From contig JAKVKP010000006.1 in assembly GCA_022484805.1 (NCBI GenBank), positions 1 to 64,000 on the forward strand: a stretch of 64,000 nt of DNA, in the 5' to 3' direction. The notes beneath the pieces are model-generated. The model searched no databases. It was not told where the DNA came from and saw only the letters and a list, made by a program, of their open reading frames with translations. Below, in pieces: positions 1-64,000 of the stretch. A program made the position numbers and the translations under genes. Each line of letters opens with the position of its first letter. The stretch's first letter is position 1. The stretch is from Streptococcaceae bacterium. GTDB taxonomy: Bacteria; Bacillota; Bacilli; Lactobacillales; Streptococcaceae.

Positions 1-192
1 GGGTCATGTAACGTCCTCCTAGGTATGTTTTTGTGGTTAAAAACATTGTACCGTAAAAGGGCTGTTACATGGCCTTTTATCTTTTACACAATTATATGGA
101 CTTTATCTTTTGCTATGCTAACACCTACATTTTACATGATTGATAGCTGTAAAAGAAAGGGTTTTCATGAAAGCGTTTTAAAATTAATATAA
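1..192 (+). CDS. C-terminal fragment of a probable membrane protein
   Basis: The first frame is open from base 1 to a TAA at 190-192, giving 63 residues without a visible start, so this would be the 3' end of a gene that begins outside the window. The translation has two hydrophobic stretches separated by a basic loop (YRKR), then a polar tail ending in SVLKLI. That pattern fits the last membrane segments of an integral membrane protein, but no family can be named. A chance open frame of this length in AT-rich DNA is unlikely but not excluded. Confidence 0.45.
   Translation, partial: GSCNVLLGMFLWLKTLYRKRAVTWPFIFYTIIWTLSFAMLTPTFYMIDSCKRKGFHESVLKLI
167..181 (+). promoter_or_regulatory. Candidate cre (CcpA) site before the PTS operon
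   Basis: ATGAAAGCGTTTTAA fits the catabolite-responsive consensus WTGNAANCGNWNNCW with one mismatch. It lies about 35 bases before the regulator start, overlapping the end of the preceding open frame. A CcpA site here would match carbon catabolite control of a sugar PTS operon. No convincing -35/-10 pair was seen beside it. Confidence 0.5.
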
Positions 193-217
193 AGACATAG
201 AGAGGGAAGTGAAAAAT

Positions 218-2122
218 ATGACGTTGGAGCGGCGTGAACAAGAAATTGTTGATATCCTGTTGAAAAATGATGTCATCACAATCTCAAAGATTGCAAGCAT
301 CATGCATTTATCCAATAAAACTATTTCACAATCTTTAAAAAGCATTAATCAATATTTTGAAGGAAGTGATGTTGTATTAATTCGTAAACCAAAAGTCGGC
401 ATATCTTTACTTGGTAATAAAAACGATATTTTGAAAAAAATTTCATTAAATGATCACAGAATAGTACCATCAAATAAAGATGAGCGCGTACAATATTTAT
501 GTTTTGAAATTATAAAAAAATCTGATTATTTTACAAGGCAAGATTTACAAGATGTGCTGTATGTTGGAAAAACAACACTTGAGAAGGATATGAATCAAGT
601 TAATGAAATCTTTAAGCTATTCAATGTGACAATTGAGTGGATTCCTGGTAAAGGCTCCTTTCTTAACTTAATGGAGCAGGAGAAGAGAAAGTTAGCGGTC
701 GATTTAATTTACTATTTTTGGGGCTATAATTGGCAAGTTGTTAAAACGGAAGAATTATTTACCCATACTATTAAAGGAATTCCTGAATTTGCAAAATCAG
801 TTGTAAATTTAAATTGGCTAAGTCAAATTGATAGTTTATTACAATCTTATTTATTGCAAACCAAGCAAAAAATGAGTGATATGAACTATCATTCACTCTT
901 GTTGCATTTATTAATTGCAGTAGAGCGAATCAAGGATGGTAAATATATTAATGAAATTGAAACCAATAATGATGTTGAAATTGAACCGAAGATTATTCCT
1001 CTAATTGAGGCATTGGAATTAGCCTTTGACTTTCAATTACCAATTTCAGAAATTCGTTTAATTCAAATTCATTTGATGCTAGATAATCAACAATTAAGCG
1101 GCTTATCTAAAAAAACAAATGAAGCAAGAATAAAACAAATGATTAAGGATACTATTTTGGATTATGATGATTCTGCTTTGAATAATTTAGTGAGTCATAT
1201 CAAATCGGTTATTGAACGAATTTCTAGCGGTCTTCCAGTGGTAAATCCATTTATTAAAGATGTCAAACAGAGCTTTCCGATTTCTTTTGAAGAGGCAATA
1301 CAATTAAGCCAAAAATTGGAGGAAAGCTTTGACTTAATTATTCCAGAAGATGAGGTAGCTTTTTTAGCGGTTCATATCCAAGCTTTCAAAGAACGGAAAA
1401 AGGAAGACAATGAATATAGAATAAAGGTACTGCTTGTCTGCAGTAGCGGCAAAGGTACTTCTCAGCTATTAGCAGCAAGAATTAGAAGAGAGTATCCAAG
1501 AATTGAAATTTCAAGAATTCTTTCAATTCAGGAGCTAATTGAGACTCAGGTTACTGAGGATTTAATCTTATCAACTGTTAATTTGATGATGAAAAATCAA
1601 TCAATTATTTATGTTTCACCGGTATTAAGCCAATCAGATCAAAAAGCAATTAATCAATTTTTGGAGATTAAAAATCAGTCTTCAACAAGAAATCATGAAT
1701 TTTCCCGGTTGATTAATTCCAAGCTTATATTTTTAGACAAGTCGTTTGATACTTATGAATTGGCTCTTAATTTTATTGGCAAACAGCTTAGTGATGGAGG
1801 CTTTGCTAGCAGTCAAGTGATTGAATCTGCGATTGATCGAGAAAAATTATCGTTTACATCAATCGGTAAATTTGCAACACCTCACGGTAATCCAAAATTC
1901 ATAAAAAAATCGACTATTGTTTTCTTACGTTTAAAAAAAGAGATTAAGTGGGGAAATGATAAAGTAAGATACATATTTTTCATATGTATTAAAGATGAAA
2001 CACCAGAGCAATTGGAATTAATTTATGATAATTTACTTGAAATTATTGACCTTGGTGATTCTGGCTGCTTGGCAAAGGGCAATAAAAAACAATTATTAAG
2101 CTATTTGAAAGAAGGTTCTTAG
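218..2122 (+). CDS. PRD-containing transcriptional regulator (BglG/MtlR-type) with EIIB- and EIIA-like domains
   Basis: Likely regulator of the downstream PTS and mannosidase genes. The 634-residue protein has an N-terminal helix-turn-helix (about 1-60), a second winged-helix region (to about 150), two PTS regulation domains (about 185-395, with histidines in HLLIAVERIK, IQIHLML and LAVHIQAF), an EIIB-like domain (VLLVCSSGKGTS near 405) and a C-terminal EIIA-like domain with the phosphorylatable His motif ATPHGN near 555. This architecture is known for activators controlled by HPr and EIIB phosphorylation. A GTG at 209 would lengthen it by three codons, but AGAGGGA at 201-207 almost abuts that codon and is better placed for ATG 218. 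The stop directly abuts the EIIA gene. Confidence 0.88.
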   Translation: MTLERREQEIVDILLKNDVITISKIASIMHLSNKTISQSLKSINQYFEGSDVVLIRKPKVGISLLGNKNDILKKISLNDHRIVPSNKDERVQYLCFEIIKKSDYFTRQDLQDVLYVGKTTLEKDMNQVNEIFKLFNVTIEWIPGKGSFLNLMEQEKRKLAVDLIYYFWGYNWQVVKTEELFTHTIKGIPEFAKSVVNLNWLSQIDSLLQSYLLQTKQKMSDMNYHSLLLHLLIAVERIKDGKYINEIETNNDVEIEPKIIPLIEALELAFDFQLPISEIRLIQIHLMLDNQQLSGLSKKTNEARIKQMIKDTILDYDDSALNNLVSHIKSVIERISSGLPVVNPFIKDVKQSFPISFEEAIQLSQKLEESFDLIIPEDEVAFLAVHIQAFKERKKEDNEYRIKVLLVCSSGKGTSQLLAARIRREYPRIEISRILSIQELIETQVTEDLILSTVNLMMKNQSIIYVSPVLSQSDQKAINQFLEIKNQSSTRNHEFSRLINSKLIFLDKSFDTYELALNFIGKQLSDGGFASSQVIESAIDREKLSFTSIGKFATPHGNPKFIKKSTIVFLRLKKEIKWGNDKVRYIFFICIKDETPEQLELIYDNLLEIIDLGDSGCLAKGNKKQLLSYLKEGS

Positions 2123-2569
2123 ATGAAAGTTTCAGAAGTTATAGATGTGAATCAAATTATTATTGATTTAAATGAAAATAATCAAAAAGCTGTTATTGAA
2201 AAGCTTGCAGAAAAATTAGATACAAAGGGCGTTCTTTCAAATAAGAAAAACTATATTGAATCTGTTTTAGAAAGAGAAGTGCATTCTACAACAGGTATAG
2301 GTAATGGCATTGCGATTCCTCATGGAAAAAGTAATTCGGTAAAGGAGGCGGCTATTGCCTATGCTAAATTGAAAGAACCAATTGAGTGGGCGTCGTTAGA
2401 TGATAAACCAGTGTCAATCGTAATTTTACTCGCAATTCCTGATTCGGAGAAGGGTGATACGCATTTGCGACTTTTATCTGAAATTGCAATGAAATTAATG
2501 GATGATGAAATTGTGGAAAATTTGAAGCAGGAAACAAATCAAGCTGAAATTATTAATATTTTAGGATAG
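2123..2569 (+). CDS. PTS sugar transporter subunit IIA, fructose/mannitol type
   Basis: A 148-residue stand-alone EIIA of the PTS fructose-mannitol family. The active-site motif GNGIAIPHGK places the phosphorylated histidine at residue 67. It would accept phosphate from HPr and pass it to the EIIB encoded 14 bases downstream. The start codon follows the regulator stop directly, so the genes are probably translationally coupled. Length and motif are typical. Substrate cannot be read from this subunit; the neighbouring alpha-mannosidase suggests an alpha-mannoside. Confidence 0.92.
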   Translation: MKVSEVIDVNQIIIDLNENNQKAVIEKLAEKLDTKGVLSNKKNYIESVLEREVHSTTGIGNGIAIPHGKSNSVKEAAIAYAKLKEPIEWASLDDKPVSIVILLAIPDSEKGDTHLRLLSEIAMKLMDDEIVENLKQETNQAEIINILG

Positions 2570-2583
2570 AGAGGAAACTAATC

Positions 2584-2910
2584 ATGAAAAGAAAAATTAT
2601 CGCGGTAACGGCTTGTGCAACTGGGGTTGCTCATACATATATGGCGGCTCAAGCACTAAAGAAGGGAGCAAAAAAATTAGGAGATTTAATTAAAGTTGAG
2701 ACACAGGGAGCAACGGGCATTGAAAATGAACTAACAGAAAAAGATCTTAAAATTGGTGAAGTAGTTATTTTTGCAGTTGATACAAAAGTTAGAAATGAAG
2801 ATAGATTTAATGGGAAAAAAATCTTAAAGGTACCTGTTGCTGCACCAATTAAAGATGCTGAAAAGGTTATTCAAGAAGCGTTGGCTCTTGTCGATCAGGA
2901 TAAATATTAG
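2584..2910 (+). CDS. PTS fructose-type subunit IIB
   Basis: A 108-residue stand-alone EIIB of the fructose family. The phosphocysteine lies in the motif VTACATGVAHT (Cys11), close to the N-terminus as expected. It transfers phosphate from EIIA to the incoming sugar bound to EIIC. It is preceded by GAGAGGAAACTA as ribosome binding site and is followed 12 bases later by EIIC. In the mannosylglycerate system of E. coli these three functions are fused in one protein (MngA); here they are separate genes. Confidence 0.92.
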   Translation: MKRKIIAVTACATGVAHTYMAAQALKKGAKKLGDLIKVETQGATGIENELTEKDLKIGEVVIFAVDTKVRNEDRFNGKKILKVPVAAPIKDAEKVIQEALALVDQDKY

Positions 2911-2922
2911 GAGGAATGTTTA

Positions 2923-4029
2923 ATGAAAAAAATTGGAAGTGAAATCAAAAATCATGTATTGACTGGTATATCGTATATGATTCCCTTAGTAATTGCTGGA
3001 GCAGTTATCATGGCCATCTCAAGAGTTGGCGGTTCATTTTTTGGAATTACGGATATTTGGGAGAGCTCTTATGCAGATAATGCCAACGGCATTATCCGAT
3101 TACTCCATAGTATTGATGGTTTTGGTGGAACAGCTTTAGGTCTCATGTTTCCTGTGATTGCAGCTTTTATTGCTTATTCTATTGTTGATAAATTAGGAAT
3201 TGCTCCGGGTCTAGTTGCGGGAATGTTAGTTAAGGATATCAATGCTGGATTTTTAGGCGCGATTGCTGCAGGTTTAATTGCAGGTTATGTTTGCCTTTGG
3301 ATTCGTAATCATGTGAAGCTACCAAAATCGATGTCTTCAGTTGTACCTGTCTTTTTAGTTCCCGTATTAGGCACGTTAATTACCGTTTTAGTCATTAATT
3401 ATATTATTGGTGTGCCATTTGCAGCACTCAATACTGGATTAGAAAATTGGTTGAATGGCTTAAGTGGAGGTAATCAAATTTTAATGGCAGCTATTGTTGG
3501 TGCGATGGTTGGATTTGATTTGGGTGGACCAGTAAATAAGGCTGCGGTAACTACTGCAATGGCGTTATTAACAAGTGGTGTCATTGCGCCAAATACGGCA
3601 GCTCAAGTAGCAATTATAATTCCACCAATCGGGTTGGGATTGGCAACTTTATTAGCAAAAGAAAAATATAATACAGAATTAAGAGAAGCCGGAAAGTCAT
3701 CAATCATTATGGGGCTTGTTGGCATTAGTGAAGGGGCAATTCCGTTCGCAGTTGAGAGTCCGATAAAAGTTGTTCCGTTTACCGTTATAGGTTCAGCAAT
3801 TGGTTCTGCGATGGCTGTTGGATTAGGCGCGGTAAATCAAGCACCAATTAGTGGTTTCTACGGTTGGTTTACGGTTGAGCATTGGCCAGTATATATTTTA
3901 TCAATTGCTGTTGGTTCATTATTTGTTGCAGTGGCTAGTGCTCTCGTTAGGGATAAAAATGCGGGCATTGAAGAGCAATCTATGAATTTAGACGATGACT
4001 TTGATGAAGCAGCTTGGGAAGAAGAGTGA
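2923..4029 (+). CDS. PTS fructose-type subunit IIC (membrane channel)
   Basis: A 368-residue polytopic membrane protein matching the fructose-family EIIC: hydrophobic segments throughout, the conserved GFDLGGPVNKAA loop and the GISEGAIPFAVESP motif near residue 267, which in the family takes part in substrate binding. The C-terminus is a short acidic cytoplasmic tail (LDDDFDEAAWEEE). Good RBS (AGGAGG at 2910-2915). It forms the PTS permease with the two preceding genes; the mannosidase start lies eight bases past its stop. Substrate assignment to an alpha-mannoside is inference from context. Confidence 0.92.
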   Translation: MKKIGSEIKNHVLTGISYMIPLVIAGAVIMAISRVGGSFFGITDIWESSYADNANGIIRLLHSIDGFGGTALGLMFPVIAAFIAYSIVDKLGIAPGLVAGMLVKDINAGFLGAIAAGLIAGYVCLWIRNHVKLPKSMSSVVPVFLVPVLGTLITVLVINYIIGVPFAALNTGLENWLNGLSGGNQILMAAIVGAMVGFDLGGPVNKAAVTTAMALLTSGVIAPNTAAQVAIIIPPIGLGLATLLAKEKYNTELREAGKSSIIMGLVGISEGAIPFAVESPIKVVPFTVIGSAIGSAMAVGLGAVNQAPISGFYGWFTVEHWPVYILSIAVGSLFVAVASALVRDKNAGIEEQSMNLDDDFDEAAWEEE

Positions 4030-4036
4030 TTATAAA

Positions 4037-6652
4037 ATGACGAATGTGCATATTGTAAATCATACGCACTGGGATAGAGAATGGTATTTTACATCAATGG
4101 ATGCTTTAGTATTGAGTGATCAATTATTCAATGATGTTATTGCAGAATTAAAGCAAAATTCTGAAGCGAGTTTTGTTTTAGATGGTCAATTGTCAATTTT
4201 AGATGATTTTTTAGAAATTTATCCAGAAAAATTGGAAGAAATACAAACTTTAATCACCTCTAATCAGTTGTTTATTGGTCCTTGGTATACGCAAACAGAT
4301 GCATTTTTTACTTCTGGAGAATCAGTTTTAAGAAATGCAATGATTGGCAAATTTGAGAGTAAAAAGTACGGCAAGATGCTGCCAATCGGTTATTTGCCAG
4401 ATACCTTTGGCTTCAATGCACAAATACCTGTTATTTTGAATGAGGCTGGATTAAAAAATGTTATTTTGTGGCGTGGTGTCCATTTAGGGCAACATATTCA
4501 GTCACCTTATTTTAAATGGGAAAGCATGGGTGGCGGCAGTAGCTTATATGCTTTAAATTTTCCGCAGGGATACGGCACTGGAATGCTGCTTGAACCGACA
4601 CTGGATTATGTTGAAGGTCGGTTGGACAAAGGAGTTGATTTTATTAAACAATTTACAACGAGTGATGAAATAATGATTCCATCAGGTAATGATCAATTGG
4701 GCATTATTTCAGATTTTAGTGAGAAAGTAAAAAAAATTAATGAAATTGGAAAATATGATTATCAGGTAAGTACCTATCAAAATTTTTTTGAGTGGATGAA
4801 AACAAAGGATTTAGAAACTTATCGTGGTGAATTCAGAGAACCTGTTTTAGCTAGGGTTCACAAAACAATTGGATCCGTTAGAATGGATTTAAAGCAAAAA
4901 ATTTTTGGCTTAGAAGCAAAATTAGTTCACCGAATGGAACCACTATTAGTGATTGCGAGTCAATTGGGAATAGAATTAAGCAATCGTCTACTTTTGAAAG
5001 CGTGGAAAAAGCTTTTGGAGTGTCAAGCACATGATAGTTTAGCGGGCTGTGTTTCTGATGTTGTTGCAAAGGATATTGAGCAACGCTTAAAAGAAGCCAA
5101 TGAGCTGTGTGATAGCATGGAAAATATTATCTTAAAAAGAATTGCCGAAGCCTTGAATTTATCAGCTCATGAAATATTGATTGTGAATACTTCTCCAACC
5201 TCATTTAGTGGTCAGAAAACTGTCAAAGTATTGGCAATTACAAAAGCAATTGAGGTCATTAATCACAATTCAGTTATTGTTCATACTGAATACGTTGAGA
5301 GTAGAAAAGATATTTTAGAAGAAACTGCCTCTGGTAACCATTATATTGAAGAAGCTGGTTACTATATATTAACTGTACGTATAGACTGTGAATTACCTGG
5401 GCTGGGCTATAAGGTATTTAATTTTGTAGAAGTAGATAAATCTAAAAACTATTTTCAATTAGCGCCAGTTTCAGCGATTCATATGGGAGAATATCAGCTT
5501 TCATTTGAGAATGGGCAAGTAAATTATCAAGATAATAGCCAACAACTTAGAAATATTTTATTGTTGATTGATGAGGGCAATGCTGGAGATACTTATGATT
5601 TCTCACCACTTGCTGGCGATCAACCGATTGCATTAAATTTTAATAATTGCGTTTGTGAATATGAGAATCACTCTAGTCGCATGATTTTACGTGGCAGCGC
5701 CAAATTACCACTTGATTTAGTGGAAAGAAGTAAAAAATTAGCAACCACTGCTTTTAATTACCAAATCACCTTGGAATTAAATCAGAATGGAGAAATTCGA
5801 ACTAAGATCGAATTTAATAATTCGGTTTTGAATCATCGAATTCGTTTGAAAATTAATTTAGAGCGACCAATTCAATCTGTAAAATCAGCGATTCCGTTTG
5901 GCTACATCTCCAGAAAAAATCGAGATGTAAAAGATTGGGAAGAAAAGTATGCTGAAATGCCAGTCAATATTGAACCGTTTGAAAAGGTTCTGACTGCAGA
6001 TACTGATAATTGTTCTTGTTTAGTCTACACGAATGACAGCAGAGAATATGAGTATCAAAATTCATCGGTTTTTGTGACTTTAATAGCAACTACAGATACC
6101 TTAGGAAAACCTAATTTAATTTATCGTCCAGGTCGTGCTTCAGGTGATACGACCAAAAAGGGGCATGTGATGATGGCTACACCCATGGCACAATTAAAAG
6201 ATAAGCTTATCATGGCTTCTTTTGTAATTAAGCTAAACAACTCAATGGTATCAGATTTGGAGCTTTCACAATGGCGGTCTCAATTAGAACAGCCTTCAAT
6301 TAGTTATCAAAGACAAAGCTTAAACTATTTTATTTATCGAATAGACAATAAAATTCAAAAGACAAGGCATGCTCTTAATTTGACCCAACGTGAAATGAGT
6401 GTTCTGTCATTTGAAAAAAATTTGAACCTACTCGTTAGTAGCGTGCATAATTCATATTATGGTGAGGGGTTTGTCATTCGTTTTGAAAATCCAACATCAA
6501 TGGAAATGTCAATAGCCACAGATGCAATATTTCCATTTGAAAAAGTTGAAAGAGTGAACGCAGTTGAAGAGATACAACCATTTTCAAATAAAATTTCAGC
6601 TTATGGTGTGGCAAGTTTTTATATCAATCCGAAAATAAATAAAAGTGAATAG
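4037..6652 (+). CDS. Glycoside hydrolase family 38 alpha-mannosidase (MngB-like)
   Basis: Cytoplasmic alpha-mannosidase, 871 residues. Residues 9-16 (HTHWDREW) hold the zinc-binding His/Asp typical of GH38; GYLPDTFGFN near 121 carries the predicted catalytic nucleophile Asp, and QAHDSLAGC is the later GH38 metal-site motif. The rest is the middle helical and C-terminal beta domains. An upstream in-frame ATG at 3995 lies inside the EIIC gene; ATG 4037 gives the canonical N-terminus just before HTHWDREW, with GGGAAGAAG upstream. Cleavage of phosphorylated mannosyl-glycerate, as known for E. coli MngB, or of a mannobiose phosphate is the likely role, inferred from coupling to the PTS genes. Confidence 0.88.
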   Translation: MTNVHIVNHTHWDREWYFTSMDALVLSDQLFNDVIAELKQNSEASFVLDGQLSILDDFLEIYPEKLEEIQTLITSNQLFIGPWYTQTDAFFTSGESVLRNAMIGKFESKKYGKMLPIGYLPDTFGFNAQIPVILNEAGLKNVILWRGVHLGQHIQSPYFKWESMGGGSSLYALNFPQGYGTGMLLEPTLDYVEGRLDKGVDFIKQFTTSDEIMIPSGNDQLGIISDFSEKVKKINEIGKYDYQVSTYQNFFEWMKTKDLETYRGEFREPVLARVHKTIGSVRMDLKQKIFGLEAKLVHRMEPLLVIASQLGIELSNRLLLKAWKKLLECQAHDSLAGCVSDVVAKDIEQRLKEANELCDSMENIILKRIAEALNLSAHEILIVNTSPTSFSGQKTVKVLAITKAIEVINHNSVIVHTEYVESRKDILEETASGNHYIEEAGYYILTVRIDCELPGLGYKVFNFVEVDKSKNYFQLAPVSAIHMGEYQLSFENGQVNYQDNSQQLRNILLLIDEGNAGDTYDFSPLAGDQPIALNFNNCVCEYENHSSRMILRGSAKLPLDLVERSKKLATTAFNYQITLELNQNGEIRTKIEFNNSVLNHRIRLKINLERPIQSVKSAIPFGYISRKNRDVKDWEEKYAEMPVNIEPFEKVLTADTDNCSCLVYTNDSREYEYQNSSVFVTLIATTDTLGKPNLIYRPGRASGDTTKKGHVMMATPMAQLKDKLIMASFVIKLNNSMVSDLELSQWRSQLEQPSISYQRQSLNYFIYRIDNKIQKTRHALNLTQREMSVLSFEKNLNLLVSSVHNSYYGEGFVIRFENPTSMEMSIATDAIFPFEKVERVNAVEEIQPFSNKISAYGVASFYINPKINKSE

Positions 6653-6758
6653 AGTTTAGTTATCAATAACTAATTAATTATGCAATATACGAAATAGAGT
6701 GCAGAAACAATTTCGACATGTTTCTCACTCTATTATTATTTTAAAGGAGAATAGTGAC

Positions 6759-7982
6759 GTGATAGAAAAAATTTCTCATAAAATCGGTATTTCGCCAAAT
6801 TTATTTTTCGGCTATATTGGTTTAATTTTCTTTATGCTGGGAGCGGGTATTGAAACGAGCTGGTTTTCAGCCTTTCTAGTTTCCTTGGGATATGAAGTTC
6901 AATTGGTTTCACTTATTTTTAGTTTTTATGGCTTATTTGTCGCAATTTTTTCTTGGATGACTAGTTTTTTTACGAGTATATTTACTGTACGAAAAGTAAT
7001 GGCTTTTGGATTAGCTGTTTACCTAATAACAACAGTAATTCTAGTGATTGGTTTAATGCTTAATTATTTGCCGCTCATTGCAACATCATATATCTTTAGA
7101 GGCGCATCGTATCCATTATTCGCCTATGCTTTTTTGGTTTGGGTTACTTTAAAGACAGATTTAAGTCAACTTGGAAAAGCAACCTCCTGGTTTTGGTTTA
7201 GCTTTAATCTAGGTATGACCATTCTAAGTCCTATATTTGCATCTGTTTTATTAAATATAATCACGCCAATCTTCATCATCGGATTTGGCGCTTTAATGGC
7301 ATTAATTGGTGGCTTTTTGGCCCTAAAGCTAAATGGTGATCAGCTTGAAAGAAATATCAATCATAAAGGCATATTAAATGAGATGAAATCAGGCTTGACA
7401 ATCTACTTGGAATATCCACGTCTATTAATCGGTCTAATTGTAAAATCAATTAATAATGTTGGTCAATTTGGTTTTGTTATCATGATGCCTATTTTTTTAA
7501 TAGAAAATAATTATTCATTAACCCAATGGAGCAGCATTTGGGCAATAACCTATATTATTAATACATTTGCTTTGATTTTATTTGGTAATTTAGGGGACCG
7601 ATTTGGCTGGAGAAGGATTGTTTCTTATTTTTCTGGTACATTGTCTGCATTATCATGTGTATTGATTGCAATTGTGGTATATTTTTTTCCAGGCAATTTT
7701 TTCTTATTGATGGTCGCATTTGCCATTTTTTCATTTGGAATTGCTGCCTTTGGACCACTCTCTGCTTTAATTCCTGCAATGGCGCCAGAAAAGAAAGCAG
7801 TTTCAATATCGGTACTCAATCTAGGATCAGGTTTAAGTAATTTTTTAGGTCCACTTTTAGTCACCATTCTTTTTCAAAATTATGGTGGTTATATTGTTCT
7901 GTTGATTTTTGCAGGTTTATATCTTCTTTCTAGCATATTGACGATATTTTTAAAGTTACCAGAGGAAATTAAAACTCATTGA
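6759..7982 (+). CDS. MFS transporter, polyol permease (RbtT/DalT/CsbX) type
   Basis: A 407-residue, twelve-helix major facilitator protein. The segment RGASYPLFAYAFLVW followed by GKATSWFWFSFNLGM closely resembles the signature region I recall for ribitol and arabitol permeases and Bacillus CsbX. The frame is open from ATG 6699, but AAAGGAG at 6743-6749 points to GTG 6759 as the start. It follows the mannosidase by 106 bases with no obvious terminator, so it may be co-transcribed and move a product or related compound of that pathway; the substrate is not known. Confidence 0.78.
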   Translation: MIEKISHKIGISPNLFFGYIGLIFFMLGAGIETSWFSAFLVSLGYEVQLVSLIFSFYGLFVAIFSWMTSFFTSIFTVRKVMAFGLAVYLITTVILVIGLMLNYLPLIATSYIFRGASYPLFAYAFLVWVTLKTDLSQLGKATSWFWFSFNLGMTILSPIFASVLLNIITPIFIIGFGALMALIGGFLALKLNGDQLERNINHKGILNEMKSGLTIYLEYPRLLIGLIVKSINNVGQFGFVIMMPIFLIENNYSLTQWSSIWAITYIINTFALILFGNLGDRFGWRRIVSYFSGTLSALSCVLIAIVVYFFPGNFFLLMVAFAIFSFGIAAFGPLSALIPAMAPEKKAVSISVLNLGSGLSNFLGPLLVTILFQNYGGYIVLLIFAGLYLLSSILTIFLKLPEEIKTH

Positions 7983-8057
7983 ATTTTATATTTGATTTTT
8001 AATAATAACAGTTACTTAATTTTGATAGACATAAATTTTCAATTCCGCCAAAAATAG

Positions 8058-8086
8058 TTGACCTAGTCCACTAAATAATATATATT
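8058..8086 (+). promoter_or_regulatory. Promoter of the MarR-GNAT gene
   Basis: TTGACC (8058-8063) and TATATT (8081-8086) are separated by 17 bases, about 50 bases before the coding region. Directly downstream is an imperfect TTGT...ACAA repeat (8089-8104), which could be the binding site of the encoded MarR domain; that last point is inference. Confidence 0.65.
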
Positions 8087-8135
8087 AGTTGTGTAATGCA
8101 ACAATAAAAATGTGGAAGGATTTGAAATGAATTAA

Positions 8136-9050
8136 ATGAATAGAATAGATAGAATTACTGACATTAGAGGCTTTAATCGTTTCTATACCAATATTTTAGG
8201 CTTACTAGATCAACATATTTTGGATTCAGGCTACTCTCTAACCGAAGCGCGGGTTATTTTCGAATTAAGTAAAATGGAGCATTTTACTGCTAATCAGCTT
8301 TGCCAGCTATTAAAAATTGATCGTAGCTACATGAGTCGTACAATTACGAAGCTTGAGAAAAGTGGTTTGATTAAGCGATCTGCAAGCTTGAGTGATGGTA
8401 GAAATATTGAGATTAGGCTTTCAGATAAGGGACATCAGGTATTTCATCAGTTAAATGATCGTTCAAATCAACAGGTTGAGCAAATACTGACGACATTATC
8501 GGATGATGAATGCAGAAAAGTTACTGATGCGATGGGGATTATTAAGAAGTATTTAATGACTGCATCAGTTGATGTCAAAATTCGACCTTATCAAAAATCG
8601 GATATTGAATATGTCATTGATCGCCAATTATCACTTTATGAGGCCGAACGTGGCTTTACTTCTGAAATTTGGGAAAAGTATCTTGTGCAGGGAGTGCTAG
8701 AGCTAGTTGAAAATTTTGACGAAGCCAAAGAATGCCTATTTATTTTGGAATGTAATGGTGAACAAGCGGGCTGCGTGGCGATTAAACAGGTCGAAGCAGG
8801 TATTGCTCAATTTAGATATTTTTTCTTAGAACCAGAATTAAGAGGACTTGGTTTAGGCAGACAGCTCATTCAAAAGGCACTCGAATTTTGTCAAGAAAAA
8901 GATTACAATCAGGTGTTTCTTTGGACAGTAAGTGCTCAGGAAACTGCTCGCTTTTTATATCAAAAAGCTGGTTTCAAGATTACAGAAACGCATGCTACAT
9001 CTGATTGGGGTACTCAGGTAATAGAAGAAAGATGGGACTTGAAATTGTAA
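8136..9050 (+). CDS. MarR-family regulator fused to a GNAT acetyltransferase
   Basis: A 304-residue two-domain protein. Residues 1-145 form a MarR winged helix (recognition region LLKIDRSYMSRTITKLEKSG, wing SDGRNIEIRLSDKG). Residues 150-304 form a GNAT acyltransferase with the acetyl-CoA loop motif LRGLGLGRQLI and the terminal ARFLYQKAGF motif. Such fusions are known in Gram-positive bacteria; targets are mostly unknown. The start is odd: the Shine-Dalgarno GGAAGGA (8114-8120) is spaced for ATG 8127, which is followed by AAT and an in-frame TAA, and ATG 8136 follows at once. The gene is monocistronic between a promoter at 8058 and a terminator at 9080. Confidence 0.85.
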   Translation: MNRIDRITDIRGFNRFYTNILGLLDQHILDSGYSLTEARVIFELSKMEHFTANQLCQLLKIDRSYMSRTITKLEKSGLIKRSASLSDGRNIEIRLSDKGHQVFHQLNDRSNQQVEQILTTLSDDECRKVTDAMGIIKKYLMTASVDVKIRPYQKSDIEYVIDRQLSLYEAERGFTSEIWEKYLVQGVLELVENFDEAKECLFILECNGEQAGCVAIKQVEAGIAQFRYFFLEPELRGLGLGRQLIQKALEFCQEKDYNQVFLWTVSAQETARFLYQKAGFKITETHATSDWGTQVIEERWDLKL

Positions 9051-9079
9051 AAATTTATCGGTTTTATAACCCTTATATC

Positions 9080-9102
9080 AAAGCTACTTAAGTAGCTTTT
9101 TT
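9080..9102 (+). terminator. Rho-independent terminator
   Basis: AAAGCTACTTAAGTAGCTTT is a perfect short hairpin followed by further T residues, 30 bases after the MarR-GNAT stop codon. Confidence 0.75.
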
Positions 9103-9303
9103 GTTTGTCAAAAATAACGATAAATTTATACTGTGATGTTATGCTTTTAAATAATAATAAGCAAAGCTGAGCCATTATTTTGACAGAAAACTGATTAAAG
9201 CTTAAGCTTTTTTTAAGGGTTATCTCTGAATTGAATGATTAGCATTTTAACTGAATTAATGCAGATCTGAGATGATTGAAAAAGAGAAGTTGGAGGATTA
9301 AAC

Positions 9304-10374
9304 ATGTTTCTTGCATTAAATGAAATTCGTCACTCAAAATTAAGATATGCGCTGGTGGTAGGTGTTATTTTTTTAATCGCCTATCTAGTCTTTTTTTTAA
9401 GTGGTTTATCCTACGGGTTGGCACAAGAAAATCGAACAGCAATTGATAAATGGCAAGCTGATCATCTTTTAATTTCGGATGAAGCCAATGATAATTTAAG
9501 CGCTTCGCAATTAGATGCAACATTGATTAATCAGGTTGAAGCGAAGGATAAGGCTGTATTGACTCAATCCTCAGCAATTATTTATCAATTAAATGATAAA
9601 GATGAAAAGGAAAATGTCAGCTTTTTTGGAATTGACAAGTCTCAATTTTTGGCACCAAAATTAACTTTAGGGAGAATGTTTGAGGATGATAGAGAGGTGG
9701 TCGCTGATATCAGTCTTAAAACAGAAGCCGGCTACCAGTTAGGAGATACTATTAAAGTTGCGACGAATGATCAAGCATTGAAAATCGTCGGTTTTACTGA
9801 AAGTGCTAAATACAATACCGCTCCAGTGCTTTACATGTCGCTTCAAACCTATGACATTGTTGGTGCTAATGCGACTGCGAATAATCAGGCAGCAGCAAAA
9901 ATTAATGCGATTGTGATTAGAGGAACGGTTAAAGATTTACCGGCTGAAGTCACCAATTTATCAATCAATGATTTTATTAATAAACTTCCAGGTTATAGTG
10001 CACAGGTCTTAACCTTTGGCTTTATGATAGGCTTTTTGGTGGTTATCGCGGCAGTTGTGATTGGTATTTTTATCTATGTTTTAACGATGCAAAAAACAGC
10101 AGTTTTTGGTGTGATGAAGGCACAAGGCATTTCAAGTAGCTATCTTGCAAGCTCGGTCATTGCCCAAACATTTTTACTCTCACTTTTAGGGGTACTAATT
10201 GGTTTGGTAATGACGATAGTTACAACTCTGTTCCTACCAAATGCCGTACCATTTCAAAGCAACACCTTGTATTTCTTATTAGTCGGCATTTTAATGATTT
10301 TAGTTTCAATCATAGGTGCTTTATTCTCAGTACGCTCAATTGTTAAGATTGATCCGTTGAAGGCAATCGGATAG
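9304..10374 (+). CDS. ABC transporter permease, HrtB/MacB-FtsX type
   Basis: A 356-residue membrane protein: one N-terminal helix (about 14-38), a long extracellular domain (about 40-230) and three C-terminal helices (FtsX-like, about 235-350) ending with the typical IDPLKAIG. This is the layout of HrtB/DevC-type permeases; the N-terminus (LALNEIRHSKLRYALV) looks close to the haem exporter HrtB of Gram-positive bacteria as I remember it. With the ATPase 11 bases downstream it would form an exporter of haem, a hydrophobic toxic compound or a peptide. Haem as substrate is a guess from family similarity. Good RBS (GGAGG at 9293-9297). Confidence 0.82.
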   Translation: MFLALNEIRHSKLRYALVVGVIFLIAYLVFFLSGLSYGLAQENRTAIDKWQADHLLISDEANDNLSASQLDATLINQVEAKDKAVLTQSSAIIYQLNDKDEKENVSFFGIDKSQFLAPKLTLGRMFEDDREVVADISLKTEAGYQLGDTIKVATNDQALKIVGFTESAKYNTAPVLYMSLQTYDIVGANATANNQAAAKINAIVIRGTVKDLPAEVTNLSINDFINKLPGYSAQVLTFGFMIGFLVVIAAVVIGIFIYVLTMQKTAVFGVMKAQGISSSYLASSVIAQTFLLSLLGVLIGLVMTIVTTLFLPNAVPFQSNTLYFLLVGILMILVSIIGALFSVRSIVKIDPLKAIG

Positions 10375-10385
10375 GAGGAAATTTA

Positions 10386-11057
10386 ATGAGTGCAATTGAA
10401 ATGAAATCTGTTACGAAAAGCTTTAAAGACGGGGATGAAACAATTGAGGCATTGAAGCCAACCAATTTTTCAGCAGAAAAGGGTGAATTAATTGCGGTTA
10501 TCGGTCCCTCTGGCTCAGGAAAAAGTACATTTTTAACTATTCTCGGTGGTTTACAGGCACCGACTGACGGTGAGGTCTTGATTGATGGTCAAGATTTTAG
10601 TCAGAAAAAAGAAAAATCACGTGCTAAATTGCGTTTTGATAAAATCGGCTTTATTTTACAGTCCTCAAATTTAGTACCGTTTTTAACTGTTAAACAGCAA
10701 ATGCAATTGGTTGATCGCGTTTTAAAAAGAAAAAGTAGTTCAACTGGCGATAATTTACTCGAACAATTGGGAATCCAGCAATTGGCGAATAAATATCCAG
10801 ATGAATTATCAGGTGGAGAACGCCAAAGAGCTGCCATTGCGAGAGCGCTCTATAATGAACCAACAATTATTTTGGCGGATGAACCAACAGCTAGCTTGGA
10901 CACAGAAAAGGCCTTTGAGGTGGTTTCGTTATTAGCCAAAGAGGCGAAGGAAAAAGAGAAGGCGATTATTATGGTTACCCATGATTTAAGACTCGTAGAT
11001 TACTGTGATAAAGTTTATACTATGAATGATGGCATCTTAAAATTAAAGAATGGTTAA
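10386..11057 (+). CDS. ABC transporter ATP-binding protein, HrtA/LolD-like
   Basis: A 223-residue ATPase with Walker A GPSGSGKST (about 39-47), the signature LSGGERQR (about 140-147), Walker B IILADEP and the switch His in MVTHD. Size and motifs fit the MacB/LolD/HrtA ATPases that pair with FtsX-like permeases. It sits 11 bases behind the permease with RBS AGGAGG and probably forms a dimer powering it. No terminator is evident after the gene; the next start is about 80 bases on. Confidence 0.87.
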   Translation: MSAIEMKSVTKSFKDGDETIEALKPTNFSAEKGELIAVIGPSGSGKSTFLTILGGLQAPTDGEVLIDGQDFSQKKEKSRAKLRFDKIGFILQSSNLVPFLTVKQQMQLVDRVLKRKSSSTGDNLLEQLGIQQLANKYPDELSGGERQRAAIARALYNEPTIILADEPTASLDTEKAFEVVSLLAKEAKEKEKAIIMVTHDLRLVDYCDKVYTMNDGILKLKNG

Positions 11058-11137
11058 TTATCCTAGTTTGGCATGAATTAATAATGCTTTGACGAATTGT
11101 TGATAATTACTTATAGAAGAAAAGAGTGAAAATAAAA

Positions 11138-11527
11138 TTGAGACTTTGGCATCAAGATTTAATTTCAAAATTACCACGTGCACAATTACTTGGACAGCAT
11201 CGTGAGTGCTGTGCATTAAGAGGCAATGGTTGGGGGAGAAAACATCAGACTGTAAACTATGTATTTCATTATTCGCCAATTAAGTTGTTTGAATACCATC
11301 AATTAGTAATGGCTGAGATGGGGCGGCGTGGTTATCAACCAGATGAAAAATGGTTAAATAAGCTTTATCGTGGTCTAAATTGTGCACCCTATACAAGATT
11401 GCCGGATGAAATAATTACTAATCCGATTTATCCAGAGCATAATCAGGACTATTTAAGTGAATGTCTTGATAATTTACTCCAAAAAGGAATTCTGATTACT
11501 AGCGGTGAAAATCCATCTAATGACTGA
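11138..11527 (+). CDS. Pyrimidine dimer DNA glycosylase/endonuclease V family protein
   Basis: About 129 residues. MRLWHQDLISKLPRAQLLGQ, followed by HRECCALRGNGWG and HYSPIKLFEYHQLVMAEM, matches the bacterial family related to T4 endonuclease V (Pyr_excise), which in the phage enzyme cleaves at UV-induced pyrimidine dimers with the N-terminal amino group as nucleophile. The frame is open from GTG 11126, but TTG 11138 gives the N-terminus usual for the family (MRLWH), and AAGAAAAGAG lies 12 bases before it. DNA repair is the expected role, though many members are untested. Confidence 0.75.
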   Translation: MRLWHQDLISKLPRAQLLGQHRECCALRGNGWGRKHQTVNYVFHYSPIKLFEYHQLVMAEMGRRGYQPDEKWLNKLYRGLNCAPYTRLPDEIITNPIYPEHNQDYLSECLDNLLQKGILITSGENPSND

Positions 11528-11698
11528 TACTAAGCACATGAAAAAATGATATATTAAATCTTATTATGATGTTTGTTGTTTACATGTTAGTGTTTGATCA
11601 GACTTTTCAATAGAATTAATGGTAATCTGATAAAAATTATGCTATTTTAAATAAACTAGCTGATTTATTGGGGTTTAGATGTTATTTTGAGGTGAAAA

Positions 11699-12808
11699 AT
11701 GAATTCATTATTTAAGTCAAGAATGTTTTTTTGGTCTGTTCAGCTATTAGTTCTGGCAGCCTTGGTTTTTTTATCGAGTCAAATCGATTTTGTTTTTCAG
11801 CCAATTGGTGTGTTTATTGGGACACTTTTTGCGCCGTTATTAATTGCGGGTTTTTTATATTATGTTTTAAATCCGGCTTTATTATTCCTTAATAAAAGGT
11901 TGAAGGTGCCGCGGATATTGGGCATTGTGATTGTGTTTATTCTGCTGATTTTTGTGATTGTATTTAGTTTAATGAATTTATTACCTTCTTTGATTGAGCA
12001 AATTACGGAATTATCTAAAAATGTACCACAATATTTTAATAACGTTGAGCAGTGGGTGATTGAGCTACAACGTTACCAAATATTTAAAAACATTGATTTT
12101 GAAGAGCTACTCAATAAGGCCGATATTTCATATGGTAGTATCGTTAAAACGGCACTTAACCAAACGGCGGTTTCCTTTAATTCGATTTTCGGTGTGGTAA
12201 CCAAGGCGATATTTATTATTGGTACAGTTCCCTTCTTGTTATTTTATATGTTAAAAGATGGTGATAAATTTTTACCCTTTATTAAATCGAAATTTTTAAA
12301 AGAGGATAAATTTAATGTGATTGGCTTACTAAAAGAGATGAATCAAACGATTTCAACTTATATTAGTGGTCAGGCAATCGAGTGTCTTTTTGTTGGCGTT
12401 GGTCTGCTCATTGGTTATTTACTACTTGGTCTGCCCTATGCTTTCTTATTTGCTGTAATTGGTGGCTTGACTAATTTAATTCCTTACCTAGGACCATATC
12501 TAGGTGCTTTACCAGTAGTACTTGTTACCATTTTTGACGATCCAATCAAAACCGTGATTGCAATCGGGATTGTTTTAATCGTGCAACAAATTGATGGTAA
12601 TATTATTTATCCTAACGTAATTGGTAAAACGCTGGCGATTCATCCAATGACAATAATTATTATTTTATTAGTTGCGGTTAAATTAGCTGGTTTACTTGGT
12701 ATTTTCTTAGGTGTTCCGATTTACTCACTAGCTAAAGTCTTAATTCGATTCTGTCATACACTTTATCAAGAGCATAAGCAAAGTAAGTTGTTGAAAACTG
12801 ACGATTAA
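11699..12808 (+). CDS. AI-2E family transporter
   Basis: A 369-residue membrane protein with about seven or eight hydrophobic segments, including an N-terminal pair, a central amphipathic part (LPSLIEQITELSKNVPQY) and the conserved block GGLTNLIPYLGPYLGALP. This is the AI-2E (YdbI/PerM/TqsA) family, whose members have been linked to quorum-signal or Na+/H+ export. The exact substrate here is not known. It starts at an ATG with GAGGTG upstream, and the next gene follows by 56 bases. Confidence 0.85.
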   Translation: MNSLFKSRMFFWSVQLLVLAALVFLSSQIDFVFQPIGVFIGTLFAPLLIAGFLYYVLNPALLFLNKRLKVPRILGIVIVFILLIFVIVFSLMNLLPSLIEQITELSKNVPQYFNNVEQWVIELQRYQIFKNIDFEELLNKADISYGSIVKTALNQTAVSFNSIFGVVTKAIFIIGTVPFLLFYMLKDGDKFLPFIKSKFLKEDKFNVIGLLKEMNQTISTYISGQAIECLFVGVGLLIGYLLLGLPYAFLFAVIGGLTNLIPYLGPYLGALPVVLVTIFDDPIKTVIAIGIVLIVQQIDGNIIYPNVIGKTLAIHPMTIIIILLVAVKLAGLLGIFLGVPIYSLAKVLIRFCHTLYQEHKQSKLLKTDD

Positions 12809-12864
12809 AATGCTAATCTTAAGATAGCACACATTATTTATAAAAAATAAGGAGAGATATATCT

Positions 12865-14220
12865 ATGAACGGTGACCCCGAGAGTTCGTCGCTCGTTTTT
12901 CAAATTTTATTATTGATTTTTTTAACACTTTTAAATGCTTTCTTTTCTGCCAGTGAAATGGCGATGGTTTCTTTAAATAAAAACCGACTTGAGCAAAAAG
13001 CCGATGAAGGTGACAAAAAAAGTCAACAGTTATTAAAAATCGTTGCCAACCCAAATAACTTTTTATCTACGATTCAGGTTGGTATTACCTTGATTAACAT
13101 TTTAGCCGGTGCTTCGTTAGCGGAAACCTTGGCTAGTAAGATTGCGCCTTTACTCGGTGGCAGTGCAACAGCTAAAACTGCGGCAAGCTTTATCGCATTG
13201 ACTCTATTGACCTATGTTTCTATTGTATTTGGTGAATTGTATCCTAAGCGTATTGCACTCAATTTAAATGAAAAGGTTGCCAGTCTTTCAAGTGGGCCTA
13301 TTACAATGCTTGGTCATATTTTAAGACCCTTCGTTTGGTTATTATCGGCCTCAACTAATCTACTTTCACGGATTACACCAATGAAATTTGATGATGAAAT
13401 GGATAAAATGACTCGTGATGAGATGGCTTATATGCTATCTAACGACGATGTCCTTGATTCAAATGAAATTGAGATGCTTCAGGGTGTCTTCTCATTGGAT
13501 AATATCGTTGCTCGAGAGCTAATGGTACCTCGAACAGATTCCTTTATGGTTGATATTAACGATGGCACCGAAGAAAATCTAAAAAAAATCTTAGATCAAA
13601 ATTATTCAAGAATTCCAGTTTATGATGATGATAAGGATAAGATTATTGGTGTTTTACACACTAAAACACTTTTATTAAATGCTTATCAAAAGGGCTTTAA
13701 TGACTTAAATTTACGTCAGATTTTACAAGAGGCCTTATTTGTTCCTGAAACAATTTTTGTCGATGATTTACTTTTTGAATTAAAGAAAACACAAAATCAA
13801 ATGGCAATTTGTTTGGATGAATATGGTGGTGTCAGTGGCATCATCACGCTTGAGGATTTACTTGAAGAAATTGTTGGAGATATTGATGATGAGTCTGATT
13901 TAACGGCACCTTTATTTGAAAAAATTGATGAAGGTACTTATATCATTCAAGGTAAGATGTTAATTAATGAGTTTAATGAACAATTTGATACCTCTCTTGA
14001 CAAAAATGATGTCGATACAATGGCTGGTTTCTTTATTAGCTCTATTGGTCGAATTCCAGATGATGATGAAAAGATTAGCTACGAAATTGACACTGATCAA
14101 TATCATATTGTTTTAATTTCAGAAGAAGTGAAATTGAAGCGAATTAATAGCTTAAAGGTCGTTTTTACGGCATTAGTTTTACCTGATCCAGAGGAAGAAA
14201 ATTCAGAGAAAAATAATTAA
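12865..14220 (+). CDS. CorC/HlyC family membrane protein with CBS pair
   Basis: A 451-residue protein: DUF21/CNNM transmembrane domain (1-190, four hydrophobic segments, NAFFSASEMAM motif), a CBS pair (about 205-335; VPRTDSFMVDI, RIPVYDDD, CLDEYGG) and a C-terminal CorC_HlyC transporter-associated domain (about 350-440). Family members are often annotated haemolysin but are more likely involved in Mg2+ or Na+ homeostasis. RBS AAGGAGAG. It is the last gene before a strong terminator. Confidence 0.87.
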   Translation: MNGDPESSSLVFQILLLIFLTLLNAFFSASEMAMVSLNKNRLEQKADEGDKKSQQLLKIVANPNNFLSTIQVGITLINILAGASLAETLASKIAPLLGGSATAKTAASFIALTLLTYVSIVFGELYPKRIALNLNEKVASLSSGPITMLGHILRPFVWLLSASTNLLSRITPMKFDDEMDKMTRDEMAYMLSNDDVLDSNEIEMLQGVFSLDNIVARELMVPRTDSFMVDINDGTEENLKKILDQNYSRIPVYDDDKDKIIGVLHTKTLLLNAYQKGFNDLNLRQILQEALFVPETIFVDDLLFELKKTQNQMAICLDEYGGVSGIITLEDLLEEIVGDIDDESDLTAPLFEKIDEGTYIIQGKMLINEFNEQFDTSLDKNDVDTMAGFFISSIGRIPDDDEKISYEIDTDQYHIVLISEEVKLKRINSLKVVFTALVLPDPEEENSEKNN

Positions 14221-14228
14221 TTTTAGAG

Positions 14229-14266
14229 CTCATGTCCTAGCAGTCAATGTAGGATATGAGTTTTTT
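14229..14266 (+). terminator. Rho-independent terminator
   Basis: Eleven-base stem CTCATGTCCTA with TAGGATATGAG (one G-T pair), ten-base loop, then six T. It starts eight bases after the CorC-like stop codon. Confidence 0.85.
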
Positions 14267-14446
14267 ATTTACTCAGATTAGTAACCTTTAAGATTAAATC
14301 ATTATATTTATTTTAGTTCCATCTAATTATTTTTAGCGAATGAATGAATTTGAAAAAAGATTTAGCTTATGTTTGCTTTATAAATAATAAATCACTTATT
14401 TTTTTATCAAATGGCTTATTAATGCGTTAAAACGGTGAAAATTATT

Positions 14447-14475
14447 TTGTCGCGCCTATTAAATTTTGCTATACT
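14447..14475 (+). promoter_or_regulatory. Promoter of the aro operon
   Basis: TTGTCG (14447-14452), a 17-base spacer, then TATACT (14470-14475), 76 bases before aroE. The short untranslated leader leaves little room for a T-box or riboswitch. Confidence 0.6.
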
Positions 14476-14551
14476 ATAGAGTAAAGTTGACAGAACATTT
14501 AGGCATTTTAAATATTCAGGTCAAAATTAAATTGTATTATAGGAGCAAATC

Positions 14552-15418
14552 ATGGAAATTAATGGTCACACACGTATGGCAGCGGTTGTTGCTAACCCAA
14601 TTAAGCATAGCTTATCGCCTTTTATTCATAATTCGGCCTTTCAGGCATTAGGCATCAATGGTGTCTATCTGGCCTTTGAAATCGAAGCAGATCAAGTGAG
14701 TGAAGTTGCAAAGACGATTCGTTTATTAGACCTTTATGGAATTAATATTTCAATGCCCTATAAGCAAAAATTTATTAAAGAAGTAGATGAATTAACAGAT
14801 GCCGCACAGTTAATTGGTGCAATTAATACAATTATTAATCGAGACGGTAAGCTAATTGGTCATAATACTGACGGTGTCGGCTTCATGCGTTCAGCCTATG
14901 AGCTTGGCTTTAAGTCAACTGAAAAAATGGTTGTTATTGGTGCTGGCGGTGCAGCAACAGCCATCATTGCGCAAGCAATGCTAGATAATGTTCAAGAAAT
15001 TGTCGTCTTTACGCGGCGCTTTGAAGGATTTCCTGATGAAAAAGCGAGATTGGATGAGATGTCTGATAAATGTGGTCGTCAAATTATTTTGAATGATTTG
15101 GCAGATACAGCGTTATTGAATCAAGAGATAGCGTCTGCTCGATTACTAGTTAATGCGACAAGTGTTGGTATGAACCACTTAAAAGACCTAACACCGATTC
15201 CAGATTTTTCTATCATTAATAATAACCACCTAGTAATTGATGTTGTTTATAACCCATTAGAAACCTTATTTTTAAAGCAAGCTAAGGCACAAGGGGCAAA
15301 GGTGAGTAACGGTCTTGGCATGCTTTTATATCAAGCAGCAGAAAGCTTTAAATGCTGGACAGGTCAAGAAATGCCAACAGCTGATATTAAACTTGCTTTA
15401 GAAAGGAAATTTCAATGA
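14552..15418 (+). CDS. aroE: Shikimate dehydrogenase
   Basis: NADPH-dependent reduction of 3-dehydroshikimate to shikimate, the fourth step of the shikimate pathway. The 288-residue protein has the N-terminal substrate-binding motif [13 protein letters not shown], the catalytic lysine region SMPYKQKF, the NTDGVGF motif and the nucleotide loop [10 protein letters not shown] near 130. Start ATG 14552 has AGGAGC at 14541-14546. It is the first gene of the operon and overlaps aroB by four bases (ATGA), so translation is coupled. Confidence 0.95.
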
Positions 15419-16482
15419 AACTAAATGTTAACTTACCAAGTCATCCTTATGACTTATGGATTGAAAAGGGTGCAATTAAAAAAACAGGCGAATGGGCTAA
15501 AGCTTTGTGGCAGCCTCAGACAATTGCGATTATTACAGATAATCACGTTGCGAGCCTCTACCTCTTGGATATTCAAAAGCAGCTGGAGGCAGTGGGCTTT
15601 AAAGTAATTGCTTACGTTTTTCCAGAGGGTGAAGCTAGTAAGAGCTTAAAGACTGCTGAAGAGGCTTATTTATTCTTAGCAGAAAATGGAATGACGAGAA
15701 GTGATGGTATCATTGCATTAGGTGGTGGTGTTGTTGGTGATTTAGCTGGCTTTGTTGCCTCTACTTTTATGAGAGGCATTCATTTCTTACAAATTCCGAC
15801 TACTTTAGTGGCACAGGTTGATAGCTCAATCGGTGGTAAAACAGGTGTCAATACAGCAATTGCTAAAAATATGGTTGGTACCTTTGCACAGCCTGATGGC
15901 GTTTTAATTGATCCAGATGTTTTAGCTACCTTGGATGAACGTCGTGTTCGTGAAGGGATAGGAGAAATCGTTAAATGCGCGGCAATTGATGATATTGAGC
16001 TATGGCATGAACTGGAGAGCTATCAAGATGAATTTGATTTGGTAAATCATGCAGAGACAGTGATTCATGCCTGCTGTGATGTCAAACGCCGAGTTGTCGT
16101 TGAAGATGAGTTGGATAATGGCATTCGCTTGATTTTAAATTTTGGTCATACAATCGGTCATGCAATTGAAGCAACCGCGGGCTATGGTGTTGTGACACAT
16201 GGCGAGGGTGTGGCAATTGGTATGGTTCAAATGAATAGAATTGCTGAGGCTAAAGGCTTATCGCCAAAAGGCTCAACTGCACAATTGATTACAATGCTTG
16301 AGAAGTTTCATTTACCAATCAGATTATCACCTTGGAACGAGGAACAGCTTTATGAAGCGTTGACTCATGATAAAAAAGCACGAGGTTCGAAAATTAAAAC
16401 CATTATTTTAGAAGCAATTGGCAAGGCAAAAATTAATCCAATTGATTTAGTTGAAATGAAGGATTATTTGAAAGTGAACTAA
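15415..16482 (+). CDS. aroB: 3-dehydroquinate synthase
   Basis: NAD- and divalent-metal-dependent conversion of DAHP to 3-dehydroquinate, second step of the shikimate pathway. 355 residues, usual length. [14 protein letters not shown] and [18 protein letters not shown] form the nucleotide and substrate sites; GEIVKCA and [11 protein letters not shown] with HGEGVAIGM carry the metal ligands. RBS AAAGGAAA lies inside the end of aroE. The genes for DAHP synthase and 3-dehydroquinate dehydratase are not in this window. Confidence 0.95.
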
Positions 16483-16504
16483 CGAGCTAAAAAGGGGCTA
16501 CTCG

Positions 16505-17422
16505 ATGGATACAGCGCTATTTTTACGAATTGGTTTTGAACGTGGTGAATTGTTTAGTAACAGTGAAATAAATGAGCTTTTAGCACAGTCAGCATTAATT
16601 AATAAAATTTTGTCCGCTGAAAATAGTCGTTCTAATCCGATTTTATCCTTAATTTTTAAATTGTCCGCCTTGTCAGAAATACCGTATAGTAAACATTTGT
16701 CTGCAGTAAACAGCTTAATTGCCAAATTGAATAACGAAGCGGCAACTGAAGTTGGTTTCTCTTATACAGGTAATCTGATTGATATTGTACCTTGCTATAA
16801 TGCGATGGTTTTAGAGGCTTTTGCACGTTTCGGTCTTGGACAGACAAAGGCTTGTCAAAATGCCTTGAATTGGATTAAGCAATATCAGCTATTTGAACGT
16901 AATCAGCATACTGACTGGCAGCATCAGGGCATTTTCAAGCATGGTGGTTGCTTGGGCAAAACACCTTGTTATATCGGTATTGGTAAAACAATTCGAGCAC
17001 TATTAACATATCGCACCTTTTCAGATTATCCAGATCAACAGGTAGATGCTTTGATTGAAAAGGGGCTGTCTTATATGGCTCGTCATCAATTTTTCTTACG
17101 ACTATCTGATAATCAGCCTATCAGCAAGCATATTACGGCAAATATATTCCCACAAAGCTATTTTTTATCATTAGCTGATTTAATTTATATTTATAGTAAA
17201 AGTAACTATTTTGATAAACAGTCAACTAAGGCGCTAATGACACTGGTCAAAAGTAAAGCAATGAATCGGGAACAGCAATATAAAATGGATTATCTATATC
17301 GTTATCCTGGCTATGTGCCTTTTAACAGTCGACGAGGTCCGTCAGATTGGTTGTCCTATTTATATCCACTTTGGTTGGATGAAGCACGCATAAATACAAT
17401 AAATGAAGGAGCAAATAAATGA
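16505..17422 (+). CDS. Unrecognised alpha/alpha-toroid-like protein in the aro operon
   Basis: A 305-residue soluble, largely helical protein. I cannot assign a function. The block [20 protein letters not shown] (about 140-159), followed by RALLTY, a paired helix, then [14 protein letters not shown] and later [14 protein letters not shown], looks like the repeated helix pairs of the terpenoid cyclase/prenyltransferase alpha/alpha-toroid, as in bacterial proteins annotated prenyltransferase/squalene-oxidase repeat. No QW motif or DDXD catalytic motif is clear, so enzyme activity is uncertain. It starts 22 bases after aroB and overlaps aroC by four bases, so it is a regular member of the operon, although it is not a known shikimate enzyme. 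Confidence 0.6.
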
Positions 17423-18585
17423 GATATTTTACAGCTGGTGAAAGCCATGGTCCAGAATTAACAGCAATTATTGAGGGATTACCTGCTGGGTTACCCTTAT
17501 CTGCTGATGACATCAACTTAGAGTTGTCACGTCGGCAAACAGGCTATGGTCGTGGCGGTCGAATGCTGATTGAAAAGGATCAGGTCAGAATTACAAGTGG
17601 TTTACGTCATGGCTTAACGCTTGGCTCACCCTTAACCTTAGTTGTTGAAAATAAAGACTGGAAAAACTGGACAGAAATTATGGCAAGTGAGCCTGTGGCA
17701 GACAAGGTTAAGAAAATGCGCCGTGTTGCCAAGCCAAGGCCTGGTCATGCTGATTTAGTTGGTGGAATGAAGTATCGTTTTTCTGATTTGAGAAATGTCT
17801 TAGAACGTTCTTCAGCGCGTGAAACGACAATGCGGGTGGCAATTGGTGCGGTTGCTAAAAAAATTCTAAGTGAACTTGACATGACTGTGGCAGGTCACGT
17901 AACGCGTTTAGGTGGCATTGATGCAACGATTCCAGAAGCATTAACAGTCACTGAAATTAAAAAAATATCAGATCAATCTGAGCTTAGAGTAGTTGACGCA
18001 ACCGTGGAAGATGCAATGAAGAGCTTGATTGATCAAACTAAGAAAAATGGCGATACAATTGGTGGAACTGTTGAAGTGCAAATTGATCATGTGCCTGTTG
18101 GATTAGGTAGCTATGCGCAATGGGATCAAAAATTAGATGCTAAAATTGCGCAAGCAGTGGTTTCAATTAATGCATTTAAGGGCGTTGAATTTGGTATTGG
18201 CTTTGAAGCGAGCAAGCTACCGGGCTCACAAGTGATGGATGAAATAATTTGGAATGAAACAGCTGGCTACACGCGTTCATCAAATAAGTTAGGTGGCTTT
18301 GAAGGCGGTATGACTAACGGCATGCCGATTATTGTAAGAGGCGTGATGAAGCCCATCCCAACCTTATATAAACCATTAATGAGTGTCAATATTGATACTA
18401 AAGAGCCATATAAGGCTAGTGTTGAACGCAGTGATTCAACTGCTGTACCTGCTGCAAGTGTGGTTGCAGAAGCAGTGGTTGCGACTGAGGTAGCTAAAGC
18501 AATTTTAGATAAGTTTTCTAGTGATAATTTCGAAGAATTAAAGGCTGCTGTAGCCAATCACGCTGAATACGTAAAGCGGTTCTAA
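17419..18585 (+). CDS. aroC: Chorismate synthase
   Basis: Converts EPSP to chorismate using reduced FMN. 388 residues, usual for the Gram-positive enzyme. Signature regions: [18 protein letters not shown] at the N-terminus, [12 protein letters not shown], then [33 protein letters not shown] and the [15 protein letters not shown] block near the C-terminus. ATG 17419 overlaps the end of the preceding gene (ATGA) with AAGGAGC upstream. It is followed almost directly by tyrA. Confidence 0.95.
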
Positions 18586-18586
18586 T

Positions 18587-19684
18587 ATGAAAAAAAGAAT
18601 TGTAATTGTTGGCGTTGGTCTGATTGGGGGGACAATTGCCAGAGGCTTTAAGCAAAATAGCGATGTTCAGGTTATTGGCATTGGACGTCGGATCGAAAAT
18701 TTGCAAATTGCTAAAAGCTTAAATATTATTGATGCATTTTCGACTGATTTTTCAAGTGAAGCTATCAAGGCAGATTATATTATCTTTGCAACACCTGTAA
18801 AGCAGTCGCTAAAATATATGGCTGAGCTTGCAGGTTTACCAACTAAAGCTGGACTCGTGGTAAGTGATGCTGGTAGTACAAAACAAGAAATCGTAACGGC
18901 AGCTAATCAGCTTTTTGCTAATCGGGATATCTATTTTATTGGTGGGCATCCAATGGCAGGTAGTCATAAAACGGGCGCAATTGCCTCGAGAATTGATTTG
19001 TTTGAAAATGCATTTTATATTCTAACTCCCACTGAAAATGTGCCAGAAGAGGTTGTGGAAGCCTTTAAACAAAGACTATCAGGCTTAAAGGCACGTTTCA
19101 TTCAATTAGATGCCAAGCAGCATGATGAAATTACAGCGATGGTTTCACATTTGCCTCATATCTTGGCTGCAAGTCTTGTTTTACAAACCAAAGACTTTAG
19201 TGAAGCATTTCCATTAGCCAAAAGTATGGCAGCGGGTGGTTTCCGAGATATGACACGTATTGCATCAAGCGATGCACGAATGTGGACAGATATTTTAATG
19301 AGTAATCAAAGCATTATCTTATCACGACTGGATGAATGGCAAGCTGAGATGGCTAAAGTTAAGCAAATGATTCAGCGAAGCGAATTTGACGAATTAATGG
19401 CTTTTTTCAATGAAGCGAAGGCATTTCGTGAAACAATGGATATTCATCAAACAGGTGCAATTCCAGCATTTTATGATTTATTTGTTGATGTACCGGATGA
19501 ACCCGGTGTGATTCATAATGTTTTAGGCCTATTTGTACCCGATGATTTATCAATTATTAATATCAAAATCATTGAAACGGAGGCAACAGGTGCACTTCAG
19601 CTCTCATTTAAAAGCTATGAAGATTTATCTCGTGCTAAAGCCTTGATTAAGATGCATACACATTATGAATACTATGAAATGTAG
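18587..19684 (+). CDS. tyrA: Prephenate dehydrogenase with ACT domain
   Basis: NAD-dependent oxidative decarboxylation of prephenate to 4-hydroxyphenylpyruvate (tyrosine branch). 365 residues: Rossmann motif VGVGLIGGTIARG (7-19), conserved GGHPMAGSHKTG and the helical part with AMVSHLPH, then a C-terminal ACT domain (about 295-365; VPDEPGVIHNVLGLF) that in related enzymes binds tyrosine for feedback control. Start ATG 18587 is one base after the aroC stop. A 212-base gap follows before aroA. Confidence 0.93.
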   Translation: MKKRIVIVGVGLIGGTIARGFKQNSDVQVIGIGRRIENLQIAKSLNIIDAFSTDFSSEAIKADYIIFATPVKQSLKYMAELAGLPTKAGLVVSDAGSTKQEIVTAANQLFANRDIYFIGGHPMAGSHKTGAIASRIDLFENAFYILTPTENVPEEVVEAFKQRLSGLKARFIQLDAKQHDEITAMVSHLPHILAASLVLQTKDFSEAFPLAKSMAAGGFRDMTRIASSDARMWTDILMSNQSIILSRLDEWQAEMAKVKQMIQRSEFDELMAFFNEAKAFRETMDIHQTGAIPAFYDLFVDVPDEPGVIHNVLGLFVPDDLSIINIKIIETEATGALQLSFKSYEDLSRAKALIKMHTHYEYYEM

Positions 19685-19801
19685 TTGAATTAGCTTTTAA
19701 GTTCACAAAGCCAGTTCAGCTCGTTTAACAAAGTAAGATAAATACAACTTTAATACTCAGCGTTTGTTAATTTAATAAAATTTAGCTTCGAGGACAAGGC
19801 G

Positions 19802-21179
<1,378 letters not shown>

Positions 21180-21180
<1 letters not shown>

Positions 21181-21692
21181 TGTCAGTGATTTTAATTGGA
21201 TTTATGGGTGTTGGCAAATCAACGATTGCCAAAAAATTAAAACGTGAATTAAAATTGCCAGCGATTGATATGGATGATTTAATTGTTGAAAAAATCGGGA
21301 TGTCAATCAGTGATTTTTTTGCGACCGAAGGCGAAGCAGCTTTTCGTGAATTGGAGACTGAATTATTAGAAGAAATTCTTGATTCAGAGCAAATTATCTC
21401 ACCTGGTGGTGGGGTGATTATGCGTGAACGCAATCAAGAGCTTCTAAAAGCACACCAAAAGGTTGTTTTTTTGGATGGTGATTTTGATGTGATTTATCGT
21501 CGTATTTCTGGTAAACGTGCACATACTAGGCCAATTGTTCAGCAAAAGACGAAGGCAGAACTGCGCGAGCTTTTTGATTTTCGTCGCGTGATTTACCAAG
21601 AATTAGCTGATTTAACTGTTATGACTTCGGGTAAAACGTTAAAGACAATTACCGCTGAAATTACAAATTGGCTAAAGCAACAGAAAGATTAA
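21180..21692 (+). CDS. aroK: Shikimate kinase
   Basis: ATP-dependent phosphorylation of shikimate. 170 residues. P-loop GFMGVGKST (8-16), the shikimate-binding DMDDLI, FRELETELL, the Walker B-like GGG motif (ISPGGGVIMRE) and the lid arginine region RRISGKRAHTRPI. ATG overlaps the aroA stop by one base (TAATG), so it is translationally coupled. PheA follows 12 bases later. Confidence 0.94.
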
Positions 21693-21704
21693 GGAGACTT
21701 TGTA

Positions 21705-22541
21705 ATGCGAATTGGCTATTTAGGACCAATGGGTTCTTTCACTTACACAGCCAGTAAAAAGGCTTATCCGAACGAAACACTCGTTCCGCTGCCTTCAATT
21801 TCTGATTGTATTCATGCATATGAAGCAGGAACGGTTGACTTGTCAATTATTCCAATTGAAAATAGTATTGAGGGCTCTGTCCATCAGTCAGTGGACTATT
21901 TATTTCATGTTAGTCATCTTAAAACCTGCCACGAAATTGTTTTACCAATTGCGCAACAGATGATGGTAGTCGATGAGTTTCAGCCAATTGAAAAAATTTT
22001 TTCACATCCTCAAGCGTTAGCTCAAACCGAACAATTTAGAAAAAAATACTTTTCGGGAGTACCAGTGGAGATGATGGCTTCAACGGCCTATGCTGCTCAA
22101 TTTGTCTCAGAGCATCCTAATAAGCATTTTGCGGCGATTGCGCCAAATATTTCAGCAGAAAAATATGGCTTAAAAATCATACATCAGGACATTCAGGATG
22201 TTGCCTTAAACAATACTCGTTTTTGGGTGCTTGGAGAGGATCAACAATCCTTGCCGCTTGAAAAAACGGGCTTGAAGGCCTCGTTGGCAATTGTTTTGCC
22301 TAATAATTTAGCAGGTGCTTTACATAAAGCACTATCTGCTTTTTCTTGGCGTGGCATTGATTTAACTAAAATTGAGTCGAGACCATTAAAAACTGTTTTA
22401 GGTGAGTATTTCTTTTTAATTGATATGTTTGTCAGTCATGAACAATTAATTATAAATGCAATTGAAGAGCTCGAACTAATCGGTATTACAGTTAAATTTT
22501 TTGGTATTTTTGATGTTTATGAAATTGATAAAGAAATCTAA
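21705..22541 (+). CDS. pheA: Prephenate dehydratase
   Basis: Converts prephenate to phenylpyruvate. A monofunctional 278-residue enzyme without a chorismate mutase domain: PDT domain with GPMGSFTYTASKKAYP, VDLSIIPIENSIEGSVH, SHPQALAQ and the catalytic NNTRFWVLG; C-terminal ACT domain (about 200-278) with the Phe-binding ESRPLK motif, implying feedback inhibition by phenylalanine. RBS AAGGAGAC. It is the last biosynthetic gene of the operon. Confidence 0.94.
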   Translation: MRIGYLGPMGSFTYTASKKAYPNETLVPLPSISDCIHAYEAGTVDLSIIPIENSIEGSVHQSVDYLFHVSHLKTCHEIVLPIAQQMMVVDEFQPIEKIFSHPQALAQTEQFRKKYFSGVPVEMMASTAYAAQFVSEHPNKHFAAIAPNISAEKYGLKIIHQDIQDVALNNTRFWVLGEDQQSLPLEKTGLKASLAIVLPNNLAGALHKALSAFSWRGIDLTKIESRPLKTVLGEYFFLIDMFVSHEQLIINAIEELELIGITVKFFGIFDVYEIDKEI

Positions 22542-22547
22542 ATATTT

Positions 22548-22577
22548 TTGCATTTAACTAGTTGTTCGTGTTATTCT
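22548..22577 (+). promoter_or_regulatory. Possible promoter for the LCP gene
   Basis: TTGCAT (22548-22553), 18-base spacer, TATTCT (22572-22577), about 140 bases before the LytR-CpsA-Psr gene and after the pheA stop. It suggests the LCP gene can be transcribed separately from the aro operon. Confidence 0.4.
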
Positions 22578-22715
22578 ATTAAGGTTGATAATTTGACACT
22601 TTTTCCATGTTGAGAGGCACGGGATATTATTCAAAAATGATTGTCAATCCAGATTGTTTTTGAAGATAGAAAATAATTAAAAATGATTATTTTCAAAGAT
22701 GGGAGTTTATAATTA

Positions 22716-23927
22716 ATGAGTAGAATAGATAAATATAAGAATTATCGTGATAATATTGAGAAACGGATTGACGATCGTCAGCCAGATAATTCGAGCTCTA
22801 GAGATGAGACTTCGAATTTCAATAATCGCTATGAGAATAAAGAGTATTATCAAGAAGAAAAGCTAAATCCAAGAACTTTGAAAAAAAATAAAAAGAAAAA
22901 ACCGAAAAAGAAACGCAGATGGTGGAAAATTTTATTATTAATAATTATTATTTTAATCGGTGTTTTTGTTTATTTGTTTTTAAAGGGTAAGGATAAAGCA
23001 GAAAGCGATGTTGAGTTTAAAAAGGCGGACGTTGAAACATTTAATGGCACTAAATCTAGTAATGGTGCGACTAATATCTTAATTTTGGGAACAGACCAGC
23101 GGGATGGTCAGAGTAATGGTGAAACGAGAAGTGACACCATTATGGTGATGCAAATCAATGGGCCAGACGATAAAGTCAAGTTAATTTCATTTATGCGGGA
23201 TACGTTGGTTCATATTCCCGGTGTTGGTACTGAGGGTTATACTGATAGCAAAATTAATTCTGCTTATACCATCGGTGAGCAAAATGATAATCAGGGGGCA
23301 GAGCTATTACGTCAAACCATCAATAATAATTTTGGTATTGATATGCAGTATTATGCTTTAATTAATTTTTCTTCATTCGAGAAAGTTATTAATACTTTAT
23401 TCCCAGATGGCGTTACAATTAATGCGAAATTTTCAACAGTTGACGGACAGGAAGTAACAGAGGTTTCTGTTCCCGATGATCTAAATACTAAGTCAGATGG
23501 TTCAGTACCACAGCAAACCATTAAAGTTGGTAAGCAGAAAATGGATGGTCGAACGTTATTAAACTATGCTCGTTTCCGTAAAGATGATGAGGGCGATTAC
23601 GGTCGTGTTCAACGTCAGCAGCAAGTCTTAACGGCAATTATCGATCAAGTGAAGAATCCTGCCACTTTATTCACTGGTTCAGAGGCACTTGGTACAATTT
23701 ATGGTTATACCTCAACCAATATTGATACTTCATTTATTTTGTCTAATGGTCTGGGTATCCTAAATCAAGCTAGAAAAGGTATTGAACGAATGACCGTTCC
23801 TGAAAATGGCGATTGGACTGATGGTTACGATATGTACTATGGTCTTGGTCTGGAAATTGACTATGATAAATATATTGCAAAAATAAACGACTTTTTAGAT
23901 CAAGAATCAGTATCGAGCTCTAGCTAA
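22716..23927 (+). CDS. LytR-CpsA-Psr (LCP) family cell wall protein
   Basis: LCP proteins transfer lipid-linked glycopolymers such as teichoic acids or capsule to peptidoglycan. 403 residues: a long basic, charged cytoplasmic part (1-70), one membrane segment (about 70-92, WWKILLLIIIILIGVFVYLF) and the extracellular LCP domain with NILILGTDQRDGQ, RSDTIMVMQI, FMRDTLVHIPG, NYARFRKDDEGDYGRVQRQQ. The arginine and aspartate residues of the lipid-binding pocket are present. A psr/lytR gene after pheA is the same order as in enterococci and streptococci. The stop codon lies inside the terminator hairpin. Confidence 0.92.
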   Translation: MSRIDKYKNYRDNIEKRIDDRQPDNSSSRDETSNFNNRYENKEYYQEEKLNPRTLKKNKKKKPKKKRRWWKILLLIIIILIGVFVYLFLKGKDKAESDVEFKKADVETFNGTKSSNGATNILILGTDQRDGQSNGETRSDTIMVMQINGPDDKVKLISFMRDTLVHIPGVGTEGYTDSKINSAYTIGEQNDNQGAELLRQTINNNFGIDMQYYALINFSSFEKVINTLFPDGVTINAKFSTVDGQEVTEVSVPDDLNTKSDGSVPQQTIKVGKQKMDGRTLLNYARFRKDDEGDYGRVQRQQQVLTAIIDQVKNPATLFTGSEALGTIYGYTSTNIDTSFILSNGLGILNQARKGIERMTVPENGDWTDGYDMYYGLGLEIDYDKYIAKINDFLDQESVSSSS

Positions 23928-23946
23928 TTTTTAGCTAGAGTTTTTT
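23918..23946 (+). terminator. Rho-independent terminator overlapping the LCP stop codon
   Basis: Ten-base perfect stem CTCTAGCTAA/TTAGCTAGAG, three-base loop, then six T. The TAA stop is within the stem. Confidence 0.88.
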
Positions 23947-24087
23947 GCTGCTAATCTGTATTTTCTGAGAAAGAATTACAGATTTTTCAGATAATACTAT
24001 TTTTAGAATAAATAGCAAAATGAATTGCTTTTAGGTTACAATAGAATAGCTGAGATAATTGAAATTTGTTTGATACTGGAGTGTAGA

Positions 24088-25449
24088 ATGATACCGAAAA
24101 AAAATGAAACATTAGAATTAGAAATAATTGATTTAACGCATGAAGGATTAGGTGTTGCCAAGCTTGATCGATATCCTCTATTTATTGAAAATGCTTTGCC
24201 AGGTGAAAAGGTTGAGGCGTTAGTTATGAAAGTTGGAAAAAAATATGGCTTTGCTAAGGTATTGAAATGGCTTGAATTTTCAAGTGACCGTAACGAGGCG
24301 ATTCAAGGTGAACTATTAAGAACGGGGATTGCTGACTTAGGACATCTTACATATGAAAAGCAACTTGATTTTAAACGTAAACAAATTCAGGATTTATTGA
24401 AGAAAAATAGTCATTTAACAGATATTAAGGTTGCTGAAGTGATTGGCATGGCTGAACCTGTTGGTTACCGTAATAAAGCTCAGATTCCTGTTCGCAGGGT
24501 TAATGGTCAATTGGAAACAGGATTTTATCGGAAACATTCGCATGATTTGGTACCTATTGAGGATTTTTTAATTCAGGATCCAGTGATTGATCAAATCGTG
24601 ATTAAATGCCGAGATTTATTTAGAAAGTATGGCCTAAATGCCTATGATGAAACTGCCAAAACAGGATTAATCAAAAATGTGATTGTGCGTCGTGGTTTCT
24701 ATTCACATGAGGTAATGGTCGTTATTGTCACAACTAAGCCAAAGATTTTTAGAATTGAGCAATTGATTGAAGAATTAGTTGTAGAATTTCCAAAAATTAA
24801 AAGCGTTCTGCAAAATATTCATCCAGACAATAGTAATAACATTTTGAGTGATGACTTCAACCTTTTATTTGGTCAGGAATACATTACAGATACACTTTTA
24901 GGTAATCAGTATTATATTAGTGCACCTTCTTTTTATCAGATTAATACCGAAATGGCTGAGGTACTCTATCAAGAAGCCTTTAGATTAGCTGATTTATCAA
25001 AGGATGATATTGTGATTGATGCCTATTGTGGGATTGGGACAATCGGTTTAAGTATTGCTAATCAGGTTCAGCAGGTTTATGGTGTGGAATCAGTTGGTGA
25101 AGCGATTGAGGATGCCAAAATCAATGCAAAATTAAATGGGATTGAAAATGTCAGCTATCGTGTCGGACGTGCTGAAGATATTATGCCAGAGTGGGTAAGC
25201 GAAGGCGTGAAGCCATCAGTCATCATTGTTGATCCACCACGTAAAGGCTTGGCTGAAGGCTTTATCGAGTCTGCCTGTGAAGTTGCACCCGACAAAATTG
25301 TTTATATCTCATGTAATCCGGCAACCTTTACGCGAGATGTTGCACGTTTTGCTGAAAACGGCTATCAGTTACAAGAAGTAACTCCTGTCGATTTGTTTCC
25401 ACAGACACATCATGTTGAGTTAGTGGGATTGATAACGAGGAAGAAGTAG
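24088..25449 (+). CDS. 23S rRNA (uracil-5-)-methyltransferase, RumA/RlmCD type
   Basis: S-adenosylmethionine-dependent C5 methylation of uridine in 23S rRNA, or a related site. 453 residues: N-terminal TRAM domain (about 1-65; IDLTHEGLGVAKLDRYPLFI), central domain with GYRNKAQIPVR and the substrate loop SFYQINTEMAEVLY, and the C-terminal Rossmann domain with VIDAYCGIGTIGLSIA, VDPPRKGL and the catalytic-cysteine motif VYISCNPATFTRD. The open frame extends upstream to 24025, but ATG 24088 (TGGAG at 24077-24081) starts at the TRAM domain. In Firmicutes one enzyme (RlmCD) often modifies two sites; which applies here is unknown. Confidence 0.9.
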   Translation: MIPKKNETLELEIIDLTHEGLGVAKLDRYPLFIENALPGEKVEALVMKVGKKYGFAKVLKWLEFSSDRNEAIQGELLRTGIADLGHLTYEKQLDFKRKQIQDLLKKNSHLTDIKVAEVIGMAEPVGYRNKAQIPVRRVNGQLETGFYRKHSHDLVPIEDFLIQDPVIDQIVIKCRDLFRKYGLNAYDETAKTGLIKNVIVRRGFYSHEVMVVIVTTKPKIFRIEQLIEELVVEFPKIKSVLQNIHPDNSNNILSDDFNLLFGQEYITDTLLGNQYYISAPSFYQINTEMAEVLYQEAFRLADLSKDDIVIDAYCGIGTIGLSIANQVQQVYGVESVGEAIEDAKINAKLNGIENVSYRVGRAEDIMPEWVSEGVKPSVIIVDPPRKGLAEGFIESACEVAPDKIVYISCNPATFTRDVARFAENGYQLQEVTPVDLFPQTHHVELVGLITRKK

Positions 25450-25484
25450 AAAAAAGCCTTATACCACGGTGTTTGTAGATTATG

Positions 25485-25519
25485 GAGATTTCAGATTTTG
25501 ATCTGAGGTCTCTTTTTTT
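25485..25519 (+). terminator. Rho-independent terminator of the methyltransferase gene
   Basis: Twelve-base stem GAGATTTCAGAT/ATCTGAGGTCTC with two G-U pairs, TTTG loop, then seven T. Confidence 0.82.
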
Positions 25520-25930
25520 GCGTTTGAGGGAATAAATCGACCCGAGAATTTTTGGTAGGGTTGATACTAAAAGATTATTTTTGGGGTAGGGTGTCACTAT
25601 AATATTGCGTTTTGTGGGTTGTCGCTACAGGATAGATGACACAAATACATCTGAATCAGTACCTGTAGATTGAAACATGACGTTTACTTAAATGATACGA
25701 AATGGAGTGGGCTGAATAGCCTTATATTAAGGAAATTGCTAGATAACAGTGGTTAGGCTTTTTTATTTTGCTGATGATAACCACTATTAGAAGTTGGTTC
25801 AATTTACCAATTTATGCCATAGGGGTAAGTGGTGTGTTTTGCTCTAACTATCTATAGGAAAATGAACTTATTTTTTACAAATCATTGGTATTCGCAAATT
25901 AATCTTAATTTCATTAGAGTAAAAATTGAC

Positions 25931-25945
25931 ATATCGTGATATAAT
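25931..25945 (+). promoter_or_regulatory. Extended -10 promoter with embedded inverted repeat
   Basis: TGATATAAT (25937-25945) is an extended -10 element. It overlaps the inverted repeat ATATCGTGATAT (25931-25942), a plausible operator for the XRE protein encoded 62 bases downstream. No good -35 is needed or seen. Confidence 0.55.
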
Positions 25946-25962
25946 AGATGTAGCTCTATATG

Positions 25963-25987
25963 TTCCAGATAGTTTTTACTATCGGAA
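25963..25987 (+). promoter_or_regulatory. Hairpin in the leader of the restriction-modification operon
   Basis: TTCC-a-GATAGT, loop of four T, ACTATC-GGAA: a ten-base stem with one bulged A. It would lie near the 5' end of the mRNA if transcription starts from the extended -10 at 25937, just before the Shine-Dalgarno of the XRE gene. It could affect mRNA stability or translation. Confidence 0.5.
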
Positions 25988-26007
25988 GTTAGAATGAGGT
26001 GGGTGCG

Positions 26008-26229
26008 ATGCCAATAACATATAAGAAGCTATGGAAATTGCTGATTGATAAAGAGATGAATAAAGGTCAACTAAAACAGGCTGCTCAAGTCAGTAGTAAT
26101 GTCATAGCGAAATTAGGAAAAGACGAACCAGTGTCTATTGAGACCTTGGTAAAAATCTGCGTGGCTTTAGATGTGGATTTTGGAGACATAATTGAAATTG
26201 AAAAACCAAATAAAGGTGGTAATAACTGA
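26008..26229 (+). CDS. XRE-family (Cro/CI-type) regulator of the restriction operon
   Basis: A 73-residue protein: LWKLLIDKEMNKGQLKQAAQ and SSNVIAKLGKDEPVSIETL form a compact Cro/CI helix-turn-helix of the kind (HTH_26) that often precedes type I restriction genes. ATG 26008 gives the usual MPITYKKLW start with GAGGTG upstream; GTG 25999 is too close to that site. The stop overlaps the hsdR ATG by one base (TGATG). Likely role: autoregulation and timing of restriction gene expression. Confidence 0.8.
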   Translation: MPITYKKLWKLLIDKEMNKGQLKQAAQVSSNVIAKLGKDEPVSIETLVKICVALDVDFGDIIEIEKPNKGGNN

Positions 26230-29200
26230 TGAGCAACTTTGATATGTTGGCCAATAAGTGGTCATTCTTTGCTACTCTTGGGAAACAAGCAGAAGATAAT
26301 ATATACCGCGATCCAAATGTTTCACTTATCAAAATTCGACAATTTGCAGAAAAAATGACAGAAGCAATTTTCCGTTTGGAAAATATCACGGTTTGGAATA
26401 TTGATAAACAACTGGATAAGCTAAGGGAGTTAGAACGTCAAGGTTTGCTTGAGGAAGAAATAGCCACTGTTTTTCATACTGTCAGAAAGCTTGGAAATAA
26501 GGCTGCTCATGATAATTACGGTACAAAGAGCGAAGCTCTCACAGTAGTTAGATATGGGCATTACCTAGCAAATTGGTTCATGGAAGTTTATGGACCATTA
26601 AGTTATAAGCCTATTGACTTTGTTGAGCCTCAAGATATTGATAAATCTCATGCAGACGAGATTGCTAGATTAAAAGCTCAACTTGAATTAGCAGAAAGTG
26701 AAAATCTGGCATTTCAATCACAATTAGAATCTGCGGCAAAACAATCAGATGAAGAAAATGAAAGAGAAAAGAAAGAGCGTCGTAAACGTTCAAAAGCTTT
26801 CTTAAGAAAAGCTGATTTGAATGAAAAAGAAACTCGATTAATGTTTATCGATGAACAGTTACGTAACGCAGGATGGGAAGTTGATACGGAATCACTTGTT
26901 TGGGGTAAAGGAGTAAGACCTGAAAAAAACAAAAACCTAGCTATTGCAGAAGTTCCAACAAATCACGGAAAAGCTGATTATGCTCTTTTTATTGGATTAG
27001 ATTTAGTTGGTGTTGTTGAAGCAAAAAGATACAATAAAACTGCTGCCGGTGATCTTTCCCAAGCAAAAGAATATTCTAGAGAAATTGCCGACTCAGACGA
27101 GTATATTATTTCGAAGACTTATGGTTCTTATAAAGTACCTTTTATTTACTCTTCAAATGGGCGTCCATATTTAAAACAACTACAAGAACAATCAGGAATT
27201 TGGTTTTGGGATTCTAGAACTCCCAATAAAACTTCTTTTGCACTTGAATCTTGGCACAGCCCTGATGATTTGAAGCAAAAAATGATTGTTAATGAAGAAA
27301 AAGCAGAGCAAGAGCTTGAAGAAGAACCTTATCCAGATTTTGCTGATCGCTATTACCAAATTGAAGCCGTGCAGGCAGTTGAAGCAGGTCTTTCAGAGAA
27401 TAGACGTCGTATGCTCCTTGCCATGGCCACAGGAACTGGAAAAACAAGACTTGCATTATCTTTAATGTACCGCCTTATAAAAACAAAACGTGTCAGACGT
27501 GTGTTATTCTTAGTGGACCGCCGTAGTCTTGGAACACAAGCCGCTGATGCACTGAAAGATACAAAGATTGAGAACTTATCTTTCTCTGACATTTATGATG
27601 TTAAAGAAGTAACAGACATTCTTCCTGAAAAAGATACAAAAATACAAATTGCGACAGTTCAAGGGATGGTACGCCGTTTATTTTTCAAGGATGATGCAGA
27701 AGATATACCATCTGTAGGAACTTATGATTTTATTATTGTTGATGAAGCCCATCGTGGTTATACGGAAGACAGAGACATGAGTGAAGATGAGTTATACTTC
27801 CAAACTGAAAAGGATTATGTGAGTCAATACCGCCGTGTAATTGATTATTTTGACGCAACAGTTCTTGGGCTTACAGCAACACCTGCATTACATACAACTC
27901 AAATTTTCGGTCCACCGATTTACACGTATTCTTACACTCAGGCAGTGGTTGATGGATGCCTTGTGGACCATGAGCCACCCTATAAATTTGAAACTGAGCT
28001 TTCAAAAAACGGAATAAAGTTTGAAAAAGATTCTGAAGTCGACGTTTGGAATGATGAAACAAAAACAATTGACAAAGCACATTTAGAAGACGAGTTGAAT
28101 TTTGATGTTGATAAATTTAATAAACAGGTTATCACAGAACCCTTCAATAAAGCAATCTTAGAGGGGCTAACTAACTACATAGATCCTAATGAGCCTGGAA
28201 AGACTTTAATATTTGCTGCTAATGATGAACATGCAGATTTAATAGTTCGTCTTTTGAAACAAGCATACCAAGATGCAGAAATAGATGTGGATGATGATGC
28301 TATTGCAAAAATTACGGGATACATAAGGCACCCAGATAAGGAAATCAAGCGATTCAAGAATGAAAAATATCCTAATATCGTTGTAACCGTTGATTTACTG
28401 ACTACTGGTATTGATGTTCCTGAAATTGAAAATCTTATATTTTTACGTAGAGTTCGTTCACGTATTTTATATGATCAAATGCTAGGACGAGCAACTCGCC
28501 TTTGTCCAGAGATAGGCAAAGATTCATTTAGGATTTTTGATGCTGCCTATCTGTATGATTACTTGCAAAACATTACAGATATGAAACCTGTTGTAACCAA
28601 TCCCAATCAAAGTATTGAGGAAGTATTGGCTAAAGTACTTGAGGCTGAAGATGATGAAGAATTTGGATTCTTTAAGGCAGAGCTAATTGCTAAACTTCAG
28701 AGAAAGAAACAACGTTTGAGTAAAGAAAGTGAAAAAGAAATCTCTGAATTGAATAAGGTATCGAGTCTAGATAACTGGTTGACGAGTATTAAGACAATGT
28801 CGAGAACTGAACTTGAAGCAGAAACCGAAAAAATTCAGCGCGTTGCAAGTTATAGAACCTTTAAAAACCCAACAGTAATTGCTCATCAAGAAGATAGTTT
28901 GATTGACGTGAGTAGAGGTTACGGTGAAGAAAATGTAAAACCAGCGGATTATTTAAATGAATTCAATCAATTTATTCGTGAGAATATTAATCTTATTCCG
29001 GCCTTAGAAACGGTGGTGAAACGACCAAAAGATTTAACTTATCAAGACTTAAGAGAAGTGCGATTACGTTTGAAAGAAAAGAAATTTGATGAAAAGCAGT
29101 TACAAGAAGCATGGCGGCAGGAAAAGAAAGAATTTATTGCTGCCGATATTATTAGCTTTATTCGTCAGGCAGCTTTAGGAACAACTCTAATTGACCATGA

Positions 29201-29447
29201 AACAAGAATAAAACTAGCTATGCAAAAAGTTTATGGAATGGAATCCTGGACTCCAAAACAATTAAAATGGTTGGAGCGTATTGAAAAACAACTCTTAGAA
29301 ACGCCGGTCCTCGCTCCTACCGCTCAGCTCTATTTCAATGAGACTACTGTTTGGCGAGATGCTGGTGGTTATAAGTCTGCTGAAAGAAATATTGGAGAAA
29401 AAGTAGATTCTGTAATACAAGTTTTAAACGAGCAACTGTATGCTTAA
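26229..29447 (+). CDS. hsdR: Type I restriction enzyme R subunit (EcoEI-like)
   Basis: Motor and nuclease subunit of a type I restriction system, 1072 residues. Order: DUF4145-like N-terminal domain (about 1-140), coiled coil (about 145-200), PDDEXK nuclease (HGKADYALF near 245, VEAKRY near 263), helicase with Walker A MATGTGKTR (about 397-405), DEAH box (VDEAHRGY near 504), GLTATP motif III and the motif VI QMLGRATRL, then the EcoEI-type C-terminal domain (about 880-1065) for assembly with HsdM. All catalytic motifs look intact. The start is coupled to the XRE gene; hsdM follows after 60 bases. Confidence 0.94.
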   Translation: MSNFDMLANKWSFFATLGKQAEDNIYRDPNVSLIKIRQFAEKMTEAIFRLENITVWNIDKQLDKLRELERQGLLEEEIATVFHTVRKLGNKAAHDNYGTKSEALTVVRYGHYLANWFMEVYGPLSYKPIDFVEPQDIDKSHADEIARLKAQLELAESENLAFQSQLESAAKQSDEENEREKKERRKRSKAFLRKADLNEKETRLMFIDEQLRNAGWEVDTESLVWGKGVRPEKNKNLAIAEVPTNHGKADYALFIGLDLVGVVEAKRYNKTAAGDLSQAKEYSREIADSDEYIISKTYGSYKVPFIYSSNGRPYLKQLQEQSGIWFWDSRTPNKTSFALESWHSPDDLKQKMIVNEEKAEQELEEEPYPDFADRYYQIEAVQAVEAGLSENRRRMLLAMATGTGKTRLALSLMYRLIKTKRVRRVLFLVDRRSLGTQAADALKDTKIENLSFSDIYDVKEVTDILPEKDTKIQIATVQGMVRRLFFKDDAEDIPSVGTYDFIIVDEAHRGYTEDRDMSEDELYFQTEKDYVSQYRRVIDYFDATVLGLTATPALHTTQIFGPPIYTYSYTQAVVDGCLVDHEPPYKFETELSKNGIKFEKDSEVDVWNDETKTIDKAHLEDELNFDVDKFNKQVITEPFNKAILEGLTNYIDPNEPGKTLIFAANDEHADLIVRLLKQAYQDAEIDVDDDAIAKITGYIRHPDKEIKRFKNEKYPNIVVTVDLLTTGIDVPEIENLIFLRRVRSRILYDQMLGRATRLCPEIGKDSFRIFDAAYLYDYLQNITDMKPVVTNPNQSIEEVLAKVLEAEDDEEFGFFKAELIAKLQRKKQRLSKESEKEISELNKVSSLDNWLTSIKTMSRTELEAETEKIQRVASYRTFKNPTVIAHQEDSLIDVSRGYGEENVKPADYLNEFNQFIRENINLIPALETVVKRPKDLTYQDLREVRLRLKEKKFDEKQLQEAWRQEKKEFIAADIISFIRQAALGTTLIDHETRIKLAMQKVYGMESWTPKQLKWLERIEKQLLETPVLAPTAQLYFNETTVWRDAGGYKSAERNIGEKVDSVIQVLNEQLYA

Positions 29448-29507
29448 TAATGCCACTACAGGAATGTTTTTTGATTAGAATTAGAACAGGAAGAGGAGAA
29501 CAAATAC

Positions 29508-30947
29508 GTGACAAATAATGAAATCGTACAAAAACTATGGAAAATGGCCGATGTTCTTCGTGATGATGGAATTAGCTACCAAAACTATGTAACTGAACTT
29601 ACCTACATCCTCTTCTTAAAAATGATGAAAGAACAAGATGCTGAGAAAAGTATTCCAGAAGGTTATCGATGGGATGACTTAGTATCAAAAGAAGGGATTG
29701 AGCTAAAAACCTTTTACAAGAAACTTCTTCTTGACCTAGGTAATTCTGATATAGCTAAAGATAAACGTCTAAATATGATTTATGCGGATGCTTCAACACA
29801 TATTGATGAACCAAAAAATCTTGAAAAAATCATTAAAGATATCGATGAATTAGATTGGTATTCTGCCAAAGAAGAAGGTTTGGGAGACCTTTATGAAGGC
29901 TTGCTAGAAAAGAATGCGAATGAAACGAAGTCTGGGGCTGGTCAATATTTTACACCACGTGTTTTAATTGATGTAATGGTTGAATTGATGAATCCTGATA
30001 AAGGAGAAAAGCTCAATGATCCCGCTGCTGGAACTTTTGGTTTTATGATTGCAGCCGACCACTATATGAAACAAAAATATGATAATTATTTTGATTTATC
30101 AGAAGATGAAGTAAAGTTCCAAAAAGAAGAAGCATTGAGTGGCATGGAGTTAGTGACAAACACACATAAGTTAGCCTTGATGAACGCTTTGCTTCACGAT
30201 ATTGAAGGTCGATTAGAACAAGGCGATTCACTTTCTGCCAATGGAAAATGGATGAAAGGGTTCGATGTTGTTTTGACAAATCCACCATTTGGTACAAAAA
30301 AAGGCGGAGAACGTGCAACTCGTGATGATTTGACATATGAAACTAGTAACAAACAGTTGAACTTTCTTCAAACCATCTATAATTCATTAAAAACAACTGG
30401 AAATGCACGTGCTGCAGTTGTTGTCCCTGATAATGTCTTATTCGATAGTGGTAAGGGAGAAGATATTCGTATAGACTTGATGAATAAGTGCAATCTTCAT
30501 ACTATTTTAAGATTACCAACTGGAATATTCTATGCCCAAGGTGTCCAAACTAATGTTTTATTCTTTGAACGAGGAACAACAGAAAAGGATAACACCAAAA
30601 ATGTTTGGATTTTTGATATGCGTAACAATATGCGTTCATTCGGAAAAAGAAATCCTTTAAACAAAAAAGATTTTGAAGAGTTTATCGAAAGCTATAAACG
30701 TGATGACATCAAAAGTCGTGTAGAGACTTGGAGTGAAGAAAATCCTAATGGACGTTGGCGCAAATATACTATTGAGCAAATTAATAACAGAGATAATGCT
30801 AGCCTTGATATTTCTTGGCTAGAAGCAGAAAGTGATACACCTGATTACACAATATCAGAAATGCTTGAACTCATGCAGGAAAAATCGGACAATATTGCGA
30901 GTGCAGTATTGAAACTTCAAGAGTTGCTTGGAGGTGTTGAAGAATAA
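29508..30947 (+). CDS. hsdM: Type I restriction-modification methyltransferase subunit
   Basis: N6-adenine DNA methyltransferase subunit, 479 residues. HsdM N-terminal helical domain (1-130), then the catalytic domain with the AdoMet motif NDPAAGTFGFM near 170 and the adenine-methylase motif NPPFGTKKGGE near 257; C-terminal helices bind HsdS. Start is GTG 29508 with AGGAAGAGGAG upstream. The TAA stop shares one base with the ATG of the next gene (TAATG). Works with HsdS for specificity and with HsdR for cleavage. Confidence 0.94.
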   Translation: MTNNEIVQKLWKMADVLRDDGISYQNYVTELTYILFLKMMKEQDAEKSIPEGYRWDDLVSKEGIELKTFYKKLLLDLGNSDIAKDKRLNMIYADASTHIDEPKNLEKIIKDIDELDWYSAKEEGLGDLYEGLLEKNANETKSGAGQYFTPRVLIDVMVELMNPDKGEKLNDPAAGTFGFMIAADHYMKQKYDNYFDLSEDEVKFQKEEALSGMELVTNTHKLALMNALLHDIEGRLEQGDSLSANGKWMKGFDVVLTNPPFGTKKGGERATRDDLTYETSNKQLNFLQTIYNSLKTTGNARAAVVVPDNVLFDSGKGEDIRIDLMNKCNLHTILRLPTGIFYAQGVQTNVLFFERGTTEKDNTKNVWIFDMRNNMRSFGKRNPLNKKDFEEFIESYKRDDIKSRVETWSEENPNGRWRKYTIEQINNRDNASLDISWLEAESDTPDYTISEMLELMQEKSDNIASAVLKLQELLGGVEE

Positions 30948-31981
30948 TGGATAATATTCAATTTGATAGACAACCCAAAGAGATTGTTTCCGATATTCAA
31001 TACATCATTGATAACGCCCGCAATAATGCCATACGCAGCGTTGATTTCGAGCGAGTTCAGATGTATTGGAAAATTGGTGAACGGATTGTTGTTGAGGAGC
31101 AAAATAATCAAGAGCGGGCAGAATATGGGAAGTTCATTGTTGAAAACCTCTCGAAAATCCTGCTCAAAGAATATGGTAGCGGCTTTAACAAAAGAAATCT
31201 TTACCGTGCCATTCAGTTTTACAGGACTTATCCAAAAGTGTCCGCACTGCGGTCACAATTAAACTGGATGCAATATCGTCTTTTGATGGGGATTGAAGAT
31301 AATGATAAACGTGACTACTATGAACTTGAGGCAGTCAAAAATAATTGGACAGGGCGTGAACTTGAACGACAAATTAACTCGTTGTTTTATGAACGTTTAT
31401 TGCTCTCTACTGACAAAGATGCAATGATGAAAATCGCTAAAGAAGATAGATTACCTGAAAAGCCTACTGAAATTGTCAAAGACCCAATGGTTTTGGAATT
31501 TCTAGGTTTAGAAAATCGCCCGACATATCGAGAAAGTGACCTTGAATCAGCAATTATTGAGCATTTAGAAGAATTCTTACTAGAATTTGGAAATGGTTTT
31601 TCCTTCGTAGCAAAGCAAAAGCGAATTACGCTAGAGGATGATGAATTCTTTATTGATCTTGTATTCTATAACCGTTTACTTCAGGCACATGTAATTATTG
31701 AAATAAAAACGCATAAGCTTACACATGAAGATTTGGGACAGCTTCAAATGTATGTGAATTATTATGATCGCAATATTAAGCTAAAACATGAAAAACCAAC
31801 GATTGGGATTCTACTCTGCACAGAGAAGAATAACACCTTGGTCAAATATGCTCTCCCAGAGGATAATGAAAATATTTTAAGTAGCGAATATAAGTTAATT
31901 ATTCCAAGTGAAGAAAGTCTAAAAACTGAGGTTGAGAAGGTTGAACGTGAACTTCAAGACGATTCGGAGGTGGGCGAATGA
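30947..31981 (+). CDS. YhcG-family PDDEXK nuclease (DUF1016)
   Basis: A 344-residue protein with the DUF1016 N-terminal helical domain (about 15-165; YWKIGERIVVEEQ, GSGFNKRNLYRAIQFYRTYP) and a C-terminal PDDEXK nuclease-like domain (about 180-335) with the core FFIDLVFYNRLLQAHVIIEIKTHKL, split here as D at FIDLVFY and E-x-K at IEIKTHK. It is translationally coupled on both sides (TAATG with hsdM, ATGA with hsdS), so it is made in step with the methyltransferase subunits. Its role is not established; a DNA repair, anti-phage or accessory restriction role is possible. Confidence 0.88.
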   Translation: MDNIQFDRQPKEIVSDIQYIIDNARNNAIRSVDFERVQMYWKIGERIVVEEQNNQERAEYGKFIVENLSKILLKEYGSGFNKRNLYRAIQFYRTYPKVSALRSQLNWMQYRLLMGIEDNDKRDYYELEAVKNNWTGRELERQINSLFYERLLLSTDKDAMMKIAKEDRLPEKPTEIVKDPMVLEFLGLENRPTYRESDLESAIIEHLEEFLLEFGNGFSFVAKQKRITLEDDEFFIDLVFYNRLLQAHVIIEIKTHKLTHEDLGQLQMYVNYYDRNIKLKHEKPTIGILLCTEKNNTLVKYALPEDNENILSSEYKLIIPSEESLKTEVEKVERELQDDSEVGE

Positions 31982-33480
31982 TTGACACGAAAGCCTTACG
32001 AGAGAAGATTTTAGATCTTGCCATGCGAGGTAAACTCGTCCCTCAGGACCGAAACGATGAGCCAGCTAGTGAGCTTCTGAAACGCATCAAAGCGGAGAAA
32101 GAAGACCTCATCAAGCAGAAGAAAATCAAGCGTGATAAGAACGAAACTGAGATATTCCGTGGTGATGATGGTTTACATTATGAGAAGTTTGCGGATGGGA
32201 CGGTTAGGGAGGTTGAGGTGCCTTATGAATTGCCTGAGGGTTGGGAGTGGACCAATATCGGATCAATTTCTTTAATTTCATCATTTGAGTCCACTAAGGG
32301 GCAAGAAATACCGATTGGTTCTTGGGTTGTTGAACTTGAAGATATTGAAAAAGAAACTGGTCAATTGCTAAAGCGAACAACTGCACAAAGCAGCAATGAC
32401 TATAAAAGTAATAAATATCGTTTTAACTCTGGAACTGTTTTGTATGGTAAATTGAGACCCTATCTTCAAAAAGTAATATTGGCTGACAGAAAAGGCTTTT
32501 GCACAACAGAAATATTTCCAGTAAAATTATCTAGTGGATTCATTCCAGAACTCTTGTATCATTTACTTTTCTCTAAACGTATCATTGAGGAGATTAATAC
32601 TTCAACATATGGAGTAAATTTACCTCGTGTGAATCCTACATTTTTTAAATCTTTAATGATTCCTCTTCCACCATTTCAAGAGCAACAAAGAATTATTGAT
32701 GAAATAAACCTTGGACTTGTTGAACTAAGAAATATAGACAAAAATCAATCTGATTTGAAGTCTTTAGCGACTCAACTCAAGGAAAAAGTCCTTGATGTAG
32801 CTATGAAAGGCAAACTCGTCCCACAAGACCCAAATGACGAACCCGTATCTGTTTTACTCGAAAAAATCAGAGCTGAAAAGCAGAAACTATTTGAAGAAGG
32901 CAAGTTGAAAAAGAAAGATTTAGAAGAAATAACTGTAGTAAAAGGTGATGATAACGCCTATTATGGGAAGGAATCTACTGCGGTTGGTAAAAAAATTGAT
33001 TTGCATTATCTCAGACCAAATAATTGGTACACTTCAAGACTAAAGAGTATGGTAATCACTATACCGACAAAAAGATATCAAATTAAACAATCTGAAATTA
33101 GAACCTCTGGGAAATTTCCTGTTATCAGTCAGTCAGCCAATATAATTGAAGGCTTTTCTGATAGAAAAGATAAAGTTCTTCAGCTCCATGACTCACTTGT
33201 CATTTTTGGAGATCACACTCGTAATGTAAAATTAGTATCTGAATCATTTATTGTTGGAGCGGACGGAGTTAAAATTCTAAAAGCAATATATTCTAATCCA
33301 GAGTTTTTAAAGCTTCAACTTGAACATGCATTACAATATGTCAAAGATAGAGGATATGCAAGACACTATTCCTATCTTGAAAAAGAATGGATTTCTACTC
33401 CCAACGTCACATTACAAAATCAAATTATAGATAAAGTCAGCCAAATTGATGAAGCTGTAAATTCATTTTCTCAATACTAG
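31978..33480 (+). CDS. hsdS: Expressed type I specificity subunit
   Basis: DNA-recognition subunit, 500 residues. N-terminal helix (ALREKILDLAMRGKLVPQDR), TRD1 (about 75-235), central conserved helical region (FQEQQRIIDEINLGLVELRN and KEKVLDVAMKGKLVPQDPND, about 230-325), TRD2 (about 340-485) and a short C-terminal helix. It is the only hsdS copy here with a complete N-terminus and with operon coupling (four-base overlap). Both TRD borders carry sequences repeated in inverted orientation downstream, so this is the expression site of a switching array. Its 3' end overlaps the convergent silent cassette by 44 bases. Confidence 0.93.
   Translation: MIDTKALREKILDLAMRGKLVPQDRNDEPASELLKRIKAEKEDLIKQKKIKRDKNETEIFRGDDGLHYEKFADGTVREVEVPYELPEGWEWTNIGSISLISSFESTKGQEIPIGSWVVELEDIEKETGQLLKRTTAQSSNDYKSNKYRFNSGTVLYGKLRPYLQKVILADRKGFCTTEIFPVKLSSGFIPELLYHLLFSKRIIEEINTSTYGVNLPRVNPTFFKSLMIPLPPFQEQQRIIDEINLGLVELRNIDKNQSDLKSLATQLKEKVLDVAMKGKLVPQDPNDEPVSVLLEKIRAEKQKLFEEGKLKKKDLEEITVVKGDDNAYYGKESTAVGKKIDLHYLRPNNWYTSRLKSMVITIPTKRYQIKQSEIRTSGKFPVISQSANIIEGFSDRKDKVLQLHDSLVIFGDHTRNVKLVSESFIVGADGVKILKAIYSNPEFLKLQLEHALQYVKDRGYARHYSYLEKEWISTPNVTLQNQIIDKVSQIDEAVNSFSQY
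32172..32202 (+). repeat. TRD1-border inverted repeat, left copy
   Basis: 31 bases identical to the reverse complement of 36772-36802. It encodes LHYEKFADGT just before TRD1 of the expressed hsdS. Confidence 0.9.
32659..32965 (+). repeat. Central hsdS inverted repeat, left copy
   Basis: 307 bases matching the reverse complement of 36003-36309 with two differences seen (GGAAAAA versus GCAAAAA, CCCGTATC versus CCCGCATC). It covers the central conserved region between TRD1 and TRD2. Confidence 0.9.
32955..32969 (+). repeat. TRD2-border recombination core, copy 1 (expressed hsdS)
   Basis: CGCCTATTATGGGAA at the start of TRD2. The same core occurs at 33939-33953 (-), 34949-34963 (+) and, with one change, 35999-36013 (-). 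Confidence 0.85.
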
Positions 33481-33938
33481 AAACTATTCGATTTTGCTCA
33501 TTAATAGGCGGAAGGGAAACAATTAATTCTTGAAGAGTTTTATTGTTAATAGCCTTAAATGTTGTGCCTGTAGCTTTAGATTCTAGTACGTTTTTCTTGG
33601 TGGATAGCAGATAGTAAAAAAATTGCTGACTAGAGATATAGGGCTGAATGCTTGCCAAGCCTCTCCCAATCACTATGTTTCGCCCAGTTAGAAAATTGAC
33701 ATCACCAACAGGTGCCCTTACGGACATTACCACTGCAGGAGCTTCAACCAGTTTGTTAATTTGCATAGTCCATTTATTTGAGAATAGTAGCTCAAAATCG
33801 CCAAAATCAGCCTTTCCTTGATGAAATTCAAAAGACTCATTTGACTTCTCTGATGAAACTTCATAGCCCTTAGGAGATTGCCCCATTTGCAGAAAAGCAA
33901 CATTCTGGAGTGGCTGTCTTTCCCACGATTTCGGCAAC

Positions 33939-33953
33939 TTCCCATAATAGGCG
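33939..33953 (-). repeat. TRD2-border recombination core, copy 2 (P1)
   Basis: Reverse complement of CGCCTATTATGGGAA; inverted relative to copy 1. The identity with the silent hsdS at 35999 extends further, through GTTGCCGAAATCGTGG. Confidence 0.85.
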
Positions 33954-33969
33954 ACACAAGAATAACAAG

Positions 33970-33989
33970 ACTGGAGTAAACGCTCCAGT
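33970..33989. terminator. Hairpin upstream of cassette P1
   Basis: ACTGGAG/CTCCAGT with a six-base loop, followed on the + strand by TTTGCTTTT. It separates cassette P1 from the recombinase gene and may stop read-through. Confidence 0.5.
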
Positions 33990-34076
33990 TTTGCTTTTAT
34001 ATGGCTCAATCAAGCTAATTCAAGTAAAATAATAATGTGCGGTGGAATTTCAAATTCTAAAGAAAGAGAAAAGCGC

Positions 34077-34883
34077 ATGAAACACATTAAAGAATTTGAA
34101 TTACACTTGAAGAAAATCGGTTTATCTAATAATACCATTCACTCCTACTTGTATGCCGTGAATTATTTTAATGCCAATTATGAGATGAACTTGGAAACTT
34201 TGCTTGAATACAAAGGCTACTTGATGGAGAAATTCAAGCCCAAAACAGTTAACTTGCGTATTCAAGCCTTGAACAGCTACCTGAAATACATCGGCGAATC
34301 TGACTTGTGCTTAAAAGCCTTGAAAATTCAGCAAAAGAATTTCCTAGAAGATGTAATCAGCCATGCAGATTATCTATTTTTGAAACGCAAACTCAAAAAA
34401 AATGAAAACAAGAAATGGTACTTCATCGTCTGGTATCTCGGAGCAACAGGGGCACGAGTCAGCGAGCTTATCAAGCTAAAAGCCGAGCATGTTCATGTTG
34501 GTTATTTTGACATTTACTCCAAAGGAGGAAAAATTCGTCGTTTGTATATTCCAAAGAGGCTGAAAGAGGAGTCTTTGAAGTGGTTAGAGGAAGAACAGCG
34601 AAAGAGCGGTTACCTGTTCCTGAACCGCTACAATGAGCAAATTACTACTCGCGGTGTAGCTCAACAGTTGAAATTTTATGCTGGGAAGTATGGATTGGAT
34701 AAAGCTGTTGTCTATCCTCATTCTTTTCGTCATATGTATGCTAAACGATTTCTAGAAAAATTCAACGACATTTCACTTTTAGCAGATTTGCTAGGACATG
34801 AGTCGATTGAAACGACTCGAATTTATTTGAGACGAACATCAAGTGAGCAACAATCAATCGTAGATAAGATTGTTACTTGGTAG
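34077..34883 (+). CDS. Tyrosine recombinase of the hsdS array
   Basis: A 268-residue phage-integrase family (Xer-like) recombinase: SAM-like N-terminal domain (about 1-85) and catalytic domain with Arg in GARVSELIKL, Lys in SKGGKIRRLY, HSFRHMYAK, GHESIETT and the nucleophile Tyr in RIYLRR. All catalytic residues are present. The open frame reaches ATG 34035, but ATG 34077 (MKHIKEFE) preceded by AGAAAGAGAAAAG is the more likely start. Comparable recombinases lie within invertible hsdS loci of streptococci. It lies at the centre of the mirrored cassettes and probably catalyses their inversion, inferred from position. Confidence 0.88.
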   Translation: MKHIKEFELHLKKIGLSNNTIHSYLYAVNYFNANYEMNLETLLEYKGYLMEKFKPKTVNLRIQALNSYLKYIGESDLCLKALKIQQKNFLEDVISHADYLFLKRKLKKNENKKWYFIVWYLGATGARVSELIKLKAEHVHVGYFDIYSKGGKIRRLYIPKRLKEESLKWLEEEQRKSGYLFLNRYNEQITTRGVAQQLKFYAGKYGLDKAVVYPHSFRHMYAKRFLEKFNDISLLADLLGHESIETTRIYLRRTSSEQQSIVDKIVTW

Positions 34884-34889
34884 TATTGA

Positions 34890-34922
34890 AAAACGGGATA
34901 ACTGCTAGGGTTATCCCGTTTT
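34890..34922 (+). terminator. Rho-independent terminator after the recombinase
   Basis: Thirteen-base perfect stem AAAACGGGATAAC/GTTATCCCGTTTT, seven-base loop. It lies seven bases after the recombinase stop and just before cassette P2, keeping P2 silent. Confidence 0.88.
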
Positions 34923-35504
34923 ATGTTTTGTTTTAATTCTTCAGCTTTCGCCTATTATGGGAACATACCCAACTCATGGATATTGACCAAGTTTAATAAT
35001 GTGGCAATTATCGCTCGTGGCGGGTCTCCTCGACCAATAAAGTCCTATTTAACAGATGATATTCTAGGAATTAATTGGATTAAGATTGGAGATACTGAAA
35101 AAGGTGAAAAATACATTTATTCTACATCAGAAAAAATAGATTCATCTGGAATAGCTAAAACTAGATTAGTCAAATCAGGAGATTTTCTTTTGTCTAATTC
35201 AATGTCTTTTGGAAGACCTTATATTTTAAAAATAGATGGAGCTATTCACGATGGTTGGCTGATGATTTCTGATTTCCAATCATTTTACTCTAGCGATTTC
35301 CTTTATTGGCTATTGTCTTCTGAGGTTATCAATCGACAATTTAGAGATGCTGCAAGCGGAACAGCCGTTAAAAATTTAAATAGTGATAAAGTGGCTCAAA
35401 CAATCGTACCGATACTAAACCTTAAAGAGCAAATTAAAATATCAAGAAAAATAGATACTGTCAATAAATTGATTGAATCAGTAAAGCGTGAAGCTTATCA
35501 ATAG
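34923..35504 (+). pseudogene. Silent hsdS TRD2 cassette (P2)
   Basis: A 193-codon frame on the + strand. HsdS homology starts at the core (AYYGNIPNSWI) and covers one TRD (IIARGGSPRPIKSYL ... FRDAASGTAVKNLN) and the helix LKEQIKISRKIDTVNKLIESV. It lacks a TRD1 and central region and follows the recombinase terminator, so it is presumably silent. Its core at 34949 is inverted relative to that of the silent hsdS at 35999, with which it could exchange TRD2. The 3' ends of the two overlap by 44 bases, the same length as in the hsdS/P1 pair. Confidence 0.85.
34949..34963 (+). repeat. TRD2-border recombination core, copy 3 (P2)
   Basis: CGCCTATTATGGGAA, same orientation as copy 1. Confidence 0.85.
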
Positions 35505-36811
35505 TTACGACTATGCGATTTTGTTCCTCTATAGGGGGAATGGGGATTAACAATGTTTTAGCTTTATTAATCGTCAAAGTTCCTACAGTAGTTCCACTTG
35601 TGTCGTTTATGGTTTTAACCATCTTAGGTGACTCAATAACTTTTTCGATAAATTTGGAGTTTATATTTCCTAGGTGTTTTAGCCAGATTACATTTCCGTC
35701 CTTGAAATAAAATTTTTTATGTTGCTTTGGAACTACATAAGTTATTCCAAGAGTTCCAACACCAGTTACAAGAATATCATTCGTTGAGGGTTCACCAGAT
35801 GCAGTAATTTTCTTTACATAGGTTCCTTCTGAGATAAAAATAGGTTCTTTCAATGCTAGCCGCTTTTTAGTGGAAACGATCTCTCGTGCTCGATAAAACG
35901 GTACTCCACTTTCTGTCCACTCATGTTTCATGACTCGCTTGCTTGAAGTGACGGCATAAAGATTCCCTAATGCTGTTAAACTCCACGATTTCGGCAACTT
36001 CTCATAATAGGCGTTATCATCACCTTTTACTACAGTTATTTCTTCTAAATCTTTCTTTTTCAACTTGCCTTCTTCAAATAGTTTCTGCTTTTCAGCTCTG
36101 ATTTTTTCGAGTAAAACAGATGCGGGTTCGTCATTTGGGTCTTGTGGGACGAGTTTGCCTTTCATAGCTACATCAAGGACTTTTTGCTTGAGTTGAGTCG
36201 CTAAAGACTTCAAATCAGATTGATTTTTGTCTATATTTCTTAGTTCAACAAGTCCAAGGTTTATTTCATCAATAATTCTTTGTTGCTCTTGAAATGGTGG
36301 AAGAGGAATAAGTAATGTTGAAAGATTTGTAGCGTTCACATTAGGTTGTCCTGTCCCCACTGACATTTCTTGCAATTGACTCCAATAATTCGGGCTTTCA
36401 ATAAATTTCTTTACGAAATCTGAGAGGTTACCTATAGTAACTTGCACTCTAATCAAGTATGACGCAAAAACCGAAATGTCTGAAACATTTCTAATTAAAA
36501 AACTTTTCCCTATTGTCCCACCAGTACGTGCAATTAAAATATCATTGTCAATCAGTTTCATATTTTCCAATTTATCTTCTGAGATATCACAATATGGTAC
36601 AGTTGACCATTCAACTTTATTATTTTGGATATCTGTTATACGTAATAATTTTGCATTACCATTATCTTGTGCAGAGGCAGTATATCCGTATTGAATTTTA
36701 GAGGAAAGAGTGCTCAGTCTTACCCACTCCCAACTTTCAGGAATTTCAAAGGGAACTTCCACCTCTTTTGTCGTCCCATCCGCAAACTTCTCATAATGTA
36801 AATTATCGACA
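35461..36811 (-). CDS. Silent two-TRD hsdS copy lacking its N-terminus
   Basis: On the - strand, HsdS homology begins at DNLHYEKFADGT and runs through a TRD1 unlike that of the expressed gene (SKIQYGYTASAQDNGNAKLL), the shared central region (QRIIDEINLGLVELRN, QKVLDVAMKGKLVPQDP), a fourth TRD2 and a C-terminal helix. The frame stays open to 36903, but those extra residues run through a terminator-like hairpin and are not HsdS. The N-terminal helix present in the expressed gene is missing, so it is most likely a donor of TRD sequences. Inversion via the 307-base or 31-base repeats would move its TRDs into the expressed locus. Confidence 0.82.
35999..36013 (-). repeat. TRD2-border recombination core, copy 4 (silent hsdS)
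   Basis: CGCCTATTATGAGAA on the - strand; one base different from the other three copies. Confidence 0.8.
36003..36309 (-). repeat. Central hsdS inverted repeat, right copy
   Basis: Inverted copy of 32659-32965 with two differences over 307 bases. Confidence 0.9.
36772..36802 (-). repeat. TRD1-border inverted repeat, right copy
   Basis: 31 bases, exact reverse complement of 32172-32202; last shared sequence at the outer edge of the array. Confidence 0.9.
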
Positions 36812-36813
36812 TA

Positions 36814-36849
36814 GAAAAACACCAGCCCCTCAGTAAGGAGTTGCTGGTG
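36814..36849 (-). terminator. Terminator upstream of the silent hsdS copy
   Basis: On the - strand GCACCAGC ... GCTGGTG followed by TTTTTC. It ends transcription just before the silent hsdS copy and just after the stop of a gene remnant. Confidence 0.75.
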
Positions 36850-36859
36850 CTTCATCAGT

Positions 36860-36961
36860 TTATTTTTCCACAATCTCAACAATATCCTGCAAATTGCAGT
36901 CAAGTGTCACGCTTATGCGAAGCGGGATATCAGTTGTGACGTTATCACCTTTAAAATGACA
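36860..36961 (-). pseudogene. C-terminal remnant of an unknown gene
   Basis: A 33-residue frame between a TGA and a TAA with no start codon; it includes GDNVTTDIPLRISVTLDCN and ends QDIVEIVEK, with protein-like composition and a terminator directly after its stop. It looks like the 3' end of a gene lost when the array formed. I do not recognise the family. Confidence 0.4.
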
Positions 36962-37129
36962 TCATTATAATAAAACCAAATTATTTTAAATTTATTTAAT
37001 AAGCGAAGATGCCTTTTAGAGTAGCCATCTAACAGGTGCTTTTTCTATTGTCATTATAATGATAATTGCTGAGTTCGGTTGGATGTTCACCGATAGATTT
37101 GTTACTTATCAAAAAATATTTCAGTGGAG

Positions 37130-37738
37130 CTATCTGATGATAGCAAAATCATCAACCTTTTTTCTGATATGTGTATAATCGTTTGCCAAAGGCTTACCCA
37201 TTGGCAGCATCAGAATTGGTATCCAATTCTCAGGAACTTTTAAGTACTTTCCAATTGCATCAAAATCGGTACCTCGCATTGGCACTGATTCATAGCCAAA
37301 AGCTCTAATCACGTGCATTAAATTCATTGCGAATAGACCGACATCTAAACGCAAACCTTCTCTATCTTTGTCTTCTGGATGAGCTGCAAAATAACTTTCG
37401 ATTCTTAGCTTTCTATTAGCAACCTGATTTGAAGGAATGATTTGATGTTGACGTTCAAAAATAATTTGTTTATCTATATCATAGGCGCTCAAATCTCCGT
37501 AAAGTAGGAAAACAGCCGAAGCATCAGAAACTTGTTTTTGGTTAAAGGAGAATTTTTTTAATTCGTTTTTTTCTTGCTTCTCAGTAATCGCAATTACTTT
37601 CCAGGGTTGAAAATTATTACTTGATGGGGCATAGCTCGCGTGCAATAATATCTTTTCAATCAGCTCTTTGCTGATATGATCGTTTGAAGCAAAAGCTCTG
37701 ACTGAGGCTCTTTGATCTAAAAACTCTATATTTTCCAT
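37130..37738 (-). CDS. Nitroreductase family protein (FMN-dependent)
   Basis: A 202-residue flavoprotein of the nitroreductase fold: FMN-binding arginines in FLDQRASVRAF at the N-terminus and YAPSSNNFQPWKVIAI, later LDVGLFAMNLMHVIRAFGYESVPMRG and the C-terminal ILMLPMGKPL. It probably reduces quinones or nitro compounds with NAD(P)H. The frame extends upstream to 37849, but ATG 37738 has AAAGGAT at good spacing. It is divergent from an HxlR regulator across 99 bases, the typical arrangement for electrophile-responsive HypR/YodB-type control. Confidence 0.87.
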   Translation of the reverse strand: MENIEFLDQRASVRAFASNDHISKELIEKILLHASYAPSSNNFQPWKVIAITEKQEKNELKKFSFNQKQVSDASAVFLLYGDLSAYDIDKQIIFERQHQIIPSNQVANRKLRIESYFAAHPEDKDREGLRLDVGLFAMNLMHVIRAFGYESVPMRGTDFDAIGKYLKVPENWIPILMLPMGKPLANDYTHIRKKVDDFAIIR

Positions 37739-37837
37739 CTTTACCATCCTTTTTTTATGTGATAAATTTATTATATTCAATTTGAACAAAAATATAAGTA
37801 CGCACATTTTTGTAACCATGAAAGAAGGGAAAATAAT
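37739..37837. promoter_or_regulatory. Shared divergent control region of nitroreductase and HxlR regulator
   Basis: 99 bases between the two starts. It contains GTACGCAC...TTTTTGTAAC, a weak inverted pair that could bind the HxlR protein. Promoter elements for either direction are not clear enough to place. Confidence 0.4.
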
Positions 37838-38155
37838 ATGATTAAGCAATCTTATCGTTGTGGCGTTGCAGCTGCAATGAATATACTGGGTGGAAAATGG
37901 AAGCTTAATATTTTATGGGTGCTTTCAAAATCAGAGGTCTTACGCTTTAATGCGCTTAAGCGAGAAGTAAAAGGGATAACTAATATCATGTTAACACGGA
38001 GTCTTGAAACGTTAATGGCATACGATTTGGTTGTCAAACGAGACTTTCAAACGATTCCGCCGCATACGGAATATGCGCTGACAGAGCGTGGGAAAGACCT
38101 GATTCCTTTTTTACAATCGCTTGATGATTGGGGTAAGAAAAATTTAATTGATTAG
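37838..38155 (+). CDS. HxlR-family transcriptional regulator
   Basis: A 105-residue winged-helix protein of the HxlR/DUF24 type: YRCGVAAAMNILGGKWKLNILWVL at the N-terminus (two 10-12 residue parts of a family signature), recognition helix region NIMLTRSLETLMAYDLV and wing HTEYALTERGKDL. The conserved N-terminal cysteine (Cys8) is the redox or electrophile sensor in studied relatives such as HypR and YodB. It probably controls the divergent nitroreductase gene and itself. RBS GAAGGGAA. Confidence 0.88.
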   Translation: MIKQSYRCGVAAAMNILGGKWKLNILWVLSKSEVLRFNALKREVKGITNIMLTRSLETLMAYDLVVKRDFQTIPPHTEYALTERGKDLIPFLQSLDDWGKKNLID

Positions 38156-38300
38156 GCATTTTTGCATCAAATAATTTTACCCAAATAAATATTGAATATA
38201 AATTGATTGAATCGGAATTTGAACGTTCTGCTTTATTTAAAAATGATTTATGCTAGAATTCAGCTATAATACTCTATAAAAAACGAAGGAGGTAAGTTTT

Positions 38301-39131
38301 ATGAAATATTTAGTAACAAGTGCGACAGGTGATTTGGCGTTTCAAAGTGTGCAATTTTTGCTTACTTTGGTCAATAAAAATGATGTAGTTGTAACGGTTC
38401 GTGATTTAGAAAAGGCTGAAAAGCTTAAGGTACTAGGAGTCGAGATTAGGCAGGCTGATTATTTAGATGAATCAAGTCTTGTTGAGGCTTTTACTGGTGT
38501 TTCTCGGGTACTTTTTATTTCTTCAGGAGACTTGTCATCACGTGCCAGACAGCATAGGAATGTTGTTAATGCCCTGATTTCGGCCAATGTTCAGTTTGTT
38601 GCTTATACTAGTGCGCCAAAAGCGGATCAATCAACAGCAATTGTAGCACCGGATCATAAATTGACGGAAGAATTAATTATGGCATCAGGCTTAAATTATG
38701 CATTTTTACGAAATAACTGGTATTTGGAAAATGAAGGTATGCTGTTTGATGCTATTGAGCAGAAACAACCTTTTGTGTATGTGACAGGTTCAGGTAGAGC
38801 TGGCTGGGCCAAAAAATCAGACTATGCTGAAGCTGCTGCGCGTATTTTAGCAGGTGTTGTACCGAGTAAATTAATTTATGAATTAGGTGGTCAGCCCTTA
38901 ACCTATCCAGAACTGGCAGATATTCTACAGGGAAACCGCGAGGAAAAAATAGCTTTAATCCCTGAGTCTGCAGAAGAATATGCTGAACAATTGAAATCGG
39001 CAGGCTTACCTGAAGAGGTGATTGGTTTTATTATCGGAATACAAAAAGACATTAAAAATGGCCAATTAGATGTTCCAAGTGATGATTTAGAAGTCGTACT
39101 AGGGCGTCCACTTACTGAATTAACAATTTAA
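38301..39131 (+). CDS. NmrA-like NAD(P)H-binding reductase (QOR2/SDR type)
   Basis: A 276-residue atypical short-chain reductase: N-terminal nucleotide loop VTSATGDLAFQ (5-15), DYLDESSLVEAF and LRNNWYLENE typical of the NmrA/QorB group, in which the tyrosine-lysine catalytic pair of classical SDRs is absent. Likely NADPH-dependent quinone reduction or a redox-sensing role. RBS AAGGAGGT. It follows the nitroreductase/HxlR pair and may belong to the same electrophile response, but it has its own upstream region with an extended -10 (TGCTAGAAT, 38251-38259). Confidence 0.8.
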   Translation: MKYLVTSATGDLAFQSVQFLLTLVNKNDVVVTVRDLEKAEKLKVLGVEIRQADYLDESSLVEAFTGVSRVLFISSGDLSSRARQHRNVVNALISANVQFVAYTSAPKADQSTAIVAPDHKLTEELIMASGLNYAFLRNNWYLENEGMLFDAIEQKQPFVYVTGSGRAGWAKKSDYAEAAARILAGVVPSKLIYELGGQPLTYPELADILQGNREEKIALIPESAEEYAEQLKSAGLPEEVIGFIIGIQKDIKNGQLDVPSDDLEVVLGRPLTELTI

Positions 39132-39763
39132 TTAAGAATAAAAGTAGCATAATAGGTTGGGATATAAGTCCTGACCTATTATTTTTTTCGGCAATTATTG
39201 AGCTTTTAAACCATAATTAATGCCTTTATTTTTCGGAAAGAACTGAGACCATAATAAAAAAGCTAAGTGCCACCCTCCGATAGCAGTAACTCAAGGCATA
39301 CTCCTCAAGTATTAGAACAAATCAATCTGTTGAGGATTGATCAAGATTTAAAATATTTAGATTAAGTAATGTCATTTAATAATTGATTTAAGCGAAAAAA
39401 TGATTAGGGATATGACGAAATTATGCCTTTACACATCGTTAATCCTCTTTTTAATAGCTATTTTCTCTCATGTTTTTTAATTTATAATATATTTTTTTCT
39501 AATATAAACTTAATTTTAAAGTTGAATTTCATAGTCAAAATTTATTTTTTAATTAAGTAAAAATCATTAAACACTTAATTAAATTAATCAAATGTTTATT
39601 TTTCACGCTTTTTCTAAAGTTTTCATGAAAATGTATTGTAATTATTGAAAAAAACCACTAATATCTAATTTATCTGAATTATCTGAAAATTCAGATTATT
39701 ACTAATATTTTATAGAAAGGAAAAGGAATAGGGGACAAATTTAAACTTATGAAAGGATACTAG
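39132..39763. other. Long AT-rich intergenic region before the amino-acid transport operon
   Basis: 632 bases without a supported gene. It holds a terminator at 39150-39188; from about 39360 it is extremely AT-rich. An 18-codon frame at 39592-39648 has no ribosome binding site. I see no clear promoter or riboswitch, although a regulatory leader for the operon starting at 39764 could be here. Confidence 0.6.
39150..39188 (+). terminator. Rho-independent terminator of the NmrA-like gene
   Basis: TAATAGGT/ACCTATTA outer stem with GGGA/TCC inner pairing, then seven T. Confidence 0.8.
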
Positions 39764-40531
39764 ATGAATAAGCTCTTTAATATTGAACTAGCAGAAAAGT
39801 ATTTTCCAAAAATTCTGAGTGCTTTACCGGTTACCTTGCAAATCGTTTTTGTCGCAACCTTAATTGGGTTAATTTTGGGCGCAGCTATTGCGCTGATCAG
39901 AATTGAAAAAATTCCAATTTTAAATCAGCTTTCAATTGTTTTTGTTTCATTTATTAGAGGAACACCAATATTGGTTCAGCTTTTTATTGTTTATTATGGT
40001 TTACCTGAATTATTAGCATATATTGGTCCTGATGTTTCTCAATTAAACAAAATGTATTTTCTTTATGTGACCTATGGTTTAAATACGGCAGCTTTCCAAT
40101 CAGAAACAATTCGTGCTGCTATCTTAAGTGTTCCTGAAACACAAATTGAAGCGGCGCTCGCTTGTGGTTTGACTAAAAAGCAGGCTTACTTCAAAGTGAT
40201 TTTCCCACAGGCGGTTAGAATTGCGATACCTAGCTTTGGTACGGCAACTATCAGCTTATTGCAAGAGACCTCGTTGGCCTTTACGATTGGTGTATTAGAT
40301 GTGGTCGGAAGAGCGAAAGCGCTCGGTGCTGTGTCCTTTCATTTATTTGAGGGCTATGTTGATGCGGCGATTATCTTTATTGTATGTAGTTTACTTTTAG
40401 AGCGTTTATTTAAAGTAATTGAAAAACGGATGACATTTGATAATAAAATCTCTACACCCGAAAAGAAAAAGGGGTTTGGTCGTTTTTCGTTCTTAAAGCA
40501 ATTCTTTATTAAAACCAAAGAAATTGCTTAG
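39764..40531 (+). CDS. Amino-acid ABC transporter permease (TcyL/TcyM-like)
   Basis: A 255-residue HisM-type permease. Helices are visible at about 20-45, 60-85, 100-120, 160-180 and 205-225; FIRGTPILVQLFIVYYGLPE and the coupling loop EAALACGLTKKQAYFKVIFPQA are the polar amino-acid transporter signatures. It is the first gene of a nine-gene operon; a second permease lies after the binding protein, so the two probably form a heterodimer as in cystine transporters (TcyL/TcyM) of Bacillus. Substrate not proven. Confidence 0.88.
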   Translation: MNKLFNIELAEKYFPKILSALPVTLQIVFVATLIGLILGAAIALIRIEKIPILNQLSIVFVSFIRGTPILVQLFIVYYGLPELLAYIGPDVSQLNKMYFLYVTYGLNTAAFQSETIRAAILSVPETQIEAALACGLTKKQAYFKVIFPQAVRIAIPSFGTATISLLQETSLAFTIGVLDVVGRAKALGAVSFHLFEGYVDAAIIFIVCSLLLERLFKVIEKRMTFDNKISTPEKKKGFGRFSFLKQFFIKTKEIA

Positions 40532-40586
40532 TAATAATATAAATTTTGATGTAATTAAAACTTGATAATAAAATGGAGGCGGATTT

Positions 40587-41402
40587 ATGAAAATTTCAAA
40601 AAAATTAGGGGTATTTATCGCAGGTATTTCATTGGGACTATTTGCATTGGCAGGTTGTTCTGAAAAGGAGTCCGCTTCTGAAGATAGTGGTGCCGAGGAA
40701 ATTATTGTATCAACTGGGAATGATGGGACACCATATGCGTACTTAAATGAAGATGATGAGTTTGATGGATATGATGTTCAAGTTGTCAAAGCAATTGATG
40801 AGAAACTAGAGGATTATACCTTTGATTTTATTGGTAGTGATTTTCCAACGGCACTGTCAAACTTGGAAAGTGGGAAGTCAACAATGGGGGCCTATGAATA
40901 CGAAGAAAATGATGAGCGTAAAGAAAAATTCATCTATGGTGATGTTGGATATATCATCTGGGATACGTATATTGTAACTGATGGTGACCAAGGTGATGCT
41001 ATTCAAAGCTTTGATGACTTAAAAGGCAAGAGTGTCTATGTGACAACAGGGACCAATCAAGCGGCGATGGCTGAAAATTATTTGAAAGAAAATCCTGATG
41101 CTTTTGAATTAGTTTACGGCGAATATACAAATGAGCAAGTCGTTGAAGCGATTTTATCAGGCAAGGTAGATGCAACATTGGCACCAAAATATCAAGTCGA
41201 CCTTTATAATAAAAACTTCGGTGTGAATTTCATTGTTGGTGATGAACCAGTCCATCAATCCGATGCCTATCTATTGTTTAATAAAAAAGCAGATCAAGAT
41301 TTAATTGATCAGGTTAATACGGCACTTCAAGAATTAAAAGATGAAGGCAAGCTTAAGGAACTATCTGAGGAGTACTTAGGTGGCGATTATGTTACTAAAT
41401 AA
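40587..41402 (+). CDS. Amino-acid ABC transporter substrate-binding lipoprotein
   Basis: A 271-residue extracellular binding protein with a lipoprotein signal peptide (lipobox LAGC, Cys23) and a type 3 periplasmic-binding fold: DGTPYAYLNEDDEFDGYDVQVVKAI, SGKSTMGAYEYEENDERKEKF, then KGKSVYVTTGTNQAAMAENY and the C-terminal ALQELKDEGKLKELSEEYLGG. It would deliver an amino acid to the two permeases. Sequence near the pocket (YEYEENDERKEKF) resembles cystine or polar amino-acid binders, but ligand cannot be assigned. RBS GGAGG at 40574-40578. Confidence 0.9.
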   Translation: MKISKKLGVFIAGISLGLFALAGCSEKESASEDSGAEEIIVSTGNDGTPYAYLNEDDEFDGYDVQVVKAIDEKLEDYTFDFIGSDFPTALSNLESGKSTMGAYEYEENDERKEKFIYGDVGYIIWDTYIVTDGDQGDAIQSFDDLKGKSVYVTTGTNQAAMAENYLKENPDAFELVYGEYTNEQVVEAILSGKVDATLAPKYQVDLYNKNFGVNFIVGDEPVHQSDAYLLFNKKADQDLIDQVNTALQELKDEGKLKELSEEYLGGDYVTK

Positions 41403-41474
41403 AGAATAATGAATCAAATTCAGCGTTTGAAACTAATCTTATTAATTTAATGTTTATAAGGAATGGGGGCATGA

Positions 41475-42185
41475 ATGAGTTTTAAATTAGAAGTAATGCT
41501 AAATAGCTTAAAGGTAGCCAGTCAGTACATCGGGACAACATTGTCCGTTTCCTTTGCTTCATTGTTAATTGGTAGTTTGCTGGGTTTATTGATTGCTTTG
41601 GTACGGTTTTATCGAATTAAGGTTCTATCTCAAATATTCTCAGTTTTGATTACGGTGCTTAAGGGCGTTCCGATTGTCCTGATTTTATTGGCAATTTATC
41701 TAATTTTAGCTAAAAAAATGGATGGCTTTGCTGAGTCACTGGGTTGGTCCTTACGTTTTAAAAACTTGAATTCAATTTATATTGCAATTGCTGCCTTATC
41801 GGTTATGGCAACGATTAATTCAAGTGAGATTTTTAGAGGTACTCTTAATTCGATTGGTAAAGGTCAACAGGATGCTGCAAAATCAATTGGAATGAGTAGC
41901 CTTCAAATTATTCGACGGATTTTAATTCCTCAATCGGTGCCAGTTGCCTTACCAATGATGAGTAATTTATTAATTGGATTAATTAAGGCCTCTGCGCTTG
42001 TTTCAATGGTTGGCGCAGTTGATGTCTTTGCAGCTGCTAAAATTTCTGTGCAACAAAATTATCGATTTTTAGAGGCTTACATTGCTGTCGCTATTATTTA
42101 TTGGGGAATCAATATTGTGATTGAGCAGTCCTCTAATTTAATCGAAAAAAATCTCAATCGGAGACTGCGGAGGGATGCTGCATGA
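41475..42185 (+). CDS. Amino-acid ABC transporter permease, second subunit
   Basis: A 236-residue HisM-type permease with five predicted helices; [20 protein letters not shown] corresponds to the conserved block, and [25 protein letters not shown] is the ATPase-contact loop. It differs from the first permease, consistent with a heterodimeric channel. It overlaps the ATPase gene by four bases (ATGA), indicating coupling of channel and motor. Confidence 0.88.
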
Positions 42186-42922
42186 TTTCAGTTAAAAATT
42201 TGTATAAGCGTTTTGGTAAAAATGAGGTACTAAAGGGTGTTGGTTTAGAAATTAATGATGGCGAAGTAATTTGTATTCTTGGTCCCAGTGGTTCAGGAAA
42301 AACAACCTTCTTGCGCTGCTTAAACTTTTTAGAGTTTGCAGATGAAGGTGAGATTACTGTTGGTAGCCAGACAGTTGATTTTAAGAAGGCGAGCAAAAAA
42401 GAGATCCTAGCCATTCGTCGGAAAACGGCAATGGTCTTTCAAAATTATGCCTTGTTTTTAAATAAAACGGCTAAAGAAAATATTATGCTACCTTTGATGC
42501 TTGCTCAAGGCTTAAAGAAGGAGCAAGCATCAAAGGTCGCCCTTAAAATGCTAGATCGTGTTTCACTACTTGAACGTCAGGATTTTTATCCTTCTCAGAT
42601 GTCTGGCGGTCAGCAGCAGCGGGTCGGTATTGCACGAGCACTCGCAATTAATCCTGAGGCAATTCTTTTTGATGAGCCTACCTCAGCACTTGATCCTGAG
42701 TTAGTGGGTCAAACACTTGAAGTAATGAAAAAAATTGCGAATAGTGGTTCGACAATGGTTGTCGTGACACATGAGATGAAATTCGCCTATGAAGTTTCGG
42801 ATAAGGTTGTCTTTATGGAAGGTGGGGTAGTGGTTGAAGCAGGTACACCAGATCAGCTTTTCAATCATCCTCAAAATGAAAGAACACAACAATTTTTATC
42901 GAGATATACAGCAAATATTTAA
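42182..42922 (+). CDS. Amino-acid ABC transporter ATP-binding protein (first copy)
   Basis: 246 residues, GlnQ/HisP type: Walker [10 protein letters not shown], the Q-loop MVFQNYALF, signature [15 protein letters not shown], Walker [14 protein letters not shown] and switch VVTHEM. It would energise the permease pair encoded just upstream. A second, similar ATPase gene lies 2.4 kb downstream in the same operon. Start ATG 42182 overlaps the permease end, RBS GGAGGG within the permease gene. Confidence 0.9.
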
Positions 42923-42939
42923 AAGAAAGTAGGACAATA

Positions 42940-44169
42940 ATGAATTATAAATTTGCAAATCGGCTCTCTTTTCTTCAACCGAATCCATTGAGAGAAAATG
43001 CTCGAAAGAATATGATGCACCCTGAAGTTATTTCCTTTGCTTTTGGATTTCCTCCCGAGGAAGCTTTTCCAATTGAAAAAATGGCAAAAATTTCCAAGGC
43101 ATTATATGAGTTACCTGACCACGAGGTATTTTTACAATATGGTGATACTAAAGGTCATCCAATGCTTCTAGAGCCGCTTGCAAAGCGATTGGAAACAGTT
43201 TACGATGTTTATGATGAGCAGTCAGATGATTTAATGATTGTTTCTGGTTCTACTCAAGGTATGGATTTAACCGTGAAAGCCTTTTGCAATGAAGGTGATA
43301 TTGTTTTAATGGAAGCTCAAACTTTTTCAGGGGCGGTCAACGCAGTTTTAAGCTATGGTGCAATTGCTAAGCCAATTGAGATGAAGGGGGAAACGATTGA
43401 CGTAGAACAAGTTGAGTCGGCATTAGCAAATGATACAGAAGGCAAAATTAAATTAATCTATTTAATTCCAACGTTCCAAAATCCATTAGGAACCTCAATG
43501 CCTCTTGAGGATCGTCATGCCATATATGAAATTGCCAAAAAATATGGGGTTGTCATTTACGAAGATGATCCGTATGGCGATTTATTGTATGAAGGAGAAC
43601 CGATTCCAAGAATTAAATCTTTTGATACGGAAGGTTTAGTTATTTATTCAGGTTCGTTTTCAAAAATTTTAGCACCAAGTACAAGATTAGGCTTCATTGC
43701 CGCCTCTAAGCCAATTATTGAAAAGTTGATTTTAGGTAAACAAAGTGTTGATTCACATACGAATCAATATTGGCAATTAATTGCTGCCAAACTAATGACT
43801 GATTATGATTTTGAGGCACATATTGATTCATTAAGAGCTTTATATCGAGAAAAATTTGAAGCAATGATTGAAGGTCTTGAAAAAATTAACCCAGAATTAT
43901 TGACATATATTAGACCAACTGGCGGTTATTTTTTATGTGCGAAGTTAGCGGATGATGTTTGTTCAGTAAAATTCAATGATTATTTGATTGATCATCACGT
44001 TGCGATTATTCCTGGTAATGTCATGAGCGTTGAAAAAAAGGGCTTTGAAAAATATTTCAGATTAAACTTCACCAAGCCTTCAATTGAGGAGATTGAAACA
44101 GGAATGGCAATTATCAATGATGCACTCAAGTTTGCTGTTAAATCATCTAATAAGACGATAGCAAGCTAA
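42940..44169 (+). CDS. PLP-dependent aminotransferase (class I, LysN/MocR-like fold)
   Basis: A 409-residue fold-type I aminotransferase. SGSTQGMDLTVKAFC is the phosphate-binding region, PTFQNPLGTSM and EDDPYGDLLYEG contact the cofactor, and the Schiff-base lysine is K242 in SGSFSKILAPSTRLGF; GGYFLCAK and FRLNFT carry the substrate arginine. It resembles 2-aminoadipate or aromatic/branched-chain aminotransferases and lacks the DNA-binding domain of MocR regulators. Within this operon it would convert the imported amino acid to its 2-oxoacid, feeding the hydroxyacid dehydrogenases downstream (inference). Confidence 0.86.
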   Translation: MNYKFANRLSFLQPNPLRENARKNMMHPEVISFAFGFPPEEAFPIEKMAKISKALYELPDHEVFLQYGDTKGHPMLLEPLAKRLETVYDVYDEQSDDLMIVSGSTQGMDLTVKAFCNEGDIVLMEAQTFSGAVNAVLSYGAIAKPIEMKGETIDVEQVESALANDTEGKIKLIYLIPTFQNPLGTSMPLEDRHAIYEIAKKYGVVIYEDDPYGDLLYEGEPIPRIKSFDTEGLVIYSGSFSKILAPSTRLGFIAASKPIIEKLILGKQSVDSHTNQYWQLIAAKLMTDYDFEAHIDSLRALYREKFEAMIEGLEKINPELLTYIRPTGGYFLCAKLADDVCSVKFNDYLIDHHVAIIPGNVMSVEKKGFEKYFRLNFTKPSIEEIETGMAIINDALKFAVKSSNKTIAS

Positions 44170-44226
44170 GCCTAGTTGAGGATGTGTGAGGAATTAATTT
44201 ATTAATTTTAGGAAGAGTGATATTGA

Positions 44227-45213
44227 TTGAAATTATTATTTGTTGGCGTAAACGAGCTTGAACGAGGCTATATTCAAAAATGGTCAATTGAAAATCAAAT
44301 AGAAGTAGATGTTATTCAGGAAAATATTAATAATGATAATATTGATCAAATCAAGGGCTATTCAGCGATTTGTCTATATCCCTCAAAAGAAATGCGTGAT
44401 AGCGAATTAATATACCGAAAATTACATGAGAACGGTGTAAAAATGCTATCAATTAAGTCAACGGGTGTCGATGGGGTCAATTTTGAATTTGCAAAAAAAT
44501 ATGACTTAAGTGTCACCAATGTGCCTGCCTATAGTCCAAGCTCAGTGGGTCATTATACGGTTATGACGATATTGATGCTCCTTAGAAACATACCTGCCTA
44601 TTTAGAGTTAGGCGCCTTTGGCAGTGATGAACGGAAAAGTCTCATTGGACGAGAATTAGCAGATGTAACGGTCGGTATTTTGGGAACAGGGCGAATTGGT
44701 GCTTTAGTTGCTGAAAGCTTATTGGCGATGGGGGCAACGGTAATTGCGACAAGTAATAGTCAAAAAAGCAGATTAGTAGGTCAAGTGACGTATGTTTCAT
44801 TTGATGAATTGATACAGCAATCGGATGTTTTATCTATTCATATTCCCGCAACTGAAAATAGCTTTCATTTATTTTCAGAAAATGTTTTTGAAAACATGAA
44901 ACAAAATTCGATTATTATCAATTCTGCAAGAGGTCAAATTATTGACACCAAGGCCTTGATTCGATATATGAATAAGGGAAAATTTTCTGGATTAGGTTTA
45001 GATACACTGGAGGACGAGGAAAAATATTTTGAGATCGGTTGGGATAAAAACCCCTACTATGAGCAGTTATCGAATTTTTCAAATGTTTTGATGACACCTC
45101 ACATTGCTTTTTTTACAGATATCGCAGTTAGAGAAATTACAGAAACTGCCTTAAGCAATGCATTGGATTTTATTTTATCAGGTGCTTCCTCTAATCTCAT
45201 TACAGCTTCTTAA
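44227..45213 (+). CDS. D-2-hydroxyacid dehydrogenase (D-LDH/D-HicDH type)
   Basis: NADH-dependent reduction of a 2-oxoacid to the D-2-hydroxyacid. 328 residues: flanking catalytic domain with STGVDGVNFEFAKKYDLSV and NVPAYSPSSVGHYTVM, coenzyme domain with GILGTGRIGALVAE. Catalytic residues Arg235 (NSARGQ), Glu264 (LEDEE) and His292 (TPHIAF) are present. It resembles D-hydroxyisocaproate/D-lactate dehydrogenases of lactic acid bacteria. The start is TTG 44227, chosen from GGAAGAG at 44211-44217. The neighbouring aminotransferase could supply its substrate. Confidence 0.86.
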   Translation: MKLLFVGVNELERGYIQKWSIENQIEVDVIQENINNDNIDQIKGYSAICLYPSKEMRDSELIYRKLHENGVKMLSIKSTGVDGVNFEFAKKYDLSVTNVPAYSPSSVGHYTVMTILMLLRNIPAYLELGAFGSDERKSLIGRELADVTVGILGTGRIGALVAESLLAMGATVIATSNSQKSRLVGQVTYVSFDELIQQSDVLSIHIPATENSFHLFSENVFENMKQNSIIINSARGQIIDTKALIRYMNKGKFSGLGLDTLEDEEKYFEIGWDKNPYYEQLSNFSNVLMTPHIAFFTDIAVREITETALSNALDFILSGASSNLITAS

Positions 45214-45334
45214 TATTAAATTTTGATTCGCAGTAATCTTATCGTACGATTAATTCTATCATTTTAATTTACGGCGAATAAATGTTTAATGTTTTAAGTG
45301 GGTTAAACTTCTAATTGAAAGGTGGCGATAGTTA

Positions 45335-46084
45335 ATGGCAGCAATTGAAATTACAGATGTTCATAAGAGCTTTGGTAATCATGAAATTCTAAAGGGTGTT
45401 AATTTGATTATTGAAGAAGGAGAAGTTGTGGTAATTTTGGGTGCAAGTGGTTCAGGAAAAACAACATTCTTACGTTGTATTAATTTCCTTGAGCGGGCAA
45501 GTAATGGCAGAATTTTACTTGGTGATACAATGGTTCGCTTTTCATTAGCAACAAAAAAGCATATTAGAAGTATTAGAATGCAGACAGCAATGGTTTTTCA
45601 GGGTTATGAGCTATTTAAGCACATGACGATTCTGCAAAATGTAATTGAAGGCTTAGTCACACCTAGAAAGATGGGAAAAAAGGAGGCCGAGGTAATTGGC
45701 ATGGCGCAGCTAGAAAAAGTTGGGTTGGCTGATAAAGCGCGCTTTTATCCGAGTCAACTTTCGGGTGGACAGCAGCAGCGGGTTGGGATTGCCAGGGCGA
45801 TGGCCTTAGAACCTAAGCTGATGTTATTTGATGAGCCAACCTCAGCCTTAGATCCAGAGCTTGTTGGTGAGGTATTGGATATTATGAAACAGCTAGCACG
45901 AGAAGGACGAACGATGATTGTCGTTACTCATGAAATGCAATTTGCTTATGAAGTGGCTGATAGAGTCGTCTTTATGGATGGTGGTGTAGTTGTTGAGTCT
46001 GGAACGCCAGATGAAGTTTTTAATCACCCTAAAGCAGAAAGAACAGAAGCTTTTTTATCAAGCTTGTCATTTAATAAAGTATAG
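45335..46084 (+). CDS. Amino-acid ABC transporter ATP-binding protein (second copy)
   Basis: 249 residues, again GlnQ type: Walker [19 protein letters not shown], signature [33 protein letters not shown] and VVTHEM. It is clearly related to the first ATPase (shared tail pattern [20 protein letters not shown]) and probably arose by duplication. No second permease pair lies beside it, so it may form an ATPase heterodimer with the first copy or serve another transporter. RBS AAGGTGG at 45319-45325. Confidence 0.9.
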
Positions 46085-46099
46085 AGAGTAAAGACGATT

Positions 46100-47323
46100 A
46101 TGATTAATAAGAGCCAAGAAATTGTTGAATGCACATCGACTCAAAGGGAAGTAAGTGAGCCGAAAATATTTTCAAAAGATTTATTACTAGTAATGCTAGT
46201 TGGTTTTTTAGCAGGAACCGCAATTACCACTCAAATGGGCACCTTACCTTTATATGTTGATTATTTAGGTGGCTCAAAGGGTCAATCGGGTATGATTGTT
46301 GGTATTTTAGGGATTTCATCATTATTTTGCCGAATTCCCGTAGGGAACTTACTGGACAGGTATGGTCGTAAGCTGATTCTCTGCACTGGTTTACTGGTAT
46401 TAGTTATTGATTTCATGTTTTTGAATTTATTTCATGAAATCATTTTACTTTTTATTTTAAGATTTATTCAGGGCTTGGGAATGGGAATTGAATCAACTGC
46501 AACGAGTACATTGGCAAGTGATTTGATTCCAAAATCTCGCTTAACTGTTGGTCTAGGCTATTTTAGCATTGCTTTAACTTTGCCGAGTGCAATTGGACCC
46601 TTAATCGGGTTATTTTTAGTACAAAATTATGGCTTTGAGGCTCTATTTTTTGCAGGATTAATCTTAACTGTTCTAGCAGCAATAGCTAGCTTTTTCATTT
46701 CTGATCAATATAAAAAGCAATTAAAATCCAAAAAAGAAAAATTAGAGACGGTTGAAAAAATTAAAACTGAATCTTTATTATTTAAAGTTGAAGTTATCAT
46801 TCCAAGCTTAATTATGTTTTTTGTTTGTCTAACCAATTCAGCAGTGACAGCTTTTATTTCACAATTTGCAATTGAGAAGTCAGTTAATAATATCGGTTAT
46901 TATTTTACGGTTAATGCAGTGACTACTGTCCTAGTCCGAATGATTTATCCAAGAATTTTTAAGAATATTAAAAATGGCTTCTTGGTGGCAGGTAGCATTG
47001 TTCTGATGGTAGCTTCATTTTGGTTGATTTCAGTTAGTCAAACGCTTTTCCAATTTTTGCTTGCTGCGGTGCTATTTGGAATTGGCTTTGCTTCTATTTT
47101 GCCAATTATGAACGCGATTGTATTAAATAATGTCTCAAAATTTCAACGCGGAAATGCCACTGCTATTTTTTCGGCTGCAATGGATGTCGCATATGGTGGT
47201 GGCGCGATGATTTGGGGCTTTGTCGCCATGTTTAGTGGCTTTCCTTTTATGTATCAATTATGCGGCATTTTAGTTGGCTTGACTCTTTTGGTTGCTTTTA
47301 AGTTTAGAAGGTTTCTTTTTTAA
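46100..47323 (+). CDS. MFS transporter
   Basis: A 407-residue protein with twelve predicted membrane helices. The motif between helices 2 and 3, RIPVGNLLDRYGRKLIL, is the classic MFS signature, and FIQGLGMGIESTATSTLASDLIP fits a drug/H+ or metabolite exporter of the DHA type. A hydrophilic central loop (about 205-225) divides the halves. In this operon it is a candidate exporter of the 2-hydroxyacid product; that is inference only. It starts 15 bases after the ATPase gene. Confidence 0.85.
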   Translation: MINKSQEIVECTSTQREVSEPKIFSKDLLLVMLVGFLAGTAITTQMGTLPLYVDYLGGSKGQSGMIVGILGISSLFCRIPVGNLLDRYGRKLILCTGLLVLVIDFMFLNLFHEIILLFILRFIQGLGMGIESTATSTLASDLIPKSRLTVGLGYFSIALTLPSAIGPLIGLFLVQNYGFEALFFAGLILTVLAAIASFFISDQYKKQLKSKKEKLETVEKIKTESLLFKVEVIIPSLIMFFVCLTNSAVTAFISQFAIEKSVNNIGYYFTVNAVTTVLVRMIYPRIFKNIKNGFLVAGSIVLMVASFWLISVSQTLFQFLLAAVLFGIGFASILPIMNAIVLNNVSKFQRGNATAIFSAAMDVAYGGGAMIWGFVAMFSGFPFMYQLCGILVGLTLLVAFKFRRFLF

Positions 47324-47413
47324 TATTGGCAATTGACATTTTGTTATGAAGGGAAATGACTTATAAGGGCTATTTATTAATGTTTAAAAAATAGACTGAA
47401 TAGGAGTTAATGA

Positions 47414-48358
47414 ATGATTGGAACAATGAATAAAATTCCAGAGGTATTAATCAGTAAATATAGTGAATTGATTCAAGAGCAGTTGATCACAATTGAAGAT
47501 ATTGAACATTCAAATTTGGATTTTTCAGCAATTGATGTATTAATTGGCGGTGCAGAATTAACAGAGAATAACCTTGAAAAGTTTCCAAATTTAAAATTAA
47601 TTTTTACCTTTAGTTCAGGTGTGAATTTTTTACCTTTTAACTATTTGAAAACAAGAAAAATTCAAGTTGCCAACTCAAGAGGGCTTCATGCGGAGCACAT
47701 GTCTGAGCATGCAATTGGTTTGATGCTTAGCTTGACACGGGGCTTAAAGCAGTCCGCGATCGCTCAAAGCCAAAAAAAATGGCTCCCAGAAAATAGCTAT
47801 CCATTTTCTAGTGTCAATGGTAAGGAAATATGTATTGTTGGTGCAGGTGCAATCGGTCAGGCTGTGGCTAGAAAGGCCAAGGCTTTTGATATGCAGGTTA
47901 CGGGTGTCAAGCGAAATGTTGAGAGGCTTAAAAATTTCGATAAAATCTACCCTAATTCAGAGTTGTCATCAGCAATTTCTACGGCGGATTTTGTTGTTTT
48001 ATTAACGCCACTAACGGAAGCAACACACCATTTATTTAATCAAAGAATATTTGATAATATGAAAGCTAGTAGCTACTTTATCAATCTTTCACGCGGCGGA
48101 ACGGTTGACGAACACGCATTATATGATGTACTGATACAAGGGAAAATCATGGGCGCTGCTCTAGATGTCTTTGAGCAGGAGCCACTAAATCAATTCTCAC
48201 CCTTTTGGGAACTAGATAATGTCATTATTACACCACACACAGCTGGGGTTATTTCTGATTATATTGATCGTGCCTTAATTATTTTTTCAGAAAATTTAAA
48301 ATTATTTAGGACAAATAAAAAAATGATTAATCAAGTTGATTTAGATTTAGAGTATTAG
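47414..48358 (+). CDS. D-2-hydroxyacid dehydrogenase (phosphoglycerate dehydrogenase-like)
   Basis: A 314-residue NAD(P)-dependent dehydrogenase: FSSGVNFLPFNYLKTRKI and HAEHMSEHAIGLML in the catalytic half, CIVGAGAIGQAVARKA as coenzyme loop, and catalytic Arg227 (LSRGGT), Glu256 (FEQEPL) and His275 (TPHTAG). It is only distantly like the first dehydrogenase of the operon, so the two probably differ in substrate or coenzyme. It is the last gene before a strong terminator. Confidence 0.85.
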   Translation: MIGTMNKIPEVLISKYSELIQEQLITIEDIEHSNLDFSAIDVLIGGAELTENNLEKFPNLKLIFTFSSGVNFLPFNYLKTRKIQVANSRGLHAEHMSEHAIGLMLSLTRGLKQSAIAQSQKKWLPENSYPFSSVNGKEICIVGAGAIGQAVARKAKAFDMQVTGVKRNVERLKNFDKIYPNSELSSAISTADFVVLLTPLTEATHHLFNQRIFDNMKASSYFINLSRGGTVDEHALYDVLIQGKIMGAALDVFEQEPLNQFSPFWELDNVIITPHTAGVISDYIDRALIIFSENLKLFRTNKKMINQVDLDLEY

Positions 48359-48381
48359 ATTTTTGAATATATAATTATTAT

Positions 48382-48420
48382 AAAAACAAGCAGTGTTTGA
48401 TTTTTAGACTGCTTGTTTTT
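48382..48420 (+). terminator. Rho-independent terminator of the amino-acid/hydroxyacid operon
   Basis: Thirteen-base perfect stem AAAAACAAGCAGT/ACTGCTTGTTTTT with a 13-base loop. Confidence 0.88.
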
Positions 48421-48577
48421 ATCTCATTTAAACTTTATTTATTGATTCAATTCGTGGCTTATAAAATATTATTAATAATTTTTGTGTATTAAAGCACAAG
48501 CAAAAAAATCGCTTTTTTATTTTAATGCCTTATATAATGGATGGGAATGATTATCACTGATAAAGGAGTTTTTAGTA

Positions 48578-49519
48578 ATGAATTATCGCGTACTATTATA
48601 TTATAAATATACAACAATTGAGGATCCGACTGAATTTGCTGCAACCCATCTGGCATTTTGTAAATCGCTTGATTTGAAAGGTAGAATTTTAGTTGCTACT
48701 GAAGGTATCAATGGAACCATCTGCGGGACGATTGAAGCAACTGATGCTTATATGGCAGCCTTATTGGCTGATGAGCGTTTCAAAGATACCTATTTTAAAA
48801 TTGATTTGGCTGAAACAAATGCCTTTCGCAAAATGATTGTTAGACCACGTAAAGAATTGGTTGCGCTCAATTTAGAAGATGACGTCAACCCACTTGAAAC
48901 AACTGGTAAGTATATCGAGCCGGTCGAGTTTCGTGAAGCGTTATTAGATGATGACACTGTTGTGATTGATGCCAGAAATGATTATGAATATGATTTAGGT
49001 CATTTTAGGGGCTCAGTTCGTCCTGATATTCGTAATTTTAGAGAATTACCTGAATGGATTCGTGCCAATAAAGAAAAGTTTATGGATAAAAAAATTGTTA
49101 CCTATTGTACCGGTGGCATTCGTTGTGAAAAATTTTCAGGCTGGTTAATGAAAGAAGGTTTTGAGGATGTTTCACAGCTTCATGGTGGAATTGCTGTATA
49201 CGGCAAAGATCCGCAAACGAAGGGTGAGCTCTGGGACGGTAAAATGTACGTTTTCGATGATCGAATCAGTGTAGAAATTAACCACGTTGATAAAAAAATT
49301 GTTGGCAAAGACTGGTTTGATGGTACGCCTTGTGAGCGCTATATCAATTGCGCTAATCCATTTTGCAATAAGCAAATTTTGTCATCTGAAGCGAATGAAA
49401 CTAAATATTTAGGGAGCTGCTCAGCTGAATGCCGTCACCATCCAGCTAATTTATATGCTAAGAGACATCAAATTTCTGAGACAGAGTTTTCAAAACGTTT
49501 AGCAGCATTTAGCAATTAA
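48578..49519 (+). CDS. trhO: tRNA uridine 5-hydroxylase, rhodanese-domain protein (TrhO/YceA family)
   Basis: A 313-residue UPF0176 protein. N-terminal acylphosphatase-like domain (about 1-95; [16 protein letters not shown]), rhodanese domain with [17 protein letters not shown] and the active-site loop [16 protein letters not shown], and a C-terminal cysteine-rich part ([25 protein letters not shown]). Family members hydroxylate uridine 34 of certain tRNAs with molecular oxygen, using prephenate-derived chemistry only in the parallel TrhP route. RBS AAAGGAG. Single gene with its own terminator. Confidence 0.92.
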
Positions 49520-49536
49520 AACGATTATTACATCTG

Positions 49537-49562
49537 ACAGCCATTTAAATGGCTGTTTTTTT
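49537..49562 (+). terminator. Rho-independent terminator of trhO
   Basis: Perfect palindrome ACAGCCATTTAAATGGCTGT followed by T residues, 18 bases after the stop codon. Confidence 0.85.
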
Positions 49563-49591
49563 ACTTGTAAGTAATGGTTTCAGGCAACTTT

Positions 49592-49617
49592 AAAACGGGC
49601 TGTTTAACAACCCGTTT
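49592..49617 (-). terminator. Rho-independent terminator of the MarR-type gene
   Basis: On the - strand AAACGGG ... CCCGTTTT, 17 bases after the stop codon of the histidine-rich regulator. Confidence 0.7.
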
Positions 49618-49633
49618 AGCTTGGATATAATGT

Positions 49634-50374
49634 CTAATCTTCCTTAGTTTCTCCTCTATGTTCATGATGGTAGTGATCAAAATATCCATGTGGATGATAT
49701 TCAGGATCGAAGCGCGGATCATTGAATGGTCCTCTTTTAAAATGCTCGCGCGAGTGGTCATGCTCATGATTATGATGATGCTCAAAGTTATGGTGCATTG
49801 CGCTTCTAAAGGCTCTTAATTTTTCACGTTTTCGCATTTCTTGCTCGTGACGAGGTAAGGCTTGAAACGCTTCACTTGAAAATTCTTCAAATAATTCGTT
49901 TTTGATACTTGCAAGCTTTTCAAAGGGATTTGTCGATTTTTCAAAATTCGCTTTTAAGTTTTTTGAAAAACCGGTAATCATTTTAGTTAATAGCTGTTCT
50001 AATTCTTCCTGTTCACTAACTGATAAGCCTTGAAAAAGTTCTTCTGAGTAATCGATTTGGCCAGAAGTAGAAGCTTTTTGTCGTCCAGAATCTGTTAAAA
50101 AAACTTGTTTGATTCGCTTATCATCCTGATCTTCACGGCGAAAAATAATTTCTTTTTGTTCTAATTTTTTTAAGGTTTCTGCTAAACTACTTGGCTTGAC
50201 ATCAAGTATTTCTGCGAGTATTCCTTGAGTGAGACCATCTTCTTCACTTAGTAAGTCAATGACGCGTTGCTGTGCTGGTGCAGTCTGAGTTATTTCAGCA
50301 TTAAAAGCTAATTTTTGACTTAGTCTGCCAATACCTGTCATTGATTGAAGTAAATTATGAGTTAATTTGGACAT
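49634..50374 (-). CDS. MarR-type regulator with histidine-rich C-terminal tail
   Basis: About 246 residues. The N-terminal half is a MarR winged helix (LLSEEDGLTQGILAEILDV, KPSSLAETLKKLEQKEIIFR, wing DQDDKRIKQVFLTDSG). After a helical linker, the last 55 residues are rich in histidine, with runs such as HHNFEHHHNHEHDHSREH and HPHGYFDHYHHEH, suggesting metal binding or sensing (Zn, Ni, Co or Cu). ATG 50374 has AAAGGCGG at good spacing, better than the upstream TTG 50380. A promoter with three repeated GGTACCTAA operators lies upstream, and a 41-residue membrane peptide gene overlaps its start, so both are probably co-expressed and autoregulated. Confidence 0.8.
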   Translation of the reverse strand: MSKLTHNLLQSMTGIGRLSQKLAFNAEITQTAPAQQRVIDLLSEEDGLTQGILAEILDVKPSSLAETLKKLEQKEIIFRREDQDDKRIKQVFLTDSGRQKASTSGQIDYSEELFQGLSVSEQEELEQLLTKMITGFSKNLKANFEKSTNPFEKLASIKNELFEEFSSEAFQALPRHEQEMRKREKLRAFRSAMHHNFEHHHNHEHDHSREHFKRGPFNDPRFDPEYHPHGYFDHYHHEHRGETKED

Positions 50375-50480
50375 TTTCAAGCCGCCTTTCTAAAACGTTA
50401 AACAAACTCCGGTAACGGAATAAGGTAAAAATTAATAATGCACTGTACGTAAGTAAAATTTGAAAAATAAGTGGATTCAT
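50355..50480 (-). CDS. Small 41-residue membrane peptide upstream of the MarR-type gene
   Basis: The strongest Shine-Dalgarno in the area, AAGGAGG, sits four bases before this ATG (at 50480). The peptide begins MNPLIFQILLTYSALLIF, has one hydrophobic segment (about 3-20) followed by a basic, charged tail (FRYRSLFNVLERRLENVQ). It ends 20 bases inside the MarR-type gene in another frame, so translation is coupled. I do not recognise the family. Position between the operator region and the regulator makes it a candidate partner, for example a membrane sensor or small transporter component. Confidence 0.6.
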   Translation of the reverse strand: MNPLIFQILLTYSALLIFTLFRYRSLFNVLERRLENVQINS

Positions 50481-50513
50481 ATTGCCTCCTTAAAGGTTTT
50501 GTAAAATTGTTTT

Positions 50514-50588
50514 GGTACCTAACTGTCGATAACATTAATATAATACGGTACCTAACTATTGTCAAGCATTTTATTTCGGTACCTAAAT
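50514..50588. promoter_or_regulatory. Three GGTACCTAA operator repeats
   Basis: GGTACCTAACT at 50514 and 50547 and GGTACCTAAAT at 50578, spaced 33 and 31 bases, about three helical turns. One copy lies upstream of the -35, one in the spacer and one downstream of the -10 of the - strand promoter, an arrangement expected for strong autorepression by the MarR-type protein. Confidence 0.75.
50537..50565 (-). promoter_or_regulatory. Promoter of the peptide-MarR operon
   Basis: On the - strand TTGACA (50565-50560), 17-base spacer, TATATT (50542-50537). The spacer contains an operator copy. Confidence 0.8.
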
Positions 50589-50714
50589 ATTTTAACATTT
50601 CTTAAACTTTACTGATTTAAATGAGTCATCAAACGCGTCTGAAGATTAGCTAGCAATTCTGTGATATAATAGGATAAATGTTGTTGCCTAAGTAAAGAGA
50701 ATAGGAGGGCTGAA

Positions 50715-51056
50715 ATGAGTGTTATTGAGCAATATATTGCTGCTGCTGATAAAAATCAACAACCTCATCTAAATACAATTTATCATTTAATAAAAAAACA
50801 ATTGCCCACTGCAACCGAACAAATTAAGTATGGTATGCCAACTTTTTTTGAAAATGGTAATCTAGTACATTTTGGAGCGATGAAAAATCATTTAGGCTTC
50901 TATCCAACGCCTGATGTTATTGTCCATTTTTTAGACGATTTAGAGCCTTACCAAACAAGCAAAGGTGCAGTTCAATTTCCATATCAAGAATCCTTACCAA
51001 TTGATTTAATTGACCGGATGATTGATTATCGCAAAAAAAACCTGAATATATCTTAA
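50715..51056 (+). CDS. DUF1801 (YdhG-like) protein
   Basis: A 113-residue protein of the DUF1801 family: LNTIYHLIKKQLPTATEQIKYGMPTF, then HFGAMKNHLGFYPTPDVIVHF and KGAVQFPYQESLPIDLIDRMI. B. subtilis relatives (YdhG/Fra) have been reported as frataxin-like iron chaperones; whether this holds for this protein is uncertain. RBS AGGAGGG at 50704-50710. A small basic-protein gene follows after 25 bases. Confidence 0.8.
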   Translation: MSVIEQYIAAADKNQQPHLNTIYHLIKKQLPTATEQIKYGMPTFFENGNLVHFGAMKNHLGFYPTPDVIVHFLDDLEPYQTSKGAVQFPYQESLPIDLIDRMIDYRKKNLNIS

Positions 51057-51081
51057 ACTATAGAAAAGAGGTACATAATAA

Positions 51082-51213
51082 GTGAATCAAAAAGAAAAAA
51101 TGGCGGCTTTAATTAAAGAAAAGCAATCTGGCGGTGGCAAGTCAAAACAAATGTCTGCGCCAAAGAATGATCGCAAAAATATGCGTAAGGGTCCCAAAAT
51201 ATTTAATAAATAA
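51082..51213 (+). CDS. Small basic protein of 43 residues
   Basis: Starts at GTG 51082 with AGAGGT upstream; the translation is lysine-rich and ends NMRKGPKIFNK. Similar short lysine-rich proteins ending in KGPKIFNK occur in other Lactobacillales, as I recall, but their function is unknown; the charge suggests binding to nucleic acid. It is followed directly by a terminator and is probably co-transcribed with the DUF1801 gene. Confidence 0.65.
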   Translation: MNQKEKMAALIKEKQSGGGKSKQMSAPKNDRKNMRKGPKIFNK

Positions 51214-51214
51214 T

Positions 51215-51258
51215 AGTATTAGCTTGTACCGTTTGGTATCTGCTAATGCTTTTTTTTT
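51215..51258 (+). terminator. Rho-independent terminator
   Basis: Stem AGTATTAGC/GCTAATGCT with inner pairing TACC/GGTA, followed by eight or more T. It separates the small basic protein gene from the EssC-like operon. Confidence 0.82.
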
Positions 51259-51353
51259 ACAAATATGAATTAGATATGTATTTTTTTAAAATAAATAACG
51301 AAATATAGAGTAGGTGATATTGATATAAATAATGTTTGATAAAGGAATGACTT

Positions 51354-54300
51354 ATGCAGGTTACATTGATTACCACTAGCAGTTTAAGGCAAATGATTTT
51401 GCCCAGTCAAAAAATAGGTAAGTATCTATTATTAACAGACGAGTTTACTGAACGAGAAGCATTGACGATTGAAGGTGACGGGGAATTTTGGTATTTAAAG
51501 CTTCAGTCTAGTCTATGCTTTATTGATACAAAATTACATCTGAAAAATAGTATTTGCCTCACGGAGTTACGTTTATTTGAAATGCTTAATAACCAAAAGG
51601 AATTAATCCATTTATTGGTTGAACCTTTGGCAATTGATCGGTTGAGCTTTAAAAAATATCGAGTGAGATATGGTGCTGAGCTTCAGATTGGTAGAGAATC
51701 AGGTAATCAGATTAAAATTGATTATCCATTTATTTCAAAGAAGCATGCGTTACTATCCTTTACCAAATCTGGTTGGCTATTTGAGGACTGCGCAAGCTTG
51801 AATGGCAGTTATATAAATGGTGAGCGAGTAGTAGCAGGTATTCAGCATTCATTAACGCTTGGCGATATTATTTTTATTATGGGCTTCAAGCTAATTATTG
51901 GGCCTGATTTCATCAGCTTTAACAGCGCCGATCAATTAGTAACCCTGAAAACTGATGACTTGTGTGCCTATGAATTACAGCAGGAAATTGTGAGCTCTGG
52001 AAATTTCTCATTGCAAATTAGAACGGGTTATTTTTATCCCCAGTCTAAATTTTGTCATTCAATTTGTCGGCTTGAGTTAAGCATTGATGCACCACCTCCA
52101 ATACCGCAATCAAATGAACAGCCCTTACTATTTTTAATTGGCCCTGCCTTGACAATGGTCTTTGCTTCAATTAGCACTGGGCTACTTACAATAGGTCAGT
52201 CAATTCAAAATGGTGATCTGCGTTCTTCTCTACCAATCCTAATCATGTCAATTAGTATGCTTTTAGGTAGTCTTCTATGGCCATTAATGGCACAAAAATA
52301 TCGCCAAGGGCTTATAAAAAAGCAAGTCACTTTACGAAAAAATCAATATCATAATTATCTTGACCAAGTCATCAAAGATATTGAATTGGCACGCGAGCAA
52401 CAAAAAATAGCCTTACAACATAATTATCAATCATTGGCACAATTAAGGCAGAATTGGCTTGATTGTCCAACAGATCTTTGGGGTAAGCAAATTCAGCAGC
52501 CAGATTTTTTGAAGGTGAGAGTTGGTATTGGTAATTTGCCAATGGCACTTAAGCTAACTTCGCCAGCTCTCAAGGCCCAGCTCGATACGGATAACTTAGA
52601 GGAAGCGATGTTTCAATTGATAACAGATAATTATCAATTAAAGCAGGTGCCCGTTACAATTTCTTTGACAGATAATTGTTTAACTGGGGTTGTTGGCGAG
52701 AAGACATTGTGTAGCAATTTTGTGATGAGCTTAATTTATCAGCTGGCGTTAAATTATCGTTATGATGAATTAAAAATGATTTTTATTTATGAATCATCAG
52801 ATTATAACTTTGTTCGTTGGCTGCCTCACGTTTGGAGCACGGCAGGCGATTTTCGCTTTCTAGCCACTGATAAAACGACTTTAAAAACGCTAAGCCATCG
52901 CCTAGAACAATTAATTGCCCAGCTTACTCATCCAGAAGGTAGTCATTCTGATCAGTTTCAGTTACCACATTACCTTATTTTTATTTTAAATGATCAGTTG
53001 ATGCTGCCAGAAACTCTGATGAATCAGTTGATTCATCAGCACATAGCTCGGTATTTTAGTATACTTCACTTCTCGGAGTATCAAAATAAGCTATCCCGCT
53101 ATTGTCGCCAGATATTGAAAATTAAAGCTGATGGTGGTGAAATTTGGGCACCAGCTCAATCTAATCAGACTATTCAGAAATTTGATGTTGATTATTTACC
53201 TACTGATTGGCAGTGTCGCCAATTAGCAGTTACTTTATTGAATTTACATTTAAAAATTGAGCAAAATCAAGAGCTGCTACCGCAACGTTTGACTTTTTTA
53301 GCACTTTTCAAGGTTGCCAAAGTTGAACACCTTAATATATTGGAGAGATGGCAAAACCACGCTTTAAGTCATTCAATTGCTACTCCAATTGGCATTAATT
53401 TTCAAGGGCAACCATTAATGTTAGATTTACACGACAAAGCAGATGGTCCACATGGTCTTATTGCAGGTATGACTGGCTCTGGAAAATCGGAATTGATCAT
53501 TACTTATATTTTATCTCTAGCAGTTAACTATCATCCCAACCAAATTGCCTTTGTTTTAATTGATTATAAGGGTGGTGGTCTAGCCAAGGCTTTTCAGGAT
53601 TTACCTCATACGGCGGGGATCATTACCAATTTAGACGGTGCGATGATTTATCGAGCTATGGCTTCAATTGAGAGTGAATTAAGAAGGCGTCAAGAAATAT
53701 TTAATCAGATTAGTCAAGCAATGGGTATCAGTAACCTAGATATTGATTATTATCAATCCTTATTTCGTAATCAAAAGGTTAGCGAGCCATTGCCACATCT
53801 ATTAATTATTTCGGATGAATTTGCTGAGTTAAAAGCCCAACAACCAGAATTTATGAAAAATTTAATTAGTACTGCGCGAATTGGTAGAAGTTTGGGTATT
53901 CATTTAATTTTAGCAACTCAAAAACCAAGTGGTGTGGTGGATGAGCAAATTTGGTCAAATAGTCGTTTTCGAATTGCCTTAAAGGTGCAGGAGCGGGCCG
54001 ATAGCATGGAGATGCTGAGAAGAGTAGAAGCGGCGGAATTAACCGTGTCTGGTCGATTTTATCTACAGGTTGGTTACAATGAACGGTTTGAATTATCGCA
54101 ATCGGCATGGTCTGGTGCAAAGTACAAAGTCAACGCCTCTGAAATTACAGCAATTGAGAAAAAAATCACTGCCATCAATCAAAATGGTCAAACGATTGCT
54201 GAATGGTCGTTAGCGGCTGCTGATAACCAGACTGAGGTTGCACATGTTAAGCAATTGGATGCCATCAAAGCGCATCTCATTTGGCTTGCTAAAACGGAAA

Positions 54301-55160
54301 AAATTGTCTCTTGTTCGCTTTGGTTACCCGAATTAAATCCGATTTTGATTCATGATGAATTATTATTGCTGAGGTCAAAGAAGCCATTCACTGGTGCACT
54401 ACAAATATTGATCGGCCTGTACGATGATCCTAAGCGTCAAGCACAAGAAATTTTAACTTTAACAATGGATTCAACAGGTCATATTGCAATTTTAGGTTCT
54501 GTTGGCAGTGGCAAGGCGATGTTGATTCAAACGATAATTTATGATTTAGCAGTAAGCACGACACCGAGTAATCTCAAATTGTATATCATTGATTTTGCAG
54601 ATGAAATTTTACCTGATTTTAAGTTGTTGCCACATATTAGTGAAATTTTGTATGCATTTGAAGGTGAAAAAATCATTCAATTATTCAAATTACTTTTGGA
54701 TGAATTAAATATGCGAAAACACAAGATGCTTGGGCGTGGTGTTAGCTATCAAACATTTCAAGAAAATGAAGCAATCAGATTACCTGATATTGTGTTAATC
54801 ATTCATCATTTTGCTCAGCTTTATGAGCAAGCATACATTACCGAAAATGAGCTTCTTAGTTTGCTGCGTGAGGGTGCTAAATACGGTATTTATCTAGTTG
54901 TTAGTGGACTTTGTTTGATGGATATTCGTTATTCGTGGCAACAATACTTTCCAAAATATATTGTGCTTCAGATGAATGAAACAAGTGAGTATACCACGAT
55001 TTTTGGAAAAACAGATGGGCTGATACCGGCAAAATACCTTGGGCGCGGTTTAATTAAGCTAGACGAAGTATATGAATTTCAAACGGCAAGCATTGCACAA
55101 ACGGCAATTGAAGGTATCGTAAGGATTAAAAAAATGATTAATTCCCAGAGAAAAAAATAA
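51354..55160 (+). CDS. Short EssC/YukBA-like FHA-FtsK/SpoIIIE ATPase of a type VII secretion-like system
   Basis: 1268 residues, shorter than typical EssC (about 1480). N-terminal region (1-95) and FHA domain (about 100-185; IGRESGNQI, FISKKHALL, CASLNGSYINGERV), two membrane helices (about 257-279 and 292-313), then FtsK domains. The first has an intact Walker A GMTGSGKS (705-712), LIDYKGGGLAKAFQ and Walker B LLIISDEFAEL near 819. The second has a degenerate Walker A GSVGSGKA (1048-1055, Ala in place of Ser/Thr) and LIIHHFAQL in place of an acidic Walker B. A third ATPase domain is absent. In T7SSb this protein is the membrane motor that recruits WXG100-type substrates; no such gene is in the window. 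Confidence 0.88.
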   Translation: MQVTLITTSSLRQMILPSQKIGKYLLLTDEFTEREALTIEGDGEFWYLKLQSSLCFIDTKLHLKNSICLTELRLFEMLNNQKELIHLLVEPLAIDRLSFKKYRVRYGAELQIGRESGNQIKIDYPFISKKHALLSFTKSGWLFEDCASLNGSYINGERVVAGIQHSLTLGDIIFIMGFKLIIGPDFISFNSADQLVTLKTDDLCAYELQQEIVSSGNFSLQIRTGYFYPQSKFCHSICRLELSIDAPPPIPQSNEQPLLFLIGPALTMVFASISTGLLTIGQSIQNGDLRSSLPILIMSISMLLGSLLWPLMAQKYRQGLIKKQVTLRKNQYHNYLDQVIKDIELAREQQKIALQHNYQSLAQLRQNWLDCPTDLWGKQIQQPDFLKVRVGIGNLPMALKLTSPALKAQLDTDNLEEAMFQLITDNYQLKQVPVTISLTDNCLTGVVGEKTLCSNFVMSLIYQLALNYRYDELKMIFIYESSDYNFVRWLPHVWSTAGDFRFLATDKTTLKTLSHRLEQLIAQLTHPEGSHSDQFQLPHYLIFILNDQLMLPETLMNQLIHQHIARYFSILHFSEYQNKLSRYCRQILKIKADGGEIWAPAQSNQTIQKFDVDYLPTDWQCRQLAVTLLNLHLKIEQNQELLPQRLTFLALFKVAKVEHLNILERWQNHALSHSIATPIGINFQGQPLMLDLHDKADGPHGLIAGMTGSGKSELIITYILSLAVNYHPNQIAFVLIDYKGGGLAKAFQDLPHTAGIITNLDGAMIYRAMASIESELRRRQEIFNQISQAMGISNLDIDYYQSLFRNQKVSEPLPHLLIISDEFAELKAQQPEFMKNLISTARIGRSLGIHLILATQKPSGVVDEQIWSNSRFRIALKVQERADSMEMLRRVEAAELTVSGRFYLQVGYNERFELSQSAWSGAKYKVNASEITAIEKKITAINQNGQTIAEWSLAAADNQTEVAHVKQLDAIKAHLIWLAKTEKIVSCSLWLPELNPILIHDELLLLRSKKPFTGALQILIGLYDDPKRQAQEILTLTMDSTGHIAILGSVGSGKAMLIQTIIYDLAVSTTPSNLKLYIIDFADEILPDFKLLPHISEILYAFEGEKIIQLFKLLLDELNMRKHKMLGRGVSYQTFQENEAIRLPDIVLIIHHFAQLYEQAYITENELLSLLREGAKYGIYLVVSGLCLMDIRYSWQQYFPKYIVLQMNETSEYTTIFGKTDGLIPAKYLGRGLIKLDEVYEFQTASIAQTAIEGIVRIKKMINSQRKK

Positions 55161-55233
55161 TCACAGCTTAGTGTCCGAAAGAATGTCTAGAATTAGCTAA
55201 GTAAAAGGTTTTCGAATAATTAAGGAGATCAAT

Positions 55234-55485
55234 ATGATGCACTTGACTAGAGTATTAGTTGAAGTCGTTGTTCCAACAATCAACCAAAGCTTTGATTTAT
55301 ATTTGCCGATTGGTTGTCAGTTAGCAGAATTATTTCCAGAGTTAATCACAGCGATTATTGATTTATCTTCTGGTGTTTTTGTGCCCAATTTTCCTTTAAT
55401 TTACCTATTGGACGAAGAAGTACAACTCAGTTTCAATATGATAATTGATGCACAATTGAATGGTGCAAGATTATTAATAATCTAA
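55234..55485 (+). CDS. EsaB/YukD-like ubiquitin-fold protein
   Basis: An 83-residue protein: RVLVEVVVPTINQSFDLYLPIGCQ resembles the beta-grasp N-terminus of YukD/EsaB, and LDEEVQLSFNMIIDAQLNGARLLII matches the YukD ending with a hydrophobic terminal strand. YukD/EsaB is a regulator or accessory component of T7SSb. Start is at the first of two ATG codons with AAGGAG at good spacing. It lies between the EssC-like ATPase and the phosphatase-like gene, where T7SSb loci usually have it close to EssB. Confidence 0.78.
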   Translation: MMHLTRVLVEVVVPTINQSFDLYLPIGCQLAELFPELITAIIDLSSGVFVPNFPLIYLLDEEVQLSFNMIIDAQLNGARLLII

Positions 55486-55558
55486 TTTTTTGAATTAAAA
55501 TATATGCCGAATGAGGTGGCAGTAGTAATTAAGAAAAATTAAATAATTAGGAGAGTAG

Positions 55559-56308
55559 ATGGCATTAATTGCAAGCATAAAGTCGACAGGCGAAGGAATT
55601 AATCAGAAAAATCAGATGAGCTATTGTTTAAAAATTGCTGAAACACATACAGGTAAGGTGATGATGGCTGTTATAGCTGATGGCTGGACTGAGCAACAAA
55701 GAGGCGCGATTGCCAGTACTTATCTTGTCGAGCGCTTTAGCCATTGGTTTGAGACATATTTGCCGAATTTGAGTCAATTAGGGGCTGATGAATTGATTAA
55801 ATCACAGTGGCAAGACTTGCTCAGGGCAATCAATCAAAAGTTATTGATTTATGGTCAAAATGATGATTTTCCTCTTGCGACGACCATTTCGATTTTATTG
55901 GTTTGCGAGTCAAAGGTTGCTTATCAAATGAGTATCGGCTTTACACCAACGATTAAAATGACAGGTCATGCCTACCAATTTCTTGCTGGAGAAAAACAGC
56001 AACTTGCAATAACCAAAAAAGCGATGATTGCTTCAAATGAACAACTAAAGGACTGTGAATTTCTTGGTCTGAATACCACATTTCAAATGACTTTTAACGT
56101 CTGGACTTTAAGTGAAGCAACCAGTTTTGTTATCTGTTCCAAGCGATTCTATCAGCAAGTCTCCAAGCAAGATTTATTGCTGCTTTTTAAGCCGACTGCG
56201 ATTCAGAATACCGGAGGAATTAATAAAAATTTAGATACATCAATGCTACTTGCGCAAAAAAACTCAGCTGAGGTTGGTCTTGCGATAATTGTCATTTTAT
56301 TTCAGTAG
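55559..56308 (+). CDS. Degenerate PP2C-like protein (probable pseudophosphatase)
   Basis: A 249-residue PP2C-fold protein. The first metal-binding motif survives as VIADGWTEQQRGAIAS (Asp41-Gly42), and FPLATTISILLV matches the TT motif. Where active enzymes have GDSR there is IGFTPT, where they have SDGL there is ICSKRFY, and the terminal DN motif is missing. Three metal-binding aspartates thus appear to be lost, so it is probably inactive and may bind or regulate a partner such as the kinase encoded three bases downstream. Family assignment is by pattern and order of motifs. Confidence 0.72.
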   Translation: MALIASIKSTGEGINQKNQMSYCLKIAETHTGKVMMAVIADGWTEQQRGAIASTYLVERFSHWFETYLPNLSQLGADELIKSQWQDLLRAINQKLLIYGQNDDFPLATTISILLVCESKVAYQMSIGFTPTIKMTGHAYQFLAGEKQQLAITKKAMIASNEQLKDCEFLGLNTTFQMTFNVWTLSEATSFVICSKRFYQQVSKQDLLLLFKPTAIQNTGGINKNLDTSMLLAQKNSAEVGLAIIVILFQ

Positions 56309-56311
56309 GAG

Positions 56312-57937
56312 GTGGAAATAGCGACTTTAATTGATGATCGTTATCAGCTAATTAAACAAATTGGGCAGGGGGGAATGTCAAAGGTATATTTGGCACTTGA
56401 CCGACGGTTAAATAAGGAATGGACGATTAAGGTAATCGATAATCAATTAATTATTAATCAAGCTTTAGCAGAGGCAGAATTAATGAAAAAAATAGATCAT
56501 CATTTATTACCAAGAATTGTAGATGTAATTAATACCCCAAAAAAATTATACATAGTTATGGATTATATCAAAGGAGTTACGTTAAATCGTGTTATTGAGA
56601 GATATGGTTCTCAGTCAGAAAAGCAAGTCATTGATTGGACGCGACAAATTTGTCGAGTTTTACATTATTTACATCAGCAGAATCCACCAATTATCTATTG
56701 CGATTTAAAGCCAGAGAATATCATTTTAAAACAAGATGGGACGATTCGTTTAATTGATTTAGGGATTGCATGTGAAATAGATGTAAAAAATAAAAGCTTG
56801 AATCATTCGTGGGGATCCAAAGCTTTTGCAGCGCCCGAGCAATTTAAAATATCTGATGCAATTGATGAGAGAACAGATGTTTATTGCTTAGGGATTACGA
56901 TGTTGTATTTATTAACGGGTGAAAAGTCTGTTGGAACAGGAAAATTAAGTGATTCAATTTTCAAAGCTGATTTAAAATTAGATGCTGACTTAAATTGGAT
57001 TATTCAAAAAGCCGTTCAAAAAAAACCATTCAGGCGTTATTCAAGTATTTTAGCATTGGCAAAGGATTTAAAGCGATATCAGAGCTTCAAAAGGTACAAA
57101 TTAAATCAGCTACGAGATAAGTGGTTTCGGTTTTGTACGGTTGTCTGCATTGGCTTATTGAGCTTAACTACTGGTGTGCTTAGTCTGAAATATCAATCGA
57201 AAATAACTAATGATCGCTATCAAAATTTTTTAAAGCAAGCCCAAATGACTACTAATTCAACTAAACAATTGATTTTTTATCAACAGGCAATTCAATTACA
57301 GCCCAAAAAGCAATTGGCATATCAAAAACTACTTACATATTATCGGCAGGATGATATTTTCACAGAGAAGGAGATGCTACAATTTACAGAAATGCTACTA
57401 CTTCATAATAATTGTTTGCGACCTATATCTGGCTATGGAGAACTTGCTTTTCAACTTGCGGTTCTATGCTGGTATGATTATGAGCGACCTGATCAACGAA
57501 TAGTAAAGGCTGAATATTGGTTGACAATTGCCAAGCGCTATACGAGAAAAAACAGTGACTTATATTTCAGAATTAGCCAGTATCAACAATTAGCCACTGG
57601 CATAAAAGCGCTTGCCTCACTTGACTTGAACACAAATAGCCCGTATTTATCCTATTGGCAATCATTGACACAGCTACATGATGCTATTTTTAATTTTGCC
57701 TCTGCCGATGTGTGGCATCTTTTTAAGGTGGAGAATTTAATGATTACTAACTTAGAGCAGTACCTGAGTAATTTTAGAAGCAAAGGTATTTCGGCAAGTA
57801 CGCTGATTGCTAGAATTGAAGATATTAGTGTGCATTTAGACGGTTTAGCTATTTCTGATGAGTCAGCGGTTCAAACTAGACAGGCATTAAGAGTGCGGTT
57901 GGATAATATTAAAGAAAAAATATTTTTAATTTATTAA
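56312..57937 (+). CDS. Transmembrane Ser/Thr kinase of the type VII-like operon
   Basis: About 541 residues: Hanks-type kinase (1-268), one membrane segment (about 273-294) and a helical extracellular region (295-541). Kinase motifs look intact: IGQGGMSKVYLALD, Lys40, catalytic Asp131 in YCDLKPEN, Asp149 in DLG, AAPEQF. EssB/YukC of T7SSb has a pseudokinase, one helix and an extracellular domain, so this may be its catalytically competent counterpart (inference). No PASTA repeats. GTG 56312 is the only common start codon nearby, yet it overlaps the Shine-Dalgarno AGGAGG; the true start could be a rare ATA at 56318. Confidence 0.82.
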   Translation: MEIATLIDDRYQLIKQIGQGGMSKVYLALDRRLNKEWTIKVIDNQLIINQALAEAELMKKIDHHLLPRIVDVINTPKKLYIVMDYIKGVTLNRVIERYGSQSEKQVIDWTRQICRVLHYLHQQNPPIIYCDLKPENIILKQDGTIRLIDLGIACEIDVKNKSLNHSWGSKAFAAPEQFKISDAIDERTDVYCLGITMLYLLTGEKSVGTGKLSDSIFKADLKLDADLNWIIQKAVQKKPFRRYSSILALAKDLKRYQSFKRYKLNQLRDKWFRFCTVVCIGLLSLTTGVLSLKYQSKITNDRYQNFLKQAQMTTNSTKQLIFYQQAIQLQPKKQLAYQKLLTYYRQDDIFTEKEMLQFTEMLLLHNNCLRPISGYGELAFQLAVLCWYDYERPDQRIVKAEYWLTIAKRYTRKNSDLYFRISQYQQLATGIKALASLDLNTNSPYLSYWQSLTQLHDAIFNFASADVWHLFKVENLMITNLEQYLSNFRSKGISASTLIARIEDISVHLDGLAISDESAVQTRQALRVRLDNIKEKIFLIY

Positions 57938-57960
57938 AATAATTAGGAGAGGAGCTGGGC

Positions 57961-58389
57961 TTGTTAAAGTATTTAGTAATTTTAATTGTTTTTTCTTTTA
58001 TTCTAGCGAGCATCTGTTTAGGATTGGCAATTTATTTGTTTTTCAAATATCAAATTAATTATATTTTTCAGCGATTAGGCTATTTAAGAAAATTGCAAAG
58101 CATAGTAAATTATTTTCAGCGATGTTTTCAACGAATACAGTTTTTTTTCAGAAAAAATGAGAAAATTTCAATAAATCAGCAAGCTCAGAAATCGCCTAAT
58201 AATCCAGACTCATCAATGAAGCGTTCGGTACTTAAAAATCATCTAGATAAAAACGATTTAGAAATATTATTTCCAAACACGATTCAGGAGTCACCTGCTG
58301 ATCAGACGGTTCAATTAGCAAAAAAATATTTTATAATTAGTAAAACGGTTATTTCACTAGCTTCAAATGAAAAAATTGATAATAATTAA
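57961..58389 (+). CDS. Small membrane protein of unknown function in the type VII-like operon
   Basis: 142 residues beginning at TTG 57961 with AGGAGAGGAGC upstream. One N-terminal membrane helix (about 4-28), then a basic amphipathic stretch (FQRLGYLRKLQSIVNYFQRC), a polar region (NQQAQKSPNNPDSSMKRS) and a tail with hydrophobic residues (KYFIISKTVISLAS). No family recognised. It is the last gene of the operon, a position and size that could fit an EssA-like accessory subunit or a specificity component, but there is no sequence support for either. Confidence 0.6.
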   Translation: MLKYLVILIVFSFILASICLGLAIYLFFKYQINYIFQRLGYLRKLQSIVNYFQRCFQRIQFFFRKNEKISINQQAQKSPNNPDSSMKRSVLKNHLDKNDLEILFPNTIQESPADQTVQLAKKYFIISKTVISLASNEKIDNN

Positions 58390-58418
58390 AAAGAGCAGTT
58401 TTTAAAACCGCTCTTTTT
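58388..58418. terminator. Bidirectional terminator
   Basis: AAAAAGAGC/GCTCTTTTT with inner GTTTT/AAAAC pairing, A tract on one side and T tract on the other. It serves the type VII-like operon and the convergent hydrolase gene. Confidence 0.88.
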
Positions 58419-59196
58419 CAGCTTGCTGTAAAAAATTTAAAATGATTGGATTGACTAATTCAGGATGTTCAGATTGCGGAATGTGTCCACAGTCTTCTGC
58501 TATAAATGCTTGACCATTATTAGCTTCTTGTGCTAAAAATATAGCCATTTCTTTTTTGAATAATGGAGAGTATTCACCGCTAATAAACAATTGTGGTAAT
58601 TCAGTTTGAAAAGCAATATCTCGATAATCTCGTGTTAGAAAATCCAATAGTAGAGGCTTGGTTTTCCTTAAGTTAAAGGGGATAGCATTCTGGTTCATTG
58701 CTTTTAACAGCTTGCTATCAATTTTATGATGAATTAGTCTAGTTTCTGGAATTCGTTTAGCAGTTTCTAAAATTTGATGCCATGTTAAATCTTTTAAGCC
58801 GTACTGCCAGTTTGATGTATTGATTGGCTTTGGACTATCGTCAATTAAGGTTAGTGAATAGAGTGCTTGATTACCGAAAAGACTGAGATATTCCCAAGCA
58901 ACAGCACAGCCCATTGAGTGTGCAATTAAGTGATATTTTTTTAATTGAAGTTGCTCAGCTAATTCATAAATATCGGTTGCTAATCTGCTCATTCTTAAGC
59001 CAGAATCGACTGTATGATTTTCACCGTGACCACGTTTATCTAAATGTATTACCTGATATGAATTTGCCATGAAAAATTCAGTTTGTGCGGACCAGTGATT
59101 TGCATTGCCAGAGTAGCCAGCGATAAAAATAATTGGCGTACCCTGCCCGACAATTGAATAATTTAATGCCGCTTGATCACTCGTAATAAATTTCAA
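58402..59196 (-). CDS. Alpha/beta hydrolase
   Basis: A 264-residue alpha/beta-hydrolase-fold protein: oxyanion region IFIAGYSGNANHW, DKRGHGEN, nucleophile elbow AHSMGCAVAWEY (Ser in GxSxG as HSMGC), Asp in FISGEYSP region and catalytic His in EDCGHIPQSEHP. Similar proteins hydrolyse small esters or C-C bonds; no substrate can be inferred. Convergent with the type VII-like operon; RBS AGGAGGC on the - strand before ATG 59196. Confidence 0.85.
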   Translation of the reverse strand: MKFITSDQAALNYSIVGQGTPIIFIAGYSGNANHWSAQTEFFMANSYQVIHLDKRGHGENHTVDSGLRMSRLATDIYELAEQLQLKKYHLIAHSMGCAVAWEYLSLFGNQALYSLTLIDDSPKPINTSNWQYGLKDLTWHQILETAKRIPETRLIHHKIDSKLLKAMNQNAIPFNLRKTKPLLLDFLTRDYRDIAFQTELPQLFISGEYSPLFKKEMAIFLAQEANNGQAFIAEDCGHIPQSEHPELVNPIILNFLQQAEKERF

Positions 59197-59384
59197 AATA
59201 ACGCCTCCTAATTATTTATCCATTTTAACAAATATATATATAAATTTCTCACTTTATGTTTTTAAAAGCAAACGTTTTTTAATAAGCAAAATGTTTGAAT
59301 AATTACCAAATTAAGCTGATAATGAATAAGTGGAAAACGGTTCCATGTTTTAAAATTTTAGCAATAAAGATAGGAGTAGTAACA

Positions 59385-60368
59385 ATGAGATATTTTGTAA
59401 ATAAGAATTTGACTGCACCGTTTAACATTGCAATGGACGAATGGTTATTAACTCATTTAAAACCAGAAGCACCAGTCTTTACGCTCTGGCAAAACAAAAA
59501 TGCAGTGATTGTTGGTAAGCATCAAAATACCTATGAAGAGGTGAACGAATCAGTCGTTAAAGAAAAAGAGATTGAGGTTGTTCGTCGAGTAACAGGTGGT
59601 GGCGCGGTTTATCATGATTCTGGTAATTTGAATTTTACATTTATCATACCTGTTGCACGTCCTGAGGATGTTGATTGGAAAGTATTTGTTCAACCGATTG
59701 TTACTGCGCTTCACAAATTAAATATTCCAGTTGAAATTACCGGTCGTAATGATTTGGTTTTAGATGGTAAAAAAATTAGTGGCAATGCGCAACGCTATCA
59801 AGATGGCTACTTGATGCATCATGGCACTTTAATGTTTGATGTTGATGTTGAGACGATGGTCAGAGTCTTAAATGTCAGTGATGAAAAATTTATCTCAAAG
59901 GCAGTTAAAAGCGTTAGAAGTCGTGTAGGTAGTATTAAGCAATATGCGCCACAATTAACGATTGAAGAGTTTCAAGCAGCATTGACAGATGAATTGAGCA
60001 ATCATGGTCAAGATAAGCCAATACAATTGACTGAAAAGCAATTGAATGAGATTAAAGCCTTAGAAAGAGAAAAATTTTCAACCTGGGCATGGAATTATGG
60101 TGAAAGTCCAGCATTTAATTACCATGCACATGAAAAATTTGCAGGTGGTATTTTAGATATTAAGGCTGAAATTGAACAAGGCTTAATCAAAGAAATTTAC
60201 TTTGGTGGCGATTTTCTTGGTGTTGAGGATGTTGAAAGATTGGTACCTCAATTTATTGGTATCCCCTTTGATGAGGCAAACGTCCGTAAGCTGCTAGAAG
60301 AAAATCAAGACAAGAAATATTTTGGTACGATTTCGGATGAAGAAGTTTTATCATTAATTGCAAAATAA
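59385..60368 (+). CDS. lplA: Lipoate-protein ligase
   Basis: Attaches lipoate to E2 subunits via lipoyl-AMP. 327 residues: N-terminal catalytic domain with NIAMDEWLL, VIVGKHQNTYEEVN, RRVTGGGAVYHDSGNLNF and the catalytic lysine region DLVLDGKKISGNAQ, plus the C-terminal accessory domain (about 245-327; GILDIKAEIEQGLIKEIYFGGDF). The open frame extends to 59295, but ATG 59385 (MRYFVNKN) with TAGGAG at 59371-59376 is the canonical start. It sits directly before pdhA, so the enzyme and its lipoylation substrate (PdhC) are encoded together. Confidence 0.93.
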   Translation: MRYFVNKNLTAPFNIAMDEWLLTHLKPEAPVFTLWQNKNAVIVGKHQNTYEEVNESVVKEKEIEVVRRVTGGGAVYHDSGNLNFTFIIPVARPEDVDWKVFVQPIVTALHKLNIPVEITGRNDLVLDGKKISGNAQRYQDGYLMHHGTLMFDVDVETMVRVLNVSDEKFISKAVKSVRSRVGSIKQYAPQLTIEEFQAALTDELSNHGQDKPIQLTEKQLNEIKALEREKFSTWAWNYGESPAFNYHAHEKFAGGILDIKAEIEQGLIKEIYFGGDFLGVEDVERLVPQFIGIPFDEANVRKLLEENQDKKYFGTISDEEVLSLIAK

Positions 60369-60496
60369 ATTCATGGTACGGGGCATTCTTTAAGATTCAA
60401 TCAATAATCATGAATTATTCTTATTGAGAAAGCTTCTTTAAAGTTTTTCCAGCAGTTACAAACTTTTTTAGTTAATAATAGAGGAGGCAAATGACG

Positions 60497-61606
60497 ATGA
60501 GTCAAGCTTTGGAAATTTTAGATTTTGAGAAACAATTAAAATTACAAGACGAGAGTTTTCCAGAATTAAAGGTTTTAGATAAGAATGGTAAAATAGTCGA
60601 TGCTGCCGGTTTGAAGGCAGCTGATTTGAGCGATGAACAGTTTGTGGAATTGATGAAACGAATGATTAAGCAGTTGGTCCTAAATGAAAGAAGCGTTAAG
60701 CTTGCTAAACAAGGGCGACTTGGTTTTGTGGCGCCTACACGTGGTCAAGAAGCGAGTCAATCTGCCACAAGCTTTGCCTTTAATGATGACGACTATTTAA
60801 TGCCTGGTTATCGTGATATTCCACAAATGATTCATAAGGGCTTCCCAATCTACAAGGCGTTCCTGTGGAGTCGTGGACATTATGAAGGTAATTTAATGGA
60901 AGGTATCAACACTTGGTTCCCACAAATTATTATTGGTGCGCAATTTGTTGAAGCAGCTGGTATTGGTCTTGGCATGAAGAAGCGTCAAAAGGACGCCTGT
61001 GCTTATACTTATACTGGTGATGGTGGTTCCTCACAAGGGGACACCTATGAAGGTATGAACTTTGCAGGTGCCTATAAGGCGAATGCTGTCTTTATTATCC
61101 AAAATAACGGTTACGCAATTTCGACACCACGAAAAGTACAAACCGTTGCACCACATCTGGCTTCAAAAGGTTGGGGTGCGGGAATACCTAGTATTGTAGT
61201 TGATGGTATGGATCCGATTGCTTGTTATCTCGCTGCTAAAAAGGCACGTGAATGGACCGTTTCAGGGAATGGACCGGTTTTAATTGAAACATTAACAGAC
61301 CGTTTAGAGCCTCATTCAATGAGTGGTGATGATCCTTTACGTTATCGTACTAAAGAGTCGATTGAGGAATGGCAAAAGGTTGAACCTTTAATTCGGATGC
61401 GTATTTTCTTAGAAGAAAAACAGCTTTGGAGTGAAGCAATTGAAGAAGCATACAAAGCAGAAATAAATGAAGAAATTGATGCAGCTGTTAAAAAAGCTGA
61501 TAATGTACAAAAACAAAAGGTTTCAGAATTTATCGAAACAACTTTCGAACAACCTGGGTTTGTTCAGCAAGAACAGATTGAAAAATTCAGAAAGGCAGGC
61601 AAGTAA
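60497..61606 (+). CDS. pdhA: Pyruvate dehydrogenase E1 component, alpha subunit
   Basis: Thiamine-diphosphate-dependent decarboxylation of pyruvate with PdhB. About 369 residues. QEASQSATSFAFNDDDYLMPGYRD, then the ThDP/Mg motif GDGGSSQGDTYEGMNFAG ending IIQNNGYAIS (GDG...NN), and the phosphorylation-loop-like region DRLEPHSMSGDDPLRYR. ATG 60491 and ATG 60497 are both possible; AGGAGG at 60482-60487 is better spaced for 60497. One base separates its stop from pdhB. Confidence 0.95.
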   Translation: MSQALEILDFEKQLKLQDESFPELKVLDKNGKIVDAAGLKAADLSDEQFVELMKRMIKQLVLNERSVKLAKQGRLGFVAPTRGQEASQSATSFAFNDDDYLMPGYRDIPQMIHKGFPIYKAFLWSRGHYEGNLMEGINTWFPQIIIGAQFVEAAGIGLGMKKRQKDACAYTYTGDGGSSQGDTYEGMNFAGAYKANAVFIIQNNGYAISTPRKVQTVAPHLASKGWGAGIPSIVVDGMDPIACYLAAKKAREWTVSGNGPVLIETLTDRLEPHSMSGDDPLRYRTKESIEEWQKVEPLIRMRIFLEEKQLWSEAIEEAYKAEINEEIDAAVKKADNVQKQKVSEFIETTFEQPGFVQQEQIEKFRKAGK

Positions 61607-62587
61607 ATGGCAGTCAAGACATATATCGCAGCAATTACTGAAGCGTTAGATTTAGCGTTAGAAAAAGACGAGAACGTCCTACTTTTTGGTGAGGATGTTG
61701 GTAAAAATGGTGGTGTATTTAGAGCAACAGAAGGTCTAAATCAAAAATATGGGGATGAACGTGTATTTGACACACCTCTAGCAGAGAGTGCCATTGGTGG
61801 TGCTGCTATTGGTTTGACGACACAAGGCTTTCGCCCAATCATGGAAATTCAATTTTTTGGTTTTCTCTTTGAAGTAATGGACTCTATTTCAGGACAAATG
61901 GCGCGTAATCGCTTCCGTTTCCATGGTACTCGTGAATTTCCTATTGTTGTCCGTGCCCCTTATGGTGGTGGAACGCATACACCAGAAATGCATGCGGATA
62001 ACCTAGAAGGTCTAATGGCGCAAACTCCTGGCTTACGTGTTGTTATGCCAAGTAATCCGGCAGATGCCAAAGGCTTATTACTTTCAGCGATTGAGTCTAA
62101 TGATCCGGTCATTTACATGGAAAATTTAAAATTATATCGTTCAGTTAGAGGCGAGGTACCTGAAGGTTACTATACAACACCATTAGATAAGGCTGCAGTA
62201 GCTAAAGAAGGTGAAGATGTTACAATTATCACTTACGGTGGGCTAGTCCCAGTTTGTTTGAAAGCGGCAGAAGCACTTGAAAAAGAAGGCATTAATGCCG
62301 AGGTCATTGATTTGCGGACAGTGAGCCCAATAGATGTTGAAACCATTGGAAAATCAGTTGAAAAAACTGGCCGAGTTGTCGTTGCACAAGAGGCACAAAG
62401 ACAGGCTGGCGTCGGTAGTGCTGTTATGGCAGAAATTTCAGAGCGTTTTATTTTAAGCTTAGAAGCACCAATTGGACGTGTTTCAGCACCAGATAGTGTT
62501 TATCCATTTGGCGCAGCAGAAAATGACTGGTTACCTCAGGTAGACGATGTTGTGACTGCAGTAAAAAATGTAGTTGAATTTGAATAG
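61607..62587 (+). CDS. pdhB: Pyruvate dehydrogenase E1 component, beta subunit
   Basis: 326 residues, usual length. Motifs: [58 protein letters not shown] (in part), [17 protein letters not shown] and [11 protein letters not shown] in the C-terminal domain. Forms the alpha2beta2 E1 with PdhA. RBS AGGCAGGC within the pdhA end. A 251-base gap without a gene follows before pdhC, which is unusual for a pdh operon. Confidence 0.95.
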
Positions 62588-62838
62588 ATAATCTAGCTTA
62601 TCAACCTCAGCACCTAGCAAATTAGATAAAATTTAACTGAAAAAAGACATTTCAATTAAATTTACCTAAATTTGTATGGAGCTTGATGTGGTTGAACGTA
62701 TTTTAAGTAATCCATCTTGAGAACGAGCATTTAAGAAATTAGAGAAAAATTTCGTACGAGTTTATTAGTTTACGCTTTTTCCTAAATTCCTACTATGCTA
62801 ATCAGTTCTCTCAGTATTTTAGTGAGGAGTAGGATATA

Positions 62839-64000
62839 ATGACAGAAATTTTTAAAATGCCCGATGTCGGCGAAGGCATGGCGGAAGGTGAAATCGCTTC
62901 TTGGCTAGTGAAAGTCGGCGATACAATCAAGGAAGATGACCCGATTGCTGAAATTCAAAATGATAAATTATTACAAGAAATTTTATCACCATATAGTGGT
63001 AAAATAACGAAATTGTTTGTAGATGCAGGTACTGTAGTTGAAGTTGGTGCACCTCTAGTTGAATTTGATGGCGATGGCTCTGGCGCTTCTGCAGGTAATG
63101 AACCAGCACCTGCTGATGCAACGGCAGCACCTACTAATGGTAGTGAAGAAACGCCTGTTGAAGCACCCACAAATACTGATAATCAAGCTGCAACAGCAAC
63201 TCCTGAAAAGGTTGGTGCACCAGTTGTGGGTGGTCAAGTTCGTGCGATGCCAAGTGTTCGTCGTTATGCGCGTCGTAATGGCATTGATTTAACAAAAGTC
63301 GTAGCAACAGGTCGTCATGGTAATATTACTCTTGAGGATGTTAAAAATACTAGTAATACTGCGACTGCTTCCACAGCTCCTGTCGAGGCTGAGCCTAAAC
63401 CAGAGGTTGAACAAGCACCAGTAGCAAAAGCAGCACCGGTTGAAGAAAAGGTTGGTCGCGTGCCAATGTCACCGATTCGTAAAGCAATCGCTCGCAATAT
63501 GACGAGTCAAAAGCAAAATGTACCACACGTGACTTTATTTGAGCAGGTTGAAGTTTCTAAGTTAATGGCACATCGTGCAAGCTTTAAGGAAGTTGCCGCT
63601 AAAAAGGAAATTAAGCTAACTTACTTAGCTTATGTTGCTAAGGCCTTAGCTGCTATGGTTAAGAATTTCCCAGATTTAAATGCTCATGTTGATGCTGCTA
63701 AAAATGAAATTGTTTATCCTGAATCAATTAATGTTGGAATTGCTGTTGATACACCAAATGGTTTATTTGTTCCAGTCGTTCGCAATGCAGATCAAAAATC
63801 AATCTTGGCGATTGCGAAGGAAATTGCAGAATTGGCTGAACGTGCGCGTGAAGGCAAATTAACACCAGATGTTGCCAGTGGTTCAACGATTACCATTTCT
63901 AATATTGGTAGCGCTCGTGGTAATTGGTTTACACCAGTTATCAATGTGAACGAAGCAGCTATTCTTGGCTTAGGTACAATTGCTAAAGAACCGATTGTGA
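62839..64000 (+). CDS. pdhC: Pyruvate dehydrogenase E2 (dihydrolipoyl acetyltransferase), cut by window end
   Basis: Core acyltransferase of the complex; 387 codons are visible and the frame is still open at the window end. One lipoyl domain (1-78; the lipoyl-lysine in EIQNDKLLQE), an Ala/Pro/Thr-rich linker, the E3-binding domain (RAMPSVRRYARRNGIDLTKV), a second linker and the start of the catalytic domain (IRKAIARNMTSQKQNVPHVT ...). The final HxxxDG active site lies beyond the window. Only one lipoyl domain is present, as is common in Gram-positives. RBS GAGGAG at 62823-62828. Confidence 0.93.
   Translation, partial: MTEIFKMPDVGEGMAEGEIASWLVKVGDTIKEDDPIAEIQNDKLLQEILSPYSGKITKLFVDAGTVVEVGAPLVEFDGDGSGASAGNEPAPADATAAPTNGSEETPVEAPTNTDNQAATATPEKVGAPVVGGQVRAMPSVRRYARRNGIDLTKVVATGRHGNITLEDVKNTSNTATASTAPVEAEPKPEVEQAPVAKAAPVEEKVGRVPMSPIRKAIARNMTSQKQNVPHVTLFEQVEVSKLMAHRASFKEVAAKKEIKLTYLAYVAKALAAMVKNFPDLNAHVDAAKNEIVYPESINVGIAVDTPNGLFVPVVRNADQKSILAIAKEIAELAERAREGKLTPDVASGSTITISNIGSARGNWFTPVINVNEAAILGLGTIAKEPIV

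Follow-up and report, generated by a model that had tools for sequence, protein, structure and literature searches.

Whether a compact operon that joins type VII secretion (T7SS) parts to a protein kinase encodes a secretion system, a signalling complex or a decaying remnant is the question raised by positions 51354-58389 of the window, that is, the whole stretch of 64,000 nucleotides that was analysed. Five co-directional open reading frames (ORFs), each uninterrupted, lie on the + strand between hairpin terminators, the small fifth gene ending at 58389 and the downstream terminator starting at 58388. This layout had been proposed by a previous sequence-only reading and was confirmed. A second species, Enterococcus sp. 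MMGLQ5-1 (genome G001), has the same five ORFs, intact and in synteny, at 43-64% identity. The features are as follows.

51218..51257, + strand: terminator upstream of the operon (hairpin and T-run; fold of -17.3 kcal/mol over 51205-51265)
51354..55160, + strand: TseC-like EssC motor ATPase, 1268 aa, with FHA, two transmembrane segments (TMs), D1 and D2, without D3 (TIGR03928, alignment, tree)
51687..51872, + strand: FHA domain in EssC (PF00498, 49 bits)
53451..53501, + strand: Walker A of D1, GMTGSGKSE, intact (sequence alignment)
54495..54518, + strand: Walker A of D2, degenerate, GSGKA versus GSGKT in T7SSe-type references (sequence alignment)
55234..55485, + strand: TseB-like ubiquitin-fold protein of the EsaB/YukD family, 83 aa (full-length alignment to the G716 protein)
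55559..56308, + strand: TseF-like PP2C, 249 aa (PP2C_2, 23.5 bits, slightly below cut-off)
56312..57937, + strand: TseD-like transmembrane Ser/Thr kinase, 541 aa, with a helical extracellular domain (PF00069, 158 bits)
56696..56704, + strand: HRD-equivalent of the kinase, YCD (Arg lost); DFG is DLG and the activation-loop DT is lost (sequence comparison)
57131..57187, + strand: transmembrane helix of the kinase, residues 274-292 (hydropathy)
57961..58389, + strand: TseK-like single-TM protein, 142 aa, encoded next to the kinase gene (TM helix spanning residues 6-24; motif in the tail)
58306..58308, + strand: Thr116 in DQTVQL, candidate residue for phosphorylation by the kinase and for binding by FHA (a Thr aligns here in each of the four proteins compared)
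58388..58418, no strand assigned: terminator after the operon (hairpin and T-run)

The motor and the origin of the operon

The first gene encodes the sole EssC of the source genome (G000). The protein scores 910 bits against TIGR03928 (cut-off 778), and its residues 3-1248 align at 40% identity (903 bits) with a 1546-aa T7SSe-type EssC. As in T7SSe, its N-terminal FHA domain, the only one detectable with Pfam in the source genome, keeps the phosphothreonine-binding residues (G113-R114, S128, H131, N150-G151). The Walker A, Walker B and neighbouring motifs of D1 are all intact. In contrast to the complete D1, D2 and D3 motor of T7SSe, this EssC lacks D3, its C-terminus extending 20-23 aa past the last aligned D2 residue (20 aa in the source genome) versus 286 aa in the references. 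A D3 remnant downstream of EssC was considered and rejected, local matches amounting only to short overlaps across the boundary where EssC ends. The D3-less variant is known from two genomes only, and a contig search with two weak patterns had the sister species as its only hit. The S. aureus EssC still assembles when it lacks D3, but it no longer secretes and acts as a dominant negative; mutations in its D2 Walker motifs impair assembly (PMC9436818). For these reasons the motor found here, D3-less by nature, may be unable to secrete by the known route.

In the phylogenetic tree, the operon EssC groups with the EssCs of three loci (G716, G939 and G1039; SH-aLRT 100) that were classed as T7SSe-type by gene content and not by published accession, apart from T7SSb. 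The kinase, the PP2C and the TseB-like protein match these same loci. As far as phylogeny and gene matches tell, the operon set is T7SSe-derived and not a canonical T7SSb, in a tree built without reference T7SSd and T7SSj EssCs and in which the Agathobacter EssC forms a long branch of unsure placement. Canonical T7SSb have EssA, EssB and EsaA genes beside EssC, whereas none of these, and no EsxA gene, is found among the ORFs of the 49.5-61 kb stretch around the operon. The sequence-only reading, which had noted the absence of EsxA/WXG100, EssA and EsaA nearby, holds for this stretch; WXG100 genes lie on another contig of the genome.

No canonical T7SSb was found elsewhere in the source genome (one EssC, no LXG; 89.7% complete). 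The second species does carry one, but with an EssC that shares no more than 33% identity with the operon EssC; an origin of the operon by decay of a canonical T7SSb, which the earlier reading had envisaged, is therefore rejected. As to loss of the set in close relatives, also envisaged there, it is kept in the second species and was not found in a third congeneric genome (G002), which is 83% complete. Between the first two species, the operon genes show lower identity than neighbouring genes and a dN/dS of 0.13-0.42, with dS near saturation and no stop codons.

The kinase and its partners

The 83-aa protein, which corresponds to the ubiquitin-like TseB of T7SSe, aligns over its full length with an EssC-linked 83-aa protein of G716 (32% identity, E 3e-9) and weakly with Pfam YukD PF08817 (15.7 bits versus a cut-off of 27). 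AlphaFold models from two-sequence alignments reached a mean pLDDT of 42.6 for the kinase and 48.7 for the TseB-like protein. The PP2C is homologous to the PPM phosphatase TseF, but its metal-site motifs (NQD, CDGMGG, GDSR, SDG and DN), intact in the T7SSe-type references, are replaced in both species. As its motifs read, the protein is catalytically dead, and the pseudophosphatase proposed before is borne out.

The kinase shows 32-33% identity to TseD-type kinases over a region spanning the TM and the ectodomain. Like TseD, it keeps its catalytic residues (K40, E54, D131, K133, N136 and D149), although the HRD arginine and the activation-loop DT motif are lost, a caveat to the previous description of an active-looking kinase. 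The small membrane protein fits TseK in position, topology and motif at 18-20% identity; with one small TM protein at the operon, TseH and TseK are not told apart. Its tail is long, disordered-looking and probably cytoplasmic, and carries the candidate Thr116; a TT-x-L motif recurs in TseK and TseJ. Neither the adaptor TseJ (DUF6382 and FHA) nor the large Ig-like envelope protein TseI was found: there is no DUF6382 in the source genome and FHA is confined to EssC in both species, and the TseI search, run without a positive control, gave no match in either. Most DUF6382 loci had no EssC in the 20 kb taken and were used only for the kinase, PP2C and TseJ motifs.

A second locus with a WXG pair and a lipase cassette

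The source genome contains a second relevant locus, at 39696-43201 of another contig (C7), where two WXG100 proteins come first, then an immunity-like membrane protein, a lipase of the Mbeg1 type and, last, two WXG-like partners. Searches in both directions pair the two WXG100 proteins, WXG-A and WXG-B, as best matches (59-71 and 49-63 bits) with the EssC-linked TseA2/TseA of three other loci; the TseA-type C-terminal motif YxxxE is kept, and identity between the two species is 81-82%. This island and the operon are both present in the first two genomes and both undetected in the third, and a search for a promoter motif common to them found none. A reading of the operon set as T7SSb parts without substrates does not fit; it is T7SSe-derived, with its WXG100 pair and lipase cassette in this locus.

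The lipase (Mbeg1, 59.9 bits) has the GHSKG motif and a helical C-terminus, judged from sequence only, and is a probable membrane-attacking enzyme. The cassette resembles the Tsl1 lipase cassette (PMC10730906), where an immunity protein, a lipase with a helical C-terminus and two small helical partners follow the same order, TilA-TslA-TlaA1-TlaA2. The likeness is one of gene order; here the cassette is linked to T7SSe-type WXG genes, and the immunity-like protein, unlike TilA, looks TM-anchored, without a clear lipobox in the second species. The EssC loci of G716 and G939 themselves include a lipoprotein, an Mbeg1 lipase and the WXG pair. The arrangement in the source genome shows that a T7SS may have its core and substrate genes at separate loci, so that neighbourhood surveys will miss parts.

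Interpretation and comparison with known systems

The operon and the island likely form one antibacterial secretion system of T7SSe descent, spread over two loci and run by a simplified phospho-switch, the operon providing the membrane machinery and the C7 contig the exported half, which would have moved there from the operon. The kinase may use its helical ectodomain to sense the cell surface and may phosphorylate the TseK-like protein on its cytoplasmic tail, perhaps at Thr116; the FHA domain of EssC would bind this phosphothreonine, bringing kinase, TseK and motor together, and D1 would power the export of WXG pair and lipase, to be used against rival bacteria. Because the PP2C eraser appears dead and activation-loop control of the kinase lost, the switch is probably one-way, and the PP2C-like protein may serve as a scaffold. 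Judged by its residues and domains, the system is eroded (no D3, dead PP2C, loss of the kinase HRD Arg and DT, no FHA adaptor). Both the reduced or variant secretion system and the phosphorylation-controlled machine suggested by the sequence-only reading fit these data.

A complex that only signals, with T7SS parts kept as an envelope-stress sensor and EssC acting solely as an FHA reader, is unlikely. The missing D3, the degenerate Walker A of D2, the failure of S. aureus EssC to secrete without D3 (PMC9436818) and the unmatched TseI would suit it, but the D1 motifs are intact, and strong constraint has maintained the lipase cassette and the WXG pair in the same genomes although the source genome has no other EssC. 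Decay towards loss is quite unlikely: five intact, syntenic ORFs at near-saturated dS, the dN/dS values, and the selective retention of catalytic and FHA residues speak against it, even if the dead PP2C, the altered D2, the missing D3 and TseJ, the reduced identity relative to neighbouring genes and the non-detection in the 83% complete genome point that way.

A reduced canonical T7SSb with an active kinase in place of EssB is very improbable. Kinase and EssB share an architecture (cytoplasmic kinase fold, one TM, helical ectodomain), and the operon EssC reaches 35-37% identity to T7SSb EssCs, but it groups with T7SSe-type loci, to whose set the PP2C, TseK and WXG pair belong. The match of the kinase to the EssB profile is insignificant (hhalign probability 2%); with its catalytic residues kept, the kinase was rejected as an EssB homologue.

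With a sole EssC that lacks D3 and a WXG pair under strong constraint, this lineage allows a direct test of what D3 does. Whether phosphothreonine binding drives type VII assembly was left open by the 2024 survey (PMC11217815), and a single-FHA genome that has kept kinase and FHA reader and lost phosphatase activity and adaptor offers a small setting for this question.

Among known systems, T7SSe (Garrett, Higginson and Palmer 2024; PMC11217815), where a reverse lipase has also been reported at one locus, shares the FHA-EssC with its phosphothreonine site, TseB, the TM kinase TseD, the PP2C TseF, a small TM protein and the WXG pair TseA/TseA2. The operon differs from it in the losses described, in that neither a second small TM protein nor a TseI was found, and in having its WXG pair on another contig rather than at the locus. 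T7SSj and T7SSd (PMC11217815) are likewise kinase-containing T7SS with an FHA-EssC, and TsjD also has a TPR-like ectodomain; T7SSj lacks TsxH and additionally has TsxI and TsxJ, and T7SSd lacks the ubiquitin-like protein. With canonical T7SSb (B. subtilis Yuk, S. aureus Ess) the operon shares a TIGR03928 EssC, an EsaB-like protein and a TM protein with a kinase fold, but in T7SSb EssB is a pseudokinase and the FHA domains have no phosphothreonine site (PMC9600267), whereas both sets of residues are kept here. It is a tentative and rather doubtful possibility that a D3-less motor still secreting under a one-way phospho-switch, with an unregulated active kinase, an intact FHA reader, a dead phosphatase and no adaptor, represents an intermediate stage, with phospho-regulated systems of the T7SSe type on one side and, on the other, T7SSb, whose pseudokinase/FHA contact does not depend on phosphorylation.

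Gene content and conservation of the operon

51354-58389: five ORFs in one direction, with a hairpin terminator at either end
51082-51213 (+ strand): small ORF of 43 aa, very basic, with a GTG start (...GKSKQMSAPKNDRKNMRKGPKIFNK), immediately 5′ of the first terminator

The five-gene operon described in the sequence-only reading was confirmed by the ORFs and terminators of the window and by the intact set of Enterococcus sp. MMGLQ5-1 (G001), a second species of the genus, where all five genes occupy the same position and where, as in the window, a DUF1801 gene lies upstream and an alpha/beta hydrolase gene and lplA lie downstream. Domain scans identified an EssC-type ATPase with an FHA domain in the first ORF (TIGR03928, 910 bits; cut-off 778), a weak YukD match (TseB-like) and a PP2C-like protein. 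The Ser/Thr kinase has one transmembrane helix (residues 274-292) and the 142-aa protein a single, N-terminal one; the latter is called TseK-like here, TseK and TseH being indistinguishable in this case. Identity between the window and G001 is 64, 62, 52, 55 and 43% for the five genes in order, and dN/dS is 0.13-0.42 where dS could be estimated, a rough range with dS near saturation; dS is undefined for the 83-aa gene. The basic 43-aa ORF is highly conserved in G001 (L042:4326-4457) and probably encodes a small protein with no relation to the operon.

The same reading had considered a decayed copy of a canonical T7SSb. This was contradicted, and a canonical T7SSb was likewise ruled out: the window's EssC is the only one in its genome (89.7% complete), no LXG genes were found there, and identity to the EssC of the canonical T7SSb that G001 also carries is only 33%. 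The latter locus (EsxA-EssA-EsaB-EssB-EssC) encodes an EssC of 1493 aa and has an LXG gene nearby; the third congener (G002, 83% complete) shows the canonical type only. Distant from its canonical locus, G001 has a second EsxA gene, nearly identical, and after it a gene for an 88-aa membrane protein (L101:9113-9675).

Relatives of the operon and a second locus

A 2024 survey of T7SS variants described the T7SSe of Bacillota as comprising FHA-EssC, two WXG100 proteins, TseB, the transmembrane kinase TseD and the PPM phosphatase TseF, together with the small transmembrane proteins TseH and TseK, the Ig-like TseI and the DUF6382-FHA protein TseJ (PMC11217815). A DUF6382 search led to a locus with nearly the whole set in G716, a genome of the class Bacilli; the G939 locus is near-identical and that of G1039 compact, and these reference loci are called T7SSe from their gene content, compared with the published description, rather than by accession. 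The window EssC is 40% identical to that of G716 (903 bits, residues 3-1248), and in an EssC tree of 31 rows the window, G001, G716, G939 and G1039 form one clade (SH-aLRT 100), with T7SSb separate. TseB, kinase and PP2C have matches in the same reference loci, and the kinase is 33% identical, over 90% of its length, to an Agathobacter kinase whose neighbours form a T7SSe-like gene set. Such an EssC is restricted to this genus among 335 genomes of the GTDB family.

The G1039 locus (L190:10386-18511) is a six-gene set of EssC, TseB, two WXG100, kinase and PP2C with intact enzyme motifs; TseI, TseJ and TseK were not seen within the 20 kb taken. The Agathobacter rectalis 'plasmid' record NZ_CP143948.1 (L133/L134) bears rplA, rplK, nusG, secE and rpmG and may be a piece of chromosome; also on this record is a large T7SSe-like island that includes a TNT-related toxin and Imm59 genes.

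WXG100 genes had been noted as absent nearby; they are indeed not at the operon, but they are not missing from the genome. A WXG100 search located four genes on another contig (C7:39696-43201), in an island ordered WXG-A, WXG-B, a 230-aa transmembrane protein, a 460-aa Mbeg1-like lipase carrying GHSKG, WXG-C and WXG-D. WXG-A and WXG-B pair, as best matches in both directions, with the two WXG proteins linked to EssC in G716, G939 and G1039, scoring 59-71 and 49-63 bits against these and about 34 bits or less against T7SSb EsxA, and WXG-B keeps the C-terminal YxxxE motif, as in its counterparts. The EssC loci of G716 and G939 themselves include a lipoprotein, an Mbeg1-type lipase and the WXG pair. 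The final four genes of the island follow the order of the antibacterial lipase cassette TilA-TslA-TlaA1-TlaA2 (PMC10730906). The island is also present in G001, and both island and operon went undetected in G002 (83% complete). Directly 3′ of the island, in both species, is a gene for a LURP-one-related protein (PF04525; L010:13397-13900).

Altered enzymes and a possible phospho-switch

In both species EssC ends 20-23 aa past the last aligned D2 residue, whereas the references extend by 286 aa (D3 domain); the D2 Walker A reads GSGKA instead of GSGKT, and D1 is intact. Unlike the PP2Cs of T7SSe-type references, which keep their metal-site motifs, the operon PP2C has lost them, D42-G43 of the second motif alone being left in the window and not even this in G001. 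The kinase retains K40, E54, D131, K133, N136 and D149; HRD is replaced by YCD (most references have YRD or FRD) and DFG by DLG, and the DT motif of the activation loop is lost. The EssC FHA domain, the sole Pfam-detectable one in this genome and in G001, keeps its pThr-contact residues (G113-R114, S128, H131, N150-G151). No DUF6382 protein was found in the genome, and a TseI search run without a positive control returned no match.

The motif (D/E)-(E/G)-T-(T/V)-x-L is repeated in TseK tails, with 5 copies in G716, 4 in G939 and 2 in Agathobacter where shuffled sequences would give 0.2-0.7, and it also occurs in most TseJ proteins, just before the FHA domain (L154, L189, L134 and other DUF6382 loci). 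Judged by sequence, it has the look of a general phospho-motif for T7SS of the kinase type. The TseK-like protein has one copy, DQTVQL, and its Thr116 aligned with Thr in 4/4 proteins compared. FHA domains commonly prefer a particular residue at pThr+3, a position held by Leu in the motif. In the proposed scheme, the kinase would phosphorylate the tail of the TseK-like protein and the FHA domain of EssC would then read it, so bringing kinase, TseK and motor together. Because the eraser (PP2C) appears dead and the kinase no longer switchable via its activation loop, the residues present suggest that such a switch is likely one-way.

Probable secretion and the relation to known systems

The only candidate exporter of WXG-A and WXG-B in this genome is an EssC without D3, so that either this lineage can do without D3 or the complex serves some other purpose. 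Secretion is the reading we favour, with reasonable confidence. A complex that does not secrete seems improbable: in S. aureus, EssC without D3 assembles with its partners, fails to secrete and is dominant-negative (PMC9436818), but WXG-A and WXG-B are conserved between the two species (81-82% identity, rough dN/dS 0.04) even though their sole candidate exporter in this genome lacks that domain. An operon in decay is considered slightly less probable still.

The sequence-only reading, which wavered between a reduced or variant secretion system and a signalling complex built of T7SS parts, was partly right. Because TseJ is missing, the system falls outside T7SSe in the strict published sense; it is a T7SSe-derived variant spread over two loci.
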